Source of the DNA: Faecalibacter rhinopitheci
GTDB taxonomy: Bacteria > Bacteroidota > Bacteroidia > Flavobacteriales > Weeksellaceae
NCBI RefSeq assembly: GCF_015234135.1
Contig: NZ_JADGIK010000003.1
Coordinates: 186,001 to 250,000 of the forward strand
Length of the DNA stretch: 64,000 nt
Reading direction: 5' to 3'
Of the stretch, positions 1 to 64,000 are shown piece by piece. The position numbers and the translations under genes are program-made. The notes below the pieces were generated by a model. That model saw only the letters and a list, made by a program, of their open reading frames with translations, was not told the DNA's origin and ran no database searches. The stretch's first letter is position 1, and each line of letters starts with the position of its first letter.

Positions 1-645
1 GGTTTTGCTTTTACTTGTCCATTAACAACAAAAGCAGATGGAACTAAATTTGGTAAGTCTGAAGGTGGAGAAAATATTTGGTTAGATAAAAATCGTACTT
101 CTCCTTATAAATTCTACCAATTCTGGTTGAACCAAGCTGATGCTGATGCCGAAAAATACATCAAAATTTACACGTTCTTAGATAAAGAAACAATAGATGA
201 TTTAATCGCACGTCACAACCAAGAACCTCATTTACGTGAATTACAACGTAAATTAGCGACTGAAATTACAATTTTAGTACACGGTGTAGACGAATTACGC
301 AAAGCTGAGAAAGCATCTCAAGTTTTATTTGGAAAATCAACTTCTGAAGATTTAAAAGAACTAGACGGTGATACTTTTTTATCAGTTTTTGAAGGTGTTC
401 CACAAGCAACTATTGCAAAAGCAGATATCGAAGCTGGATTAGATATTGTTGCAGCATTAGCGGATAAAACAAGTTTCTTAAAATCAAATTCAGAAGCGCG
501 TCGCGAATTAAAAGCGAATTCAATTTCTGTAAATAAAGAAAAAATTGGTGAAGATTTTGTGTTAACAAACGAAAACTTAATTGCTGATAAATATGTTTTA
601 TTACAAAAAGGTAAAAAGAATTATTTCATCTTAATTGTTGAATAA
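1..645 (+). CDS. tyrS: Tyrosine-tRNA ligase, C-terminal part (5' truncated by window edge)
   Basis: Charges tRNA-Tyr with tyrosine in the cytoplasm. The reading frame is open from base 1. A KFGKS motif at nt 46-60 is the class I synthetase KMSKS-type loop in the form usual for bacterial TyrRS. The anticodon-binding helical part follows, and the last 55 or so codons look like the S4-like RNA-binding domain that ends bacterial TyrRS. An internal TTG at 127 could open a shorter frame, but the codons upstream of it are clearly TyrRS, so the gene enters from outside the window. It ends at a hairpin terminator shared with the converging trpA. Confidence 0.95.
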   Translation, partial: GFAFTCPLTTKADGTKFGKSEGGENIWLDKNRTSPYKFYQFWLNQADADAEKYIKIYTFLDKETIDDLIARHNQEPHLRELQRKLATEITILVHGVDELRKAEKASQVLFGKSTSEDLKELDGDTFLSVFEGVPQATIAKADIEAGLDIVAALADKTSFLKSNSEARRELKANSISVNKEKIGEDFVLTNENLIADKYVLLQKGKKNYFILIVE

Positions 646-663
646 TTTTAATAATAATAGAAT

Positions 664-694
664 AAAAAAGGAGCTCGATTTGAGCTCCTTTTTT
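664..694. terminator. Bidirectional terminator between tyrS and trpA
   Basis: An A-run, the stem GGAGCTC, a 5-nt loop, the stem GAGCTCC and a T-run. It is symmetric, so it can stop both tyrS (+) and the convergent trpA (-). Confidence 0.85.
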
Positions 695-695
695 A

Positions 696-1460
696 TTATT
701 TGATAGTAGCAATAAAATCGTCTACAGATTTTTCTAAATCGTTCGAATTTTCAATGGCTCTTAAAAAAGCACTTCCTATAATTGCTCCGTCCGCAAACCC
801 CCATGCTTTTTCTACATCAGTTTTCGTAGAAATTCCAAATCCAATTTGGTAAGGTTTAGTTAAACCTAAATTTTTTAAACCAGCTAAAAAATCTTCATTA
901 TAATTAGCTTCTGTAGCACCTGTCGTTGCAGAATTTGATACAACATAAACAAATCCGGAAGTTGCGTCGTTAATTGCTTTGATACGGTCTTTTGGTGTTT
1001 GTGGAGTAATTAAGAAAACAACTTTTTGATTGTATTTTTCAAATAAAGATTGATGCTCTTTTAAATAAATTTCAAATGGCATATCAGGTAAAATTAATCC
1101 AGAGACTCCTGACTCTTTACATTCTCCTAAAAACTTCTCTATTCCAAATTTCATCATTTGGTTATAATATCCCATCAATACAATAGGCGTATGCATTTCT
1201 TCTTTGATGCTTTTTAATTGATCAAAAAGTGTTTTTAAATTCATTCCATTAGCTAATGCTTTCTCACTTGTAGCTTGGATAGTAGGGCCATCTGCCAATG
1301 GATCCGAATATGGAATTCCAACCTCGATAATGTCAACATTGTTATTTTGCAATTGCTTTAAAACAGTTGGGGTATCCATTAAATTTGGATACCCCGCAGT
1401 TGTATATATCGTAATTAAATTCTCTTTTTTCTCCTGAAATAATAAATCCAGTGTTTTCAT
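696..1460 (-). CDS. trpA: Tryptophan synthase alpha subunit
   Basis: Cleaves indole-3-glycerol phosphate to indole and glyceraldehyde 3-phosphate; indole normally passes to TrpB. At 254 residues it is near family length. The catalytic acids are in place: Glu46 in the IIEVGIPYSDP stretch and Asp57 in LADGP. The phosphate-binding IGFGIS motif is near residue 207. It looks intact and functional. The start codon lies one base after the stop of the upstream secreted nuclease gene, so the two are probably co-transcribed. No other trp gene is in the window, which is odd because trpA usually follows trpB in Bacteroidota. Confidence 0.95.
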   Translation of the reverse strand: MKTLDLLFQEKKENLITIYTTAGYPNLMDTPTVLKQLQNNNVDIIEVGIPYSDPLADGPTIQATSEKALANGMNLKTLFDQLKSIKEEMHTPIVLMGYYNQMMKFGIEKFLGECKESGVSGLILPDMPFEIYLKEHQSLFEKYNQKVVFLITPQTPKDRIKAINDATSGFVYVVSNSATTGATEANYNEDFLAGLKNLGLTKPYQIGFGISTKTDVEKAWGFADGAIIGSAFLRAIENSNDLEKSVDDFIATIK

Positions 1461-1461
1461 G

Positions 1462-2667
1462 TTACTTAATTGCTTTTAATAAAATTGTATATACTGGGAA
1501 ATGATCTGAATAACCATCTGCTCTATAAGTATCACCACTCCACATACGATGTGGATATCCTTTATATTGTCCTTCCTTAGATACTAAAAAATCTTTTTTA
1601 TAAATTTCAGTCTTATGTATTTTATAAGTAGAAAAATCTTTAGTAGATGTAACTAAGGAAGCTGTAGCAATGATTTGGTCAAATAAATTCCACGAGTCAC
1701 GATATGCTAAGGTACCAAAACCTTTTTTGAAAAGGTTAATCATTGGGTTATAAAATCCATTCTCTTTTACATGTTCTGGATGTGCAGCAGGATCAAATGT
1801 AAGTTTTATACTAGGAGAAGTAGGATCATCATTTAAATCTCCCATTAAAATTACTTTTGCATTTTTATTTTTAGCCTTTAAATCTTCAATAATAACTTTA
1901 GCAACTTTAGCAGCTTCTATACGTCCAGGCATAGATACTTTTTCTCCGCCACTACGAGAAGGCCAGTGATTGACTAAAAAAGAAATTTCTTCACCATCAA
2001 GTAATCCTGTGACTTGTAAAATGTCTCGCGTGTATTTTCTTTTTCCATCTGCTTCAAAGATGAAAACAGGATGAGGTAGAGCTTCAGTTACTACAAATCT
2101 ATTTTTCTGATACATTAATGCGACATCTACACCACGTGCATCAAAAGAATTAAAATGTACAACACCATAATTTGAGTTTTTTAAATGTATAGAGTTGGCA
2201 ATATCTTCCACTACTTTCCGTGTTTCTATTTCAGATAATCCTACAATAACAGGAGATGTGCCAGTCACATCTTTTCCTAAATCTGCAATTACTTTCGCTA
2301 CGTTGTTTATTTTTTGAAAATAACGTTCGCTATTCCAATATTTTTTTCCTTTTGGGAGAAATTCATTTTGTAAAATAACGGGTCTTATGATTTTTTTACC
2401 TGATATATTTTCATACGTGTATTGCTGTCTAAAGGTAACGGTATCATATTTTGAAATCTCAGATACCGGAATTGATATATGATAATTGGGATCATTAAAT
2501 TTTAAATTTCCATCGATGAGTCCAGCGGATTCTATCGTGTCAAATATGTTTTCAACATTGTAAAATCCAACCGTTGCACTCTTGTATTTATTTTGCGCAA
2601 AAATATCTGTTGTGAAAAATACAAGAGCAGGTATGAAAAGACTTAAACATTTCTTAAATTTAACCAT
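1462..2667 (-). CDS. Secreted endonuclease/exonuclease/phosphatase family protein
   Basis: A DNase I-fold metal-dependent phosphodiesterase, 401 residues. Residues 1-24 form a signal peptide ending FAQ, so it acts outside the inner membrane. The fold's motifs appear in order: Asn37 in GFYNVENIFD, a metal-binding Glu in GLSEIE (about 147), RGVDVAL, NHWPSRSGG with the catalytic His (about 233), GDLNDDP (about 276) and C-terminal Asp388-His389 in SDHFPV. The substrate cannot be read from sequence; nucleic acid or a phosphoester are both possible. It is divergent from a TonB receptor/DUF5689 pair, which suggests use of extracellular nucleic acid or nucleotides (inference). Its 3' end is joined to trpA. 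Confidence 0.88.
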   Translation of the reverse strand: MVKFKKCLSLFIPALVFFTTDIFAQNKYKSATVGFYNVENIFDTIESAGLIDGNLKFNDPNYHISIPVSEISKYDTVTFRQQYTYENISGKKIIRPVILQNEFLPKGKKYWNSERYFQKINNVAKVIADLGKDVTGTSPVIVGLSEIETRKVVEDIANSIHLKNSNYGVVHFNSFDARGVDVALMYQKNRFVVTEALPHPVFIFEADGKRKYTRDILQVTGLLDGEEISFLVNHWPSRSGGEKVSMPGRIEAAKVAKVIIEDLKAKNKNAKVILMGDLNDDPTSPSIKLTFDPAAHPEHVKENGFYNPMINLFKKGFGTLAYRDSWNLFDQIIATASLVTSTKDFSTYKIHKTEIYKKDFLVSKEGQYKGYPHRMWSGDTYRADGYSDHFPVYTILLKAIK

Positions 2668-2689
2668 ATGTTATTAATTATGAATTCAT

Positions 2690-2697
2690 TAACTTTG
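2690..2697 (+). promoter_or_regulatory. Candidate -7 box (TAACTTTG) for the TonB receptor operon
   Basis: Matches the Bacteroidota -7 consensus TAnnTTTG and lies 47 bp before the receptor ATG in the 77-bp divergent gap. No convincing -33 TTG was found. Confidence 0.4.
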
Positions 2698-2744
2698 TTA
2701 AAACTTCTTAAATATAGCTAATTTATAAATAAAAATTCTTTTGA

Positions 2745-5462
2745 ATGAATAAATTATTGTTAAGTATCTCACTCATCACTTTAGTTGTTGGAACTATGCA
2801 AGCTCAATCAAAAATAACAGGTATTGCAAAAAATTCAGTAACAGGTGAAGAGGTTTACAATCTTACAGTTAGGTTAGACGGTATGTCTAATGAAGCTGTA
2901 ATGACAGATCGTATCGGGTATTTCCAATTTATAGATGTTCCTGATGGACATTATAAATTGCAAATATTGGGTGTCGGATTTGATCCGTATGAACAATCAA
3001 TAAACGTTGCAGGAGAAAAAGAAATTGAACTTGGAGAAATATTATTAACATTTAATCCTAATAATATTGATGTCGGTTTAATTACTTTAAATGAGGATGA
3101 GTTGTCTGCTGACGAATCTTCTACCGCTTCTAATGCAGGATTGTTACAGTCTTCACGTGATGTGTTTGCACGTGTAGCTGCTTTTGAATTGGGGTCTTAT
3201 TGGTTTAAGCCAAGAGGATATGACAATAAGTATAATGATATTCATTTCAACGGTATTCGAATGAATAAAATTGATAATGGCCGGGCTACATTTAATAATT
3301 GGGGAGGTTTAAACGATGTAACGCGTAGACCCGATGAATTAACATATGGATTAGAGCCTTCAGTTTATTCATTCGGAGATATTGGAGGAGTAACCAATTT
3401 TGATACTCGACCATCTACCTTACGAAAAGGTATTAGTTTAGCGTATTCTGCAACAAATCGTTCTTACCGTAACAGAATAATGGCCACTTATAATACAGGA
3501 TTAATGGATAATGGATGGGCTTTTATGGTTTCTGGTTCTCGCCGTTGGGCTGAAGAAGGATTAACTGAAGGTACTTTTCATGATTCTTGGGGGTATTTTA
3601 TTGGAATAGAAAAAAGATTAAACTCAAATCATACCTTAAATTTTACGGCCTTTGGTGCTCCAAATCGCCGGTCTACTGGATCTGTGAATACACAAGAAAT
3701 GGTAGATATGAAAGGAATTTATTACAACTCTTTCTGGGGGTGGCAAGATGGAGAAAAACGAAATGAGAGAGTAAAGGAAACTTTTGAACCGGTTTTTCAA
3801 TTATCACATCATTGGAATTTTAACTCAAAGTCCAAATTATTTACAACACTATCTTATCAAACAGGTCGTGAGGCTGGCTCACGTTTAAATTGGTATAACG
3901 CTCCAAATCCAACACCAAATTATTATAGAAATATGCCTAGCTGGCAATTATTTTTAGGAAATGAGGAACAATATAATCTTAAAAAAGAGGATTGGTTAAA
4001 TGGTTCGGCATCTCAGTTAAATTGGAATAAGTTGTATCAAGCTAATTTAAACGTAGGTAAGCATTCAGTTTATTATTTAACAAATGATGTAAATGAAGAT
4101 AAAACGGCTTCATTTTATACTAACTTTAAAACAGATTTAACGAATAATATTGAGTTAATTATTGCAGGTACATATCAGAATGTAAAATCAGAATTGTTTC
4201 GTGAAGTGGAAGATTTATTAGGGGGACAATATGCAAAGAATCATGATGATTTTAGTAATGTATTACAGGATGTAAATAATCCTGATTATGTGGCTAAAGT
4301 AGGAGACAGACATGAGTATGATTATGAGATAAATCGAAATCATGCAGACTTATATATTCAATCCAAGATAAAAGGTAACCTTTTGGATGTAACAATTGGT
4401 ATGCATGGATCCTATACCGATTTTTACAGAGAAGGAAAATTTAAACATGGGTTGTATTTGGATAATTCGTATGGAAAATCAAAAACATATGACTTCTTTA
4501 ATTATGGTATAAAATCTAATTTCTTGTTTAAATTAAATGGACGAAATTTTATAGCTGTTAATGGACAATATTCTACCGAAGCTCCTACTGCGGATGAAGT
4601 ATTTCCAAACGCAAGACTGCATGATATTACGGTAGAGGAAAGTATTGTAAATGCAAAAATCTATTCTGGCGATGTATCATATATTTTTAGAGGGCCTAAG
4701 GTAAAAGCTAGAGCTACGGCTTTTTATACTAAAATAGAAGATGAAATAGAAAAGGGATTTGGATACATTGATGGTGGAGAAGGAAGTTATTTTGTGGCGG
4801 AGTTAATGACGGGTGTGGATAAGCAACATCTGGGTGCAGAATTGGCTATTGAAGCTCAAATTACTCCAACTATAAAGGTATCAGGTGTTGCCGCATTAGG
4901 GCAATATACTTATACAAATAACCCAGATTATTATTTGTTTTCTGATGATTTTATAAAGTCTGACGGGAGAGCTTTTCGTGATTATGATATTTCTTATTTA
5001 AAAGATTACAGGTTACAAACCGGTCCTCAGACTGGATATTCATTAGGTATAGAATATAGAGATCCTAAATTTTGGTGGTTAGGTGTTTCGGGGAATTATT
5101 TAACAAATAATTATTTAGACGTAGCACCTTACCGTAGAACAGTCAATTTTATAAGAGACATAGAAAATGAAATAAACGAAGAAAAGCTAAAAGAGGTTTT
5201 AAAACAAAGTCGTGTTTCCGATGAATTTATGTTAAATCTTAATGTAGGAAAAACATTCCGATTTGGAAGTTATTACTTAGGAACAAGTTTAACTGTTAAT
5301 AATATTTTAGATAATAAAAATTATATAACAGGAGGTTTTGAACAATTACGATTAGGTAATTATGATAATGCAATTAATGAAAATCAACAAACACTATTTG
5401 GACCAAGAATGTTTTATGGTGCTGGAAGAACATTTTTCTTTAATGTGTTTGTAAGATTTTAA
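2745..5462 (+). CDS. TonB-dependent receptor with carboxypeptidase-like N-terminal domain
   Basis: A 905-residue outer-membrane active transporter. Residues 1-20 are a signal peptide (ending MQA). Residues 22 to about 105 form a carboxypeptidase-regulatory-like beta-sandwich. A plug follows, then a long beta-barrel rich in aromatic and charged strands, ending in an aromatic strand (FFNVFVRF) typical of outer-membrane proteins. It lacks the usual SusC plug wording, so it is better called a non-SusC receptor of the TonB/CarboxypepD type. The next gene, 41 bp away, encodes a DUF5689 surface lipoprotein, so the pair forms an operon. The ligand is unknown; the divergent secreted nuclease hints at nucleic-acid products. 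Confidence 0.9.
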   Translation: MNKLLLSISLITLVVGTMQAQSKITGIAKNSVTGEEVYNLTVRLDGMSNEAVMTDRIGYFQFIDVPDGHYKLQILGVGFDPYEQSINVAGEKEIELGEILLTFNPNNIDVGLITLNEDELSADESSTASNAGLLQSSRDVFARVAAFELGSYWFKPRGYDNKYNDIHFNGIRMNKIDNGRATFNNWGGLNDVTRRPDELTYGLEPSVYSFGDIGGVTNFDTRPSTLRKGISLAYSATNRSYRNRIMATYNTGLMDNGWAFMVSGSRRWAEEGLTEGTFHDSWGYFIGIEKRLNSNHTLNFTAFGAPNRRSTGSVNTQEMVDMKGIYYNSFWGWQDGEKRNERVKETFEPVFQLSHHWNFNSKSKLFTTLSYQTGREAGSRLNWYNAPNPTPNYYRNMPSWQLFLGNEEQYNLKKEDWLNGSASQLNWNKLYQANLNVGKHSVYYLTNDVNEDKTASFYTNFKTDLTNNIELIIAGTYQNVKSELFREVEDLLGGQYAKNHDDFSNVLQDVNNPDYVAKVGDRHEYDYEINRNHADLYIQSKIKGNLLDVTIGMHGSYTDFYREGKFKHGLYLDNSYGKSKTYDFFNYGIKSNFLFKLNGRNFIAVNGQYSTEAPTADEVFPNARLHDITVEESIVNAKIYSGDVSYIFRGPKVKARATAFYTKIEDEIEKGFGYIDGGEGSYFVAELMTGVDKQHLGAELAIEAQITPTIKVSGVAALGQYTYTNNPDYYLFSDDFIKSDGRAFRDYDISYLKDYRLQTGPQTGYSLGIEYRDPKFWWLGVSGNYLTNNYLDVAPYRRTVNFIRDIENEINEEKLKEVLKQSRVSDEFMLNLNVGKTFRFGSYYLGTSLTVNNILDNKNYITGGFEQLRLGNYDNAINENQQTLFGPRMFYGAGRTFFFNVFVRF

Positions 5463-5503
5463 TTCAATAACTAATCTATTCAAGATTCTAAAAAATAATA
5501 AAA

Positions 5504-6895
5504 ATGAATAAATTCAATAAAATATCGACTATACTAACAATTTCGTTTGGATTTTTCTTCTTTAATTCGTGTGTACAAGATGATGATTATTCCATCCCAC
5601 CAATAGATTGTACCGGAATGGTAACCAATAAATATATAGCAGATATACTTGCAGATGTGAATGCTTCCACAGCTACCAATAAACTAGTATATTATACAGA
5701 AGATGCTATTTTAGAAGGGTATGTAATATCTAGTGATGAAACGGGAAATTTCTTTAAAACTATTTCTATACAGAATAATCCTCAAGATCCTACTTCTAAA
5801 GGGATTCAAGTAGAGATAGATGCAAATTCACTTTATACGCAATATCCAATAGGATCCAAGGTACAAATTAAATTAAAAGGTTTAGTTGCAGGAGATGATA
5901 GAGGATTAATAAAATTAGGTTCAACTTACATTCAAAATGGAGAAACTAGAGTGGGGCGCATGACGCAAGCATTAGGAGAATCTAATGTTAAGAAAACGTG
6001 TGATGGTAATGCAATCATTACTCCTCGTATTTACAATAGTATTAGTGAGGCTTTAAAACCCGAAAACATTAATACATTGGTTACAATAAAAAATATTCAG
6101 TTTGAATCTCCAGAAACAGATCTAACATATGGTGATGCAATTGGATTAACTACTGTGAATAGAAAACTTGTTGATATCAAAGGGAAAAGTGTAGACTTAC
6201 GCAATAGTGGTTACGCTAAATTTGCAAGTGATGAACTGCCAAAAGGTTCTGGAGAAATTACAGTTGTTGTTTCAATCTATAACAGCAGCTATCAGTTATA
6301 TATTCGTGATACTGAAGATGTAAAATTTAACAATCCAAGATTTGTTGCCGGTCAAGCTACTTTACCATCTGCCTCTGCAGTAACAGCATTTAAAGGAGCA
6401 GATTTTAACAATTGGTCTGATTTTATCGCTAGTGGAAATAATTTCGCATACGATCCTACTGTAAAAGAAGCTCCGGGGCAAGGTATAGATGGGACAGGTG
6501 CATTACAAATAAAAGGTACACGTGCACAGAATGGTTTTGCATTTACTGTAAGACCAACTGGTAGTAATTTGCCAGAAAATCCATCTAAACTTCATTTTTG
6601 GATAAAAGGTAATGCGAGTAAATCGTTAAATATCTATTTGTATAAGCAAGATGGCTCTTATTATGCGTTTAATGTTGGTGCTTTAACAGATAATAAACTT
6701 GTAACTGAGAATAATGGATCTAATAATAGTTACATAGGACAAATCAATACAAATGGAGAATGGAAATTTGTTGAATTGGATCTTGATGACTTATCAAATA
6801 TAAATATTTCAAATTCTTCAGGAAATTTTTTAGCTTTTAGGACGGGGAATAATGAACAATATGATTTATTGATTGATAATATTACCATCGAATAA
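5504..6895 (+). CDS. DUF5689 surface lipoprotein with C-terminal jelly-roll-like domain
   Basis: A 463-residue lipoprotein. The signal peptide ends in a lipobox with Cys23 (FFNSC), and the following VQDDDY is acidic as in Bacteroidota surface-export signals, so it is probably exposed on the cell surface. Residues 35 to about 270 resemble DUF5689, an OB-fold-like module (strand-rich, with ILEGYVISSDETGNFF). Residues about 285-463 look like a beta-sandwich binding module (FNNWSDF at the start, a DLLIDNITIE end). It likely captures ligand for the receptor encoded just upstream. What it binds is not known from sequence; OB-folds often bind nucleic acids or sugars. A strong terminator follows. Confidence 0.78.
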   Translation: MNKFNKISTILTISFGFFFFNSCVQDDDYSIPPIDCTGMVTNKYIADILADVNASTATNKLVYYTEDAILEGYVISSDETGNFFKTISIQNNPQDPTSKGIQVEIDANSLYTQYPIGSKVQIKLKGLVAGDDRGLIKLGSTYIQNGETRVGRMTQALGESNVKKTCDGNAIITPRIYNSISEALKPENINTLVTIKNIQFESPETDLTYGDAIGLTTVNRKLVDIKGKSVDLRNSGYAKFASDELPKGSGEITVVVSIYNSSYQLYIRDTEDVKFNNPRFVAGQATLPSASAVTAFKGADFNNWSDFIASGNNFAYDPTVKEAPGQGIDGTGALQIKGTRAQNGFAFTVRPTGSNLPENPSKLHFWIKGNASKSLNIYLYKQDGSYYAFNVGALTDNKLVTENNGSNNSYIGQINTNGEWKFVELDLDDLSNINISNSSGNFLAFRTGNNEQYDLLIDNITIE

Positions 6896-6909
6896 TTAGT
6901 ATTTTACCT

Positions 6910-6942
6910 AAAAAAAGGGAGACAATTGTCTCCCTTTTTTTT
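6910..6942 (+). terminator. Terminator after the DUF5689 gene
   Basis: A perfect palindrome GGGAGACAATTGTCTCCC flanked by an A-run and eight T. Confidence 0.9.
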
Positions 6943-7258
6943 GAAATTTTAAATAAATTTCACATTTTCTTAATTCCTTAACAACGTAAAAGTTATAAAA
7001 ATCATAATTAATAATTTATTGTATAGCTATATTGATATTTATAAATGTTTAAAAAATAATTATAAATATTTTATTTCTTTTATTAATTAATGTTAAAATC
7101 AGTATTAATATATATACAATAACTCATTTTTTAAAAATATATGATATAAAAAAGAAAAAATGTCTTTATTTAATAAAATTAATATTTATTTATTAAATCT
7201 TTTTTTGTCTAAAAAATTTGATAGAGTTTTGTCCCAATTAGTGTTAAAAAATTAGACT
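6943..7258 (+). other. AT-rich upstream region of the first SusC gene
   Basis: About 316 bp with no supported ORF or RNA. It is extremely AT-rich with runs of A and T, as expected for a regulated promoter region. The only signal I can defend is the shared promoter-like block just before the ATG, listed separately. Confidence 0.5.
7222..7231 (+). promoter_or_regulatory. Candidate promoter core of SusC gene 1 (TAGAGTTTTG)
   Basis: A TA...TTTG element 27 nt before the ATG. A similar element (TACAGATTTG) stands 26 nt before the second SusC gene, and both transcripts would share the leader end AAAAATTAGACT. Confidence 0.4.
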
Positions 7259-10200
7259 ATGAGGAGAAAATTAACATCTTTGAGCTTACTTGCTTTCCTT
7301 GGATTAGGAAGTATCGCATTTGCTCAAATCACAGGTGTAGTTAATGATGCAGATAATTTTCCAGAATCTGACGTAGAGGTTACGGTTAAGGGAACTGATA
7401 AAGTTACCTACACAGATATCGACGGAAAATTTGATATTGATGCTAAAATTGGTGATGTAATTGTAATTAATGGAAAAGAATTCGCAGTTTCAAAAAACGA
7501 TTTAGGTGTATTAAAATATATAAGTCAAGAAGAAGTACAAAACTTAGGTGAAGTTGTAGTATTAGGATACGGAAAAACGCAATCTAAGCCAAAATCTAAC
7601 GAAGCTGTTGTTACAGTTTCTGCTGAAACTTTAGCAAATAGACCAAACTCAAGTGTATTAAACTCTTTACAAGGGACAGCACCAGGTTTATCGATTAACT
7701 CGGCATCTGGTTCACCAGGATCTGGAAAAATTAATGTAAAAATCCGTGGGATTAACTCGATTAATGCATCTTCGGATCCATTATATGTGATCGACGGTAT
7801 TGCAACTTCAGCAACACAGTTCAGAAGTTTAAATACAGAAGATATCGATAATATTTCGGTATTAAAAGATGCGCAAGCTACATCTATCTACGGTAATAGA
7901 GGGGCCAATGGTGTAATCGTTATTACAACGAAAGGAGGTAAATTTAACTCTGGTTTACAAATTGACTACAGTGGATTAACTTCATTATCTCAATTTCCTG
8001 CGGATCACTATAACGTAGCCAATACTTGGCAAAACTTAAATATCCAAAAAGCAGTAGGTTTAACATCAATGTCAGATGCGCAAATTGCAGCTCAAACAAC
8101 GAATACAAACTGGAAGAAGCAATTCTTTAACAGTGTAGGTTTTAGTCAACAACATACATTAGGATTAAGATTTGGAGGTGAAAATGTTAACGTATATTCT
8201 TCTCTTGGTTACATGGAGCAAGAAGGTAACATTAAAACAACTAATTTTAAACGTTTAACTTTTAGAAATACTATTAATGGTAAATCAAAAGATGGACGTT
8301 TTACATACAATGCTCAAGTTGCATTATCTTATTCTAAGAGAAATCAATTAGATCAAGAAACAAATGACGGAGTTTCTAACAACGTTATTCAGAATCCATT
8401 ATTTGGTTATTTATTAGCAATGCCTAATTTACAACCTTACAAATGGAACAATGGTCGTGAAATGTACAATGAGATTGGAGGTAACTACAAGCATACACAC
8501 GTTTTACAAGATCTATTGAATGGTGGTGTAGTTAACCAATTTGCAGAAACGACTATTTTTTCTACAATTAATGCGCGTTACAAAATTACGGATGAAGTGT
8601 CTGTGGGTAACCGTTTAGGGGTTGATTACAAAGAATCTGCTCGCAACTTTGCACGTACGCCAAATGGATATTTATCTGTGAACGTTGCTGCAAACAACGG
8701 AATTGAATTCGGAGGATTTGATCGTATTGAAAATACAAAAGATGTAACAATTAACAATGTTGCAGATATTACTTTCGATAAGAAAATTGATGACCACGAA
8801 TTTAGTGTAGCTGGTTATATAGAATATACAAAAGCACACTACATCTATGATTATCAACAACAAAATGGTCTAAATCCATTAAACTGGTCATTAGGATCAG
8901 GAACTGGTTGGGCACAGTATAGTTCAAATAATCCAAACCAATATGTACCAAATGTATCTGCACAAAAAATAAATGCAGGAACATTAGCATTTTTTGCAAC
9001 AGCAAATTATGATTACGATAGCCGATTTGGATTTGGAGCTACTGTACGTCGTGATGGATCTTTCCGTTTCAGTAAAGAAAACAGATGGGAAACTTTCTGG
9101 TCGGTTTCTGGACGTTGGAACTTAGATAAAGAAGAATTTTTACAAGGAACAAGCGTTCGTATGTTAAAATTAAGAGCTTCTCACGGGATTACAGGGAATC
9201 AAAATTTAGTTACTTCTACAAATAATGCTAACCCATTATTTACAGGTGTTCAGTTAACTAGACAATTATATAGAACAGATGTTGCGGGTTACCAAGGAGC
9301 GCAAGCTTTCTTATTAGGTAATTTATCAAATGAAAACATCAAATGGGAAACAGTGACTCAATCTAACGTTGGGGTAGACTTTGATTTATTCAACGGGTTT
9401 TTATCAGGTTCGGTAGATGCTTATTACAAGACTACTAAAAACATGTTCAATCAAATCAATGTTTCTGCTACAACAGGACAATGGTCTGTAGATGGGAACA
9501 ACGGTAAGATGGAGAATAAAGGTATTGAAGCTTTATTACGTTTTAAATTGTTAAAGGACAAGCCATTTAATTTATCAGCATTTGTTAACGGAGCATACAA
9601 CAGAAACAAAATTGTTTCTATGGATGTAGAAAATTTAACAGATGATAATGTTAATGCAGTTGGAGGAGTTATGAGCCAATGGAATTTATACCACTATGTT
9701 GGGGTGAATAAAGAAACTGGTGAGCAACAATACATCGACAAAAATGGAAACATTACAGAAGAACCAACAGCAGATGACCGTAGATTAACTGGTAAAACGC
9801 CATATGCGCCATTTACAGGAGGTTTCGGATTTAATGCAGATTACAAAGGATTCTATTTAGATGTATTATTCTCATTCCAAGCAGGTGGATGGTCTTACGA
9901 CAACATTTATTCTTGGTTAATGGATCCAACATCAGCAAACAGTTACAATGTTTCTGCAAACTTATTAAATGCTTGGACTCCTGAAAATACAAATACAGAT
10001 ATTGCAAGTGTTAATGCGTACAATTTAGGTACGGAAGGTATGTCTGACCGTTTCTTATATAAAACAGATTTCATTAGATTAAAGAATGTGACGTTAGGGT
10101 ACGGATTATCTAAAAAAGATTTAGAACGTTTACCAATTAAGAGTTTTAGAATTTTCGTTTCAGGTGAAAATATCGCGACTTGGACAGATTGGAAAGGTTT

Positions 10201-10285
10201 CGATCCAGAACCGGTGACAACATATTCTTTAGGTGTTTATCCTAATCCACAAACTTTCTCTTTAGGGGTTAATATTGGTTTATAA
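7259..10285 (+). CDS. SusC/RagA-family TonB-linked outer-membrane protein (pair 1)
   Basis: A 1008-residue outer-membrane importer subunit. Residues 1-22 form the signal peptide. Residues 23-90 form a short carboxypeptidase-like domain. The TonB box EVVVLGYGK lies near residue 100. SusC plug signatures follow: IRGINSIN, PLYVIDGI, SVLKDAQATSIYG and RGANGVIVITTKGG. The barrel runs to the C-terminus. It works with the SusD lipoprotein encoded 11 bp downstream as a lidded transporter for oligomeric nutrients. No glycoside hydrolase, peptidase or regulator adjoins it, so the substrate cannot be named. The first 75 or so residues are nearly the same as in the second SusC. Confidence 0.95.
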   Translation: MRRKLTSLSLLAFLGLGSIAFAQITGVVNDADNFPESDVEVTVKGTDKVTYTDIDGKFDIDAKIGDVIVINGKEFAVSKNDLGVLKYISQEEVQNLGEVVVLGYGKTQSKPKSNEAVVTVSAETLANRPNSSVLNSLQGTAPGLSINSASGSPGSGKINVKIRGINSINASSDPLYVIDGIATSATQFRSLNTEDIDNISVLKDAQATSIYGNRGANGVIVITTKGGKFNSGLQIDYSGLTSLSQFPADHYNVANTWQNLNIQKAVGLTSMSDAQIAAQTTNTNWKKQFFNSVGFSQQHTLGLRFGGENVNVYSSLGYMEQEGNIKTTNFKRLTFRNTINGKSKDGRFTYNAQVALSYSKRNQLDQETNDGVSNNVIQNPLFGYLLAMPNLQPYKWNNGREMYNEIGGNYKHTHVLQDLLNGGVVNQFAETTIFSTINARYKITDEVSVGNRLGVDYKESARNFARTPNGYLSVNVAANNGIEFGGFDRIENTKDVTINNVADITFDKKIDDHEFSVAGYIEYTKAHYIYDYQQQNGLNPLNWSLGSGTGWAQYSSNNPNQYVPNVSAQKINAGTLAFFATANYDYDSRFGFGATVRRDGSFRFSKENRWETFWSVSGRWNLDKEEFLQGTSVRMLKLRASHGITGNQNLVTSTNNANPLFTGVQLTRQLYRTDVAGYQGAQAFLLGNLSNENIKWETVTQSNVGVDFDLFNGFLSGSVDAYYKTTKNMFNQINVSATTGQWSVDGNNGKMENKGIEALLRFKLLKDKPFNLSAFVNGAYNRNKIVSMDVENLTDDNVNAVGGVMSQWNLYHYVGVNKETGEQQYIDKNGNITEEPTADDRRLTGKTPYAPFTGGFGFNADYKGFYLDVLFSFQAGGWSYDNIYSWLMDPTSANSYNVSANLLNAWTPENTNTDIASVNAYNLGTEGMSDRFLYKTDFIRLKNVTLGYGLSKKDLERLPIKSFRIFVSGENIATWTDWKGFDPEPVTTYSLGVYPNPQTFSLGVNIGL

Positions 10286-10296
10286 AATTTAATGTA

Positions 10297-11853
10297 ATGA
10301 AAAAAAATATCATAAAATCATTAGTATTAAGTGCATTATTAGGTTCAGCAGGTGTAATGACTAGTTGTAACGATGCAGTTGATATTATTCAAGAAGGAGA
10401 GTTAAACGAAGCAGCGATTTTTACAAGTGTTTCTAATTTAGAGAAATATTTAGAAGGTGATGTTTATAGTGCAGCAGACCCTAGTAATGAAATCTATCTT
10501 TCAGCAGTAATTTCTGATGAGGTAAAGCCAGGTTACCGAAGTGGTGGGCAAGAGTATAGTTTACACAGACATTTCTTATCTAGTAACGAAGAGTACACAT
10601 CTAATATTTGGGCTCAACATTACAAATTAATCAATAGAGTAAATCGTTTATTAGCTGGAGCAGAAAAAATTACTCCAACAGCAGCTGAAACAGCGAAGTA
10701 CAATAAAATTATCGGAGAAGCAAAAGCATTAAGAGCTTGGGCATACGTTCAGTTATCAGCTTACTTCTCAACAGATATGAAAGATCAAAATGCATTAGGT
10801 GTAATTTTATTAAAAGATGTACCAAATGCTGAGCAAAAATTACCTCGTGTAACTAATGCGGAAGTATATGCTTTGATTGAAGAAGATTTAGCTTTCGCTA
10901 ATTCTGTACTATCAACAGGTGCTGATCATTATAGAGTAGACTTAAATTTCGTGAATGCTTTACAAGCTCGTTTCAACTTATATAAAGGAAACTATGAGTT
11001 AGCAAAACAATATGCAAACGAAGTAATCAGTGGTTCAGGTTTAGTATTAACTGATGCAAGTTCTGTAATTAACGAAGATTTAGGAGAGGTTGGATCACCA
11101 GAATGGAATGAAGGTTTTTATAAGACCGAAGGTTCATTTAGTGCATATAGAAATATATGGAATGATACCGCTCGTGGAGAAATCATTACGTCTTTTGAAC
11201 GTATGGGGTCAGGACCTACAGGAAATATAGGTTCATACTTCAATACAAATAATTCAAACTATGATGGTTCGCCAATGTGGGTTTGGGGACGTAACTTGTT
11301 CAATATTTTTGATCAAACTGCAGGAGATGTTCGTCGTTTATCATATGTGGATCCTACAGCTTTAATTGATGAAGATTATGCAACGGCTTCTTCACCATTT
11401 AATTCAGATGTATTAGTAATAGATAAATATCCTGGTAAAACTAATTTCTCTACAAAGAACGATTTAAAAGTTTTTAGATTAGCAGAAATGTATTTAATCG
11501 TTGCTGAAGCAGAAGCTAAATCAGGAAACTTAGCACAAGCAAATGCGGCTGTACAAGCTATTCGTGAGGCGCGTAATTATTTAGGATTAGCTGCCACACC
11601 AACTTATACATCAGTAGCAGATGCTTTAAAAGACATCTTGAAAGAAAGACGTGTAGAGTTAGCCTTAGAAGGGCACCGTTTTATCGATTTAAAACGTTTA
11701 GCTATAGAAGCAGGTGTAACGATGGATCGTAATGCAACTGATGATATTGTAGAAACACAGAATTTAGAGAATGGAAGTTATAAATATACTTTACCAATTC
11801 CTTTAAAAGAAATTTCTGCTAATTCAACAATTCAGCAAAATCCTGGTTATTAA
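10297..11853 (+). CDS. SusD/RagB-family nutrient-binding lipoprotein (pair 1)
   Basis: A 518-residue surface lipoprotein that caps the SusC barrel and binds substrate. The signal peptide ends at lipobox Cys24 (VMTSC), followed by NDAVD. The mid part is rich in TPR-like helices, for example the KALRAWAYVQLSAYF helix. The C-terminal SusD signature LKERRVELALEGHRFIDLKR is clear, and the protein ends with a PLKEISANSTIQQNPGY-type tail usual for the family. It overlaps nothing and lies 11 bp behind its SusC partner. A strong terminator follows. The ligand is unknown. Confidence 0.95.
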   Translation: MKKNIIKSLVLSALLGSAGVMTSCNDAVDIIQEGELNEAAIFTSVSNLEKYLEGDVYSAADPSNEIYLSAVISDEVKPGYRSGGQEYSLHRHFLSSNEEYTSNIWAQHYKLINRVNRLLAGAEKITPTAAETAKYNKIIGEAKALRAWAYVQLSAYFSTDMKDQNALGVILLKDVPNAEQKLPRVTNAEVYALIEEDLAFANSVLSTGADHYRVDLNFVNALQARFNLYKGNYELAKQYANEVISGSGLVLTDASSVINEDLGEVGSPEWNEGFYKTEGSFSAYRNIWNDTARGEIITSFERMGSGPTGNIGSYFNTNNSNYDGSPMWVWGRNLFNIFDQTAGDVRRLSYVDPTALIDEDYATASSPFNSDVLVIDKYPGKTNFSTKNDLKVFRLAEMYLIVAEAEAKSGNLAQANAAVQAIREARNYLGLAATPTYTSVADALKDILKERRVELALEGHRFIDLKRLAIEAGVTMDRNATDDIVETQNLENGSYKYTLPIPLKEISANSTIQQNPGY

Positions 11854-11879
11854 TACAATTTAATAACATAACTTTATAT

Positions 11880-11909
11880 AAACCCTCGAGATTACTCGAG
11901 GGTTTTTTT
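11880..11909 (+). terminator. Terminator after SusD pair 1
   Basis: Stem AAACCCTCGAG, loop ATTA, stem CTCGAGGGTTT, then T-run. Confidence 0.9.
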
Positions 11910-12230
11910 ATGCATATATAAAACGAGTTTCATGCTTCATATAATTCATCATGTAATTCTATTAACTTAATTTTTTCCAGTAAAATCCCATTTATTTAAC
12001 ATAATATTCACGTGTAACATTTCATATGAGCAAAATATTCAATTAGTAATTTATTAATTATATAGTCTATAAAGGCTGTGTTTGATAAATATAAATGTTA
12101 TTATATATATAATTATATGTAATTATAGTTCTATTTACAAATGTTTACAAATACAATCAATGTGTTAATTATTTTGGAAATCTTAAAAAAATGTTACAGA
12201 TTTGTATCCAAATGTTATAAAAATTAGACT
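11910..12230 (+). other. AT-rich upstream region of the second SusC gene
   Basis: About 320 bp without a supported gene. It holds ATATAT-like runs and, close to the gene, a TTTG at 12173 and TACAGATTTG at 12195-12204 spaced 18 bp apart, which fits a Bacteroidota -33/-7 pair loosely. Nothing else stands out. Confidence 0.5.
12195..12204 (+). promoter_or_regulatory. Candidate promoter core of SusC gene 2 (TACAGATTTG)
   Basis: It lies 26 nt before the ATG with a TTTG about 18 bp upstream. It parallels the element before SusC gene 1 in wording and position. Confidence 0.4.
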
Positions 12231-15227
12231 ATGAGGAGAAAATTAACATCTTTGAGCTTACTGGCTTTCCTAGGATTAGGAACTCTAGCCTTTGCTCAAG
12301 TAACGGGTGTAGTTAACGACGGTAACAATTTTCCTGAGATGGATGCTGAAGTTGTAGTTAAAGGAACTGATAAAGTTGCTTACACTGATGAAAATGGAAA
12401 ATTTGATATTGATGCTAAAATTGGAGATGTCTTAATTATTAATGGAAAAGAATTTGTAGTTACATCTAATAATTTAGGAATATTAAAATCGGTCTCTGAA
12501 AATGTTGATTTAGATGAGGTGGTAATTACGAGTATCTTCGATGCTCCCTCTAAATCGGGACAAACAGTTGTTACAGGTGAGAGCTTACAACAATTTAATC
12601 CAACATTATCAGTGGATCAAATGTTAGGAGGTAAGGTTTCAGGTCTTACATCTCAAGCTCAAAATGGAGCGCCTGGTGCTACTTCGAACATTACAATTCG
12701 TGGTGCTATGGGATTAGGTGGAGGTAACAAATCACCTTTATTTGTAGTGGATGGTACTTATATGACTGTTACAGACATGAATACTATCAATCCACAAGAT
12801 ATTCAGGATGTTACTGTGCTTAAGGATGCTTCACAATTAGCTATTTATGGTGCTAGAGGTGCGAATGGTGTTATTATTATTAAAACCAAAAGCGCTAAAA
12901 GAAATTCTAAAAACTTTTCATATTCATCTCGTATTGGTTTCACAGAAATGATGAAACAAAATGATATGGATGTAATGGGTTCTAATCAATTGCTAAACTA
13001 TCAAAATGATTTAGCTCAAATTCCTGGAATTGCAGGAGGGGTTGCAAGAACACCTGAACAAATAGCGAATTTATCTAAAATTAATACTGATTGGGATGAT
13101 GCCTTCTTTAAGAATGGTTTAATGACATCTCATTACTTCAGTATGTCGAGTAATACAGATGGAGATTCACAATCGTTCTCTTTAGGGTATGATAAGAATT
13201 CAGGAGCTGTTAACTATTATAAAGGTTTAGACAGAATTACAGGAACATTAAATATGTCATCTAGATTATCTGATAAAGCCAGATATGGAATTAATGTAAA
13301 TGGATCTTACCAAACATTAGATGAACCTAGAGATATTAATAATGGGCAGAATGCTTTTTATAGTGCATTACAAAATAGACCATTTGCAGATGTATATAAA
13401 TTAGATGGTAATGGAGAAATAATCTATAAACCTAATGGTGATCCAACTTTTAACCAATCTGTAAATGCGATGGGTTATAATGCATTAGATGAAATGTATT
13501 ATACAAAAAACCAAACAAGAACATTCAGGGTATATGGATCAGCATTTTTTGAATATGAATTAGCTAAAAATTTATTTGCAAGAACTACATTTGGTGCTAC
13601 TTATAGAAGAACACAATATGAGAGCTTTACAGCTCCTTCAGCAAATTTAATGTCAATTTTAGGTTCTGGAGGTTCTAAAAGTGATCAAAGTATTGATCGT
13701 TTAGACTATAACTGGAGAAATGAGTTGAGTTATATTAAATCATTTGGAGATCATAATTTTAGAGCTACTGTTGCATCTGAATACATTGATCAGTCAAATT
13801 ATTCTATGACATTAAGTTCTCAAGGTTTTCCAAATGATAAACAAGATGTACAAAGTTTAGCTACTACTAAATTACAATCATCAAACACTGCAAGATGGGC
13901 AGTTACTAGATTTGGATACTTAGGGTCGATAAACTATGATTATGCAAAGAAATATTTCATTGATGGTTATATTAGAAGAGATGGAACATCTTTAGCAGGT
14001 CTTGATAATAAATACGGAACTTTCTGGGGAGCATCTGTTGGATGGGATATTGCGAAAGAAGACTTCTTAAAATCAAGTTCATTTTTTAATAGTTTAATGT
14101 TAAAAGCTTCTTATGGTGAAGTTGGGGATGATTCTGGTTTAGCTAGATACTCTAATTTAACATTAATGTCTTTAACAGGAACTTATAACAATCAAGGTAT
14201 TGGAGCACCTTCATTAAATGTTGCAAACCCTCAAACAACTTGGGAAATCAACAAGAAATTAAATGTAGGTTTAGATTTTGTATTATTACAAAGAAGATTA
14301 TCAGGTAATGTATCTTATTTCAAAGATACTCGTACAGATTTCTTATTTAATAAAGAATTACCTAGAGAAACTGGATCTTTTACTACTACTATAAACGCAG
14401 GAGAATTAGTTTCTAGCGGTGTAGAAGTTGAATTGAATTTTGATGTAATTAGTAAAAAAGATTATAGCTTAAGTTTATATGGAACTTTAACAAAGATGAA
14501 ATATAAAATTAATGATCTTAATGGTTTAGACGAGTTAATTGTATCAGGATCTGTAGAAGATATGAAGCATATTAACGGTGGAGCTCCATATCAATTTTAT
14601 ATGGTAAGATTTGCTGGAATTAACAGAGATAATGGTAATGCACAATATTATGATATTGATGGTAATATTACCGAAGTTTATGATGCTAATGACGCGGTAG
14701 CTTTAGATAAATCGCCTATGCCAACATTAACAGGAGGATTTGGGTTAAATGCTAAATTCTATGGTTTTGATTTAAATGCAGATTTTGTATTTAGTGCTGG
14801 AGGTTATACTTACAATAATACTTACCAAATTTTAACAACTCCAACTACAACAAATAATAAAGCTGTACAAGCGGATGATTATTGGAGAAATCCAGGTGAT
14901 GTAACAGAGTTCCAAAAACTAACGTCTGCAGGGTTCAGATACTCGGATCAGTTTTTAGAAAAATCAGATTATATCAACTTTAGAAGTTTATCGTTAGGAT
15001 ATTCTTTCGATAATTTATTGAAAGGTACTGGTGTTAAAGGTGTGAGAGTATTTACTCAAGTACAAAATTTAGCATTATGGACTAAATTCCATGGTAATCC
15101 AATCGTTGGTACCGCTAGTAGTGGTTATGCAGTAGCAGGTGATTCAGGATTCATCGCTAACTCATATTCTTTATTCTCATATCCTAATACGAGAACTTAT
15201 ACGTTAGGATTAAATGTTAATTTCTAA
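12231..15227 (+). CDS. SusC/RagA-family TonB-linked outer-membrane protein (pair 2)
   Basis: A 998-residue SusC homologue. Signal peptide and N-terminal domain (1-90) are close copies of those in the first SusC, but from the TonB-box region (DLDEVVITS, about residue 97) the protein diverges. Plug motifs are present in variant form: TIRGAMGLGGGNKSPLFVVDG, VTVLKDASQLAIYGARGANGV. The barrel fills the rest. It pairs with the SusD gene 9 bp downstream. The differing plug and barrel suggest a different ligand from pair 1, while the shared N-terminus suggests a common TonB or regulatory partner (inference). Confidence 0.95.
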   Translation: MRRKLTSLSLLAFLGLGTLAFAQVTGVVNDGNNFPEMDAEVVVKGTDKVAYTDENGKFDIDAKIGDVLIINGKEFVVTSNNLGILKSVSENVDLDEVVITSIFDAPSKSGQTVVTGESLQQFNPTLSVDQMLGGKVSGLTSQAQNGAPGATSNITIRGAMGLGGGNKSPLFVVDGTYMTVTDMNTINPQDIQDVTVLKDASQLAIYGARGANGVIIIKTKSAKRNSKNFSYSSRIGFTEMMKQNDMDVMGSNQLLNYQNDLAQIPGIAGGVARTPEQIANLSKINTDWDDAFFKNGLMTSHYFSMSSNTDGDSQSFSLGYDKNSGAVNYYKGLDRITGTLNMSSRLSDKARYGINVNGSYQTLDEPRDINNGQNAFYSALQNRPFADVYKLDGNGEIIYKPNGDPTFNQSVNAMGYNALDEMYYTKNQTRTFRVYGSAFFEYELAKNLFARTTFGATYRRTQYESFTAPSANLMSILGSGGSKSDQSIDRLDYNWRNELSYIKSFGDHNFRATVASEYIDQSNYSMTLSSQGFPNDKQDVQSLATTKLQSSNTARWAVTRFGYLGSINYDYAKKYFIDGYIRRDGTSLAGLDNKYGTFWGASVGWDIAKEDFLKSSSFFNSLMLKASYGEVGDDSGLARYSNLTLMSLTGTYNNQGIGAPSLNVANPQTTWEINKKLNVGLDFVLLQRRLSGNVSYFKDTRTDFLFNKELPRETGSFTTTINAGELVSSGVEVELNFDVISKKDYSLSLYGTLTKMKYKINDLNGLDELIVSGSVEDMKHINGGAPYQFYMVRFAGINRDNGNAQYYDIDGNITEVYDANDAVALDKSPMPTLTGGFGLNAKFYGFDLNADFVFSAGGYTYNNTYQILTTPTTTNNKAVQADDYWRNPGDVTEFQKLTSAGFRYSDQFLEKSDYINFRSLSLGYSFDNLLKGTGVKGVRVFTQVQNLALWTKFHGNPIVGTASSGYAVAGDSGFIANSYSLFSYPNTRTYTLGLNVNF

Positions 15228-15236
15228 AAAAAAAAG

Positions 15237-16733
15237 ATGAAAAAATTTAAAATAACATTTATAGCTTTATCTCTATTATTATCATTTAATAGTTGTAGTG
15301 ATGATGATATTATGCAAGATTCTCCAACAGGAACAGCAGTTGAAAATTTTTATCAAACACAAGAAGATTTTTCAAGAGCAATATTAGGGGTATATCAAGG
15401 TTTCAAACAAGCTGGATATTATGCTGCCTCTAATGGTTCATCAGATATTAACGTTTTGGGTGATATTTTAGCCGATGACGTTATTTTTAACACGAATGGT
15501 CGTCAAGCAAATCGTTTAGCTTCTACTACATGGGAGTATGATGGTAATATGACTCCAACTTCTAAATATAATTCGTCGTATAATATTATTATGCGTGCGA
15601 ACTTATTGTTATCAAAAATTGATAATTTACCTGAAGGTACTTTTAAAAACCAAATTAAAGGAGAAGCATTAGCTGTAAGAGCATTAGTTCATTTAGAAGT
15701 AGCTAGAACATATGCTAAAATTCCAACTCAGAGTGCAAATGCATTAACATCTCAAGGTATTCCATATGTAGATTATTATGATCCATTTGCTTTACCTGCA
15801 AGAGAAGAAAATATTCAAGTAGTTTATACTAAAATAATTAAAGACTTTAATGATGCTTTAGCTAATTTAAATACTTCAAGCACTCCAGGTAGAATTAGTA
15901 AATCAACTGTACAAGCATTATTAGCTAGAACATATTTATACTTAGGTGATTATGCTAAAGTAATTGAGTTCGCTTCACCTGTTGTGGACCAAGTGAAACC
16001 AGTTGCAAAGGCTGAATTACAGAACTTATGGTTAGGTAAAAATAGCACAGGGGTTTTATTTGAAATACCATTTGTATTAACAAATGATCCAGCTATTGGA
16101 GTAAGTTATAGCCAAGGGGTTACAGATGCTACTATTAATATGGAGTATTCAGTTGATAAAAGATTTTATGAATTATTTAATCAATCAACAGAACCTGAAA
16201 GAATTGCAGCAAACTTTAAAATATTTAATCCTGCAAATGCCTCAGGTAAAGCAACTATTGCAGTGAATAAATATATACAAGGTAATCCTGCAACTAATAT
16301 CCCAGGTGTAAATAATGGACGATACTTAAGAGTTGAAGAAACAATCTTAGATTTAGCTGAAGCACAATATTTGTCTGGTAACCAAGCAGGAGCCTTAGCT
16401 ACTTTAGATATATTAAGATCTAACAGATATTCTACATTTACGGGAGGTGAAACAGGAACAGCTCTTATAGAAGCGATTCTTTTAGAGCGAAGAAAAGAAT
16501 TAGCATTTGAAACTGGGGATAGATGGTTTACATTAAAACGTTTACAAAACGTTAATGTACCAGCTGCTTACAAACAAGGTGTAGTTCGTTCAGGGAATGG
16601 ATTTTATGCAGACGGATCAGGTTCAGTTCCAGCTGGACAAGTTTTATCACCGTCAAGCTATAAATGGCAATTACCAATTGATCAAGGAACAATTAATCGT
16701 AATCCTAATATGACGCAAACAGCTGATTATTAA
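15237..16733 (+). CDS. SusD/RagB-family nutrient-binding lipoprotein (pair 2)
   Basis: A 498-residue surface lipoprotein. The signal peptide ends at Cys20 (FNSC) and is followed by SDDD, a typical flavobacterial surface-export signal. TPR-like helices include ALAVRALVHLEVARTYAK. The C-terminal signature ILLERRKELAFETGDRWFTL and the end INRNPNMTQTADY match the SusD family. It is the partner of the SusC just upstream, and a terminator follows at 16747. The substrate is unknown; no degradative enzyme is encoded nearby. Confidence 0.95.
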   Translation: MKKFKITFIALSLLLSFNSCSDDDIMQDSPTGTAVENFYQTQEDFSRAILGVYQGFKQAGYYAASNGSSDINVLGDILADDVIFNTNGRQANRLASTTWEYDGNMTPTSKYNSSYNIIMRANLLLSKIDNLPEGTFKNQIKGEALAVRALVHLEVARTYAKIPTQSANALTSQGIPYVDYYDPFALPAREENIQVVYTKIIKDFNDALANLNTSSTPGRISKSTVQALLARTYLYLGDYAKVIEFASPVVDQVKPVAKAELQNLWLGKNSTGVLFEIPFVLTNDPAIGVSYSQGVTDATINMEYSVDKRFYELFNQSTEPERIAANFKIFNPANASGKATIAVNKYIQGNPATNIPGVNNGRYLRVEETILDLAEAQYLSGNQAGALATLDILRSNRYSTFTGGETGTALIEAILLERRKELAFETGDRWFTLKRLQNVNVPAAYKQGVVRSGNGFYADGSGSVPAGQVLSPSSYKWQLPIDQGTINRNPNMTQTADY

Positions 16734-16746
16734 TAAATACAATAAG

Positions 16747-16774
16747 AAATCCCCTCTGATGAGGGGATTTTTTT
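16747..16774 (+). terminator. Terminator after SusD pair 2
   Basis: Stem AAATCCCCTC, loop TGAT, stem GAGGGGATTT, then T-run. Confidence 0.9.
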
Positions 16775-16812
16775 GTTTATTATAGTTAACTTCAAGAACT
16801 AAATAAAATCTA

Positions 16813-17487
16813 ATGAAAATAAAAATCTCAATAATCTTTCTTTTTATTTCAATTAATAATCTTTTTGCACAAGTAGCATTAAGTCCTTCGGTTGTTGAAT
16901 TAAATATTGGAACAAATAGAGCGCAATCTTATAAAATTGATTATGAAATTAAAGGAGATCCATATTTAGGAAAAAATTTATCCCCATTTACTTTAAAAGG
17001 AGCTACAGTTAAGAATGTATCGTTGTTAAGATATAATTATTTTACAGATCAAATGGAGTACTTAGTAGGTAACGTGGTTTACGATTTAGATAGGGCTGAA
17101 AATGTTCTAATATCGTTCAATAATGATCACCGAAAATTTATCTTTTTTATTAATTATCCAACTTTAGAAGGGCAACAATCAGGTTATTTACAAATTGTGG
17201 AGGAAGGTGAAAATGCAACCTTGTATAAAAAAACTTCTGTAATGGTAGAAAAAAAGTTGATGAAAGAGGATATTATGGATACTGGTATTACAATAAACGA
17301 ATACACTCCTAAAAAACCTCAATATTATATAAATATTAAAAATAAATTTATTCCATTATCTAAAAGTAAAGAGGATTTAATAAAATTGATAGAAGATCAA
17401 TCAATAAAAGATTTTATAAAAAAAGAAAAGATTTCAATGATTTCTGAAGTAGACCTTATAAAATTAACAAAATTTATAAATCGATAA
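16813..17487 (+). CDS. Secreted protein of unknown function
   Basis: A 224-residue protein I do not recognise. Residues 1-20 form a signal peptide ending LFAQ, so it is exported, probably to the periplasm. The mature N-terminal half is strand-rich (VALSPSVVELNIGTNRAQ, then alternating hydrophobic stretches). The last 60 residues are lysine-rich and helical. It follows the second SusCD terminator by about 40 bp, so any link to that transporter is only positional. There is no catalytic motif, cysteine or C-terminal sorting domain. Confidence 0.7.
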   Translation: MKIKISIIFLFISINNLFAQVALSPSVVELNIGTNRAQSYKIDYEIKGDPYLGKNLSPFTLKGATVKNVSLLRYNYFTDQMEYLVGNVVYDLDRAENVLISFNNDHRKFIFFINYPTLEGQQSGYLQIVEEGENATLYKKTSVMVEKKLMKEDIMDTGITINEYTPKKPQYYINIKNKFIPLSKSKEDLIKLIEDQSIKDFIKKEKISMISEVDLIKLTKFINR

Positions 17488-17518
17488 ATATAAAAACAAT
17501 ATTTACTATTCTAATATA

Positions 17519-18478
17519 TTAGTAATCCTTCAAAAACTCAAATGCTCTAATTTCAGCCCAAGAGTTTAGATTATTTTTTAAAGGAAAAGCGCAATGTCCT
17601 CCATGTTTCGGAACTTCAAAATAAATGTGATTGTATGCTTTGAATCGATCTTTCGGATAACATTCTTCCCCTAAAAATGGATCGTTCGCTGCATTGACGA
17701 TTAATGTAGGAATCGTAACTTGATCTAAAACTGTAGCAGGACTAGCTTTATGATAATATTCTTCCTTAGAAGTATATCCATGCAATGGTGCCGTAAAATA
17801 TTCATCAATTTCATCAAATGACTTAATTTTAGGAATCATTTCTTCGTTTAATTTTCCAGGAAATTGTATCGCTTTTTTTTGAAATTTAGGAACTAAAGTT
17901 TTTCTAAAATTATTTAAATAAATTGTATTTGGAAATACTTTTAAGGTATCTGAACATGATTTTAATGAAATAGGAATGGAAAAAACACTTGCAGCTTTTA
18001 CTGGTTCTGGAACTTTATAAGCTCCTAAATAATTGACAATTAAAGCGCCTCCCATAGAGTAGCCAATAAGATAAATTGCTTCGAACTTTTCTTGAATAGC
18101 TTTTGAAACGATACGGTCTACATCATCAATAACACCATGATGATATAAACGTAAAGTCTGATTAATTTCACCTCCACAACCACGATGATTCCATGCTAAA
18201 ACATTGTAGCCTTTATCATAAAAATAATCTGAACAAGAATTTAAATATGTACGTTTAGAATCTCCTTCTAGACCATGAAAAAGTATCACTAACTTTTTTT
18301 TATCAGTTTGATAGCGCCAATCTAAATTTAGGAAGTCACCATCATCTGTTGATATTTTTTCACGGGTATAATTGGGAACAGGATATTTTTTATAACGTGT
18401 ACCAAATATGGTAGATAAATGAGAATTCTTTCGCCAAAAACCTTCAGCTTTATAAGTCGATTTTTCAATAAGTGGCAT
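17519..18478 (-). CDS. Alpha/beta hydrolase, YheT-like
   Basis: A 319-residue cytoplasmic hydrolase, probably an esterase of the YheT/ABHD1 group. Evidence: ILFHGLEGDSKRTY (oxyanion-hole region, about residue 86), GYSMGG with the nucleophilic serine (about 149), an acidic residue in ANDPFLGEECYP, and the catalytic His in GGHCAF near the C-terminus. It has no signal peptide. The physiological substrate is unknown. It starts 9 bp after the stop of the DUF721 gene, in a likely recF-DUF721-hydrolase transcript. Confidence 0.9.
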   Translation of the reverse strand: MPLIEKSTYKAEGFWRKNSHLSTIFGTRYKKYPVPNYTREKISTDDGDFLNLDWRYQTDKKKLVILFHGLEGDSKRTYLNSCSDYFYDKGYNVLAWNHRGCGGEINQTLRLYHHGVIDDVDRIVSKAIQEKFEAIYLIGYSMGGALIVNYLGAYKVPEPVKAASVFSIPISLKSCSDTLKVFPNTIYLNNFRKTLVPKFQKKAIQFPGKLNEEMIPKIKSFDEIDEYFTAPLHGYTSKEEYYHKASPATVLDQVTIPTLIVNAANDPFLGEECYPKDRFKAYNHIYFEVPKHGGHCAFPLKNNLNSWAEIRAFEFLKDY

Positions 18479-18487
18479 AAATAAAAT

Positions 18488-18790
18488 CTAATAAATTTTT
18501 ACATCAATTAAGAAATTAGCTTTTATTTCCTCGTTGATATTTGTAATGATTTTTGACTTTCCGTAGGTTAATTCCTGGCGCATAGCAGGTGAATTTATTT
18601 TCACATATAATATGCGTTGTCTTACTTCGACTTTATCAGTGTATTTCTCAAAAAATTTCCCCATAACAGTACGCCATGCTTCTTCAGCTTTTACTTCCCA
18701 CATCAACTCTTCTTTTCCATTTTGCTTCATGAAAAAGCTAAAAGCTTCACCAACTGTTTGGCTATTTTGTCTTCTTTCTAATTTTTTCAT
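18488..18790 (-). CDS. DUF721/DciA-like protein
   Basis: A 100-residue protein of the DUF721 family, which includes DciA, the replicative-helicase loader or operator of bacteria that lack DnaC/DnaI. Visible features are the EAWRTVMG helix (about residue 40), the KVEVRQRILYVKINSPAMRQEL core and a strand-rich C-terminus. Its start overlaps the recF stop by 4 bp (ATGA), a gene order common in Bacteroidota and consistent with a replication role. The helicase-loading function is from family knowledge, not visible residues. Confidence 0.85.
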   Translation of the reverse strand: MKKLERRQNSQTVGEAFSFFMKQNGKEELMWEVKAEEAWRTVMGKFFEKYTDKVEVRQRILYVKINSPAMRQELTYGKSKIITNINEEIKANFLIDVKIY

Positions 18791-19866
18791 AATCGGAAAA
18801 CTTTACTTTCAGAGTTTATTTGCTTAATAATATCTTCTGTACGGTCAGAGTGTGTGTCTGTAATAAATATTTGACCAAAATGTTCCTCGTTTACTAATTT
18901 CACCAATTGTGTTACCCGATGCTCATCTAATTTATCAAAAATATCATCTAAAAGTAAAATAGGAGTCACGTTTAATGCGGATTTAATAACCTCTAATTGT
19001 GCTAATTTTAAAGCGATTAAATAAGATTTTTGTTGACCTTGTGAACCAAATTTTTTAATGGGATAATTCGTAATTGTAAACAATAAATCATCTTTATGTA
19101 TTCCTGCCGTAGAATATTGTGCAGAACGATCTTTGTATATTGAATCTTTAAGCAATGTCTCAAAATCAGTTTCATTCAATTGGGAAACATATTCAATATT
19201 TACTTTTTCAGATCCTTCAGAAATCGCTTCATAATATTTTAGGAATGCATTCAAGAAATTTTTCACAAAATCTTTTCTAATTTCATGAATTCGATTTCCT
19301 AAATGAACTAATTCTATATCATAAATCTCTAACGTAGATGCATCAAATGTTTGATTTGCTGCAAAGTATTTTAATAAAGTATTTCGTTGTAATAAAACTT
19401 TATTGTATCGAATTAAATCTGCTAAATATTGTTTATTAGATTGCGAAATAATATTATCCAAAAACTTACGTCTTACATCGCTTCCTTCTTTAATCAAGTC
19501 GCTGTCATAAGGAGAAATCATAACTAATGGATATTGTCCAATATGTTCCGAAATACGATCGTAGGACTTAGAATTTCTTTTTAACTGTTTAGGTTGTCCA
19601 GCTCTAACTAAACAAAAGATGATATCTTCTTTATCATTTTTATCAAAAGTACCTTCTAAGGTAAAAAAATCACAATCAAATTGAATGTTCATTGCATCCG
19701 AATGATTCAGATATGATTTACTTAAAGCTAAATAATGAATGGCGTCTAAAATGTTAGTTTTTCCTTTACCATTCTGACCTACAAATGCATTTAATTTGGA
19801 TGAAAATTGTAAATCTTTTTCTCCAAAATTTTTGAATTGCCTTGCTTTAAGTTCTTTTAAATACAT
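18787..19866 (-). CDS. recF: DNA replication/repair protein RecF
   Basis: An SMC-like ATPase that helps load RecA at single-strand gaps. It has 359 residues, normal for RecF. Walker A is GQNGKGKT at 30-37, the signature-like region is KKFGSQGQQKSYLIAL (about 270), and Walker B is LLLDDIFDKLD (about 303). It heads a recF-DUF721-hydrolase transcript. A TAAATTTG box ends only 4 bp before the ATG, so the transcript may be leaderless. Divergent from hisS. Confidence 0.97.
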   Translation of the reverse strand: MYLKELKARQFKNFGEKDLQFSSKLNAFVGQNGKGKTNILDAIHYLALSKSYLNHSDAMNIQFDCDFFTLEGTFDKNDKEDIIFCLVRAGQPKQLKRNSKSYDRISEHIGQYPLVMISPYDSDLIKEGSDVRRKFLDNIISQSNKQYLADLIRYNKVLLQRNTLLKYFAANQTFDASTLEIYDIELVHLGNRIHEIRKDFVKNFLNAFLKYYEAISEGSEKVNIEYVSQLNETDFETLLKDSIYKDRSAQYSTAGIHKDDLLFTITNYPIKKFGSQGQQKSYLIALKLAQLEVIKSALNVTPILLLDDIFDKLDEHRVTQLVKLVNEEHFGQIFITDTHSDRTEDIIKQINSESKVFRL

Positions 19867-19870
19867 GCTA

Positions 19871-19878
19871 CAAATTTA
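19871..19878 (-). promoter_or_regulatory. Candidate -7 box of recF (TAAATTTG)
   Basis: Matches TAnnTTTG on the minus strand. It ends 4 nt before the recF ATG, which would place the transcription start at or next to the start codon. Confidence 0.4.
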
Positions 19879-20007
19879 CACTATTTTACGCATTTATACT
19901 TTTCTTGTTTTACGATGAAATTTCTAAATCTTTCCCTATAAATTTATTTTTAGCTTTTTCTCTCAATGATTTATCACATTATAACCTACTAAAATTTCAA
20001 AATGATG

Positions 20008-20015
20008 TATTTTTG
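20008..20015 (+). promoter_or_regulatory. Candidate -7 box of hisS (TATTTTTG)
   Basis: Exact TAnnTTTG match 28 bp before the ATG, in the 177-bp divergent gap with recF. Confidence 0.5.
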
Positions 20016-20043
20016 CATCTTTAATAGTAAGATTTAAAAAAAA

Positions 20044-21414
20044 ATGGCAGTTCAAAAACCATCGATTCCAAAAGGAACTAGAGATTTTTCTCCTTTAGAA
20101 GTGAATCGCCGTCAATATATTATCAATACCATCAAGAAGCAATTTGTTTTATTTGGTTTCTCACCAATCGAAACACCTTCATTCGAAAATTTATCAACGT
20201 TAACTGGTAAATATGGTGAAGAAGGAGATCGTTTAATTTTCAAGATTTTAAATTCTGGAGATTACTTAGGGAAAGTAGATGAGCAATTATTAGCGGATAG
20301 AAATAGTCAAAAGGTTATTCCACATATTTCAGAAAAAGCGTTGCGTTATGATTTAACTGTGCCTTTTGCACGTTACGTAGTACAACACCAAAACGAAATT
20401 ACATTCCCATTTAAACGTTACCAAATTCAACCGGTTTGGCGTGCAGATCGTCCTCAAAAAGGTCGTTTCCGCGAGTTTTTTCAATGTGATGCGGATGTTG
20501 TAGGTTCAGATTCTTTATTGCAAGAAGTTGATTTTGTACAATTATACGATTCAGTTTTTACAGAATTAAAAACTCCAGTAGAAATCCATATCAACAACCG
20601 TAAAATTTTATCAGGTTTAGCAGAAGTAGCAGATATTTCAGCTCAATTAATTGATTTTACTGTTGCTTTAGATAAGTTAGATAAAATTGGTGAAGAAGCT
20701 GTAAAGGAAGAAATGCGTGGGAAAGGAATTTCTGAAACTGCAATCGAAATCTTATCACCTTTATTTTCAATGAATGGTGATTACAAATCTCAATTTGCTC
20801 AATTAAAAGAAATTTTAGCAACTTCAGCAACTGGATTAAAAGGAATTGAAGAGTTAGAATTTGTTTTTGAAAATACAGAAAATATCGGTTTACAATCAGC
20901 AGATTTAGTGTTAAACTTAACGTTAGCACGTGGTCTTGATTATTATACAGGTGCAATTTTTGAAGTAAAAGCGAAGATTGGTGAATTCTCTTCATCAATT
21001 GGTGGTGGTGGTCGTTACGACGATTTAACTGGAATTTTTGGTTTAAAAGATATTTCAGGAGTTGGAATCTCTTTTGGATTAGACCGTACATACCTTGTGT
21101 TAGAAGAAAATAATTTATTTCCAGCGTTAGAGGATTCTACGAATATCCAAGCATTATTCATCAATTTTGGACAGAAAGAAGCAGCTGAAGCGATGAAGTT
21201 GGTAAAACAATTGCGTCAACAAGGAATTAATACAGAAGTATATCCAGATGATGCGAAGATGAAAAAGCAAATGGGATATGCTGACAAAAAAGGAATTAAG
21301 AAAGTAATTTTATTAGGTGATAAAGAAATCCAAGAACAAAAAGCAACCGTAAAAGATATGGTTACGGGAGAGCAAACAGAAGTTGCTTTTGTTGATTTGG
21401 TAAATGCTTTATAA
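20044..21414 (+). CDS. hisS: Histidine-tRNA ligase
   Basis: Charges tRNA-His. It is a class II synthetase of 456 residues. The N-terminus PKGTRDFSP is typical. Motif 2 is the FQCDADVVG region, the HisRS signature [14 protein letters not shown] lies at about residue 297, and [13 protein letters not shown] and [10 protein letters not shown] (motif 3) follow. The C-terminal 90 residues form the anticodon-binding domain. It is monocistronic or read with the sugar-kinase gene 50 bp downstream, which has its own candidate promoter. Confidence 0.97.
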
Positions 21415-21430
21415 TCTGAAAATTAGTCTA

Positions 21431-21438
21431 TATATTTG
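21431..21438 (+). promoter_or_regulatory. Candidate -7 box of the PfkB-family kinase gene (TATATTTG)
   Basis: Exact TAnnTTTG match, 26 bp before the ATG. Confidence 0.45.
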
Positions 21439-21464
21439 CAAACTATTTAATTTACAAGATAAAA

Positions 21465-22388
21465 ATGAGTTTATTAACAGTAGGCACAGTTGCCTTCGAT
21501 AAATTAGAATCTCCTTTCGGGAAAACAGATAAAATTTTAGGTGGAGCAGCAACTTATATCAGTATGGCATCTTCATTATTAGGTGTTGAAACTGGATTAG
21601 TTTCTGTTGTAGGTGGAGATTTCCCTGAGGAATACATTGATTTATTAAAATCAAAAAATGTTGATTTAGCAGGTTTAGAAATTGTAGCTGATGGTAAAAC
21701 TTTCTTTTGGGAAGGGAAATACCACAATGATTTAAATACTCGTGATACGTTAACAACTGAGTTAAATGTATTAGAGACTTTCAACCCAGTTGTTCCTCAA
21801 AACTGGAAAAATGCTGATGTGTTAATGTTAGGGAATTTACACCCATTAGTACAAGCAGGAGTTTTAGAGCAAATGGAAAATCGTCCAAAATTAGTTGTTT
21901 TAGATACAATGAATTTCTGGATGGATTGTGCTTGGGAAGAGTTAATGGCAGTGATCAAAAATGTTGATGTAATTTCTATTAACGATGAAGAAGCTCGTCA
22001 AATGTCTGGTGAGTATAGCTTACGTAAAGCAGCTCGTAAAATTGCTGCAATGGGACCTAAAACGGTAATCATCAAGAAAGGTGAACATGGAGCTTTATTA
22101 TTCCAAGGAGAGCAAGTGTTCTACGCACCAGCTTTACCAATGGAAGAAGTTTTTGATCCAACAGGAGCAGGAGATACTTTCGCAGGTGGATTCTCTGGAT
22201 ACTTAGCAAAAACAAATGATTTCTCTTTCGAGAACATGAAACGTGCTATTATCTTCGGATCTGCATTAGCATCTGTTACATGTGAAAAATTCGGTACTGA
22301 ATCTTTACAAAATTTAGATGTTGACGCGTTAAATGCTCGTTTGAACGAGTTCCGCGAGTTAATGCGTTTCGAACAAATTGAATTCTAG
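21465..22388 (+). CDS. PfkB-family carbohydrate/nucleoside kinase
   Basis: A 307-residue ribokinase-like kinase that transfers ATP phosphate to a sugar or nucleoside hydroxyl. The N-terminal LGGAATYISMASSLLG is the PfkB substrate-side motif. DPTGAGDTFAGG at 231-242 is PfkB signature 2, with Asp237 the expected catalytic base. IIKKGEHGALLF precedes it. The substrate cannot be fixed from sequence. The gene is followed by a strong terminator. Confidence 0.9.
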   Translation: MSLLTVGTVAFDKLESPFGKTDKILGGAATYISMASSLLGVETGLVSVVGGDFPEEYIDLLKSKNVDLAGLEIVADGKTFFWEGKYHNDLNTRDTLTTELNVLETFNPVVPQNWKNADVLMLGNLHPLVQAGVLEQMENRPKLVVLDTMNFWMDCAWEELMAVIKNVDVISINDEEARQMSGEYSLRKAARKIAAMGPKTVIIKKGEHGALLFQGEQVFYAPALPMEEVFDPTGAGDTFAGGFSGYLAKTNDFSFENMKRAIIFGSALASVTCEKFGTESLQNLDVDALNARLNEFRELMRFEQIEF

Positions 22389-22411
22389 TAAGAAATTACT
22401 TGAAATATATT

Positions 22412-22442
22412 AGTCCTTTCTTTTTTAGAAAGGACTTTTTTA
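22412..22442 (+). terminator. Terminator after the PfkB kinase gene
   Basis: AGTCCTTTCT stem, short loop, AGAAAGGACT stem, T-run. Confidence 0.85.
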
Positions 22443-22485
22443 TTGGCTTGATTTTTAGTAAATTAAAACTATCAAAATCTTTGTT

Positions 22486-22944
22486 ATGAAAAATAGAATT
22501 ATCCTTGTTTTAATTTTGGCATTTTTGTCTTTATTATCCGGTATTTTAATTTCTAAGATGTCATTTATAGGAAAAGTAGGCATTACTTTTTTTTATGACG
22601 AATACACCATTTTTAAATCTTGGTGGAAAACAGGGCTATTATTTTTCGTAATACAAATGATTATTTTTGGGTTATTATCCTTCTTTCATTTTGAAAACAA
22701 TTCTGTGTTTAAACAAAAAATAGTACCGATTATATTTATCATTATAGGTGTAATAGGCGTGTATTATACTTATTATGATTTTACCGAAACTTCGCATCGA
22801 TTAATGAAAACTAGTTTTCATATGGGGTTTTATTTATTTTGGATAGGATGGTTTATTTCGTGTATTTATTATTTAATATTAACGAAAAAAGAAATAGAGA
22901 TGCATGATTTTGACACGTTATATAAACATGAATCGCAAGAATAA
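22486..22944 (+). CDS. Small integral membrane protein, unknown function
   Basis: A 152-residue protein with four predicted transmembrane segments: about 4-24, 49-68, 82-100 and 116-135. A short cytoplasmic, acidic tail follows. I recognise no family. It stands alone between two terminators and seems to be an independent transcription unit. Confidence 0.7.
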   Translation: MKNRIILVLILAFLSLLSGILISKMSFIGKVGITFFYDEYTIFKSWWKTGLLFFVIQMIIFGLLSFFHFENNSVFKQKIVPIIFIIIGVIGVYYTYYDFTETSHRLMKTSFHMGFYLFWIGWFISCIYYLILTKKEIEMHDFDTLYKHESQE

Positions 22945-22979
22945 AAAAAAATCCTATCGAATTTCGATAGGATTTTTTT
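22945..22979. terminator. Bidirectional terminator between the membrane protein and tRNA-Arg
   Basis: ATCCTATCGAA / TTCGATAGGAT inverted repeat (11-bp arms) between an A-run and a T-run. It serves the + strand gene and the minus-strand tRNA. Confidence 0.85.
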
Positions 22980-22980
22980 G

Positions 22981-23054
22981 TGACCGAGACAGGATTCAAA
23001 CCTGTAACCTCTTGAGCCGTAATCAAGTGCGCTATTCAGTTGCGCCACTCGGCC
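22981..23054 (-). tRNA. tRNA-Arg (anticodon ACG)
   Basis: A 74-nt cloverleaf. Acceptor GGCCGAG pairs with CTCGGTC (one G-U), the D stem is GCGC, the anticodon stem is CTTGA/TCAAG with loop TTACGGC giving anticodon ACG, the T stem is ACAGG/CCTGT with loop TTTGAAT, and the discriminator is A. CCA is not encoded. It would read CGU/CGC after A34-to-inosine editing. Confidence 0.95.
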
Positions 23055-23092
23055 GTTTCCAATTTCAGAACTGTTGTTCTTATTTTGGACTG

Positions 23093-23100
23093 CAAATATA
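23093..23100 (-). promoter_or_regulatory. Candidate -7 box of tRNA-Arg (TATATTTG)
   Basis: Exact TAnnTTTG match on the minus strand, 38 nt upstream of the tRNA 5' end. Confidence 0.5.
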
Positions 23101-23140
23101 AGGCGAATTTTTAATTCACCAAATAATTTTCAAAAATATT

Positions 23141-23740
23141 TTATCCTCTATTTCTATCAGCAATTAAAAGCATCATATAACTTAATATAAATAATTCGTC
23201 ATTTTGTTCAGTATCAGCTAATTTATCTAATTTAAATTTTCTACCAAAAAAAGAAGGTTCTTTTGAAATTTCCATCAATTCTTTCCTGTTCAAATCAGTT
23301 AAAGCATATTTTGGATTAAAAATATACCCTGTAAAGAATCCGATTACCGGAATTTCTCCTACCATTCCGTCCAACATACGAACTACTCCGCTTCGTTCTT
23401 TAATCGTAAAAATATGGTTATCGTTCGCGTCATAAATATGGAAAGTAGCAGTCCAAAATGATTTTAAAGTTTTTCTTCGTGCTTTTCCAACAATTTTCCC
23501 AGATGCATCAGTAATTGTAAAGGTTTGTTGAAAATCAATTAATTTATTAGATGTTAATTCATACAATAATTCTGTTTTATTTGAATTACTATATACTTTA
23601 ATGCGATCTCTCCATGAAAACATTTTTTCTCTGACATAAAATATAGATTGTCCGGAAGCATCGGTTACTGAAAAATCGTTGGATAACGTTCCGATATGAA
23701 ATTTAAAATCTAAAGGGAATTGTAGTTGGTTGATTGACAT
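23141..23740 (-). CDS. LURP-one/tubby-like beta-barrel protein
   Basis: A 199-residue cytoplasmic protein resembling the LURP-one-related (scramblase/tubby-like) family. It shows the repeated strand pattern FSVTDASGQSIFYVREK, then FTITDASGKIVGKARRK, then FHIYDANDNHIFTIKER. There is no signal peptide and no membrane segment. The family's role in bacteria is unclear, perhaps lipid or membrane association. It is the only gene in its unit, divergent from a short-chain dehydrogenase. Confidence 0.75.
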   Translation of the reverse strand: MSINQLQFPLDFKFHIGTLSNDFSVTDASGQSIFYVREKMFSWRDRIKVYSNSNKTELLYELTSNKLIDFQQTFTITDASGKIVGKARRKTLKSFWTATFHIYDANDNHIFTIKERSGVVRMLDGMVGEIPVIGFFTGYIFNPKYALTDLNRKELMEISKEPSFFGRKFKLDKLADTEQNDELFILSYMMLLIADRNRG

Positions 23741-23825
23741 AATTCTATTGTTATATCTTTCAAAAATAAACGAATAAATTAAATTTTTCAGTAAATTAAT
23801 TTTAAACAGAAAAACTCACACTAAA

Positions 23826-24641
23826 ATGAAATACAATTTTAAAGATAAAGTTGTTTTAATAACTGGTTCTGCATCAGGAATTGGAAAGATATTGACTCGA
23901 AAAGTACTTGAAAAAGGTGCAAAGAAAGTTATCATGTTAGATTATAATTTGGAAGGTGTAAACCAAGTAAAAGAAGAATTTGCATACTTTGGAAAAACAA
24001 TTCATACCTATCAAGTAGATTTATCACAACAAGATCAAGTGTTAGCAGTTATTGAAAATGTAAAAAATGATATTTCAAAAGTAGATGTATTAATCAATAA
24101 TGCAGGTGTTATTGTGGGAAAATACTATACAGATCATTCCGTAAATGATATAAATTATACAATGAATATTAATACAATGGCAGTAATGTTATTAACAAAT
24201 GCATTTATGACGGAAATGGTTAATCGTAATGAAGGGGTGATTTGTAATATTGCTTCGATGGCAGGATTAACGTCTACACCAAAGATGGCTGCTTATGTAG
24301 CAAGTAAATGGGCAGTTGTGGGATTTTCAGAAACATTATGGTTAGAAATGAAACAATTAAAAAAAGATGTAATAATCAATTGTGTAATGCCTTTCTATAT
24401 CAATACAGGAATGTTTGATGGGGTAAAATCGAGAGTTGTACCAATTCTGGATCCAGAAAAAGTATCGACGAAAATTATTTCAAATATTGAAAAAGGTAAA
24501 TTCAGAACACCATTACCCATGCCGTATTGGTTTATCCGTACAGCTCAAGCTTTATTACCTAATAAGCTTTATGATTTTGTAATGGGAGATGTTTTTGGAA
24601 TTTATGATTCGATGGAAGATTTTAAAGGAAGAAAAAAATAA
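23826..24641 (+). CDS. Short-chain dehydrogenase/reductase
   Basis: A 271-residue classical SDR oxidoreductase using NAD(P)H. Cofactor motif TGSASGIG lies at 14-21, INNAG near residue 90, and the catalytic YVASK near 158 with Ser (IASMAG) about 13 residues before. A hydrophobic C-terminal stretch (YWFIRTAQALLP) may associate with membrane. The substrate is unknown. Confidence 0.9.
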   Translation: MKYNFKDKVVLITGSASGIGKILTRKVLEKGAKKVIMLDYNLEGVNQVKEEFAYFGKTIHTYQVDLSQQDQVLAVIENVKNDISKVDVLINNAGVIVGKYYTDHSVNDINYTMNINTMAVMLLTNAFMTEMVNRNEGVICNIASMAGLTSTPKMAAYVASKWAVVGFSETLWLEMKQLKKDVIINCVMPFYINTGMFDGVKSRVVPILDPEKVSTKIISNIEKGKFRTPLPMPYWFIRTAQALLPNKLYDFVMGDVFGIYDSMEDFKGRKK

Positions 24642-24642
24642 T

Positions 24643-24678
24643 AAAAAAAAGCTGAAGCAAACACTTCAGCTTTTTTTT
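24643..24678. terminator. Bidirectional terminator between the SDR and HAD genes
   Basis: A-run, AAGCTGAAG, loop CAAACA, CTTCAGCTT, T-run, between convergent genes. Confidence 0.88.
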
Positions 24679-24679
24679 A

Positions 24680-25375
24680 TTATAAATAATTTCGTACTTC
24701 ATCTAAATGTGTAATGGTTGGAACGCCATCCATTTGTAAATTTTCATCCAGTCTATCAAAGAAAATCGCAGCCATTCCATATGCTTTTGCACCAACAGCA
24801 TCTGCAATCCAATCGTCACCAATATAAATAGATTCCTCTTTATTTGCACCTGATTTTTCTATGGCCAAATCAAAAATACGTGGATCTGGTTTTAAGATTT
24901 TAATCTCATCCGCATAGGTCACCGTTTTAAAGTAACCATTTAATTCTGAAGTTTCAATTTTACGTTTTGATACTTCAATAAAACCATTCGTAATGATATG
25001 TAATTGGTATTTAGGTTTTAGATAATCTAATAATTCCATTGCACCATCTACAACTTCATTAAAATTTGTGATGGTTTCCATATATTCATCTTCAAAGATT
25101 TTAGCTAAAGCATCATTATCGATCCCTAAATTATTAAAAGCTTCTTTGAAACGTCGATCACGTAATTCTTCTTTCGTAATTTTTTTATCACGAATTAGTG
25201 CCCATAGGCTTTCATTGCTTTCATGATAATGTGGGTGGAATTCGTCGAATGTAAAACCATAACGGTTCTCCACATCATGTTTTATATATAATTCTGCTAA
25301 TGCAAAACGAGCATTTTTACGAAAATCCCAAAGCGTGTTGTCTAGGTCAAAAAAGACATGTTTTATTGTGTTCAT
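24680..25375 (-). CDS. HAD-family phosphatase, YjjG-like nucleotidase
   Basis: A HAD hydrolase that probably dephosphorylates pyrimidine nucleoside monophosphates. Motif I is FFDLDNTL, motif II HIITNGF, motif III the Lys in LKPDPRIF, and motif IV IYIGDDWIADA. I chose the ATG at 25375 (231 residues, MNTIKHVFFDLDN). The longer start at 25393 would run through a TAACTTTG promoter box. With the chosen start the transcript may be leaderless. The gene is back to back with the glycan locus. Confidence 0.88.
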   Translation of the reverse strand: MNTIKHVFFDLDNTLWDFRKNARFALAELYIKHDVENRYGFTFDEFHPHYHESNESLWALIRDKKITKEELRDRRFKEAFNNLGIDNDALAKIFEDEYMETITNFNEVVDGAMELLDYLKPKYQLHIITNGFIEVSKRKIETSELNGYFKTVTYADEIKILKPDPRIFDLAIEKSGANKEESIYIGDDWIADAVGAKAYGMAAIFFDRLDENLQMDGVPTITHLDEVRNYL

Positions 25376-25380
25376 GGACG

Positions 25381-25408
25381 CAAAGTTAAGCAATATGATG
25401 TAGATTTG
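25381..25408. promoter_or_regulatory. Back-to-back promoter boxes between the HAD and flippase genes
   Basis: TAACTTTG on the minus strand (25381-25388) ends 5 nt before the HAD ATG. TAGATTTG on the plus strand (25401-25408) lies 19 nt before the flippase TTG start. Both match TAnnTTTG and only 12 bp separate them. Confidence 0.5.
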
Positions 25409-25427
25409 TGATTAAGAAATTGTAAGA

Positions 25428-26684
25428 TTGAAGAAGCGATTAGAAAAATTTAAAACCAAAAATGCCAAAGGTGTCCTTTCATTAATGGCAGGAAATACCG
25501 TTGCACAAATCATCATGATTTTAGGTGGATTTGTTTTGGGAAGATGGTATGGACCAGAAAATAATGGTACATATAATGTTTTCTTAAGCTTTGTAGCAAT
25601 CTTATCTATTTTAACAACATTTCGATTAGAAAATATTTTTGTAATCTCTAAATCTTCAAAAGCAATCCGAAATTTATTTTCAATGCTTTTGATGATCACT
25701 ACACTTGCTACGTTTATTTTCTTTTTAGGATATACCGTTCTGCATGAAATTTTTGATTTTAAAACTTCTATCTGGGTCGTTTTACTAAGTTCGATAGCAG
25801 GATTATTTACCGCATGGAATAATGTACAAACATCTTTATTTACAAAGTATCAATTATTCAATGTCATCTCTACAGGATTTGTAATCAATGCATTTGTTTC
25901 TGTCGCATTACAATTTGTGTTTTTCTTTTTAGGCTTTGAGTCTAATGGATTAATTTATGGAACTATTATCGGAACCATCATATCATGTTTATATTTTTTT
26001 ACAATTACAAAAGGAAGATTCAAGAATCCACGTTTCCAACTTTTTAAACAAACGTTGGAAAAGAATAAAGAGATTGTAAAATATACATTACCATCAGATT
26101 CATTAAACGCTGTTGCAAATAATTTGATGACCATCTTAATAGCATTCTATTTTACTAAGATCGAGGTAGCTTTTTTTGCAATGTCAGCCAAAATGTTAGT
26201 AACACCTTTAATTATTCTATCTAATGCGATGTCTAAGGTTTTCTTTCAGAAATCTGCAAGTATGATGAATCATCATCCTGAGAAACTATACGACTTATCG
26301 CTAAAAGTAGTATTATACAATGTAGGAGCTATTGGTGCTTTTCTGTTGGCTATGAATGTGATAGGAGTTTATATTTTGGAATGGATTTTAGGTAACGATT
26401 GGGTGGGATTGCAAACTTATGTATTTATACTTTCGTTCTGGATTTTATGTCGTTCGGCAATGAATCCTATTTCGCAAATTGTGGTAGTTATTCGGAAAAA
26501 TCATTATGCCTTATATTTTAATATTTACTTAGTTCTCATTACTATTGTTTCAGTTTTAATAGGTGGTGCAAGAAAAGACATGTTTGCTACGTTATATATC
26601 TATTCAATCATGGCGGGTATAGGATATTTAATCCAATTATATTTTGTGATGAGACATCTAAATTACTTAAAAAATAAAGCGTAA
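25428..26684 (+). CDS. Polysaccharide flippase (Wzx/PST family) 1
   Basis: A 418-residue integral inner-membrane protein with about 12 hydrophobic segments, of the kind that flips lipid-linked glycan units. The N-terminus KGVLSLMAGNTVAQIIMILGG and the YGPENNGTYNVFLSF stretch are typical of the family. The start is TTG at 25428; the next ATG lies inside the first conserved membrane segment, so I prefer TTG. It heads a tightly coupled set: the amidotransferase ATG follows its TAA directly. Confidence 0.88.
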   Translation: MKKRLEKFKTKNAKGVLSLMAGNTVAQIIMILGGFVLGRWYGPENNGTYNVFLSFVAILSILTTFRLENIFVISKSSKAIRNLFSMLLMITTLATFIFFLGYTVLHEIFDFKTSIWVVLLSSIAGLFTAWNNVQTSLFTKYQLFNVISTGFVINAFVSVALQFVFFFLGFESNGLIYGTIIGTIISCLYFFTITKGRFKNPRFQLFKQTLEKNKEIVKYTLPSDSLNAVANNLMTILIAFYFTKIEVAFFAMSAKMLVTPLIILSNAMSKVFFQKSASMMNHHPEKLYDLSLKVVLYNVGAIGAFLLAMNVIGVYILEWILGNDWVGLQTYVFILSFWILCRSAMNPISQIVVVIRKNHYALYFNIYLVLITIVSVLIGGARKDMFATLYIYSIMAGIGYLIQLYFVMRHLNYLKNKA

Positions 26685-28541
26685 ATGTGTGGATTTTCTG
26701 GTGTTTTTTCTAAAGAAGAATTAAATGAAGATGTAATTGTAAATTCATTAAAATCTATAAAACATCGTGGCCCGAATAATACGTTACATGCATGTTTTGA
26801 AGATGATTTGAAATTATTTTCTAGCGATTTATCAGATGAAGAAACTCAATTAAAATATCCAAACTTTTTTCATAAATTATCTTCAAATTGGATTGGATTT
26901 AATAGACTTTCAATTTTAGATTTATCAAATAATGGAATGCAACCATTTTATGATACAAAATCTAAAATTGCTTTTTTATTAAATGGGGAAGTCTATAATT
27001 TTAAAACTTTAAAAGATAAATATCTTATAGGAATTGATCTAAAATCTGGCTCGGATACCGAAGTTGTTTTTCAATTATACTTAAAGTTTGGGGATCAATT
27101 TATTGATTTACTACAAGGAATGTTCGTAATTGTTGTAATAGATTATTATGACAATAAAATTAAGATTTGGAGAGACCGATTTGGTATTAAACCTTTTTAT
27201 TATTACTTGGATGAACATCAGTTTATTTTTTCCTCAGAAATAAAAGGAATTTTTGAAACTGGTTTAGTAAAAAAAGAAATTAATTATAAACATTTAGCCT
27301 ATAGTTTTTATCTTAATTCTAGTTTTGCACCTCATACAATTTATGAAAATATTTACACCTTAGAAGCGGCTAATAAACTTACCGTAGATTTTTTGTCATT
27401 TAAATTTAAGAAAGAAATTTATTGGACATTAGATTATATTCCAAATAATCAGGAAATCTCGAAAGAAGAGTTTTTAGATGATATTAAATCGGTGGTAAAA
27501 TTAGCATCTATTTCAGATGTTCAACAAGCAGTAATGCTAAGTGGTGGTCTAGATTCTGGATTATTAGCTTATCAACTTCATCAAAATTCGGTAGATGTGG
27601 ATGCAATTACAATTTACAACGAGGAAGCGGATGAACAGAATGAATTAACTTTCGCTCGAAGTAACGCAATTAATTCGGAGTTAGAATTACTAGAAATTGA
27701 AATTCCTAATGATGTTTCTATACAAGAGCTAAAAGAATATATTTTAGCGGAAGAAGAACCCAATTATTCGCCAGAACCAGCTTATTTTTTATCTAAGAAA
27801 GCAAAAGAAAATAATTATGTGGTGTTGCACAATGCTTTAGGATTAGATGAATTATTTTATGGATATTCTTATTATTATAAAGCTAAGCAACTTGAGAATG
27901 TAAAATTATTCTTACATCCAAGTTTAAAAATGTTTTTGTCAGGTAATAAAAAATTTAAATATGAAGATCTTACCATTTTTGGATTAGAAGGCATTCCGTT
28001 TATTTTAAGAAGTATTGCGAGTTGGCAAGAAATAAAAACTTTATTTAAAAAATATGGAAGCGAAAATTGGGAACATCCTGTAGCTACTTTACTAAATCAA
28101 GTGAGGAAAAATAATCCTAATTTTGATACCTATCCATTGCTTAAAAAAATATCATATTTAGATATATATTATTACATAAGTTCTCATCATTCCTTAAGAT
28201 CTGATTCGCCGAGTATGGTAAATAATATAGAAATGCGTTTTCCGTATTTAGATCATTTATTTATTCAAAAATATTTCAATTGTTCTCGCCTTGATAATGG
28301 TTTATCAATGAAAAATAATAAACCATATTTAAGAAAATGTGTAAAAAATATTTTACCCAATGATGTGATGAATATGCCTAAAAAAGGTTTTTCTATGCCT
28401 ACTAAATCGTGGTTGAACTCTGTAGATGTAATACAAGAATTCCCAGAAATAGAATATTTTTTTGATGATATTTCTATGGATTGGTTAAATAATTCTACAA
28501 AAAAATGGCTGTTAATTTCAACAAGTTTACTCTTAAAATAA
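26685..28541 (+). CDS. Glutamine-hydrolysing asparagine-synthase-like amidotransferase
   Basis: A 618-residue AsnB-type enzyme. Cys2 after Met is the glutaminase nucleophile. RLSILDLS, NGEVYN and SGSDTE mark the Ntn glutaminase domain. SGGLDS at 286-291 is the PP-loop of the synthetase domain, and RFPYLDH near residue 525 is also typical. In glycan loci such enzymes often amidate a uronic-acid sugar rather than make free asparagine (family knowledge); which applies here is inference from context. The stop overlaps the next gene's start by one base (TAATG). Confidence 0.9.
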   Translation: MCGFSGVFSKEELNEDVIVNSLKSIKHRGPNNTLHACFEDDLKLFSSDLSDEETQLKYPNFFHKLSSNWIGFNRLSILDLSNNGMQPFYDTKSKIAFLLNGEVYNFKTLKDKYLIGIDLKSGSDTEVVFQLYLKFGDQFIDLLQGMFVIVVIDYYDNKIKIWRDRFGIKPFYYYLDEHQFIFSSEIKGIFETGLVKKEINYKHLAYSFYLNSSFAPHTIYENIYTLEAANKLTVDFLSFKFKKEIYWTLDYIPNNQEISKEEFLDDIKSVVKLASISDVQQAVMLSGGLDSGLLAYQLHQNSVDVDAITIYNEEADEQNELTFARSNAINSELELLEIEIPNDVSIQELKEYILAEEEPNYSPEPAYFLSKKAKENNYVVLHNALGLDELFYGYSYYYKAKQLENVKLFLHPSLKMFLSGNKKFKYEDLTIFGLEGIPFILRSIASWQEIKTLFKKYGSENWEHPVATLLNQVRKNNPNFDTYPLLKKISYLDIYYYISSHHSLRSDSPSMVNNIEMRFPYLDHLFIQKYFNCSRLDNGLSMKNNKPYLRKCVKNILPNDVMNMPKKGFSMPTKSWLNSVDVIQEFPEIEYFFDDISMDWLNNSTKKWLLISTSLLLK

Positions 28542-29746
28542 TGGAAAAGAAATTTATTATTTGCTTTTTAGCTGATTTACATACTTTATATGATGATAGA
28601 ATTTATTGGAAACAAGCGCTCTCATTAGTAAATAATGGTTACGAAGTACATTATGTAACGATAGGAAATGTTGAAGGTAAAGGAACTACCAAGGAGGGTA
28701 TTCACTTTTTACAGTTAAAACGAAAAAAATATTTGCCAACAGTAGCTTTAAATTATTTATTCAAAAAAATACCTTTTGTAACTACTGAGTATGATGAAGC
28801 TTTAGATTATTGTAAGAAAATTAAACCTGATTTATTTCATATTCATGATTCGAGGATCAATAGAATTTTAAAGGATTTGAAATGCATTGGTAAAAATCCT
28901 AAATTTATATATGATGGACGCGAACCTTTGGATAAAAACATGAAAGATTATCGTTTTAAAGATTCCAAAATTCCAAAATTTATCACTCATCGATATGCAG
29001 ATTATATCCAAAATTGGGAGTATAAAAAGGTAAAAGAATTTGATTATATATTTACTGTGGACGATGGTTTATACAATCGTTTTAAGACCCATGTAAAAAA
29101 TGTTCCTATTCAAAACTTATATAATTTTACAAATCTAAAAAGTCAAAGAAAAAATTTAACCTACGAAGAAAAAATATACGATGCCGCATATATAGGCGGA
29201 TTATCTGAAATTAGAGGAGCTATGGTTGCTTTGAAAGCAACAAAATATATTGTAGGAAAAATTCCTAATTATAAATTATTATTTTTAGGTCAAATATTCG
29301 ATGTTACGCTACAGAATAAGATAACAAAATTTATAGATGAACATAATTTAAAAGGCAATGTTGTGCTAAAGGATTTTGTTCCGCACCAAGAAGTTTCAGA
29401 TTATTTTAATCGAATAAAAATGGGGTTGAATCCTTTACTTTATGCTAAATCTCATGAAGAAATTATCCAGATAAAATTATTTGAATATATGAATTTTGGA
29501 ATTCCAATTATTACGAGCAATTTTGGCTACATGCAACAATATGTACTTGATAATAATGTTGGGATTGCTATTGAGCCTAATGATGAGAAATTGCTTGCGA
29601 ATACAATAGTAGAGCTTTTGGATAATCGAAAAAAGTTTGATGAGTTTGCGCAAAATGGTATCAAATCAGTTGATGAAAAATTCAATTGGGATTTAATGGA
29701 AAATAAAATGCTAGAAGTTTATAATAAATTATTAACTGAAAAATAG
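28541..29746 (+). CDS. Glycosyltransferase (GT4-like)
   Basis: A 401-residue GT-B-fold transferase. The start at 28541 (MEKKFIICFLADLHTL) overlaps the upstream stop and places the first strand at the N-terminus; an upstream ATG at 28505 lies inside the amidotransferase. The N-terminal half has DLFHIHDSR; the C-terminal half has AAYIGGLSEIRGA, VVLKDFVPHQEV and KLFEYMNFGIPIITS, the donor-binding pattern of GT4 enzymes. It probably adds a sugar to the lipid-linked unit exported by the flanking flippases. Confidence 0.88.
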   Translation: MEKKFIICFLADLHTLYDDRIYWKQALSLVNNGYEVHYVTIGNVEGKGTTKEGIHFLQLKRKKYLPTVALNYLFKKIPFVTTEYDEALDYCKKIKPDLFHIHDSRINRILKDLKCIGKNPKFIYDGREPLDKNMKDYRFKDSKIPKFITHRYADYIQNWEYKKVKEFDYIFTVDDGLYNRFKTHVKNVPIQNLYNFTNLKSQRKNLTYEEKIYDAAYIGGLSEIRGAMVALKATKYIVGKIPNYKLLFLGQIFDVTLQNKITKFIDEHNLKGNVVLKDFVPHQEVSDYFNRIKMGLNPLLYAKSHEEIIQIKLFEYMNFGIPIITSNFGYMQQYVLDNNVGIAIEPNDEKLLANTIVELLDNRKKFDEFAQNGIKSVDEKFNWDLMENKMLEVYNKLLTEK

Positions 29747-29821
29747 TTTAAACTTCCAGATTAAAAATTAGAATAAGAGAAAATAATTAATATTTTTTTC
29801 AATCTCATATAATTAGGCAAA

Positions 29822-31264
29822 ATGTCAAAAATTAAAAACGTTTTTTATAAAGATTTAATTTGGTATGCATTAGGAACGATGATTCCTATGGGAATTAATG
29901 TAATAAAAACGCCAATTTTTACGAGACATTACTCTCCAGAAGAATATGGATATTTAGGGTTAGTAATGACATTTTTTCTTTACATGTCAACGGTTTCTTA
30001 TTCTTGGATAGCAGGTTGTATTTGGAGATTTTACAATTCTTTTGAAAAAAATAAAATATTAAATAAATTTTATTCTAATATTTTATTTTTATACTGTATA
30101 TCTTCACTGGTTATTCTTTTTTTTACACTAATATTTATTACATTTTATCACGAACCTTTATTAGTTTTTAATCTGATTATATTATGTTTTTCACATTTTA
30201 TAATCAAGGAATTATTAGGGTTATTCTATTTTATAATTCGTGTAAAAGGATATGCAAAATTGAACAATATTTTGCTGATAGCACAAGTTGGTTTAAGTTT
30301 TACAGTATTACTTTTACTTGCTTTTGTATATAATTTTGATATTACTGCCTTAATAAGTAGTTCAATAATTATTGACCTTTTATTCGTGCTTTCTATCGCA
30401 GTGTATTTAATTAAAACAAAAAGAATAAAATTATTAAGTTTTAAGCTCGTTCATAAAAAATATTTAAAAATATTTACTCACTTTGGATCATTTATACTAC
30501 TGTCAAGTTTAGCAACTTTATTAATAGTTTCTAGTGATAGATATATTTTAGCGATGTATGATAGTATAGAAAATGTTGGTATATATACTAAAGTTTATGA
30601 TATCGCTCAGCTGTCAATCTCTGCTTTAGTGTTCGTTTTCTTTAATGTGATTAACCCTAATATGAATAGAGAATTAACACATAATTTAGAAAATGCTGAT
30701 ATTCTGCTTCGTAAATATTTGTTTGCTTATATATTTACGTTATTACCTTTTACGATACTTTTCTCAATATTTTCAAAAGAGATTTCCTATTTACTCTTAG
30801 GTGAAGAATTTAGAAATGGGCATATTATTATGCCATATGTATTTTTTAGTGCTTTTATTTTTGGAATAATAAACTTTAATCAAAATAAGTTAAAATTTAA
30901 AAATAAATTAAAAATCATAGTTCAGATTTTATCCTTTTGCTTTTTTATAAACTTAATACTAAATTTCTTATTTATTCCAAGTTTTGGATATTTAGGAGCA
31001 GCGATTACAACATTTATAAGTTATATAATCATGCTTATTTTATTTTTTAAAGCAGATTCTCTAAATTTTTTAAAAGATAAATTAGCCCTAAAATCTATAG
31101 CTAATCAGTTAATTGTTTTACTAATTTTTTTTATAATTGATCAATTATTAAGAAAAATTATTGATTTCAATATTTGGATTGCAATCATAGAAGGAACAAT
31201 TTTTTTATTGACATTAGGAATATTATTCAGAAAAAAATTTCAAGCTTTAGATTTACCCGTCTAA
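29822..31264 (+). CDS. Polysaccharide flippase (Wzx/PST family) 2
   Basis: A 480-residue protein with about 12-14 hydrophobic segments. The N-terminal IPMGINVIKTPIFTRHYSPEEYGYLG motif region and the later SSDRYILAMYDSIENVGIYT pattern are typical of O-antigen/teichuronic flippases. It is separated by 75 bp from the glycosyltransferase gene. It is unusual to find a second flippase so close to the first. Its stop codon directly abuts the stop of the convergent metalloprotease gene, with no terminator between. Confidence 0.88.
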   Translation: MSKIKNVFYKDLIWYALGTMIPMGINVIKTPIFTRHYSPEEYGYLGLVMTFFLYMSTVSYSWIAGCIWRFYNSFEKNKILNKFYSNILFLYCISSLVILFFTLIFITFYHEPLLVFNLIILCFSHFIIKELLGLFYFIIRVKGYAKLNNILLIAQVGLSFTVLLLLAFVYNFDITALISSSIIIDLLFVLSIAVYLIKTKRIKLLSFKLVHKKYLKIFTHFGSFILLSSLATLLIVSSDRYILAMYDSIENVGIYTKVYDIAQLSISALVFVFFNVINPNMNRELTHNLENADILLRKYLFAYIFTLLPFTILFSIFSKEISYLLLGEEFRNGHIIMPYVFFSAFIFGIINFNQNKLKFKNKLKIIVQILSFCFFINLILNFLFIPSFGYLGAAITTFISYIIMLILFFKADSLNFLKDKLALKSIANQLIVLLIFFIIDQLLRKIIDFNIWIAIIEGTIFLLTLGILFRKKFQALDLPV

Positions 31265-32503
31265 TCAATTTTTGATGATTGTATCAGTGGATTTATTTAC
31301 ATAACCTGTAAACTCTTTACCATTTGGATACGTTATCTTCCCATTCTTTTCAAAAATAATTTTCGCATTTTTTCCAAAAGTAATTTTAGCTTGTGGAGCC
31401 ATAATAATAGGTTCTTTAATTGTTAAAGTAACATTATCAGCAACCTTTAGATTAGAATAGAAACGTTGAGTTTTCGTCCAAGTGGTATGTTGAGGAATTA
31501 GGAATGTATTTCCTAAGAATGAATTTTCAGTAACAAATTGGATTAAATTACTTTCACGCAAGTTTTTATGGGCTTTTAAAATTTCCGTGGGTTGTAAATA
31601 ATTTCTTGGATCAGATCCTGTTTGCGACATTAATGCATATTTGCATTGATTGGCTTTGTGGTATTGGTTGCTATGCTCTAAGCCCATGGTATGCCCAAAT
31701 TCGTGTGCAGAACCTACGGCATCGTTCACGTGCCATTTACGTGTCTCTTGCCAATTGGTTTTATATTCTGTGGTTAATTGATAGCGATGATAAAGGTATT
31801 TAAGGTATCGATTAGGGATATGAATACTTGAAGTTCGCGTAAGATTGGTTGTCGTGGGAAATTGAGAAGCTTCAACTCCTGCAATATTATATCCTTTAGC
31901 GTTGTTGGAAGCGAAACGATCAAAATTTTCTCCATCCATTGTGAGATAGACCAATATGCCTTTCGGGATAGATGGGTCATTTGAGAATTTTTGATCTAGA
32001 TTTTTTAAGTACCACCCTTCATATGGAGAAATACCGCTGTAATTTTTTTTCTCAATATTGGCCCCACTATTTTTATAATTCCATGCTGTTGCATCTTCAT
32101 AGGTGATGTAATTGAATTTAAACCTAATTTTAGAGTCGTTGTAGAAATCGGTACCTGTATAACAACCTGTTAAATTATCCGGTTGATAAAAGTGGCTCCA
32201 TACCTCATTTATTTTTTCGAAATAATCTTGGACAAGTGACTTTTCTTCTGCATTGTTCCAATCAAAATTCGAATGTTTTTTTTGATCATTTGTCAAAATA
32301 ATCACATTCACATTTAAAGTGATTGGCGTTAAATGATTTGTAATCGTAAAGTTATCTATCGTAGCGGTGGAAGATAACTTACTATCAAGAGGAGATGTAT
32401 TTTTTGTTGGAGTAGCAGCTGCCTGCGGTTGAACAATTCCGATGGTTTGTGTCGTACAAGCACTGCACATAAAAACCATACAAAGTATTAAAAATTTATT
32501 CAT
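31265..32503 (-). CDS. Metzincin-type zinc metalloprotease lipoprotein
   Basis: A 412-residue lipoprotein. I chose the ATG at 32503 because it begins a clear signal peptide with lipobox Cys16 (CSAC); the longer frame to 32605 adds 34 residues that hide it and overlap the upstream gene. HEFGHTMGLEH from His267 is the zinc site with catalytic Glu268, and YALMSQTG downstream gives the Met-turn. The C-terminal 80 residues look like a short beta-helix (repeated hydrophobic-charged strands). The family cannot be named more closely. It ends a four-gene minus-strand operon. Confidence 0.82.
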   Translation of the reverse strand: MNKFLILCMVFMCSACTTQTIGIVQPQAAATPTKNTSPLDSKLSSTATIDNFTITNHLTPITLNVNVIILTNDQKKHSNFDWNNAEEKSLVQDYFEKINEVWSHFYQPDNLTGCYTGTDFYNDSKIRFKFNYITYEDATAWNYKNSGANIEKKNYSGISPYEGWYLKNLDQKFSNDPSIPKGILVYLTMDGENFDRFASNNAKGYNIAGVEASQFPTTTNLTRTSSIHIPNRYLKYLYHRYQLTTEYKTNWQETRKWHVNDAVGSAHEFGHTMGLEHSNQYHKANQCKYALMSQTGSDPRNYLQPTEILKAHKNLRESNLIQFVTENSFLGNTFLIPQHTTWTKTQRFYSNLKVADNVTLTIKEPIIMAPQAKITFGKNAKIIFEKNGKITYPNGKEFTGYVNKSTDTIIKN

Positions 32504-32546
32504 AGGTATTGGATTGGTCTTATGTAATTTACAAAAAATATATCTG

Positions 32547-33413
32547 TTAGAAAAGAGGACTTTTACAGTGTACAAAAGTTTTTTTCTCAGCTCTAAAACT
32601 TGCATTGAAATCTTGAATTCCTTTTATGCTTGAACCTTCGAAATCCAATATAAATCCTTGTTGATTAAATTTTTGAATCATATGATCTACGATAAAGGTG
32701 TTGTAATTGAAGATTGAATTGTTTTTTTTGGCATTACACAATTGGATCAATCGGTTCCCCGATTTGATGTAGAAAGAGCTTGCAACGACTTGTTGATTCT
32801 CTATAATGTTGATTGTTATTCCCAACTTTTTTTGTTGGATAATTTGGACTAACGGGTGTAATTTATCTAAAGCCAGTTGTTTTTGAATTGCAGGATATTC
32901 TGTTTTCAATAAAGCAATAAAATCTTGTGCAGTCTCAGAATATATTATCTGAGCCCCTTGTAAACCTTTGTTTAATTCTTGTTTTCGATTTTTGCGCAGA
33001 CTTTTTTTATACTGATTATATTCCACATTTAAATTTAAAATCTGGTTGACTTTCTGTGGTAGATTAGGAGCTAAATATTGGGTGTTTTCTTCATTAAATG
33101 TATAATAGCGAACCAGTTGATGGTTTATTTCTTTATAAAATAATTGAACAATTTCTTGAGGAAATGAATTCGCATAAAAAACCCCTAATTGTTGGCAATA
33201 AGTAGGTTGACTAATGAATTTAATCCCTAATTTTTTTTGATAAGGCAAAGGCATAATCGCTTCATAATCATTTAAGACTAAGCAATCCCATTGCGAATCC
33301 GTTAAGGTATCTAAATACCAATATTCTGCATACACACGATAGTTGATCGCGCGTTGCAAACAAGCCGAATATTTATCGAGATCTAAAGCTGATCTTTTAA
33401 TTTTCTTAATCAT
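32547..33413 (-). CDS. FemAB/GNAT-like acyl- or aminoacyltransferase
   Basis: A 288-residue protein with a GNAT/FemAB-type fold. The C-terminal FILDFEGSSIKGIQDFNASFRAE resembles the conserved FemAB-like D-x-x-G-S...F...F motif, and YKKSLRKNRKQELNKG is the usual basic helix. In polysaccharide loci such proteins acylate sugars, but donor and acceptor are unknown. Its start overlaps the end of the deacetylase-like gene by 8 bp, so the two are translationally coupled. Confidence 0.72.
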   Translation of the reverse strand: MIKKIKRSALDLDKYSACLQRAINYRVYAEYWYLDTLTDSQWDCLVLNDYEAIMPLPYQKKLGIKFISQPTYCQQLGVFYANSFPQEIVQLFYKEINHQLVRYYTFNEENTQYLAPNLPQKVNQILNLNVEYNQYKKSLRKNRKQELNKGLQGAQIIYSETAQDFIALLKTEYPAIQKQLALDKLHPLVQIIQQKKLGITINIIENQQVVASSFYIKSGNRLIQLCNAKKNNSIFNYNTFIVDHMIQKFNQQGFILDFEGSSIKGIQDFNASFRAEKKTFVHCKSPLF

Positions 33414-34638
33414 TGAAAATGCTTTCGTACACTTTTTTCCAGTCGTTCCAATAGTCGTTTAAATTCGATGGGTGGAACAATGTTATAAACGTTCCGTTTA
33501 CTTTTTTAATTGTTTGTTTCAATCTTTTTAATTCTACGACCGCTTTTTCGGGTGAAAGGTTTAAATAGTTTCGTAATGTAACATCCATCGCTACAAAAGG
33601 ATAGATTGTTAATAACGTTTGTTGATTGGTGGATAAATCAAACCATTTGAATGGGGTAGATGTACCTGCTCGGAAGCCTATTTGATGCGCAAATCCCATT
33701 GTGTAATCTTCTGTTATTTTGTTTTTCAACAATTGTTGATAAGTGGATGGAAAGTTCAATTTAATGAAATGTTGTCTTGATTTTGTTATTGGTTTTTGAA
33801 GTATTTTCTCTAATCGATTGATTTCTAATTCTTGTAATTGAGCATCAAAATTAGAAAGGTAAGAGGGATGAATTCCAATATTTGCCCATTTAGCTAGTTT
33901 TTGAATTAGGCTTACTTGATTTTTATTTTTCCACGAATGGTTTTTATCAAATTCAGAATAATCACCTAATAACCAAAAAAAAATGGTTTCTATATTTTTA
34001 TTTTTAGCTAAGTTTTCGATGTAATTATACATATCATAAGGATCATCTTGTTTTCTATTTAAAACTGAGATTTGAGTTTTAAAATTTTTTAAATCTCCTT
34101 TTAAGAGTTTTTTAAATAGAGAACCGTATTTTATTTTTACAGAATGATGTAAATACTTCCAAGCAAAATCCACATCATGTGTATTAATTTGCTTAAAGGA
34201 TCTTTCTTTAAACTTAATATCAGGAAATTTCTCCTTAATTTGATGCTGGATTTCTATACAAATAAAGTCAACTATAGGTTGAGAATAATCTAAATCAGAA
34301 CCTAAAAAGCGGTTATGTTGATCAAATTGATCAGGTTTTGCTATATATTCTTCATAGCGAGAAAGCCAATAAAAGCATCGTCCAATAGGAGAGAGTGTAT
34401 GATAATTTATGGAAGTTCGGATATCATTTTCCAATAAAATATCATCTACAAGAAAGTTTATTTCTTGATCAAAAAAATGATTTGAGAAATTAATTTTAGC
34501 AGAATTTTTTTGGATAAATTCTTCTTGGTTTGAAATTAAAGTAAATTTAATTCCACTAAATTCTCTAAAAATAAAATCGAAAATATATTTAATTCGAGGA
34601 GTTATTTTCTCTGTATATATAATAAGATCAGACGTCAA
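33406..34638 (-). CDS. Polysaccharide-deacetylase-like protein
   Basis: A 410-residue cytoplasmic protein of the group annotated as polysaccharide deacetylase family in Bacteroidota, with an N-terminal domain of unknown function (1-150, including SPIGRCFYWLSRYEEY). INTHDVDFAW near residue 165 carries the Asp-Asp/His-type metal motif in altered form. NIGIHPSY is a second catalytic-like motif, and TFITLFHPSNL gives the C-terminal His. It may trim or modify the glycan made by the facing genes. Whether it is an active deacetylase is uncertain. Confidence 0.72.
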   Translation of the reverse strand: MTSDLIIYTEKITPRIKYIFDFIFREFSGIKFTLISNQEEFIQKNSAKINFSNHFFDQEINFLVDDILLENDIRTSINYHTLSPIGRCFYWLSRYEEYIAKPDQFDQHNRFLGSDLDYSQPIVDFICIEIQHQIKEKFPDIKFKERSFKQINTHDVDFAWKYLHHSVKIKYGSLFKKLLKGDLKNFKTQISVLNRKQDDPYDMYNYIENLAKNKNIETIFFWLLGDYSEFDKNHSWKNKNQVSLIQKLAKWANIGIHPSYLSNFDAQLQELEINRLEKILQKPITKSRQHFIKLNFPSTYQQLLKNKITEDYTMGFAHQIGFRAGTSTPFKWFDLSTNQQTLLTIYPFVAMDVTLRNYLNLSPEKAVVELKRLKQTIKKVNGTFITLFHPSNLNDYWNDWKKVYESIFND

Positions 34639-34678
34639 AATTTTACTTTTTCCAAGGATGATTAAAAGTAAGCATTTT

Positions 34679-35380
34679 CTATATCAATCCTTCATCTGCA
34701 AATGAGAAATAATCCTTTTGAGAAACAATTATATGATCCAATATTTGAATATCTAAGTATTTAGCGCCTTCAATAATTTTTTTAGTTAAAGATTTATCAG
34801 CTTCGCTCGCAATTATATTTCCGGAAGGATGATTGTGAGAGAGTATCAATGCAGTTGCCATTAACTCTATACTTCTTTTAAATATTACTCGTATATCTAC
34901 CGATGTTTGTGTAATTCCCCCACGAGAAATCTGTTCCGTTCTGATAATTTTATTTCCTTGATTTAAGAACATTACCCAAAATTCTTCAATAGGTAAATCG
35001 CCAATCTGTTGTTGTAAAATCTGTGCTGCATCGTTACTCGAATTTATTTTTACACGATCTAATACTTCCTGAGAAGTTCTTCTTCTCCCAATTTCTAAAG
35101 CAGTAATGATTGAAATAGCCTTAGCTTCTCCCACACCTTTAAATTTACATAAATCTAGAATGCTATATCTTGCCAGTTCATTCCAATTATTATGTGCAGA
35201 ATTCAAAATTCGCTTAGCCAATTCAACCGCAGATTCTTCACGATTACCACTTCCCATAATAATTGCTAATAATTCGGCATCAGATAAGGAAGATCGACCT
35301 TTTAAACTTAATTTTTCGCGTGGACGATCATCTTCATTCCAATTTTTTATAGATTGTTTTTCTTGATTATAATTTTCCAT
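34679..35380 (-). CDS. radC: RadC family JAB/MPN-domain protein
   Basis: A 233-residue protein. The N-terminal helix-hairpin-helix part (about 20-90) includes LCKFKGVGEAKAISI. The C-terminal JAB1/MPN metal site HNHPSGN...SEAD uses His182, His184 and Asp195. RadC was named for DNA repair, but its biochemical role is unsettled. It heads a minus-strand run into the deacetylase-like, FemAB-like and metzincin genes, with 40 bp to the first of these. Confidence 0.92.
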   Translation of the reverse strand: MENYNQEKQSIKNWNEDDRPREKLSLKGRSSLSDAELLAIIMGSGNREESAVELAKRILNSAHNNWNELARYSILDLCKFKGVGEAKAISIITALEIGRRRTSQEVLDRVKINSSNDAAQILQQQIGDLPIEEFWVMFLNQGNKIIRTEQISRGGITQTSVDIRVIFKRSIELMATALILSHNHPSGNIIASEADKSLTKKIIEGAKYLDIQILDHIIVSQKDYFSFADEGLI

Positions 35381-35432
35381 TATTTAAGCTATAAAATATT
35401 TCTCAATTAACTGGTATATAATTACTTAAAAT

Positions 35433-35465
35433 AAAAAAGCTCGAACATTTATTGTTCGAGCTTTT
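35433..35465 (-). terminator. Terminator after glnS
   Basis: AAAAGCTCGAACA / TGTTCGAGCTTTTTT inverted repeat with a 5-nt loop and T-run on the minus strand. Confidence 0.85.
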
Positions 35466-35488
35466 GCTATAATTGTTTGGGAAAATAA

Positions 35489-37171
35489 TTATTTATTAAT
35501 TTTTGCCCAAGTATCTTTTAATGTAACGGTACGATTAAATACTAATTTTTCTTCTGTAGAATCTTTATCTAAAGCAAAGTATCCAATACGTTGAAATTGG
35601 AATTTATCTTCCACTTTCGCATCTTTTAAAGCTGGTTCAGCAAAACCTTGTTTTACAGTCAAAGAGTTAGGATTTACATATTGTAAGAAATCTACATCTT
35701 TCTCTGCATCTGGAGCTTCGACAGTAAATAAACGATCATATTCACGAACTTCTACTGGAATATTTTCTGTTGCAGAAACCCAGTGTAATGTTCCTTTTAC
35801 TTTACGTTTAGACGCTTCAGTTCCGCTTCCAGATTTCGTTTCAGGATCATAAGTTGCATAAATTGTAGTTATATTTCCTTCCGCATCTTTTTCTACACGT
35901 TCTGCTTTGATAAAGTAAGCTCCTTTTAAACGAACTTCGTTTCCAAGAGATAAACGGAAGAATTTTTTCGGTGCTTCTTCCATAAAGTCTTCACGTTCGA
36001 TGTAAATTTCACGAGTGAAAGGAACGATGCGTGTACCTGCATTTTCATCTTCAGGATTGTTCTCGATTTCTAATTCTTCAACTTGACCTTCTGGATAGTT
36101 TTCTATGACTACTTTTACTGGATCCACTACTGCAAATACACGAGGCGCAATTTTATTTAAAATCTCACGAATAGAGAATTCTAATAGAGAAATATCTAAA
36201 ACATTATCACGTTTTGCGATACCTGCTTTTTCCCAGAAATTACGGATAGCTTCTGCGGTATATCCGCGACGACGTAAACCAGAAATTGTAGGCATGCGAG
36301 GATCATCCCAACCTGTAACAACACCTTCTTCCACCAATTTCATCAACTTACGTTTACTTGTGATCATGTAAGAAACATTTCCACGAGCAAACTCGCGTTG
36401 TTTTGGCTTCTGTGGTTGATTTGGTAAATCTACATTATTTGCGTACCATTCATATAAATCACGGTGATTTTTAAATTCTAATGAACATAAAGAGTGAGAA
36501 ATACCTTCAATATAATCGGACTCACCGTGTGTCCAGTCGTACATTGGATACATTTTCCAAGTATCACCTGTGCGGTGGTGAGGACGTTTTAAAACACGAT
36601 ACATAACAGGGTCACGCATATTCATGTTAGGTGAAGTCATATCAATTTTAGCACGTAAAACATGAGAACCTTCTTCAAATTCACCCGCTTTCATTTTTTC
36701 GAATAATTCTAAATTTTCTTCTACCGAACGATTGCGGTATGGAGAATCTACTCCTGGTTCGAAAGGTGTTTTACGTTGTTCATTAATTACTTCTGAGGAT
36801 TGATCGTCTACGTATGCTTTCCCGTCCTTAATCATCTGTACAGCCCAATCGTAAAGCTGCTGGAAATAATCAGAAGCATAGCGTTCTTCTGCCCACTCAA
36901 ATCCCATCCATTTTACATCTTCGCGGATAGAATCAACGAATTCTTGCTCTTCTTTAGCTGGGTTTGTGTCATCAAAACGTAAGTTTACCGGTGCACCATA
37001 TTTTTCACCTAAACCGAAGTTTAAGCAAATTGCTTTTGCATGACCGATATGTAAATAACCATTTGGCTCTGGTGGGAAACGAAAACGTAAGTTTTCTTTT
37101 GGCATCCCGTTGGCTAAATCATCTTCAATGATTTGCTCGATAAAGTTCAAAGATTTTTTTTCTTCTTCCAT
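35489..37171 (-). CDS. glnS: Glutamine-tRNA ligase
   Basis: Charges tRNA-Gln directly. It is a class I synthetase of 560 residues. The HIGH motif is PNGYLHIGHAKAIC (about 33-46) and the KMSKS loop is MITSKRKLMKLV (about 270). The C-terminal beta-barrels bind the anticodon (RLKGAYFIKAERV, LHWVSATENIPVEVR). Proteobacterial-type GlnRS is common in Bacteroidota. It has its own TAACTTTG box and terminator. Confidence 0.97.
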   Translation of the reverse strand: MEEEKKSLNFIEQIIEDDLANGMPKENLRFRFPPEPNGYLHIGHAKAICLNFGLGEKYGAPVNLRFDDTNPAKEEQEFVDSIREDVKWMGFEWAEERYASDYFQQLYDWAVQMIKDGKAYVDDQSSEVINEQRKTPFEPGVDSPYRNRSVEENLELFEKMKAGEFEEGSHVLRAKIDMTSPNMNMRDPVMYRVLKRPHHRTGDTWKMYPMYDWTHGESDYIEGISHSLCSLEFKNHRDLYEWYANNVDLPNQPQKPKQREFARGNVSYMITSKRKLMKLVEEGVVTGWDDPRMPTISGLRRRGYTAEAIRNFWEKAGIAKRDNVLDISLLEFSIREILNKIAPRVFAVVDPVKVVIENYPEGQVEELEIENNPEDENAGTRIVPFTREIYIEREDFMEEAPKKFFRLSLGNEVRLKGAYFIKAERVEKDAEGNITTIYATYDPETKSGSGTEASKRKVKGTLHWVSATENIPVEVREYDRLFTVEAPDAEKDVDFLQYVNPNSLTVKQGFAEPALKDAKVEDKFQFQRIGYFALDKDSTEEKLVFNRTVTLKDTWAKINK

Positions 37172-37192
37172 TGTTTTTTACGATTGAGTCTG

Positions 37193-37200
37193 CAAAGTTA
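37193..37200 (-). promoter_or_regulatory. Candidate -7 box of glnS (TAACTTTG)
   Basis: Exact TAnnTTTG match on the minus strand, 21 nt before the ATG. Confidence 0.5.
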
Positions 37201-37312
37201 CGAAATTGACAATTAATATAAAGACCAAGGTATAGTTTTTATATGCGTCAAATCGTTCTACTTATCAATTTGTAAGAAGAAGAATTATTTTACAATAAAA
37301 TTTAAAAGGATA

Positions 37313-37837
37313 TTAACCTAAATAGATGTCTAATAAACCGTCTGGAATTTGCATTAACATCGCTTTTTCGTCGCGATTTAATTCTAAAATCCATTCATCA
37401 ATCATTGGAATTAAGATTTCTTTTCCGTTTGCATCGACTTCAAAATAAGCTTGTGCAGCAGAATCATTTACAGATTTAATTGTTCCAACTTCAGTGTTAG
37501 ACTCGTCATAAATTGTAAAACCAATAATTTCGTGGTAATAAAAAGCAGTACCTGTAAGTTTAGGTAATGTTTTTAGAGGAAGATAGATTTCACGATTAAC
37601 TAATCGCTCAGCTTCTTCAGGAGTAATATCTTCAAACTTCACTAATAATTTAGTTCCTTGATAAGGTTGTGAAGTTTCAAAGAAAAAAGGAACCAGTGTT
37701 CCATCTTGCTCGATGAACACTGCTTCCAAAGTATCGTATAATTCCGGTTCGTCTGTATCCAAGTGAATGATTAAATTACCTTTAAAACCATGTTTTTTAG
37801 TAACTTTACCTAAATAGTAGCATTCATTCTTTGTCAT
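37313..37837 (-). CDS. rimM: Ribosome maturation factor RimM
   Basis: Assists 30S assembly by binding the S19 region. It has 174 residues. The N-terminal YYLGKVTKKHGFKGNL is the RimM signature, and the C-terminal PRC-barrel contains IGFTIYDESNTEVGTIKSV and ILIPMIDEWI. It lies 24 bp downstream of rpsP, the usual rpsP-rimM pairing. No trmD is seen after it. Confidence 0.96.
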   Translation of the reverse strand: MTKNECYYLGKVTKKHGFKGNLIIHLDTDEPELYDTLEAVFIEQDGTLVPFFFETSQPYQGTKLLVKFEDITPEEAERLVNREIYLPLKTLPKLTGTAFYYHEIIGFTIYDESNTEVGTIKSVNDSAAQAYFEVDANGKEILIPMIDEWILELNRDEKAMLMQIPDGLLDIYLG

Positions 37838-37861
37838 TGGATCTTTTCTTGAACTTTAAAA

Positions 37862-38383
37862 TTATTCTTCTGTAGCAACTTCTTCAGTTGTACCTTCTGC
37901 TTCCTCAGCAGTAGCTTCTTCAGCTGGTGCAGCAGCAGCTTCAGCAGCTTTAACACGAGCAGCATTAACAGCTTTCTCAGCCTCTAATGCAGCTAATTTA
38001 GCAGCAGTAGCTTCTGAAGATAAACCGTCTTTTTTAGCTTGTACTTTAGTTTCTTTAGCTTCTAACCATGCAGCGAAACGAGTTTCAGCTTCTTCTTGAG
38101 TAAATGCACCTTTAGCAACACCACCTAATAAGTGTTTCTTCATGAAAGCACCTTTGTAAGATAATAAAGCTTTAGCTGTTTCTGTAGGCTCAGCACCAGT
38201 CATTAACCATTTTACTGCAGCTTCAACGTTTAATTCAACTGTTGCAGGGTTAGTAATTGGGTTGTAAGTACCTAATTTCTCGATGAAACGACCATCACGT
38301 TTTGCTCTTGAATCAGCAACTACGATGTGAAAGAATGGTTTTCCTTTACGACCATGTCTTTGTAATCTAATTTTTGTAGCCAT
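37862..38383 (-). CDS. rpsP: 30S ribosomal protein S16 with long C-terminal extension
   Basis: The first 85 or so residues are canonical bS16 ([33 protein letters not shown]). The remaining 90 residues are a helical Lys/Ala stretch then an Ala/Glu/Thr-rich acidic tail ending EEVATEE, making 173 residues, about twice the E. coli length. Such tails are frequent in Bacteroidota S16. First gene of the rpsP-rimM operon, with a TATCTTTG box 50 bp upstream. Confidence 0.97.
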
Positions 38384-38432
38384 TGTATAACTAATTAATA
38401 TGGGAACTCGTCCCGTTTATAAAATTGAGATG

Positions 38433-38440
38433 CAAAGATA
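38433..38440 (-). promoter_or_regulatory. Candidate -7 box of rpsP-rimM (TATCTTTG)
   Basis: Exact TAnnTTTG match on the minus strand, about 50 nt before the rpsP ATG. Confidence 0.5.
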
Positions 38441-38492
38441 TGATTTTTTATAATATTTTTTATAACTTAGTTAAATAGAATCATAAATATAT

Positions 38493-38768
38493 ATGGGGAA
38501 ATATTTTAGAATAACCAATATACTGTTCTTTATTGTTACTGTAATGATGAGTTGTAATACAAATAAGAAGTTAGAGTCTGATAATAAAGAAATAGATTCT
38601 ATTGAAAAAAAACGAGAAGAATTGAAACAGAAGTTCACTCAACAACAAAAAGAAAATGAAAGAAAATTTGATAGTCTACAACTTATTGAAGATTCATTAA
38701 AAAATAAATCAACCTTAAGTGGCTTTGTTGATGAAGCTCCTATATTTAACCAAACTGAAACGAAATAA
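38493..38768 (+). CDS. Small lipoprotein resembling the adjacent subtilase's propeptide
   Basis: A 91-residue lipoprotein. The signal peptide ends at Cys21 (VMMSC). Residues 25-70 are charged and likely coiled coil. Residues 45-50 (KQKFTQ) are identical to residues 28-33 of the subtilase encoded 35 bp downstream. Residues 73-85 (STLSGFVDEAPIF) align with subtilase residues 60-72 (STLAGITDDYIIF), with ungapped matches between (N55/N38, F59/Y42, S61/S44). It therefore looks like a free-standing copy of the protease's N-terminal prodomain. A role as inhibitor or folding helper is inference. Confidence 0.8.
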   Translation: MGKYFRITNILFFIVTVMMSCNTNKKLESDNKEIDSIEKKREELKQKFTQQQKENERKFDSLQLIEDSLKNKSTLSGFVDEAPIFNQTETK

Positions 38769-38803
38769 AATAAATTAAATTAAAAAATTTAACACTAAAA
38801 AGT

Positions 38804-40876
38804 ATGAATAAAAAATTACTACCTCTACTATTAATTACCTTAATTAATTTTACTACAGTAAATGCTCAAACAAAAGAATCTGTTAAGCAAAAATTTACGC
38901 AAGAAACAGCCGCAAATCAAGCCTTATATAATAGTAATAATCCGCAACTAAAAGGTATAGAAAATACAAAATATAATGCCTCTACCTTAGCCGGAATTAC
39001 TGATGATTATATTATTTTTTATACTCAAGATGATATAAGAGCAAATAAAGCATCTAATGCCGATATGCTTCAAAATGGAGAAGTAGGAGATATAAGTTTA
39101 AATGGTGAAAATATGGTTATCTCAATTTTTGATGGAGGTAAGGTGTTTAATACCCATAATGAATTTAAGGATTTAGAAAACGAAGGAAGCTACCGAATTA
39201 ATGATTTAGAAAATGGAGCCCAAGCATTAAGTTCTCATGCTACATCTGTTTCATCGTTAATTGCAGCTCAAGGAGTAGCTAATGTTAACTATGGTGGTGG
39301 TCTTATTGCTAACGCGGCGAAAGGTATTTTACCAAAAGCATTTATAAATCATGCAGGTTTTGCAACTACTGTAAATGGAAGTGTTTATAATAAAATATTA
39401 GAATTTGCAGATCCAATCTCTAATCATTCTTATGGTGTCAATTATGGATGGTCTCAAGAATCAGCTCAAACTGGAACTCGTGGAGCAGGATTTTACTATC
39501 CAGTAAATAGTTCTTCATTTACAGATCCATTACAAACGTATTTTAGTGCGTATTTAGGAAATGATACGAATTATGATTTGATTGTAAGTACAGATCCTAA
39601 TTTAACGATTGTTAAATCTTCAGGGAATTATTTTGGTACAGGACCAAGCAACAATCCTAACCTACCAATATACAGATATCAAAGTGCCGCAGCAGGATAT
39701 GTACCTTTTAATGAAGGAGAAATTATTCCTGCTGATAACTGTTCTACAGATGCATATTGTATTGGGACAGGATCTTTAGCTAAAAATATTATTGTTGTAG
39801 GTGCAGTAAACTTACCTAGCCAAACAAACGATTTTAGAGTTACAAAAACATCCGATATTATCCGATCTAGTTATAGTAGTGTTGGACCTCGTAAAGATGG
39901 AGCTATAAAACCTGACGTGGTAGCTGTAGGAACATCTGTAATATCTGCTGGTTCTACTGCTGTAAATTCTTATTCAGCAGGTAGTGGAACATCTTACTCA
40001 GCACCGAAAGTAACAGGAATAATTGGTGCTCTAAATCAATTAAAAAGAGTTTTAATAAATGATGCATCGTATGACTTATTTGCTGATGAATCTAAAGCTT
40101 ATGTTATTCACTCTGCAATGGAAGCAGGAGACTATGATGGACCTGACAACTGGTTTGGATGGGGAATGGTAGATGCAAAAGCCGCCGCAGAATTAGTTTT
40201 ATCTACAAATAATGGCGAAAATATTTATGAAAGAAACGAAAAAGTTTCAGGTACAGATTACGAAAAAATTGTTACTGCTAAAGAAGGAGAAGATTTAAAA
40301 GTTACAATCACTTGGATTGATACGGCAGCAAGACCTACATCAAATCCTACACAAGATACAACTTCAAAATTAGTAAACGATTTAGATTTAAGAATCATAG
40401 ATTTGGAAGATGGCACAGTACATATGCCTTGGAAATTAGACTTAGCAAATGTAAGTGGAGCTGCAGTAAAAGGAGATAATAATGTGGATAATGTGGAGCA
40501 AGTTTTAGTTAAAAATCCTATTGCTGGTAGAAAATATAAAATTGTTGTTTCTAATAAAGGGCAACTTGTAGATTATGATGGAATAGAAATCAAACAAAAT
40601 TATGTGATGATTGCAACCGGAGCAGGATCTTATTTATCTACTAACGATTTAGTTTCTAAAAATTCAGTATCTATTTACCCGACAGTTACAAAAGATGTAG
40701 TAAATGTGAAATCAACATCTAAAATTGACAAAATTGAGATTGTGGATTTAACAGGACGTGTAATTTCAACTTCTAAGAAAGATGTTGTAAATGTTTCATC
40801 TTTATCAAGTGGAATTTATATTATTAACATAACAACAAATGAAGGTGTAACTTCTAAAAAGTTCATTAAACAATAA
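38804..40876 (+). CDS. Type IX-secreted S8 (subtilisin-like) serine protease
   Basis: A 690-residue secreted protease. Signal peptide 1-21 (VNAQ), N-terminal prodomain-like region 23 to about 90, S8 catalytic domain about 100-465. The triad is visible: Asp110 in ISIFDGG, His145 in SSHATSV and Ser397 in GTSYSAP. A beta-sandwich P-domain-like region (about 470-610) follows. The last 75 residues form a type A type IX sorting domain (SVSIYPTVTKDVVNV, IVDLTGRVI, SGIYIINI, KKFIKQ end). It is co-oriented with the propeptide-like lipoprotein gene. Substrate unknown. Confidence 0.93.
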   Translation: MNKKLLPLLLITLINFTTVNAQTKESVKQKFTQETAANQALYNSNNPQLKGIENTKYNASTLAGITDDYIIFYTQDDIRANKASNADMLQNGEVGDISLNGENMVISIFDGGKVFNTHNEFKDLENEGSYRINDLENGAQALSSHATSVSSLIAAQGVANVNYGGGLIANAAKGILPKAFINHAGFATTVNGSVYNKILEFADPISNHSYGVNYGWSQESAQTGTRGAGFYYPVNSSSFTDPLQTYFSAYLGNDTNYDLIVSTDPNLTIVKSSGNYFGTGPSNNPNLPIYRYQSAAAGYVPFNEGEIIPADNCSTDAYCIGTGSLAKNIIVVGAVNLPSQTNDFRVTKTSDIIRSSYSSVGPRKDGAIKPDVVAVGTSVISAGSTAVNSYSAGSGTSYSAPKVTGIIGALNQLKRVLINDASYDLFADESKAYVIHSAMEAGDYDGPDNWFGWGMVDAKAAAELVLSTNNGENIYERNEKVSGTDYEKIVTAKEGEDLKVTITWIDTAARPTSNPTQDTTSKLVNDLDLRIIDLEDGTVHMPWKLDLANVSGAAVKGDNNVDNVEQVLVKNPIAGRKYKIVVSNKGQLVDYDGIEIKQNYVMIATGAGSYLSTNDLVSKNSVSIYPTVTKDVVNVKSTSKIDKIEIVDLTGRVISTSKKDVVNVSSLSSGIYIINITTNEGVTSKKFIKQ

Positions 40877-40900
40877 TTTTTATTAAGTTTTAATTTTATT

Positions 40901-40937
40901 AAAAACTTCAATAGCTTAGCTATTGAAGTTTTTTTTT
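40901..40937 (+). terminator. Terminator after the subtilase gene
   Basis: AACTTCAATAGCT / AGCTATTGAAGTT inverted repeat followed by a long T-run. Confidence 0.88.
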
Positions 40938-40971
40938 GGAAAAAGCAGTTCGATAATCTAAAATTTAAAAA

Positions 40972-41577
40972 ATGAAAAAAGAAGAAGAGATATTAAATAA
41001 GGTACAACGCTACATCAAAAAGACATTTTTGGATGAAGGTACAGGTCATGATTATTTCCATATCGAACGTGTGGTAATCAATGCCAAAAAGATTTTAGCT
41101 CACGAAAATGCAGATGCTTTTTTAGTCGAATTAGCCGCATGGGTGCATGATATTGGAGATTATAAATTGCATGGCGGTGTAGACCAATCAGAAGAAATGA
41201 TCACATCGTATTTACAATCCTTGAATTTGGATGCAGCAATTATAGCACGCGTAAATGAGATTGTTTCTCAAGTATCGTTTAGCAAAGGCAATCAACCAAC
41301 TTCCATCGAGGCGATGATCGTACAAGATGCGGATCGTTTAGATGCAATTGGAGCTGTAGGGATAGCGCGATGCTTTGCCTATGGAGGAAGTACAGGAAAT
41401 ATATTATATCATCCCTTCGATCAAAGTAAAAATGCTTCCAGCGTTCAACATTTTTATGACAAATTATTCAAATTAAAGGATTTGATGAATACGGCAACAG
41501 GAAAAGCCATCGCCCAAGAAAGACATGTCTACATGGAAAATTTTATCCAACAATTTTATTCAGAAGTAAAACCATAA
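40972..41577 (+). CDS. HD-domain phosphohydrolase
   Basis: A 201-residue cytoplasmic protein. The metal site is spread over HDYFHIERV (His about 25-30), AAWVHDIGDYK (HD motif near 58) and VQDADRLDAIG (Asp near 120), as in the YpgQ/YedJ group of HD hydrolases. Members cleave nucleotide phosphates, but the substrate here is not known. It lies 4 bp ahead of the next gene, so likely the first gene of a five-gene run to 46756. Confidence 0.9.
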   Translation: MKKEEEILNKVQRYIKKTFLDEGTGHDYFHIERVVINAKKILAHENADAFLVELAAWVHDIGDYKLHGGVDQSEEMITSYLQSLNLDAAIIARVNEIVSQVSFSKGNQPTSIEAMIVQDADRLDAIGAVGIARCFAYGGSTGNILYHPFDQSKNASSVQHFYDKLFKLKDLMNTATGKAIAQERHVYMENFIQQFYSEVKP

Positions 41578-41581
41578 GGCT

Positions 41582-42415
41582 ATGAAAAGTTTAAAAACAA
41601 CCCTATTATTTAGTTTATTATCCATCTCATCATTTGCGCAAGATACATTTCAATTCAAAGGGACATTAGCGCCCAATAGCATTTATATGATGAAGATGAA
41701 TTCTGATTTGGAATTAAAAATGCAAATTGATGCTCCTATTGAAATCGAAGGGATAGAAAAAGAAACAACTTCACATACCCTTTCTACTTTTGATATTCAG
41801 ACTCAATCCTTCCATCAATTACCGAATAAAGACGTTCCATTTGAAGTGACTTATACGAATATTGATATGAAGCTTAAAATGAACAATCAGCCCATTCCTT
41901 ATAATTCAGACGAACTTAAAGGGCTGTATGAAGTAAAATTAAAAGGAATTTCAAATGATAAAGGACGTGAAAAATTTGAGTATGTTGGTCCAGCACAATA
42001 CAAAGATGTATTTTCAGGAATATTAAAAAGTTTTGAAAGTTTAACGAAATATCCTACAGAAACTTTTACTATTGGTCAAAGTCATTCCTTACCATTTAGT
42101 ACGGATATTCCATTAGAAAATGGGAAAAATTATGTGATGGATTTCGTCGTAAAATATACTTTAAAAAATCTAGAAAACGATTGGGCTTATTTTGATGTGT
42201 TATTGTTTTCGGATCAAAAAAAGCAAAATTTAGACGGATTAATGATAAGCATAGATAACTATAAGGTGATGGGGCAGATGCAGGTTTCTGTAAAAGATAA
42301 TAACATCTATGATTCATCATTCGAAGGACCAATGAAAATGACCATGGAAAAAGATGGTTTAACGATAAAAATGGATTATACCTATAAGTACATATTAAAT
42401 TCAACAAAAAAGTAA
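41582..42415 (+). CDS. Secreted protein of unknown function
   Basis: A 277-residue exported protein I do not recognise. Residues 1-19 form a signal peptide ending SSFAQ. The mature part is strand-rich with many Lys/Met residues (YMMKMNSDLELKMQI) and ends KMDYTYKYIL. It resembles lipid-binding or lipocalin-like beta proteins only in a general way. Its start is 4 bp after the HD gene stop, and it is followed at 42 bp by the first S41 peptidase. Confidence 0.7.
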   Translation: MKSLKTTLLFSLLSISSFAQDTFQFKGTLAPNSIYMMKMNSDLELKMQIDAPIEIEGIEKETTSHTLSTFDIQTQSFHQLPNKDVPFEVTYTNIDMKLKMNNQPIPYNSDELKGLYEVKLKGISNDKGREKFEYVGPAQYKDVFSGILKSFESLTKYPTETFTIGQSHSLPFSTDIPLENGKNYVMDFVVKYTLKNLENDWAYFDVLLFSDQKKQNLDGLMISIDNYKVMGQMQVSVKDNNIYDSSFEGPMKMTMEKDGLTIKMDYTYKYILNSTKK

Positions 42416-42456
42416 CCTTTTTTAATTATTAGCGTCTCTACTGATAAATCACTTCC

Positions 42457-44106
42457 ATGAATAAATATTTTGGACTTTTATTGCTTGTATGGGGTACATT
42501 TTCATGTGTATCGAAAGAAAAATTCAATCAACATTTGGATCAACCTTTAAGTGTAGAAGCGTTGAGAAAAGATGTGGATTTTACTACGAATAAATTGCTG
42601 AAAAAACATGTGAATTTGGATTGGTACTATCCCGAAGAGGTGATAAAATTCCGTTTGGATAGTTTTAAATCGACCATTACTCAGCCGATGGTTCCCAATG
42701 ATTTTGCCATGCATTTGATGCAAGTTGTTTCTAGTTTTGGGCATGGGCATACGTATGTTTCGCCACTTGATTACAAGTTAACAAAAGAAGCCAAAAAAAA
42801 GTATAAAGGATCGAAGAATCCATTGAAATTATTGGCCTTTAAAAATGCTGAAAATCGTATTTTTTTGGATAAGAATTATACGAAAGATTCCACTTTATTG
42901 GTTCATTCAGAACTCTTAGCTATTGATGGGTATTCTTATCAAGATTTTATTCAAAAGAATCCAAATATTCGTGCGAGTGATGGGTATACAAAAGTGTTGA
43001 ATCAAAATTATAATGCGCCATATTATATCAATTACGTCGATCGTAAGTTGAAAGTGAGAGATTCTGTTGTATTAACCTTGAAGAAGAATGATTCAGTTTT
43101 TCAACATGTTTTATATCGTGAATTAAAAAAAGATAAACAGAAAAAAGATAAACAGAAAAAAGATACACTCACTTCCAAAAAAGATTCGATTCAGTCTGTT
43201 AAAGATCATCTGAAAATTGAAAAAAGAAAATTAACGAAAGCGGAACGATTAAAAGTAAAAGATAGTCTACAATTAGAACGTAAAATCAATAAATACTATG
43301 CTTTTGATCGAGTGAAAAAGAGATACAATCGTGCCTTGTATTTTCCTAATCCACAAGATTCAACAACTGTGGTACTCGACATCAATTCATTTACTTTAGG
43401 AATTCATAAGAAAGCGTATGATCATATTTTTGATTCTATACAAAGACTAGGTACAAAAAATTTAATCTTAGATTTAAGAGAGAATAGTGGAGGATATCCT
43501 GAAGATATCAATCATCTGTTTGCTTATTTGACAACGAAGAGCGAGCCTCAAATGGTGATTGATCCCTTGTTGAAAGTGAAATCGAAATGGACTTTATTTT
43601 CTCGATTTTATCGTAAACCAAATCCATTTTCACATACAATATTCTTACCTTTAATTGTTTATAAATCAACGGAGTCATTTTTTCGTACAACGAAAATGGA
43701 TGGCGCATATTATTATAACGACGGTCGCAAGAAAAATTTTCTTTTCAAAGATAAGAACCGTTATGAAGGGAATTTGTATGTACTAACGAGTGGGAAAAGT
43801 TATTCTGCAGCCAGTTTAATTTCGTCTGCATTATATGCTGAAGGTAAAGCTATTTTTGTAGGTGAAGAAACTGGAGGAGATTATAATGGAACAGTGGCAG
43901 GTTATTCAGAAGATTATAAACTTCCCCATTCGAAAATAAAAATTCTAATTCCTCAAATGGTCTTTCAACCGAATCAAACACGAGAATTGAAAGGGAGAGG
44001 CGTGTTCCCTCATCAGGAAATACCCTATCATTTCTCAGATTTTATGCAAGAACATGATCCTCAATTGGATTGGATTTTAGAAGATATAAAGAAGAAAAAA
44101 CAATGA
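42457..44106 (+). CDS. S41-family peptidase lipoprotein 1
   Basis: A 549-residue lipoprotein with Cys17 (GTFSC). The C-terminal half (about 300-535) is an S41 (C-terminal-processing/tricorn-like) protease core: LILDLRENSGGYPEDI, LTSGKSYSAASLIS with the likely catalytic Ser, and GEETGGDYNGTVAG. A lysine-rich low-complexity insert (KKDKQ repeats, residues about 224-240) is absent in its neighbour. It has no PDZ domain that I can see. Tandem paralogue of the next gene, with which it overlaps by 4 bp (ATGA). Confidence 0.85.
   Translation: MNKYFGLLLLVWGTFSCVSKEKFNQHLDQPLSVEALRKDVDFTTNKLLKKHVNLDWYYPEEVIKFRLDSFKSTITQPMVPNDFAMHLMQVVSSFGHGHTYVSPLDYKLTKEAKKKYKGSKNPLKLLAFKNAENRIFLDKNYTKDSTLLVHSELLAIDGYSYQDFIQKNPNIRASDGYTKVLNQNYNAPYYINYVDRKLKVRDSVVLTLKKNDSVFQHVLYRELKKDKQKKDKQKKDTLTSKKDSIQSVKDHLKIEKRKLTKAERLKVKDSLQLERKINKYYAFDRVKKRYNRALYFPNPQDSTTVVLDINSFTLGIHKKAYDHIFDSIQRLGTKNLILDLRENSGGYPEDINHLFAYLTTKSEPQMVIDPLLKVKSKWTLFSRFYRKPNPFSHTIFLPLIVYKSTESFFRTTKMDGAYYYNDGRKKNFLFKDKNRYEGNLYVLTSGKSYSAASLISSALYAEGKAIFVGEETGGDYNGTVAGYSEDYKLPHSKIKILIPQMVFQPNQTRELKGRGVFPHQEIPYHFSDFMQEHDPQLDWILEDIKKKKQ
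43126..43165 (+). repeat. 15-bp in-frame tandem repeat in S41 peptidase gene 1
   Basis: About 2.7 copies of aaaaaagataaacag, each coding Lys-Lys-Asp-Lys-Gln. It adds basic low-complexity residues and could change copy number without shifting the frame. Confidence 0.85.
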
Positions 44107-45704
44107 AAATAAAGCATTATATCGTATTGGGATTTTTAATTCTGATTTCAACTGGTTGTTTATCAGTTGAGCGATATAATGCGCATTTGGAACGTGATCT
44201 CACGGTTGAACAACAACTAAAAGATATTGAATTTGTTCACCGGAAATTAAAAAAGAATCATCCCAAATTGGATTGGTATGTTTCGCAAGAAATGATTGAT
44301 TTTCGTTTTGATAGTTTAAAAGCTACGATTAAACAAACATTGAAACCCAACGAATTTTTCTTGAAATTACAACCCGTAGTGAGTGAAATTCGACATGGTC
44401 ATACGGATGTGATGCCTTTGTTTCCGAGGTATCCTAAACATGAATTAAAACGCATCAAAGATTCATCTGGACCATTGAGTCAATTGACGACCTTTTGGCA
44501 AAATGATTCTTTGTATTTGGTACAGACCAAATCAAAAGATTCATTGGTAAAACTAGGTGCAGTTATTCTTAGTATTGATTCAATCGCTCCCGCTTACTAT
44601 TTAAATAAATTTCATCATACATTTTATGGTGATGGATTTAATACCTCTTATTTTCAAAACCGGCTAAATCGTACATTCTTTACCTACTATTATAATTTAG
44701 AACATCCCATCAAGGATTCTGTTTTATTCGAATTATCCTATCAGGGAAAAAAATATCCGTATTGGGCAAAACGTACGTTTAAAAAAGGAGAAGAAAATAA
44801 AAAAATAGCCGATAAAAAAGATACGATTCGGGTTCAAATGCCAAAGAAAGTAGCAAAAGTTAATCCGTTGAAATCGTATGAGTTTTCATTCATTAAAAGC
44901 AATAAGACTTACGCCAGAGTATTATCGTTTCCTACTAATGATAGCACCTTTGCCGTGCTCCGTGTAAGTACTTTTAGTTATGGCGATTATACAAAGGATT
45001 ATCAAAAGATTTTTGAATTGATAAAAACACACAAGGTAAAAAATCTGGTGTTGGATTTAAGAAATAATGGTGGTGGACGATTAGCTGATGCTTTTCAATT
45101 GTTTTCTTATTTTGTACCTGATCAAGAAGAATTTTTAGCCAAACAATCCATCGTAAAACCTTCAGCATTTCAGCATGCTATTGTATCCCTTTTCTCTAAA
45201 TGGTCTCGGCCAATAGTGTATCCAATATCATTGTTGTCTCATTTGATCACCCGAAAGGACGACACGGGATATTATATTAAGCCACAATTAAGTCGCATTA
45301 GAAATAATCAACCTGATCATCCTTACACCGGAAATCTGTACGTAATTATTAATGGAGGTTCGTTTTCTGCGTCATCTTTGATTTCATCTAATTTAAAAGG
45401 TTTTAACCGCGCTTACTTTGTGGGTGAAGAAACGGGGGGCGATGCCAATGGAAGTGTGGCGGGACTAATGCCGAAATATGAATTGCCTCATTCGAAACTA
45501 AAGCTGCATATTGGTACCGTATTTTTAGAGCCTAAATACTATCAAACGGAAGTAAAGGGCCACGGTATATTTCCAAATAAAGAAATTAAAACGACTTTAG
45601 AAGATCGTATAAAAAATATTGATCCGCAATTGCGATGGATCATTACAGATGTGAAACAGAACAATAAAGCCTTACGTCAAATTATACCTCATACTACCCC
45701 ATAA
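44103..45704 (+). CDS. S41-family peptidase lipoprotein 2
   Basis: A 533-residue lipoprotein. I start it at 44103, overlapping the previous stop as ATGA, which gives a good signal peptide with Cys19 (ISTGC); the upstream ATG at 44070 lies inside the previous gene. The S41 core is LVLDLRNNGGGRLADAF, IINGGSFSASSLISSN (catalytic Ser) and GEETGGDANGSVAG. It parallels the first peptidase along its whole length (RYNAHLERDLTVE near the N-terminus, LDWY), so the pair arose by tandem duplication. Acts on the cell envelope outside the inner membrane. Confidence 0.85.
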   Translation: MKIKHYIVLGFLILISTGCLSVERYNAHLERDLTVEQQLKDIEFVHRKLKKNHPKLDWYVSQEMIDFRFDSLKATIKQTLKPNEFFLKLQPVVSEIRHGHTDVMPLFPRYPKHELKRIKDSSGPLSQLTTFWQNDSLYLVQTKSKDSLVKLGAVILSIDSIAPAYYLNKFHHTFYGDGFNTSYFQNRLNRTFFTYYYNLEHPIKDSVLFELSYQGKKYPYWAKRTFKKGEENKKIADKKDTIRVQMPKKVAKVNPLKSYEFSFIKSNKTYARVLSFPTNDSTFAVLRVSTFSYGDYTKDYQKIFELIKTHKVKNLVLDLRNNGGGRLADAFQLFSYFVPDQEEFLAKQSIVKPSAFQHAIVSLFSKWSRPIVYPISLLSHLITRKDDTGYYIKPQLSRIRNNQPDHPYTGNLYVIINGGSFSASSLISSNLKGFNRAYFVGEETGGDANGSVAGLMPKYELPHSKLKLHIGTVFLEPKYYQTEVKGHGIFPNKEIKTTLEDRIKNIDPQLRWIITDVKQNNKALRQIIPHTTP

Positions 45705-46756
45705 TGTTCTCAAAATTTTTTAATCCCAAGCAAGAATCCAACTCACAAGGAGCTACAGATTTTCTTAAAATTTTTAAATCTATTTTTGAGTTTTATGAAC
45801 AGGATGATGAATTCAATTATCGTACAAAAGTGATCGGTACGGAGGGATTTTGTGAATTGAATTATTATTTGATACCGAATGCATTTGATTTGGAAAATCA
45901 ATTAATTCCAAACGGCATTTCTACCTATGAAGATTTATATGCGATCATCGCTCCTAAAATTAATTTTTCAACCGTAGAAGCAGGATACTTTAATGAAAAC
46001 TCTGTGAACTTCTTACATCTGTTTTTTAAAACTTCCCATCCAGAAAATAAATTTCAATGGATTAATCACGATTTTTTAATCTTTTGTGGATATCAAGATT
46101 CCGATGAAATCAATGTGTATGAGGTGCTTTATTCGTCACAATTTGATACAGATTTTATTGATTTTTGGCAAAAAGCCGAACCGTGTAGTTTGATTTTACC
46201 CATAAATTCCGATCACGCGGAAGCGCTTGAAAAGATAGAAGATGTGTTGTTAGGATTGTGTAAAACGATGGGCATACCTCATTTGGATAAAATGTTCAAA
46301 GACGCTACAAAAGAAGTGTATTATGAAGTCAATGCACAATTGTATGCTAATTTATTGAAATTGATTAATCCGTTGACCGATGAATCAGAAGTCTTGCATC
46401 GCGCAAAAAAATTACATCAAAAATTGGTAGTGGATGAAATGGAAGACGAGGGCGATAATGCCGATTTACTTTTAGAATTCTATTGGCAATCGGATTGGAA
46501 ATTTGAGTTTGAAGATCTTGAAGATTTTATTGCTTCAGCAGTCGATCAACCGTTACAAATAGAAATTCCAGAAGATACTTATTCAGCCGATTTGTTTCCT
46601 TACATTCAATTGTTTCTAAAGCAAAATGGTAAAATCTTGATGAATTATAATTCGTTTGGAGATAGCTATTTTTTCTTTATTATTGATTTAAAAGATGCCG
46701 ATGAGGTGATCAACCAATCTTATTTTGCAGGAATATATCTTGAAGTTGTAGGGTAG
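45704..46756 (+). CDS. Cytoplasmic acidic protein of unknown function
   Basis: A 350-residue acidic protein without signal peptide or membrane segment. Two parts can be seen: residues 1-210 (aromatic-rich, FEFYEQDDEFNYRTKVIG) and 230-350 (LEFYWQSDWKFEFEDLEDF, then ILMNYNSFGDSYFFFIID). I cannot assign a family. Its ATG overlaps the previous TAA (TAATG), so it is translationally coupled to the S41 pair, a hint of shared function only. Confidence 0.7.
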   Translation: MFSKFFNPKQESNSQGATDFLKIFKSIFEFYEQDDEFNYRTKVIGTEGFCELNYYLIPNAFDLENQLIPNGISTYEDLYAIIAPKINFSTVEAGYFNENSVNFLHLFFKTSHPENKFQWINHDFLIFCGYQDSDEINVYEVLYSSQFDTDFIDFWQKAEPCSLILPINSDHAEALEKIEDVLLGLCKTMGIPHLDKMFKDATKEVYYEVNAQLYANLLKLINPLTDESEVLHRAKKLHQKLVVDEMEDEGDNADLLLEFYWQSDWKFEFEDLEDFIASAVDQPLQIEIPEDTYSADLFPYIQLFLKQNGKILMNYNSFGDSYFFFIIDLKDADEVINQSYFAGIYLEVVG

Positions 46757-46768
46757 AAATTCTATCGA

Positions 46769-47773
46769 TTATTTAAGTTTCTTTTTAATCTTTTTGTAGC
46801 GTTTTGAACGGATGATTTTTCCTTTATCAGTAATTAAAAGTGCTGCATACTCTTCTTGCTGATTGATGAATGCTAATCCTTTTTCTTCACCTAAAACCAT
46901 TATGGAAGTTGAAAAACCGTTGCACATTTCAGCATTTGGTCCAATAACTGTTACACCTGTTAAACCTGTCGAAGGCATTCCTGTTTTGGGATTGATGATG
47001 TGGGAATAACGTTCTCCATCAATCATGACAAATTTCTCATAATCGCCTGAAGTGGTTACAGCAGCATTCTTAAAAGTTAAAATTTCGGCATATTTATATT
47101 TTCGAAAAGGATGAGTAATCCCAATTTTCCACGGTTCACCATTGGGTTGATTTCCCCAAGTGGTTATATCGCCAGAAGCATCAATAATTCCAGCATTTAT
47201 TCCCAATTGAAGCATTAATTCACGGGCTTTATCTGCCGCATATCCTTTTCCTGTTGAACCAAAGCCAATTTTCATTCCTGGTTTTTCTAAGAAAATAGTT
47301 GAAGCTTCTTCGTTGATGATGATATGTTGATAACCGATCTTTTCAATGGCTTTTTGAATTGCTAATGAGGTCGGAATTTCTTCCATAGAACCATCGAATT
47401 TCCAAATCTTATCCATCGCCGCAAAGCTGATATCAAAAGCTCCTTCTGTTATGTTGGAGAAGTAAAGAGCGCGTTTGGTTAAGTCGATAACTTCTTGATC
47501 CACTTTTACTGGTTGAATTCCTGCATTTTGATTGATTCGAGAAACTTGTGAAGTTGGTTTCCAATCCGAAATTAAATTTTCAATTCGTACCATCTCGTCA
47601 ATGGCTTTGTTGATGTTTTTTTCAACCGAAATGGCATCGATATCAACCAAGGTAATTTTAAATCGGCTTCCCATTAAAACAGTATCCCTAATTCCGACCG
47701 TTTGTGCATTTGCCGGAATTAGTGATACAAATAGTATAAAAATGAATATGTATTTAAAAAATGAGGATTTCAT
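46769..47773 (-). CDS. apbE: FAD:protein FMN transferase (ApbE)
   Basis: Attaches FMN covalently to Thr/Ser of extracytoplasmic proteins, using FAD and Mg2+. It has 334 residues, with a signal peptide 1-23 (PANAQ). Family motifs are IGFGSTGKGYAADKA (about 170), IDASGDITTWG, and SHIINPKTGMPS (about 257), plus the Met-Asn-Thr-like CNGFSTSIMVLG region. It is the last gene of the ankyrin/DUF2271/PepSY-reductase group, separated by 120 bp with a hairpin element. Likely target: the DUF2271 protein, or PepSY parts of the neighbouring reductase (inference). Confidence 0.93.
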   Translation of the reverse strand: MKSSFFKYIFIFILFVSLIPANAQTVGIRDTVLMGSRFKITLVDIDAISVEKNINKAIDEMVRIENLISDWKPTSQVSRINQNAGIQPVKVDQEVIDLTKRALYFSNITEGAFDISFAAMDKIWKFDGSMEEIPTSLAIQKAIEKIGYQHIIINEEASTIFLEKPGMKIGFGSTGKGYAADKARELMLQLGINAGIIDASGDITTWGNQPNGEPWKIGITHPFRKYKYAEILTFKNAAVTTSGDYEKFVMIDGERYSHIINPKTGMPSTGLTGVTVIGPNAEMCNGFSTSIMVLGEEKGLAFINQQEEYAALLITDKGKIIRSKRYKKIKKKLK

Positions 47774-47838
47774 TGTTTATCTGTGGTTTAACACAATGGA
47801 TGAGAAGCTGAAATGAATTCAGCTTGACATGTTAAGTC

Positions 47839-47859
47839 ATCCTGAACTTGTTTCAGGAT
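47839..47859. repeat. REP-like palindrome (TCCTGAA...TTCAGGA)
   Basis: ATCCTGAA, loop CTTGT, TTCAGGAT, a perfect 8-bp stem. The wording GTCATCCTGAACTTGTTTCA is one I recall as widespread between genes in Bacteroidota. It has no T-run, so it is better seen as a REP-like element than a terminator. Confidence 0.6.
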
Positions 47860-47893
47860 CACATAATATATTAATTCTAATATCAACTTTAAT

Positions 47894-50086
47894 CTAGTAA
47901 CAATCCGTTAAAAACTGTCCGTTTGATTTAAAATGATCGAATGATTGGTTGAGATGGGTTTGACAAATTTCTTCCAATACTTTTTCGACATCATGTTGCA
48001 TCACTAAAGCACCACAAATCATGATGACACCATTTTGTTGTAATATTTCTGCAAAGAATTTCGCATCTCTTCGAACTAGATCCATCACATATTGTTTATT
48101 TTCTTCACGAGAAAATGCAATATGAAACTGCGTTAATTGATTCTTTTCGATCTGTTCTTTCGCAAATTGTTGATACCCTTTTGTGATGTAATTATCAAAT
48201 CTAAAACCTGTATATAAATGTGTTTCCACCTTCTTTTTATTCTCATCTACCATTCCTAAAAATGGCGCAATTCCGGTTCCATTGGCAATCATTATCACTT
48301 TTGATGCTTGTTTTGGAAAATGAAACGCTTTGTTTTTTACGATGTGTGCTTTGATGGATTCACCAGCTTTTAGATGGTGTAAATATTGAGAGCCTAAACC
48401 AAATTCGTGCAACTTCACAATCAACTGCAATTTTTTCTCGACTTTACAAATCGAATACAAACGTTCACGATGATCGCTGGCAGGATAAATAGCCAATAAA
48501 TCACCCGATTTAAACTTCTGATTCGAATCTAAAATAACAATAAAAGTGGCATCGTCTTCGGTAACTTGTGTCGTCGAAATCACCTTTAAATCTTTTAATT
48601 TAGGTGCTTTTCCAACATAGATTGCTGGAGTTGTCGCTAACGGAATATCCGTTGCTTCTTTGTAAGCAATGACCCAATTGGTGAATTCTTCTGGAGATTT
48701 ATCGTTGATGGTTTTTAAATCTAATAAACGCGTTGCCCACGATTGTTTTTCGAACCATTGATCTACTTTAACCGCATAACCACAATAATCGGAGTAAGCT
48801 CTTGAACCAAATCCAACGACAGAGAATTTTACCTTTTGTTGTTGCGGATATTTATCGATTAATTCTTCAAATTTCTTGGCATTAGCTGGCGCATCACCAA
48901 TCCCGTAAGTTGAAGTAAAAACCACGATATGTTCCGCTTTTGGATACGATTCATATTGATTCATTTGAACCATAAATGATTTCTTTCCGTTCGCTAAAAA
49001 TTGTTGATGAATTTTATTTGCAAATCCAACTGTCGAACCATTGTCAGAACCTACTAAGAGAATAATTTCAGCTTCAGAAGATTTAAATTTATTTTTACCT
49101 AGCTTCGTTTTGGTGCGTTTATAAGTAATTACAAACCCAGACCAAATAAAGAATAGAATATTTAAAGAAGCAATTCCTAAAACAGCTGCCCAAATTACAT
49201 TAGTACGACCTGTATGTAAATCAATATTGAATTTTTCAACAATGGCTGAATAAGGACTCAGTGATTCAGAAATAATTGATCCATTGACTTGATTAACCGA
49301 AATCGCTTTCTTTCTTAAATGAATAATAAAAGGTTCGTCTTCGTCATCCGGAATAAAAGGAAATTCAATTTTTTCGACGCTACTTAATTTCGTGTTTTGA
49401 AAGATTTCGATGTCTTTTAAATCTTTTGCTGATAAATCTTCAGCGACTTGATGTTTAATTTCTGTAGGCTGACCAACCAAAGGTTCTAATCGCGCCAAGA
49501 AAATCAATGTTCCAGTTAAGGCGACAATTAAGATTGGAATTAACAACCAACGTCCTGTAACGACGTGAAAATATTGAGCAAAAGAATCTTTATTGACCTT
49601 GGTAAAAAAGTTTATAATTCCCTGCTGACGTTTAATCAGTAAGATTAATCCACTAAGGGAAATTAATAACAATAAGAAAGAAACGACACCAACAATTGCC
49701 CGTCCAGTTTCTTTTAAAAATAAAGAACGGTGAAGAGCAGTTGTCCAATTGATGAATTCGCTTTTTTGAGCGATTTCTCCAATTTTTTTACCGGTGTTTG
49801 GATCGATGTACCCTTGGATCTGATTTCCATCTTCGTCCATCGCATCAATCGTCACAAAATCATTGTGATCAATCTTAACTTCTAATATTTCAAAATAATT
49901 CTCGCGCAAAATGGGTAAGACTTGCGCGAGTGTAATATTTTCAAAATTCTCTACTTTGTAGGTCGGAGATTTCTCATTGATGGCATCAACTGCTAAAATT
50001 ACTCCAGTAATTGAAAGAATAATTAAAAAGGCTGAAGAAATAAATGCCAACGCTAAATGAGCATATCTCCAAATCGATAATGTCAT
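47894..50086 (-). CDS. PepSY-TM / flavodoxin / NADPH-flavin reductase fusion
   Basis: A 730-residue inner-membrane oxidoreductase. The N-terminal PepSY-TM part has four membrane helices near 9-31, 128-149, 177-198 and 302-324, with two extracytoplasmic PepSY-like loops. A cytoplasmic flavodoxin domain (about 340-480: LVGSDNGSTVGFA, TSTYGIGDAPANA) and an FNR/sulfite-reductase-like domain follow (about 500-730: RLYSIC for FAD, MIANGTGIAPFLG for NADPH, MICGALVMQHDVEKVL). It should pass electrons from NAD(P)H across the membrane. Its start is 2 bp from the DUF2271 stop. Confidence 0.9.
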   Translation of the reverse strand: MTLSIWRYAHLALAFISSAFLIILSITGVILAVDAINEKSPTYKVENFENITLAQVLPILRENYFEILEVKIDHNDFVTIDAMDEDGNQIQGYIDPNTGKKIGEIAQKSEFINWTTALHRSLFLKETGRAIVGVVSFLLLLISLSGLILLIKRQQGIINFFTKVNKDSFAQYFHVVTGRWLLIPILIVALTGTLIFLARLEPLVGQPTEIKHQVAEDLSAKDLKDIEIFQNTKLSSVEKIEFPFIPDDEDEPFIIHLRKKAISVNQVNGSIISESLSPYSAIVEKFNIDLHTGRTNVIWAAVLGIASLNILFFIWSGFVITYKRTKTKLGKNKFKSSEAEIILLVGSDNGSTVGFANKIHQQFLANGKKSFMVQMNQYESYPKAEHIVVFTSTYGIGDAPANAKKFEELIDKYPQQQKVKFSVVGFGSRAYSDYCGYAVKVDQWFEKQSWATRLLDLKTINDKSPEEFTNWVIAYKEATDIPLATTPAIYVGKAPKLKDLKVISTTQVTEDDATFIVILDSNQKFKSGDLLAIYPASDHRERLYSICKVEKKLQLIVKLHEFGLGSQYLHHLKAGESIKAHIVKNKAFHFPKQASKVIMIANGTGIAPFLGMVDENKKKVETHLYTGFRFDNYITKGYQQFAKEQIEKNQLTQFHIAFSREENKQYVMDLVRRDAKFFAEILQQNGVIMICGALVMQHDVEKVLEEICQTHLNQSFDHFKSNGQFLTDCY

Positions 50087-50088
50087 TC

Positions 50089-50580
50089 TTATTGTACTTT
50101 AATAAAACGTACGGCTTTGATGTATTGTGTTCCTTTGATACCTGCTTTGTTGTCTAAAGCCGCATTAGTTAATACAATTTCAGCATCTTTTACTACGTAT
50201 TTTTGAGTTTCAACTGCTGATTCGAAACGTAATTTGTAGCCTTTATTTAACTTAGCTGTATCAAACTCGATGACACGTGTTGCTCTTGCTCCACCTGCAA
50301 CAGAGGCACCTGTGATGCCGTTTAGTTTTTCTTTCTTTTTACTGTTGAATTTGTGCCATTCTTTTAGCGTATTGTACCATTCGTTATCAGGACCTAAAAT
50401 TCCTAATGTTTTTTCGTATTGACCTTTTGGATTGATTAAAGAAATTACAATGTAAGCTTCCTTACCTGTGTAATTTTCCATCTGAATCATTGTTTTATAC
50501 TTTGTTGTTTGAGCAAAAGTGGCTGTAGCCATTAAGATGACAACAACACTAAATATTTTTTTTATGATATTAAATTTCAT
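50089..50580 (-). CDS. DUF2271 protein, candidate flavinylated electron carrier
   Basis: A 163-residue exported protein with a signal peptide 1-23 (TATFAQ). The DUF2271 core includes YIVISLINPKGQYEKTLGILG. Residues 90-93 are Thr-Gly-Ala-Ser in NGITGASVAGG, which fits the ApbE flavinylation pattern (x-Gly-Ala-Thr/Ser), with Ser93 the expected FMN site. DUF2271 proteins have been linked to ApbE and PepSY reductases in surveys of extracytosolic flavinylation. It probably receives electrons from the adjacent reductase in the periplasm. Confidence 0.82.
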   Translation of the reverse strand: MKFNIIKKIFSVVVILMATATFAQTTKYKTMIQMENYTGKEAYIVISLINPKGQYEKTLGILGPDNEWYNTLKEWHKFNSKKKEKLNGITGASVAGGARATRVIEFDTAKLNKGYKLRFESAVETQKYVVKDAEIVLTNAALDNKAGIKGTQYIKAVRFIKVQ

Positions 50581-50588
50581 TTCCTATA

Positions 50589-52052
50589 TTATTTTAAGAA
50601 GTCAATCGATACATTATTTTTCTTTAAAAATTCGTTTTGTTCTGCTAATTCATATGCAGTTTCTTCGAATTCTGTTTTTAAATCTTTTTTCGTACCAGCA
50701 GCTACTAGATTTTTTAAAACTTGATCATCTTTCGCAATTAAAGCTGCTTTGTGTAAAGCTGTGTTACCATCTTCATCTTGAGCGTTGATATCAACACCTA
50801 ATTCAATTGCTTTTTTGACCAATTCCACATCTCCTTTATCAACTGCTAAATGCAATAAAGTAGCACCTTTGTGTTGAGTTGCTTTAAAATTAACTTTCGC
50901 GTTGGTTAAAATTTGTTGTTTTTGAGCAAAAGTTTCATCTTTTGGTTTGTATGAATTGAACCAATGAACGGCTAAATTATTTCCTTCTTTATCCACAATT
51001 TCTGATTTAGCACCTTTATCGATTAACAAAGTCACAATTTCTGAAGAACCAGAAGCCACCGCCTTAGTTAAAGCCGATTCGCCTATTGAATTAACTGCAT
51101 TAATGTTATTCGATTTAGCTAATAAGATGTTGATTAAATCCGTGTTTTTTCCAGCGGAAGCTACCATTAGAGCGGTGTTACCTTCTTTATCTACGACTTT
51201 TGCATCAGCACCTTTAGCTAATACGTAATTAATAATTTCTAGATTTCCTCTACGAGATAACGCATGTACTAAGGATTGACCTTGAAGATTTAAAGTTTTT
51301 GGATTTAATTTATATTTTTCAATTAAAGATTTGAAAACTTCGATTCCATTTTCTTTTGTTCTTGACCCTTGCGTCGCAAAAAATAAAGCTTGATCTGTAG
51401 GTTTGACTCCTTTAGCGATTAATTGATCTACAATTTTTAAATCTCCTAGTTTGATTGAATAATCTGCTACTGTTCGACCAAATTGATCTTTTTCTGTTAA
51501 AGAAACACCTTTTGAAATCAAGTAATTGGTTACACTTAAATCTGAATCGTTAGCAATAGCAGCCATAATTAAATTTGTACCTTCTTCGTTTTTTACTTTT
51601 GGATTTGCACCTGCTTTAATTAGCGCATCAAATACCGCTAAATTCTTGTTCCCTGCACTTGCTGCATATGTTATCACATCATCACCGTGGCTGTCTTTAT
51701 AATGTACATCTGAACCTTTAGAAATTAAATAATTTACTAATTCTAGATTTCCTGCAGCTGCAGCCCACTGTAAATATATTCTGGAGTGGTGTGTTTTTTT
51801 ATCAACACTATTTCCTTCTTGTTCAATTAAAAATTTAATTATCTCGGTATTTGCTTTATTATTAATTGCTATAACAACAGGATCAAAAAAACCTCCATTT
51901 TGAAAAGACGGATTATTCCCATTTGCAATTTCAGCTTTGATGTTTTCTAATGTTGGATTATTCTTCCAAAAACTAGCATCCATTAAAGTATTTGTTTGCG
52001 CTTGTAAAAACGATGCTACTAATACCGCAACAGTAATGAATAATTTCTTCAT
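50589..52052 (-). CDS. Exported ankyrin-repeat protein
   Basis: A 487-residue protein. Residues 1-18 form a signal peptide (FLQAQ). The rest is built of about 12 ankyrin repeats of 33-35 residues, for example KEGNTALMVASAGKNTDLINILLAK and DEDGNTALHKAALIAKDDQVLKNLV. It probably sits in the periplasm as a binding scaffold. Its stop is 8 bp before the DUF2271 gene, so it is the first gene of that redox operon. Exported ankyrin proteins next to redox enzymes are known from other bacteria (for example beside catalase), but a role here is inference. Confidence 0.9.
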   Translation of the reverse strand: MKKLFITVAVLVASFLQAQTNTLMDASFWKNNPTLENIKAEIANGNNPSFQNGGFFDPVVIAINNKANTEIIKFLIEQEGNSVDKKTHHSRIYLQWAAAAGNLELVNYLISKGSDVHYKDSHGDDVITYAASAGNKNLAVFDALIKAGANPKVKNEEGTNLIMAAIANDSDLSVTNYLISKGVSLTEKDQFGRTVADYSIKLGDLKIVDQLIAKGVKPTDQALFFATQGSRTKENGIEVFKSLIEKYKLNPKTLNLQGQSLVHALSRRGNLEIINYVLAKGADAKVVDKEGNTALMVASAGKNTDLINILLAKSNNINAVNSIGESALTKAVASGSSEIVTLLIDKGAKSEIVDKEGNNLAVHWFNSYKPKDETFAQKQQILTNAKVNFKATQHKGATLLHLAVDKGDVELVKKAIELGVDINAQDEDGNTALHKAALIAKDDQVLKNLVAAGTKKDLKTEFEETAYELAEQNEFLKKNNVSIDFLK

Positions 52053-52435
52053 ATATAGAGTTATTTTGTTTAATTGTTATTTAGACCAATTTTAATTTGA
52101 TATCAAAAATAATACATTATTTATAATTATTCTAAACATTAAGTATAAAAAACTAATTAATGATTAAACTCATAAATATTAGGATTTCATTTACACACTT
52201 ATTTTTGAATTGGTTAAACCGATATTATAATTGATAAAATCATAACAAGACTTCTTGAATCAAAATGTGATTTAATAAATTTCTATATGTAATTTGTGAT
52301 ATTCTAATCGAATAATAAAATTTCTATAAATTAAAGTAACTTTTAATTTATAATCTTAGGATAAATTTTTTAAATCCTAATTTGTTACAGATTTCGTAAC
52401 TAGCTTTGTTTTCAAATAAAGACTAAACTACTTTT
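52053..52435. other. AT-rich divergent gap, no gene seen
   Basis: About 383 bp between the ankyrin operon (-) and the DUF2490-type gene (+). No ORF, RNA or terminator was supported. A promoter-like pair for the plus gene is listed separately. No exact TAnnTTTG was found for the ankyrin operon close to its start. Confidence 0.5.
52381..52408 (+). promoter_or_regulatory. Candidate promoter (TTTG, 16-bp gap, TAGCTTTG)
   Basis: TTTG at 52381-52384 and TAGCTTTG at 52401-52408, 27 nt before the ATG. This is the most complete -33/-7 pair in the window, though the spacer is slightly short. Confidence 0.5.
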
Positions 52436-53212
52436 ATGAAATTTTTCAATATAATTATCATTCTATTATTATCAACTTTTTTAGAAGCACAAGTATCTCC
52501 ACCAGGTTTAGGGGATACTAATTCTGCAAGTTGGTATGCGATGGGATTACGACAAGATTTGAATGAAGATAAGACTTTTGAATCAATGACATATATTGGA
52601 GTGGGGCTTAAAAGTGATGAAGATAATTATAATTTAATTTCAAAGCCTGCAATTGTAGTATTGAACCAAGAATTTTATAATGAATTGGATAAAAATTGGA
52701 AAGTATCCTATGCAATAAGTTACCGTAAACAGATGGATTATTCTATGGATGTAGTAAATATGTCTGAAAATATTGCAACTCAGCAAGAATTAAGACTATA
52801 TGCTCGTATGGCATATTCTACGAAAATAGGAAAAGTGAAATTGACTCAAACTGCTCGTCAGGAAGTAAGAAAATTTATGGATCAAGATTGGAAAAATACT
52901 GATGAACCATTGCAATTACGATCACGTTTAAAATCTCAAGCTTCAATTTCTTTAGATGAGAATGATAAACATAGTTTAACAGCTGGAGCAGAAGTGTTAT
53001 TTTCTACAAGTAAAGATAATATTACAAAAGAATGGAGCGATTTTAAGTACCAAGAAGCGCGTTTTACTATGTTTTATACCTATCGACCTCAAGAAACTCC
53101 AATTGCAATAAGCGTAGGTTATATGAATAATTTAATCGAAAAGAATTCTACGCATAGTGCACATTATGCTTCGGTAGATATCACTTGGGAAAATCCTTTC
53201 CATATTTTTTAA
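52436..53212 (+). CDS. DUF2490-like outer-membrane beta-barrel protein
   Basis: A 258-residue protein with signal peptide 1-18 (FLEAQ). The rest is a series of amphipathic strands with tight turns (WKVSYAISYRKQMDYS, LQLRSRLKSQASISL, ARFTMFYTYRPQ) ending in a terminal aromatic Phe (ENPFHIF), typical of outer-membrane barrels. It resembles DUF2490 proteins of Bacteroidota. Function unknown. It is monocistronic, ending at a terminator shared with the his operon. Confidence 0.75.
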   Translation: MKFFNIIIILLLSTFLEAQVSPPGLGDTNSASWYAMGLRQDLNEDKTFESMTYIGVGLKSDEDNYNLISKPAIVVLNQEFYNELDKNWKVSYAISYRKQMDYSMDVVNMSENIATQQELRLYARMAYSTKIGKVKLTQTARQEVRKFMDQDWKNTDEPLQLRSRLKSQASISLDENDKHSLTAGAEVLFSTSKDNITKEWSDFKYQEARFTMFYTYRPQETPIAISVGYMNNLIEKNSTHSAHYASVDITWENPFHIF

Positions 53213-53216
53213 TAAA

Positions 53217-53247
53217 CAAAAACCTCATCCTTAGGATGAGGTTTTTG
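53217..53247. terminator. Bidirectional terminator after the DUF2490-like gene and the his operon
   Basis: CAAAAACCTCATCC, loop TTA, GGATGAGGTTTTTG, symmetric, between convergent stops. Confidence 0.88.
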
Positions 53248-53252
53248 TTATA

Positions 53253-53864
53253 TTATTCCGGTCGTCTTGGACCATTTTCTCTCGATTTTAAAACGTTTTC
53301 TACGTCTTCTAATTTAAATCCTTTTGCTTTAAGTAAAATCAAATAGTGATACATCAAATCTGCTGCTTCACCTAAGAATAAATCATCATTGTTATCTTTT
53401 GCTTCGATGACAATTTCAACCGCTTCTTCACCAACTTTCTGTGCAATTTTATTGATTCCTTTATTGTATAACTTATACGTGTATGAATCTTTATCTTCTG
53501 CTAAGTCGATACGGTCGTTAATGGTTTGCTCCAATTCGTAAACAAATCCACGATTTGATACTTCGTTGAAACAAGTTGTAGAACCTGTATGACACGTTGG
53601 TCCAAATGGTTTTGCCTTGATTAAAATTGTATCGTTATCACAATCAATTGCAATTGATTTTACTTCTAAAAAGTTTCCTGATTCTTCCCCTTTTGTCCAT
53701 AATCTATTTTTTGAACGAGAATAGAAAGTTACTTTTCCTAACTCTTCAGTTTTAGCAAATGCTTCTTCGTTCATATAGCCTAACATCAATACTTGATTAT
53801 TTAGGTAATTCTGAATAATGACAGGAACTAATCCGTCGTTACTTTTTGTGAAATCGATTTTCAT
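53253..53864 (-). CDS. hisIE: Bifunctional phosphoribosyl-AMP cyclohydrolase / phosphoribosyl-ATP pyrophosphatase
   Basis: Catalyses steps 2 and 3 of histidine synthesis. It has 203 residues. The HisI part (1-105) shows [19 protein letters not shown], the Asp-rich DCDNDT metal motif and [12 protein letters not shown] with the zinc cysteines. The HisE part (110-203) has [15 protein letters not shown] and [13 protein letters not shown]. Last gene of the his operon; its ATG overlaps the hisF stop by 4 bp. Confidence 0.97.
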
Positions 53865-54613
53865 CGTATCGGAATGTTTTGTTCTTTTAAATAATTTTTA
53901 AGTGTCGGAATCGGAATTTCACCAAAGTGAAAAATACTTGCCGCTAAACCTCCACTTGCTTTTGTTTGGGTAAACACTTCGGTAAAATGTTCCATTTTTC
54001 CTGCGCCACCAGACGCAATTACCGGAATATTTACAGCTTCTGCTACGGATTTCGTAATATCAATTTTAAAGCCAGCTTTTGTTCCATCTCCATCCATCGA
54101 TGTTAATAGAATTTCTCCAGCTCCTAATTCTTCCACTTTCTTTACCCAATCTAGCGTTTCCCATTCGGTTTCAATTTTTCCACCACTGACAAAAACTTTT
54201 TGTGTACCGTTTACATCGCGTGTATCCACAGCAACAACCACACATTGAGATCCAAAACGAGCTGCTAAATCAGCCACCAATTGAGGATTTTTTACTGCAG
54301 ATGAATTTACAGAGACTTTATCCGCACCTGCTTGAATTACAACCGAAGCATCTTCTACCGAATTGATTCCGCCACCCACTGTAAATGGAATATTAATTGC
54401 CGCCGCAATTTTTTCGACCATTTCAGCTAAGGTTTTACGTTTTTCAATCGTCGCTGTAATATCTAAAAACACCAATTCATCAGCGCCTTCTTCTACATAT
54501 TTCTTTGCTAATTCCACTGGATCTCCGGCATCGCGTAATCCAACAAAATTAACTCCTTTTACTGTTCTTCCATCTTTGATGTCGAGACAGGGAATGATTC
54601 TTTTTTTTAACAC
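53861..54613 (-). CDS. hisF: Imidazole glycerol phosphate synthase, cyclase subunit
   Basis: Makes imidazole glycerol phosphate and AICAR with HisH. It is a 250-residue TIM barrel. [15 protein letters not shown] carries catalytic Asp11, VVAVDTRD the second catalytic Asp (about 130), and the phosphate sites are VGGGINS and IASGGAG. A 150-bp gap with inverted repeats separates it from hisA. Confidence 0.97.
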
Positions 54614-54620
54614 CTTCTAA

Positions 54621-54763
54621 AGTTTTTATGTGTTGACGTTGTTCTGTGAGTATGTTTTAATGTGTTTAAGTTGTTGTTGTTTTTAAATCTTATAATTTAG
54701 ACATAATCCAGTTTTAGAAGTGAAACACTGTACAACTTACCAACTGAAACACTTTACCACTTA
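54621..54763. repeat. Inverted-repeat spacer between hisA and hisF
   Basis: The left part is made of AAGTT/TGTG-type words in one sense (AGTTTTTATGTG at 54621-54632), the right part of their complements (ACTTACCAACTGAAACACTT...). The arms are imperfect and could fold as a long RNA hairpin. The 12-mer AGTTTTTATGTG recurs inverted in two other his-operon gaps. Confidence 0.6.
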
Positions 54764-55480
54764 CTAACTGATAAACTCTACTAAATCCTTCAACTGAATA
54801 CGTCCCTCGTAAATCGCCTTTCCTAAAATAGCACCTTCGCAACCTAATTCTTTAACTTTAATTAAATCGTCGATAGAAGCAACTCCTCCAGAAGCAATTA
54901 ATTTTACGTCTGCAGAAGCTAAAATTTCTGCATACAATTCGTTCGATGTTCCTTGTAACATTCCATCTTTCGCGATATCAGTACAAATCACATAATCAAT
55001 CCCTTTGGCTTTGTATTCTTGGATAAAATCAATCACATCTAATTCAGAAGTTTCTAACCAACCGTGTGTTGCAATTTTACGGTATTTAGCATCTGCTCCT
55101 AAAATGATTTTTTCGCTTCCGTATTGAGAAATCCATTCTTGAAATAAAGTAGGATTTTGAACAGCAATACTTCCACCTGTAATTTGATTCGCACCACATT
55201 CAAAAGCAATTCGAATATCATCATTTGCCTTAATTCCACCACCGAAATCCACTTTTAAATTGGTTTTCGATGCGATTAATTCTAATGTTTTATAATTGAT
55301 GATTTGCTTTGATTTCGCACCATCTAAATCCACTAAGTGTAAAAATTCGATTCCGTAATCTTCGAATTCTTTCGCAACTTCTAATGGATTTTCGTTGTAT
55401 ATTTTTTTTGTATCGTAATCGCCTTGAGATAAACGAACGCATTTTCCGTCGATTAGATCTATTGCTGGGATGATTCTCAT
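54764..55480 (-). CDS. hisA: Phosphoribosylformimino-AICAR-P isomerase
   Basis: Step 4 of histidine synthesis. It is a 238-residue TIM barrel homologous to His[16 protein letters not shown] has catalytic Asp8, VDFGGGIK and LIASGGVAS bind phosphate, and [13 protein letters not shown] holds the second catalytic Asp (about 130-170 region). Flanked on both sides by repeat-bearing gaps. Confidence 0.97.
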
Positions 55481-55489
55481 ATTTTTTAG

Positions 55490-55587
55490 TTTTTAAGTGT
55501 TCAAGTTTTTAAGTTATTAGGTTTGTAAGTGTTTAAGTTCGTCTAGTTTAACTTTAGCACATAAAAACTTCACAACTTAATCACTTA
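55490..55587. repeat. Inverted-repeat spacer between hisH and hisA
   Basis: The left arm has TTTTTAAGTGTTCAAGTTT and TAAGTGTTTAAGTT; the right arm has CACATAAAAACT (55558-55569) and CTTAATCACTTA (55576-55587). The second arm runs into the hisH stop codon. The same two 12-mers recur in the hisC/IVP gap. Confidence 0.6.
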
Positions 55588-56163
55588 TAGCGATAAAAAG
55601 TTCTTCAATATCTGCTCTCCAATTCCAGCTGATTTCTCTGGGTGAAATTGAGTTGCATAAAAATTATCTTTATTTAAAGAAGCTGAATATTCTAGAATAT
55701 AATTGGTTTTCGCAATCGTATATTCTGAAAGTTCGCAGTAAAAACTGTGTACATAATAAATGTCCGAGTTTTCTTCAATTCCTTTATATAAAGTGGTTTT
55801 TAAATCGTAAATGGTATTCCACCCCATATGTGGAACAATCTCCGTTGATGGAAATAACTTTACTTGAATTGGAAAAATTCCTAAACAATCCGTGTTTCCT
55901 TCTTCCGAAAAAGCACACATCAATTGCTGACCTAAACAAATTCCTAAGGTTGGTTGTTTTAAGTTTTTGATGACTTCATCTAAACCTTTTTCTTTGAGAT
56001 AAGTCATTGCAGAACTCGCCTCTCCCACACCTGGAAAAATTACTTTATCTGCATTTTGCAAAGTTTCAAAATCGTCTGTAATTACCGCTTCGTAACCTAA
56101 ACGAGTTACGGCATTGTAAACCGATTTTACATTTCCTGCGTTATATTTTACAATCGCAATCAT
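55585..56163 (-). CDS. hisH: Imidazole glycerol phosphate synthase, glutaminase subunit
   Basis: Supplies ammonia from glutamine to HisF. It is a 192-residue class I glutamine amidotransferase. Nucleophile Cys76 lies in TLGICLGQQLM, and the His174/Glu176 pair in QFHPEKS completes the triad. FPGVGEASSAM is the oxyanion region. Its ATG overlaps the hisB stop by one base. Confidence 0.97.
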   Translation of the reverse strand: MIAIVKYNAGNVKSVYNAVTRLGYEAVITDDFETLQNADKVIFPGVGEASSAMTYLKEKGLDEVIKNLKQPTLGICLGQQLMCAFSEEGNTDCLGIFPIQVKLFPSTEIVPHMGWNTIYDLKTTLYKGIEENSDIYYVHSFYCELSEYTIAKTNYILEYSASLNKDNFYATQFHPEKSAGIGEQILKNFLSL

Positions 56164-57296
56164 TATAGCATTCCTTTTGTTGAAGGTAAAATCATTTTTT
56201 CTGGATCGCGTTTTACCGCTACTTTAATTGCTTTTGCAAACGCTTTAAAAATCGCTTCGATTTTGTGATGCTCATTTGTTCCTTCCGCTTTGATATTCAA
56301 GTTGGCTTTTGCTCCGTCTGTAAACGATTTAAAGAAGTGATAAAACATTTCTGTTGGCATTTGACCAATCATTTCACGTTTAAAATCTGCTTCCCAAACT
56401 AACCAGTTTCTTCCACCAAAATCAATCGCTGCTTGCGCTAAACAATCGTCCATTGGTAAAGTGAAACCGTAACGTTCGATGCCTAATTTATTTCCTAACG
56501 CTTGAGCGAAAACTTCTCCTAAAGCAATTGCAGTATCTTCAATCGTGTGGTGTTCGTCTACTTCTAAATCGCCGTCCACTTTAATCACTAAATCCATTTG
56601 CCCGTGACGCGCAATTTGATCTAACATGTGATCGAAAAAGTGGATACCCGTAGAAATATCTGATTTTCCTGTTCCGTCTAAATTTAAATCGATTTTGATT
56701 TTTGTTTCGTTGGTATTACGAACAATTGAAGCTGTACGATTCTGTAATTTTAAGAACTCGTAAATTTGTTTCCACGAAGTTGTTTTTAATGCAATAGCAT
56801 CATTTAAGCCTTCGTTATCTTGGATTTCGTCTGCTCCTAAGGCTTCATCATTGGCAATGAAAATTCCTTTTGCCCCTAAATTCTGCGCTAATTTAACATC
56901 GGTAATACGATCTCCAATTACAAAAGAATTCGCTAAATCATATTCCGGATTGTTGATGTATTTGGTTAACATCGCCGTTCCAGGTTTACGAGTTAGAGCA
57001 TTTTCGTGTGCAAACGTTTTATCGATGAAGATATCTTCAAATTTAACTCCTTCATTTTCGAATGCTTTCACTACGAAATTTTGAATTGGCCAGAATAATT
57101 CATCTGGATTAGCAGGCGTTCCTAAACCGTCTTGGTTCGTTACCATCGCTAATTCATAATCCAATTCTTTTGCAATTTTACCTAAATAAGTAAATGCTTC
57201 TGGATAGAATTCTAATTTAGAAAAGCTGTCTACTTGATAGTCAGTCGGCTCTAAAATCATTGTTCCATCTCTATCTATAAAAAGTATTTTTTTCAT
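56163..57296 (-). CDS. hisB: Bifunctional histidinol-phosphatase / imidazoleglycerol-phosphate dehydratase
   Basis: Steps 6 and 8 of the pathway on one chain of 377 residues. The HAD phosphatase part (1-165) has FIDRDGTM with Asp8 and Asp10 and the [13 protein letters not shown] motif. The IGPD part (about 185-377) has metal-binding [15 protein letters not shown] and [14 protein letters not shown]. The fusion is the enterobacterial-type HisB also found in many Bacteroidota. Confidence 0.97.
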
Positions 57297-57336
57297 CTTG
57301 TATGTTTGTAAGTGATTAGGTGATGAAGTTTTTAAG
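57297..57336. repeat. Repeat arm downstream of the four-helix-bundle gene
   Basis: Holds TAAGTGATTAGG and AAGTTTTTAAGTTA, the inverse of words found at 57823-57834 and 57863-57874 on the other side of the gene. Confidence 0.55.
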
Positions 57337-57693
57337 TTATTTCGCGCCTATATGTTTTATAAAACCGGCAATCATTTTTCCTACTTCTTCACTTTTACTC
57401 ATCAATATTTTGTGTTCTTTTTCTGTTATATAATTCAAATCCTTAGAAAGTAAAAAGTAATACTTCAGTTCTTCTAAAGATGTATCTGAAATGTTATAAA
57501 AATGGATTTGATGAGCTTTCGTTTGCTTCTTATATTCTTCAACAATATTGGCAGGAACAGAAACTGCACATCGTTTCATTTGACTCGATAATGCAAATAT
57601 TTCTGATTTAGGAAATTTATCTACCGTTTTATACACTTCCAAAACAAGTTGATGCGCTTCTTTCCATAAATTTAAATCATAAACTAGGCCCAT
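57337..57693 (-). CDS. Four-helix-bundle protein of the 23S rRNA intervening-sequence (S23) type
   Basis: A 118-residue all-helical protein with the family's pattern: [24 protein letters not shown] at the start, the conserved [21 protein letters not shown] core, a second helix pair with [15 protein letters not shown] and the C-terminal [14 protein letters not shown]. The family is named after proteins in 23S rRNA intervening sequences and includes the diversity-generating-retroelement accessory Avd. No rRNA or reverse transcriptase is near. It sits inside the his operon between hisC and hisB, flanked by AT-rich inverted repeats, so it looks like a late insertion. Function unknown. Confidence 0.85.
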
Positions 57694-57699
57694 AATAAT

Positions 57700-57882
57700 T
57701 TGGTTTAAAGGTTAGTATATTAAGTTATGAAAAATGTTTAAGTTGGACAGTTTTTATGTTAGTATGTTGTTCAGTTTATAAGTTGAAAAATTTAATCAAG
57801 TGAAATATCATAAACTTAAAAACTTAATCACTTAGACACTTAAACACTTAACCACATAAAAACTTAATCACTTACTAACTTA
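57700..57882. repeat. Repeat-rich spacer between hisC and the four-helix-bundle gene
   Basis: The first half carries AAGTT-type words (ATTAAGTTATG, GTTTAAGTTGG, AGTTTTTATGT). The second half carries the complements, including two copies of CTTAATCACTTA and one of CACATAAAAACT (57853-57864). It can fold back on itself or pair with the arm at 57297-57336 across the gene. Confidence 0.65.
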
Positions 57883-58932
57883 CTAACTTAACCCCTTAAG
57901 CATTTCCATCAACTTCCCATTTTCCTCTTCCGTTCCAACTGTAATACGTAAACAATTTTCACATAAATCATCGTTGTTACGGTTACGAATTACGATTCCT
58001 TTTTCAACTAATTGGTTATAACGCTCGTTGGCATTATCCACTTTGATTAAGATAAAATTCGCATCGCTTGAATAGATTTTTTCTACAAAAGAAACTTCAG
58101 TTAAGGCATTTTCTAAAACTTCTTTTTGTTGAATAATCGTATTTGTTGCAGCTACCACTTTTTCGTAATCGCTTAAAATTTCAATTGCTTTTAACTGTGT
58201 TAATTGATTGATGTTATAAGGCGGTTTAATTTTATTTAAAACAGCTACAATTTCTTGTGAAGCATATAAAATTCCTAAACGAATGCCGGCTAAACCAACA
58301 GCTTTTGATAACGTTTGGGTAACGATTACATTTGGATAATTGTTAATTTCTTCGATCCAAGATGGTTCAGTTGCGAAATCAATATAGGCTTCGTCGATAA
58401 TTACTAATCCGTTGAAACGATTGACAATTTCTAAAATCGCTTCTCTTTTGATGATTTCTCCCGTCGGATTGTTAGGCGAACATAAGAAAATCATTTTCGT
58501 GTTTTCATCCACTTTCGAGAAAATATCTTCGATGTTGGGTTGAAAATAGGATTCGTTTAATAATGATTTACGGTATTCAACAGCATTTAAATTAGCTAAA
58601 ACACCGTACATTCCGTAAGATGGCGAAATGGCGATGACATTATCTTTATTTGGTTCGCAAAACGCACGGAAAATTAAATCCAAAACTTCATCACTTCCGT
58701 TTCCTAATAAAATCTGATTGGCAGGGAAGTTCTTAATTTCGCTTAAAATCGATTTTACATTTCGTTGTAAAGGATCTGGATAACGATTTAATCCATTGTT
58801 AAACGGATTTTCGTTGGCATCTAAGAAAACGAAATCGTTATTGATATCTTGAAATTCGTCGCGAGCAGATGAATACGCTTTCATTGCTTTTACGTTTGGA
58901 CGAATGATTGTATCTAAGTTGAAATTGTTCAT
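57883..58932 (-). CDS. hisC: Histidinol-phosphate aminotransferase
   Basis: Step 7, a PLP-dependent class I/II aminotransferase of 349 residues. The Schiff-base Lys210 is in TQTLSKAVGLAGIRLG. Also typical are LDANENPF (substrate side), CSPNNPTG (about 151-158), IDEAYIDF and the C-terminal LRITVGTEEEN with the phosphate-binding Arg. Its ATG overlaps the hisD stop by one base (TAATG). Confidence 0.97.
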   Translation of the reverse strand: MNNFNLDTIIRPNVKAMKAYSSARDEFQDINNDFVFLDANENPFNNGLNRYPDPLQRNVKSILSEIKNFPANQILLGNGSDEVLDLIFRAFCEPNKDNVIAISPSYGMYGVLANLNAVEYRKSLLNESYFQPNIEDIFSKVDENTKMIFLCSPNNPTGEIIKREAILEIVNRFNGLVIIDEAYIDFATEPSWIEEINNYPNVIVTQTLSKAVGLAGIRLGILYASQEIVAVLNKIKPPYNINQLTQLKAIEILSDYEKVVAATNTIIQQKEVLENALTEVSFVEKIYSSDANFILIKVDNANERYNQLVEKGIVIRNRNNDDLCENCLRITVGTEEENGKLMEMLKGLS

Positions 58933-60215
58933 TATTTTAAATCGTTTAAGCGTAAAGTAACCGCATTTTTGTGCGCAAATAATTCTTCAGCTTCTGCCAT
59001 AAATTCGATAGCAGGACCGATGTTTTGAATTCCTTCTGCTGATAATTTTTGGAAGGTAATTTTCTTGATAAAACTATCTAAAGAAACGCCCGAATAATTT
59101 TTTGCATATCCGTTTGTAGGTAAGGTATGATTTGTACCTGAAGCATAATCTCCAGCCGATTCACACGAATAGTTTCCTAAGAAAACAGAACCTGCATTAA
59201 TGATTTTTGGAATAAAATCTTCCGCAGTTTCGCAAGCGAAAATTAAATGCTCTGGCGCATAAATATTAGAGAAAGCAACACATTCTTCAATCGAATTTAA
59301 AACAATTCCTCTCGAATTTTCTAATGCTTTAGCTGCTAATTCTTTTCGTGGTAAAACTTCTAATTGCGCGTTGATTTCGGCAATTGTTTCGTTTAACGTT
59401 TGCTTGTTCGTTGTTAATAAAATCACTTGAGAATCAATTCCGTGTTCTGCTTGTGACAATAAGTCGGCAGCTACATATTTCGGAACGGAAGTTTCATCTG
59501 CAATCACTAAAACTTCACTAGGACCAGCAGGCATATCAATCGCCACTCCAAAATTTTGAGCTACTTGTTTTGCAGCCGTTACATATTGGTTTCCTGGGCC
59601 AAAAATTTTATCGACTTTCTGAATCGTTTCTGTTCCAAACGTTAAAGCGCCGATCGCTTGGATTCCTCCAACTTTGTAGATTTTTTCGATTCCGATTAAG
59701 TTTGCTGTATATAAAATTGCTGGGTGAATTTTTCCTTCTTTATTTGGAGGTGTACATAAAATAATATTTTGACATCCGGCTAATTTTGCAGGAATTCCTA
59801 ACATTAATGTTGTTGAAAATAAAGGTGCAGTTCCGCCAGGAATATAGATTCCGACATTTTCAATTCCGCGCGATTCTCTCCAACAATTCACACCTTTTGT
59901 TGTTTCAATGACTTTTACTTCCTCACGTTGTACCGCGTGGAATTTTTCAATATTAGAAGCTGCTAATTTGATCGCTTGTTTTAAATCTTCAAAGATTAAT
60001 GCTTTTGCTTCTTCAATTTCTTCCGCAGAAACTTCTAAAGAAGTTAATCGAACTTTATCAAATTGTTCTGTAAAGTTGATTAAAGCTTGATCTTTCTCCG
60101 TTTGGATTTTACCAAAAACATCTAAAACAATTTTTTGTAAATCTTGCGCTTCTTTGGTTGGACGAGAAGTTAAATCTGACCAATCTGAAAGTTGTGGGTT
60201 TATATAGGTTTGCAT
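58932..60215 (-). CDS. hisD: Histidinol dehydrogenase
   Basis: The last two oxidations to histidine, NAD- and zinc-dependent. It has 427 residues. Signature regions are YIPGGTAPLFSTTLMLGIPA, VDKIFGPGNQYVTAAK, DMPAGPSEVLVIAD, LSQAEHGIDSQ (catalytic Glu-His) and SAGDYASGTNHTLPTNGYAK. It lies 33 bp after hisG. Confidence 0.97.
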   Translation of the reverse strand: MQTYINPQLSDWSDLTSRPTKEAQDLQKIVLDVFGKIQTEKDQALINFTEQFDKVRLTSLEVSAEEIEEAKALIFEDLKQAIKLAASNIEKFHAVQREEVKVIETTKGVNCWRESRGIENVGIYIPGGTAPLFSTTLMLGIPAKLAGCQNIILCTPPNKEGKIHPAILYTANLIGIEKIYKVGGIQAIGALTFGTETIQKVDKIFGPGNQYVTAAKQVAQNFGVAIDMPAGPSEVLVIADETSVPKYVAADLLSQAEHGIDSQVILLTTNKQTLNETIAEINAQLEVLPRKELAAKALENSRGIVLNSIEECVAFSNIYAPEHLIFACETAEDFIPKIINAGSVFLGNYSCESAGDYASGTNHTLPTNGYAKNYSGVSLDSFIKKITFQKLSAEGIQNIGPAIEFMAEAEELFAHKNAVTLRLNDLK

Positions 60216-60248
60216 CTATTGTTAGTTTTAAATTCTAAGACTTACGTC

Positions 60249-61106
60249 TTACAAAATCATTTTTTCAATTTCTAATACTAAAATTCCTTCGGCACCAAAA
60301 GCTTTTAATTGCTCGATGATATCCCAAAAAGTATCTTCTTTAATTACTGTATGAATAGATGACCAACCTTCTTGCGCTAATGGTAATATTGTAGGAGATT
60401 TCATTCCTGGCAATAAAGCAATGATTTCTTCTAACTTTTCATTTGGAGCGTTTAATAAGATGTATTTGTTTTCTGAAGATTGTTTTACGGCTTCGATTCT
60501 GAATAATAAACGGTCTACGATTGCTTGCTTTTCAGCTTCTAAGTTTTTATTTGCAATTAAAACAGCTTGAGATTCTACAACTGTTTCCACTTGTTTTAAA
60601 CCGTTTGTTAATAATGTAGAACCTGTAGAAACAATATCAAAAATAGCATTAGCCAAACCAATGCTTGGTGCAATTTCTACACTTCCACCGATTTCTTCGA
60701 TTTTTACGTTAATACCTTTTTCTTGGAAGAAGTTGCCTAAAATACGAGGATAAGAAGTGGCAATTTTTTTGTTTTTGAAGAATGATAAATCAGTATAAAC
60801 TTCATCTTTAGGAATAGCTAAACATAATTTACATCCTGCAAAACCTAATTGACGAACAATATTGATGTCTTTATTTTTTTCCCAAACTTCATTTTCACCT
60901 AAGATTCCGATATCAGCTACACCTTGTTCTACATATTGTGGGATATCGTCATCGCGTAAGAATAATACTTCGATTGGAAAGTTAGATGATTCGGTTCTTA
61001 ATTTTCTACCACTAGCAGAAATTTTAATCCCGCAATCCTTTAATAGTTCTAAGGATTTTTCACTTAATCTTCCGCTTTTCTGAATGGCAATTTTTAATTT
61101 ACTCAT
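60249..61106 (-). CDS. hisG: ATP phosphoribosyltransferase, long form
   Basis: The first committed step of histidine synthesis. I start it at 61106 (MSKLKIAIQKSGRL), giving 285 residues. A longer frame to 61166 would run through the leader's terminator hairpin and is not the true start. GILGENEVWE and IVSTGSTLLTNGL (PRPP-binding) are clear. The C-terminal 75 residues form the HisG_C regulatory domain (GMKSPTILPLAQEGW), so feedback inhibition by histidine is expected. It is controlled also by the attenuator just upstream. Confidence 0.96.
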   Translation of the reverse strand: MSKLKIAIQKSGRLSEKSLELLKDCGIKISASGRKLRTESSNFPIEVLFLRDDDIPQYVEQGVADIGILGENEVWEKNKDINIVRQLGFAGCKLCLAIPKDEVYTDLSFFKNKKIATSYPRILGNFFQEKGINVKIEEIGGSVEIAPSIGLANAIFDIVSTGSTLLTNGLKQVETVVESQAVLIANKNLEAEKQAIVDRLLFRIEAVKQSSENKYILLNAPNEKLEEIIALLPGMKSPTILPLAQEGWSSIHTVIKEDTFWDIIEQLKAFGAEGILVLEIEKMIL

Positions 61107-61163
61107 TTTATATTTTTTATTAATGAAGTCTGAGTAAAAAGCGGAAAGTGAAAAGTTATTAAA

Positions 61164-61197
61164 CAAAAAAACCGACTGATTTACTCAGACGGTTTTA
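61164..61197 (-). terminator. Attenuator terminator of the his operon
   Basis: On the minus strand AAAACCG-T-CTGA, loop GTAAA, TCAG-T-CGGTTTTTTT: an 11-bp stem with one T-T mismatch and a U-run, between the leader peptide and hisG. Its 5' arm CCGTCTGA can instead pair with TCAGGCGG at the end of the leader ORF. Confidence 0.88.
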
Positions 61198-61244
61198 TAT
61201 TATATTTTAGTTCAATACAGAATACAACATATCAGGCCGCCTGA
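61185..61244 (-). promoter_or_regulatory. Antiterminator pairing of the his leader RNA
   Basis: TCAGGCGG (61237-61244) can pair over 8 bp, one of them G-U, with CCGTCTGA (61185-61192), the 5' arm of the terminator. The upstream segment lies under a ribosome that has reached the leader stop codon and is exposed when the ribosome stalls at the His codons. Confidence 0.75.
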
Positions 61245-61291
61245 TGGGAGCTATGATGATGATGGATATGATGTGTTTGATTGAAAAACAT
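61232..61291 (-). CDS. hisL: His operon leader peptide, 19 residues
   Basis: The ORF reads MFFNQTHHIHHHHSSHQAA then TGA, with seven His codons in 19, five of them among residues 8-13. It lies 125 bp upstream of hisG, downstream of a TAACTTTG promoter box, and is followed by an antiterminator/terminator pair. This is the layout of a transcription-attenuation leader: with enough charged tRNA-His the ribosome reaches the stop codon and the terminator forms; when it is scarce, stalling lets the antiterminator form. Found by reading the sequence; too short for routine ORF calling. The symbol is by analogy with enterobacterial hisL. Confidence 0.88.
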   Translation of the reverse strand: MFFNQTHHIHHHHSSHQAA

Positions 61292-61310
61292 TTTCTTTTT
61301 TTTGCTTGTG

Positions 61311-61318
61311 CAAAGTTA
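61311..61318 (-). promoter_or_regulatory. Candidate -7 box of the his operon (TAACTTTG)
   Basis: Exact TAnnTTTG match on the minus strand, 19 nt before the leader ATG. Confidence 0.55.
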
Positions 61319-61449
61319 TAAAGGATATATCAGAAATTATTGTTTCGGATAAATTATTTTATAAAATATGTAAATAATAAAGATTAAATCTATTCTATAG
61401 AATTTTATTCGGTTATTCAAATCATGAATAGTATATTATCCTTGTAAAG

Positions 61450-62343
61450 TTATCTTTTTATAAACTTATAAGTGTTACTATCTTTATCAGTGTGTACTTT
61501 TATAAAATAGATTCCATTAGATAATTCTTTAACATTCATTTCTGTTGTATTTTCTTTTCTTAAAATGCTGTTTCCATTAAAATCAATAATTTCTAGAGAT
61601 TTAATATTTGTTATAGAATTTACTTTTAACCAATCTGATGTAGGATTTGGGTAAATAGATATAGTATTAATAGAAACTTCATTGTTTGATAAATGATCTA
61701 AATTGACAATTTTTATATTATCTACATTAAAACCTGAATAATTATCAAACTCAAAATCAACTTCGGTTACTTTTTGAATTTGAGAAGGAATAGCAACTGT
61801 ACGAATGTGATTATTGTTTAAATATAAATCAATTTTTCGTGTATTAAAGTCATAATCAGCTTTTAGATTATACCAAGTGTTTGGTTCCCAGTTCCCAGAT
61901 GATTGAGATGTTGTTTCATCTCCAATGATTATATCACCTAAAAAATCGAAGTAGAAACCACTAATGTATTCATATTCTCCATTTGTGTTGTCATAAATGC
62001 TTAATAAATCATGATCTGATCCATACAATTCTTCCATATTAACATCTGCAGAAATAATAAACTTTTTTGCTTCAGGTAATTTATATACAATTCCGCCCCA
62101 ATTCCCTTCATTTGCTGGGTCTGCAATAAGCTGGGCAGATAAATTTCCATCAGAATATTTATTATTTGAAACATTTGCATAACCTTCCGTTATGTATCCA
62201 TAACTTTCCCATGTATTCTGACCAACTAAATATCCTGTTGAATATCCTTCTGTTTCTTCAAAAGAAATATTTTTTTCTTGTGCACTTACTTGATTGAAAA
62301 TTAATGCAAATAGGGATAATGTAAATAATTTTTTTCTCATCAA
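61450..62343 (-). CDS. Type IX-secreted protein with concanavalin-like domain
   Basis: A 297-residue exported protein. Signal peptide 1-21 (QVSAQ). Residues about 23-210 form a beta-sandwich of the laminin-G/concanavalin type (GYSTGYLVGQNTWESYG, WYNLKADYDFNTRKIDLYLN, GFNVDNIKIV). The last 75 residues are a type A sorting domain (INTISIYPNPTSDWLKV, IIDFNGNSIL, SNGIYFIKV, KFIKR end), so it should be secreted by the type IX system and anchored or released. No catalytic motif is apparent; it may bind a glycan or surface. Confidence 0.85.
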   Translation of the reverse strand: MMRKKLFTLSLFALIFNQVSAQEKNISFEETEGYSTGYLVGQNTWESYGYITEGYANVSNNKYSDGNLSAQLIADPANEGNWGGIVYKLPEAKKFIISADVNMEELYGSDHDLLSIYDNTNGEYEYISGFYFDFLGDIIIGDETTSQSSGNWEPNTWYNLKADYDFNTRKIDLYLNNNHIRTVAIPSQIQKVTEVDFEFDNYSGFNVDNIKIVNLDHLSNNEVSINTISIYPNPTSDWLKVNSITNIKSLEIIDFNGNSILRKENTTEMNVKELSNGIYFIKVHTDKDSNTYKFIKR

Positions 62344-62503
62344 TGTTAATTCATAGTATTATTGCTATAAATCTATAACGCTAATTTTATTTAATACACA
62401 TTTTATGTATTTTTTTTATTTAGGGTATAATAATTGGTAAGATTATGTTATTTAAGTAGAATACTTTTACTTTGTATAAAAATTTAGAAATCTATAATTT
62501 TTA

Positions 62504-63739
62504 ATGTTAGAGAAAAAAGAAATAAATTACGAAAAAGTAGTTTTGATTGGGTTGGTTACACAAAAGCAATCTGAAGAGAAGCTAACTGAATATATGGATG
62601 AATTAGAGTTTTTAACTTTTACAGCAGGTGCTGAAGTTTCTGCTCGATTCACTCAAAAGGTCGATAAACCAGATCCTAAAACATTTGTGGGAAGTGGAAA
62701 ATTAAATGAAATCTTAGATTATGTTGTTGAAAATAACATCGATACATTAATCTTTGATGATGAATTAACACCATCACAATTAAAAAATATAGAGAAAGTT
62801 GTAGAAAGAAAGGTTATTGATCGTACACAATTAATCTTAGATATTTTTGCACAAAGAGCGCAATCCTCTTACGCTCGCACTCAGGTAGAATTGGCACAAT
62901 ATGTTTATTTATTACCACGATTAACTCGTATGTGGACTCACTTAGAGCGTCAGCGAGGTGGAATCGGAATGAGAGGTCCTGGTGAAACTGAAATTGAAAC
63001 GGATAGACGTATTATACGTGACCGAATTACTTTATTAAGAGAAAAACTGAAAACAGTTGACAGACAAATGGCAACTCAACGTAAAAATCGTGGACAATTA
63101 GTTCGTGTTGCGTTAGTGGGTTACACCAATGTTGGTAAGTCTACGTTGATGAATGTTTTATCAAAATCAGATGTTTTTGCAGAAGATAAATTGTTTGCAA
63201 CATTAGATACAACTGTACGTAAAGTTGTAATTAGTAATTTACCATTTTTATTAACTGATACAGTTGGGTTTATTCGTAAGTTACCGACCCAATTAATTGA
63301 GTCATTCAAATCTACTTTAGACGAAGTTAGAGAGGCTGATTTATTGGTTCATGTGGTAGATATTTCTCATTCAAGTTTTGAAGATCACGTAAACTCTGTG
63401 AATGAAATTTTGTCTGATATAGGATCTAAGGATAAACCAACAATTATGGTTTTCAACAAAATCGATAATTTTTCTTATGTCAAAAAGGATGAAGATGATT
63501 TAACTGAAATGACTTTTGAAAATTATTCTTTAGATGATTGGAAACGTACATGGATGTCAAAAAATGAAAATCAGACTTTATTTATTTCTGCTACAGAAAA
63601 AGATAATTTAGAAGAATTAAGAAAAACGATTTATGAAACAGTAAAATCGATTCATATGGAACGTTTTCCGTACAATAATTTCTTGTTTCAATATTATGAA
63701 GAGGAAGAAATAAATGAATCTGAAGAATCTGAAGATTAA
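62504..63739 (+). CDS. hflX: GTPase HflX
   Basis: A ribosome-associated GTPase that splits stalled or heat-damaged 70S ribosomes. It has 411 residues. The N-terminal HflX domain (10-200) includes KTFVGSGKL and the QRGGIGMRGPGETEIETDRR linker. The G domain has G1 GYTNVGKST (about 206), G3 DTVGFIRKLP, G4 FNKID and G5-like ISATE. The acidic C-terminus ends EESEED. It is followed by a strong terminator. Confidence 0.96.
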   Translation: MLEKKEINYEKVVLIGLVTQKQSEEKLTEYMDELEFLTFTAGAEVSARFTQKVDKPDPKTFVGSGKLNEILDYVVENNIDTLIFDDELTPSQLKNIEKVVERKVIDRTQLILDIFAQRAQSSYARTQVELAQYVYLLPRLTRMWTHLERQRGGIGMRGPGETEIETDRRIIRDRITLLREKLKTVDRQMATQRKNRGQLVRVALVGYTNVGKSTLMNVLSKSDVFAEDKLFATLDTTVRKVVISNLPFLLTDTVGFIRKLPTQLIESFKSTLDEVREADLLVHVVDISHSSFEDHVNSVNEILSDIGSKDKPTIMVFNKIDNFSYVKKDEDDLTEMTFENYSLDDWKRTWMSKNENQTLFISATEKDNLEELRKTIYETVKSIHMERFPYNNFLFQYYEEEEINESEESED

Positions 63740-63746
63740 TAATTAA

Positions 63747-63779
63747 AAAAAAGAGTTCATTTTATGAACTCTTTTTTTT
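63747..63779 (+). terminator. Terminator after hflX
   Basis: AAAAAGAGTTCA, loop TTTTA, TGAACTCTTTTTTTT; near-symmetric. Confidence 0.88.
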
Positions 63780-63783
63780 GGAT

Positions 63784-63812
63784 CTATATTTAATGATTAT
63801 CATTAAATATAG
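63784..63812. promoter_or_regulatory. 14-bp perfect inverted repeat, Fur-box-like core
   Basis: CTATATTTAATGAT, one central base, ATCATTAAATATAG. The central 19 bp (63789-63807) match 14 of 19 positions of the Fur consensus GATAATGATAATCATTATC. It lies between converging gene ends, so it may equally be only a hairpin. Confidence 0.4.
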
Positions 63813-63836
63813 ATAATCTTTTATATAAAAGATTAT
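63813..63836. repeat. 24-bp perfect palindrome
   Basis: ATAATCTTTTAT and its exact complement, directly abutting the previous inverted repeat. It may serve as part of the 3' end of the minus-strand hydrolase transcript. Confidence 0.6.
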
Positions 63837-63846
63837 TTTCTCATGA

Positions 63847-64000
63847 CTAGATAAACATTGCGACAGTATCTATAAATTGTTTTTTCTTTTCTAGAAATGC
63901 AACATGACCACAATCTAAACGTACTATTTTTATATTGGCTTTTTCTGGAATCACAGTTTCAAATAAATCCACGTTAATCGTTCTATCTTTAGTTCCATTA
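63847..64000 (-). CDS. Alpha/beta hydrolase, C-terminal end only
   Basis: The last 51 codons of a gene running in from the right edge; its stop TAG is at 63847-63849. The translation ends LDCGHVAFLEKKKQFIDTVAMFI, where GHVAFLEK matches the catalytic-His motif and terminal helix of alpha/beta hydrolases (esterase/epoxide-hydrolase type). The rest lies outside the window, so the class cannot be refined. Confidence 0.75.
   Translation of the reverse strand, partial: NGTKDRTINVDLFETVIPEKANIKIVRLDCGHVAFLEKKKQFIDTVAMFI

Follow-up and report, generated by a model that had tools for sequence, protein, structure and literature searches.

In all likelihood, the his operon of Faecalibacter rhinopitheci is preceded by a leader-peptide transcription attenuator, predicted from its sequence to sense charged tRNA-His. 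The element lies upstream of hisG in the window, i.e. the whole 64 kb stretch of DNA that was analysed, and combines a His-rich ORF, an intrinsic terminator, an antiterminator positioned such that a ribosome could mask it, and a protector hairpin for which the covariation comes from relatives. A complete ribosome-mediated his attenuator had already been proposed in the first-pass annotation of this DNA, and conservation of the ORF and covariation of the alternative stems both support that proposal.

Anatomy of the hisG leader region

The features of the region are collected in Table 1. The leader peptide MFFNQTHHIHHHHSSHQAA has seven histidines, at codons 7, 8, 10–13 and 16 (ATG TTT TTC AAT CAA ACA CAT CAT ATC CAT CAT CAT CAT AGC TCC CAT CAG GCG GCC TGA), and its ORF is the sole His-rich leader-like small ORF followed by a terminator within the 64 kb window. 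Strand 2 (UCAGGCGG, read 61244–61237) and strand 3 (CCGUCUGA, read 61192–61185) form 8 base pairs, seven of them Watson-Crick and one G.U, giving a duplex of −13.6 kcal/mol compared to a shuffled mean of −7.2 kcal/mol (p = 0.020 for this locus alone), while the terminator stem has a predicted energy of −12.8 kcal/mol and a single U.U mismatch. The 19-codon ORF with seven His codons, the terminator and U-run before hisG and the 8-nt pairing had all been noticed on first reading; all were confirmed, and the pairing is exact. Spacers resembling GATAT...ATATC, as judged by eye, recur in relatives.

Downstream of the leader, the his genes follow on the same strand. Between hisC and hisNB lies a gene for a 118 aa protein of the PF05635 family (57337–57693), known as the 23S rRNA intervening-sequence protein family and also described as bAvd-like. 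Based on HisG, the closest named relatives are Faecalibacter macacae (94%) and Empedobacter species (88–91%).

Table 1. Features of the his leader region and operon, in window coordinates
Feature	Position	Strand	Basis
Co-directional gene 5' of the leader	61450–62343	minus	ORF list
Probable sigma-A −7 element TAACTTTG, consensus TAnnTTTG, about 20 nt 5' of leader start	61311–61318	minus	sequence
Leader peptide ORF MFFNQTHHIHHHHSSHQAA, 19 codons	61232–61291, including TGA	minus	sequence; conservation from genus to beyond class
Local protector hairpin AUCAGG/CCUGAU, clade-specific version, would sequester strand 2	61231–61245	minus	sequence and folds, this locus
Strand 2, antiterminator 5' strand UCAGGCGG, leader codons 16–19	61237–61244	minus	
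Spacer hairpin (61231–61221 with 61206–61196), would bring strands 2 and 3 close together	61196–61231	minus	predicted fold, this locus only
Strand 3, antiterminator 3' strand and terminator 5' arm CCGUCUGA	61185–61192	minus	
Intrinsic terminator, stem 61196–61168, strand 4 on 3' side, U-run to 61165	61165–61196	minus	
hisG, first structural gene	60249–61106, ATG at 61106	minus	Pfam PF01634 and PF08029
hisD, hisC, PF05635 gene, hisNB, hisH, hisA, hisF, hisIE	53253–60215	minus	ORFs; Pfam for hisD to hisA
hisF	53861–54613	minus	named from translation
hisIE	53253–53864	minus	named from translation

Conservation of the His-rich leader

For comparison, hisG loci were chosen by taxonomic sampling and independently of leader similarity, covering the genus (14 genomes), family, order, class and phylum as well as named relatives. 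A leader was scored as His-rich when an ATG-initiated small ORF with at least 4 His in 8 residues was present within 400 nt upstream of hisG, and by this measure 180 of the 247 hisG loci have one, versus none of the 247 reverse strands and 5 of 4940 dinucleotide shuffles. The ORF is thus kept throughout the family and far beyond it, which answers the first of the checks proposed with the first-pass annotation. With the criterion relaxed to at least 3 His in 8 residues and GTG and TTG starts allowed, the counts per group, which are descriptive only as the sets share loci, were 14/14 for the genus, 59/61 for the rest of the family, 37/38 for the second sampled family of the order and 13/13 for its other families, 58/62 for other Bacteroidia, 23/34 for the phylum outside the class and 73/78 for the named relatives, with 0/20 for the small-genome endosymbionts. 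Examples of leaders from relatives are MYTIQFHHHHHHTCTQAS, MNFIQLHHHHFHTCPQAS and MINNVHIHHHHHSYRAGRLG. A terminator is present in 257 of the 282 loci whose leader has 3 or more His in 8 residues. Judged from these sequences, the predicted attenuator is common to most sampled histidine-making Bacteroidota, far more widely than catalogues show.

Pairing and covariation of the competing helices

Pairing of the leader end with the terminator 5' arm was scored in 205 distinct loci with both leader and terminator. The median energy of the 2:3 duplex is −12.9 kcal/mol, whereas shuffled sequences give −7.8 and permuted partners −9.7. The duplex beats 95% of its shuffles in 139 of these loci and fails to do so in the other 66. 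Covariation was scored on an alignment of 70 non-redundant sequences from Flavobacteriales and other Bacteroidota (A1), which was made without structural guidance, as was a second alignment (A2). The antiterminator 2:3 is paired in 92.3% of A1 cells; four pairs show double-sided changes (27 cells), the covariation score is 0.230 (0.168 when shuffled), and slid registers are paired in at most 43.8%. For the terminator 3:4 the paired fraction is 94.7% and the score 0.229 (0.126 shuffled), and for the protector 1:2 these are 80%, with 15 double-sided cells, and 0.190 (0.130 shuffled). None of 500 shuffles reached the observed score for any of the three helices; covarying alternative stems, the second proposed check, are therefore found. 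RNAalifold predicted six of the eight antiterminator pairs from A1.

The most variable antiterminator pair is G-C in 36 sequences, A-U in 23 and G-U in 8, and the terminator partner of the matching strand 3 base is G in 37, A in 24 and G opposite U in 7. The variable strand 3 position is either U, with A and A as its partners, or C, with G and G, so that a single position tracks two partners, one in the antiterminator and one in the terminator. The protector scored here is the CUUGC:GCGAG helix, which lies within the end of the ORF and overlaps strand 2 in most relatives; the AUCAGG:CCUGAU version of the window is known from its sequence and fold alone. A covarying protector makes termination the default when the leader is not translated, and most relatives would thus have a full four-strand attenuator. 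Outside the Flavobacteriales type the strands differ in sequence and are still complementary, for example GGUAGGCU:GGCUUACC in Chitinophaga and GGCGCCGG:CCCGGCGC at locus L229.

When partners were permuted in a separately aligned block set comprising 117 sequences of Flavobacteriales, the paired fraction had a mean of 0.673 and a maximum of 0.715, with 0.707 observed, which is not significant. This weak signal comes partly from misaligned rows, and A1 and A2 were used in place of the block set. As permuted and observed values are close within the Flavobacteriales, where much of the pairing reflects sequence conservation, the covariation signal is carried chiefly by a single variable pair and by the differences between groups. 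Since the covariation shuffles leave relatedness in and the block permutation is not significant, the case for the alternative helices is made by the covarying pair, the replacement of strands between groups, the slid controls and the geometry described below, taken together.

A conserved promoter motif upstream of the leader

The TAnnTTTG consensus, named in PMC9723704, occurs within 70 nt 5' of the leader start in 209 of 257 loci, compared to 94 of 2570 mononucleotide shuffles, with a peak at 16–20 nt. Between the terminator and hisG it was found in only 2 of 234 loci. This distribution bears on the suggestion that the hairpin merely terminates the gene upstream of the leader (61450–62343), with the hisG promoter located downstream of the hairpin and the His-rich ORF incidental. 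That gene is indeed co-directional, and between terminator and hisG the window has TAACTTTT, which nearly matches the −7 consensus. However, the order of leader, strand 2 and hairpin is the same in most sampled loci and in many families, the promoter motif sits 5' of the leader and rarely in the position that such an arrangement would need, and a plain terminator of the upstream gene gives strand 2 no reason to covary with the hairpin, which together make this explanation extremely unlikely when set against attenuation.

Ribosome geometry and proposed mechanism

The position of strand 2 relative to the His codons was examined by arithmetic, with the ribosome footprint in the window sequence taken to reach some 12 nt 3' of the A site. 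The duplex is significant in 139 loci. In every one of these, 13 nt or more (median 24) separate the first base of the initial His codon from the beginning of strand 2, and in 136 of them strand 2 ends inside roughly the stretch that a ribosome covers when it stands at the stop codon. In the window, strand 2 is entirely accessible when the ribosome stalls at any of the His codons 7–11, with codon 12 as a borderline case. Stalling at codons 13 or 16 masks part or all of the strand, and so the late His codons are not expected to aid antitermination. The first-pass annotation had strand 2 masked at the stop codon and free at the His cluster, and this holds for codons 7–11 with codon 12 on the border, but not for codons 13 and 16.

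When stalled states were modelled before the 3' arm of the terminator exists, the antiterminator formed at −17.8 kcal/mol, while the minimum-energy fold of the full-length RNA is the terminator in all modelled ribosome states. As the full-length minimum is always the terminator, the choice for antitermination would have to be kinetic and co-transcriptional, like that of known attenuators.

From the computed ORF, competing helices, geometry and promoter we infer ribosome stalling, a choice of helix during transcription and a response to histidine, as follows. RNA polymerase would start just 5' of the leader ORF, and a ribosome would then translate the leader. With ample histidyl-tRNA it would reach the stop codon and cover strand 2, leaving strand 3 to pair with strand 4, upon which the terminator would form and transcription would end before hisG. 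When histidyl-tRNA is scarce, the ribosome would stall in the first His codons and cover the region upstream, such that strand 2 would be available for pairing once strand 3 has been transcribed, the two would pair, no terminator would form and the his operon would be transcribed. Without translation, strand 2 would be held by a local hairpin (CUUGC:GCGAG in most relatives, AUCAGG:CCUGAU in the clade of the window), with termination as the default.

A function of the leader ORF in translation, via reinitiation at hisG or RNA stability, with the hairpin as a structural or processing element, is very improbable. In PMC4833913 leader genes near structural genes were proposed to boost translation by reinitiation, with the distances in Bacteroidetes peaking at 11–14 bp, but the gap between the leader stop codon and the hisG start is 125 nt, well over the at least 40 bp expected for attenuation in the same publication, and the hairpin has a U-run on its 3' side and shows the covariation of a terminator helix.

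Specificity of the element and searches for known families

A covariance model of the element was built from 50 sequences and used to search genomes. The hisG leader was the top match in 14 of 14 genomes of the genus, at 64.8–88.5 bits, with the next best match anywhere at 43.7 bits, and the search suggested along with the first-pass annotation thus returned the hisG leader in first place each time. As the top match of the model is always the hisG leader, the element belongs to the his operon and is not a generic terminator. On other groups the model gave 31.4 bits at locus L046 and no match at L314 and L104, and this poor transfer is consistent with turnover of the strand sequences.

The Rfam family RF00514 (His_leader) scored 27.0 bits in the window, below its gathering score of 49, and had no match at gathering threshold in the loci of 20 relatives. 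Likewise, none of the curated riboswitch and T-box families reached threshold in the window or in these 20 loci. Weak Rfam matches to Phe_leader and trpB were discarded as being due to the terminator. A terminator and antiterminator by themselves would equally fit a riboswitch, a T-box or an RNA-binding protein, where ligand, tRNA or protein binding governs the terminator and the ORF is secondary. There is scarcely any probability left for such control, as no Rfam family was found at threshold in the window and the 20 relatives' loci, little space is left between the strands, and nothing in the element is more constant than the His cluster and its distance from strand 2.

Losses and other leaders

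In 18 endosymbiont loci from genomes of about 600 kb (L129–L149 except L132, L140 and L147), which we infer from size and kinship to be Blattabacterium-like, no His ORF is left. All 18 retain the TAnnTTTG motif, and in 17 hisG is preceded by a GCTTAC...GTAAGC hairpin and a weak U-tract; from these sequences it seems that the regulator has degenerated, with only a plain promoter and a hairpin remaining. At locus L183 (423–511) the RNA element is intact (84.5 bits) and the leader, MTFIQNYHRFYNCSQAI, has a single His; this leader seems to be losing its His codons.

Two further leaders were noted in the same genome as the his leader, both outside the window. A Trp-rich leader, MKTLFTNNWWWKFEQQNVGS, is followed by a strong terminator and then trpE (locus L235; contig C23 of genome G000, gene at 164229–164654); the pairing of its leader end is weak at −7.9 kcal/mol, and it is a probable trp attenuator. 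The other is a Phe-rich leader, MFNYFNAYFFYFFGWYSGEQGLRCHN, followed by a terminator and a prephenate dehydratase gene (locus L236; contig C41, gene at 230495–231028), with pairing AGGGACUG:AAGUCCCA at −11.3 kcal/mol, and is probably a phe attenuator. Neither ilvD-type genes (PF00920) nor genes for homoserine dehydrogenase (PF00742) turned up when this genome was searched.

Relation to known attenuators and origin

The enterobacterial his leader folds through a longer series of stems, A to F. Like enterobacterial hisL (RF00514), the element described here has a His-rich leader ORF, alternative helices and a terminator with U-run before hisG, and would presumably respond to the same signal; unlike hisL, it uses the end of the ORF itself as its antiterminator strand and has three or four strands in all. 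With E. coli trpL it shares the four-strand logic of protector 1:2, antiterminator 2:3 and terminator 3:4, in which a stalled ribosome frees strand 2, but it has His instead of Trp codons and strand 2 lies inside the ORF end. The type of mechanism is already known, and the Bacteroidota his element is a further case of it. Amino acid attenuators of Actinobacteria (PMC1262725) are, from what that source describes, likewise a comparative discovery outside the Proteobacteria, in another phylum and with other sequences.

According to the first-pass annotation, few attenuators of this kind are described from Bacteroidota, and while little is indeed described, they are not undescribed. A transcriptome study of Flavobacterium psychrophilum from 2021 (PMC9723704) reports, in its main text, a structured 5' element before hisG which is kept in other Flavobacteriaceae and has no Rfam hit, as well as clues to leader-peptide attenuation upstream of amino acid operons. 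The hisG element of that study is very probably the same as that of the window, although its main text gives no anatomy, covariation or distribution past the family. In a study of his genes in the superphylum (PMC8305728), attenuation is discussed for enterobacteria only. We found no description of the anatomy of his attenuation or of its phylum-wide distribution in Bacteroidetes in the open-access literature, although a comparative survey, Lopatovskaya et al. 2010 as cited in PMC4833913, may cover this phylum.

A separate origin of the device had been suggested from the dissimilarity of the leader to that of Proteobacteria, but a stretch of about 150 nt is too short for its similarity to say anything on separate versus common origin. 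The Bacteroidota his operon has the same gene order and the same hisNB fusion as its gamma-proteobacterial counterpart, and transfer has been proposed (PMC8305728), which makes a common origin of operon and device a live alternative. An ancestral his attenuator of the Bacteroidota, which arose separately from the proteobacterial one, was kept in most non-Chlorobia lineages and had all three competing strands changing together between groups, is in our view a rather doubtful possibility.

Regulation of amino acid synthesis has been little studied in the Bacteroidota, and no Rfam family recognises this element; its breadth and the missing family make the finding useful, while the principle is not new. 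The analysis gives a concrete anatomy, a working model and a large set of natural variants with three covarying strands, and owing to these variants the predictions would be testable in tractable flavobacteria.
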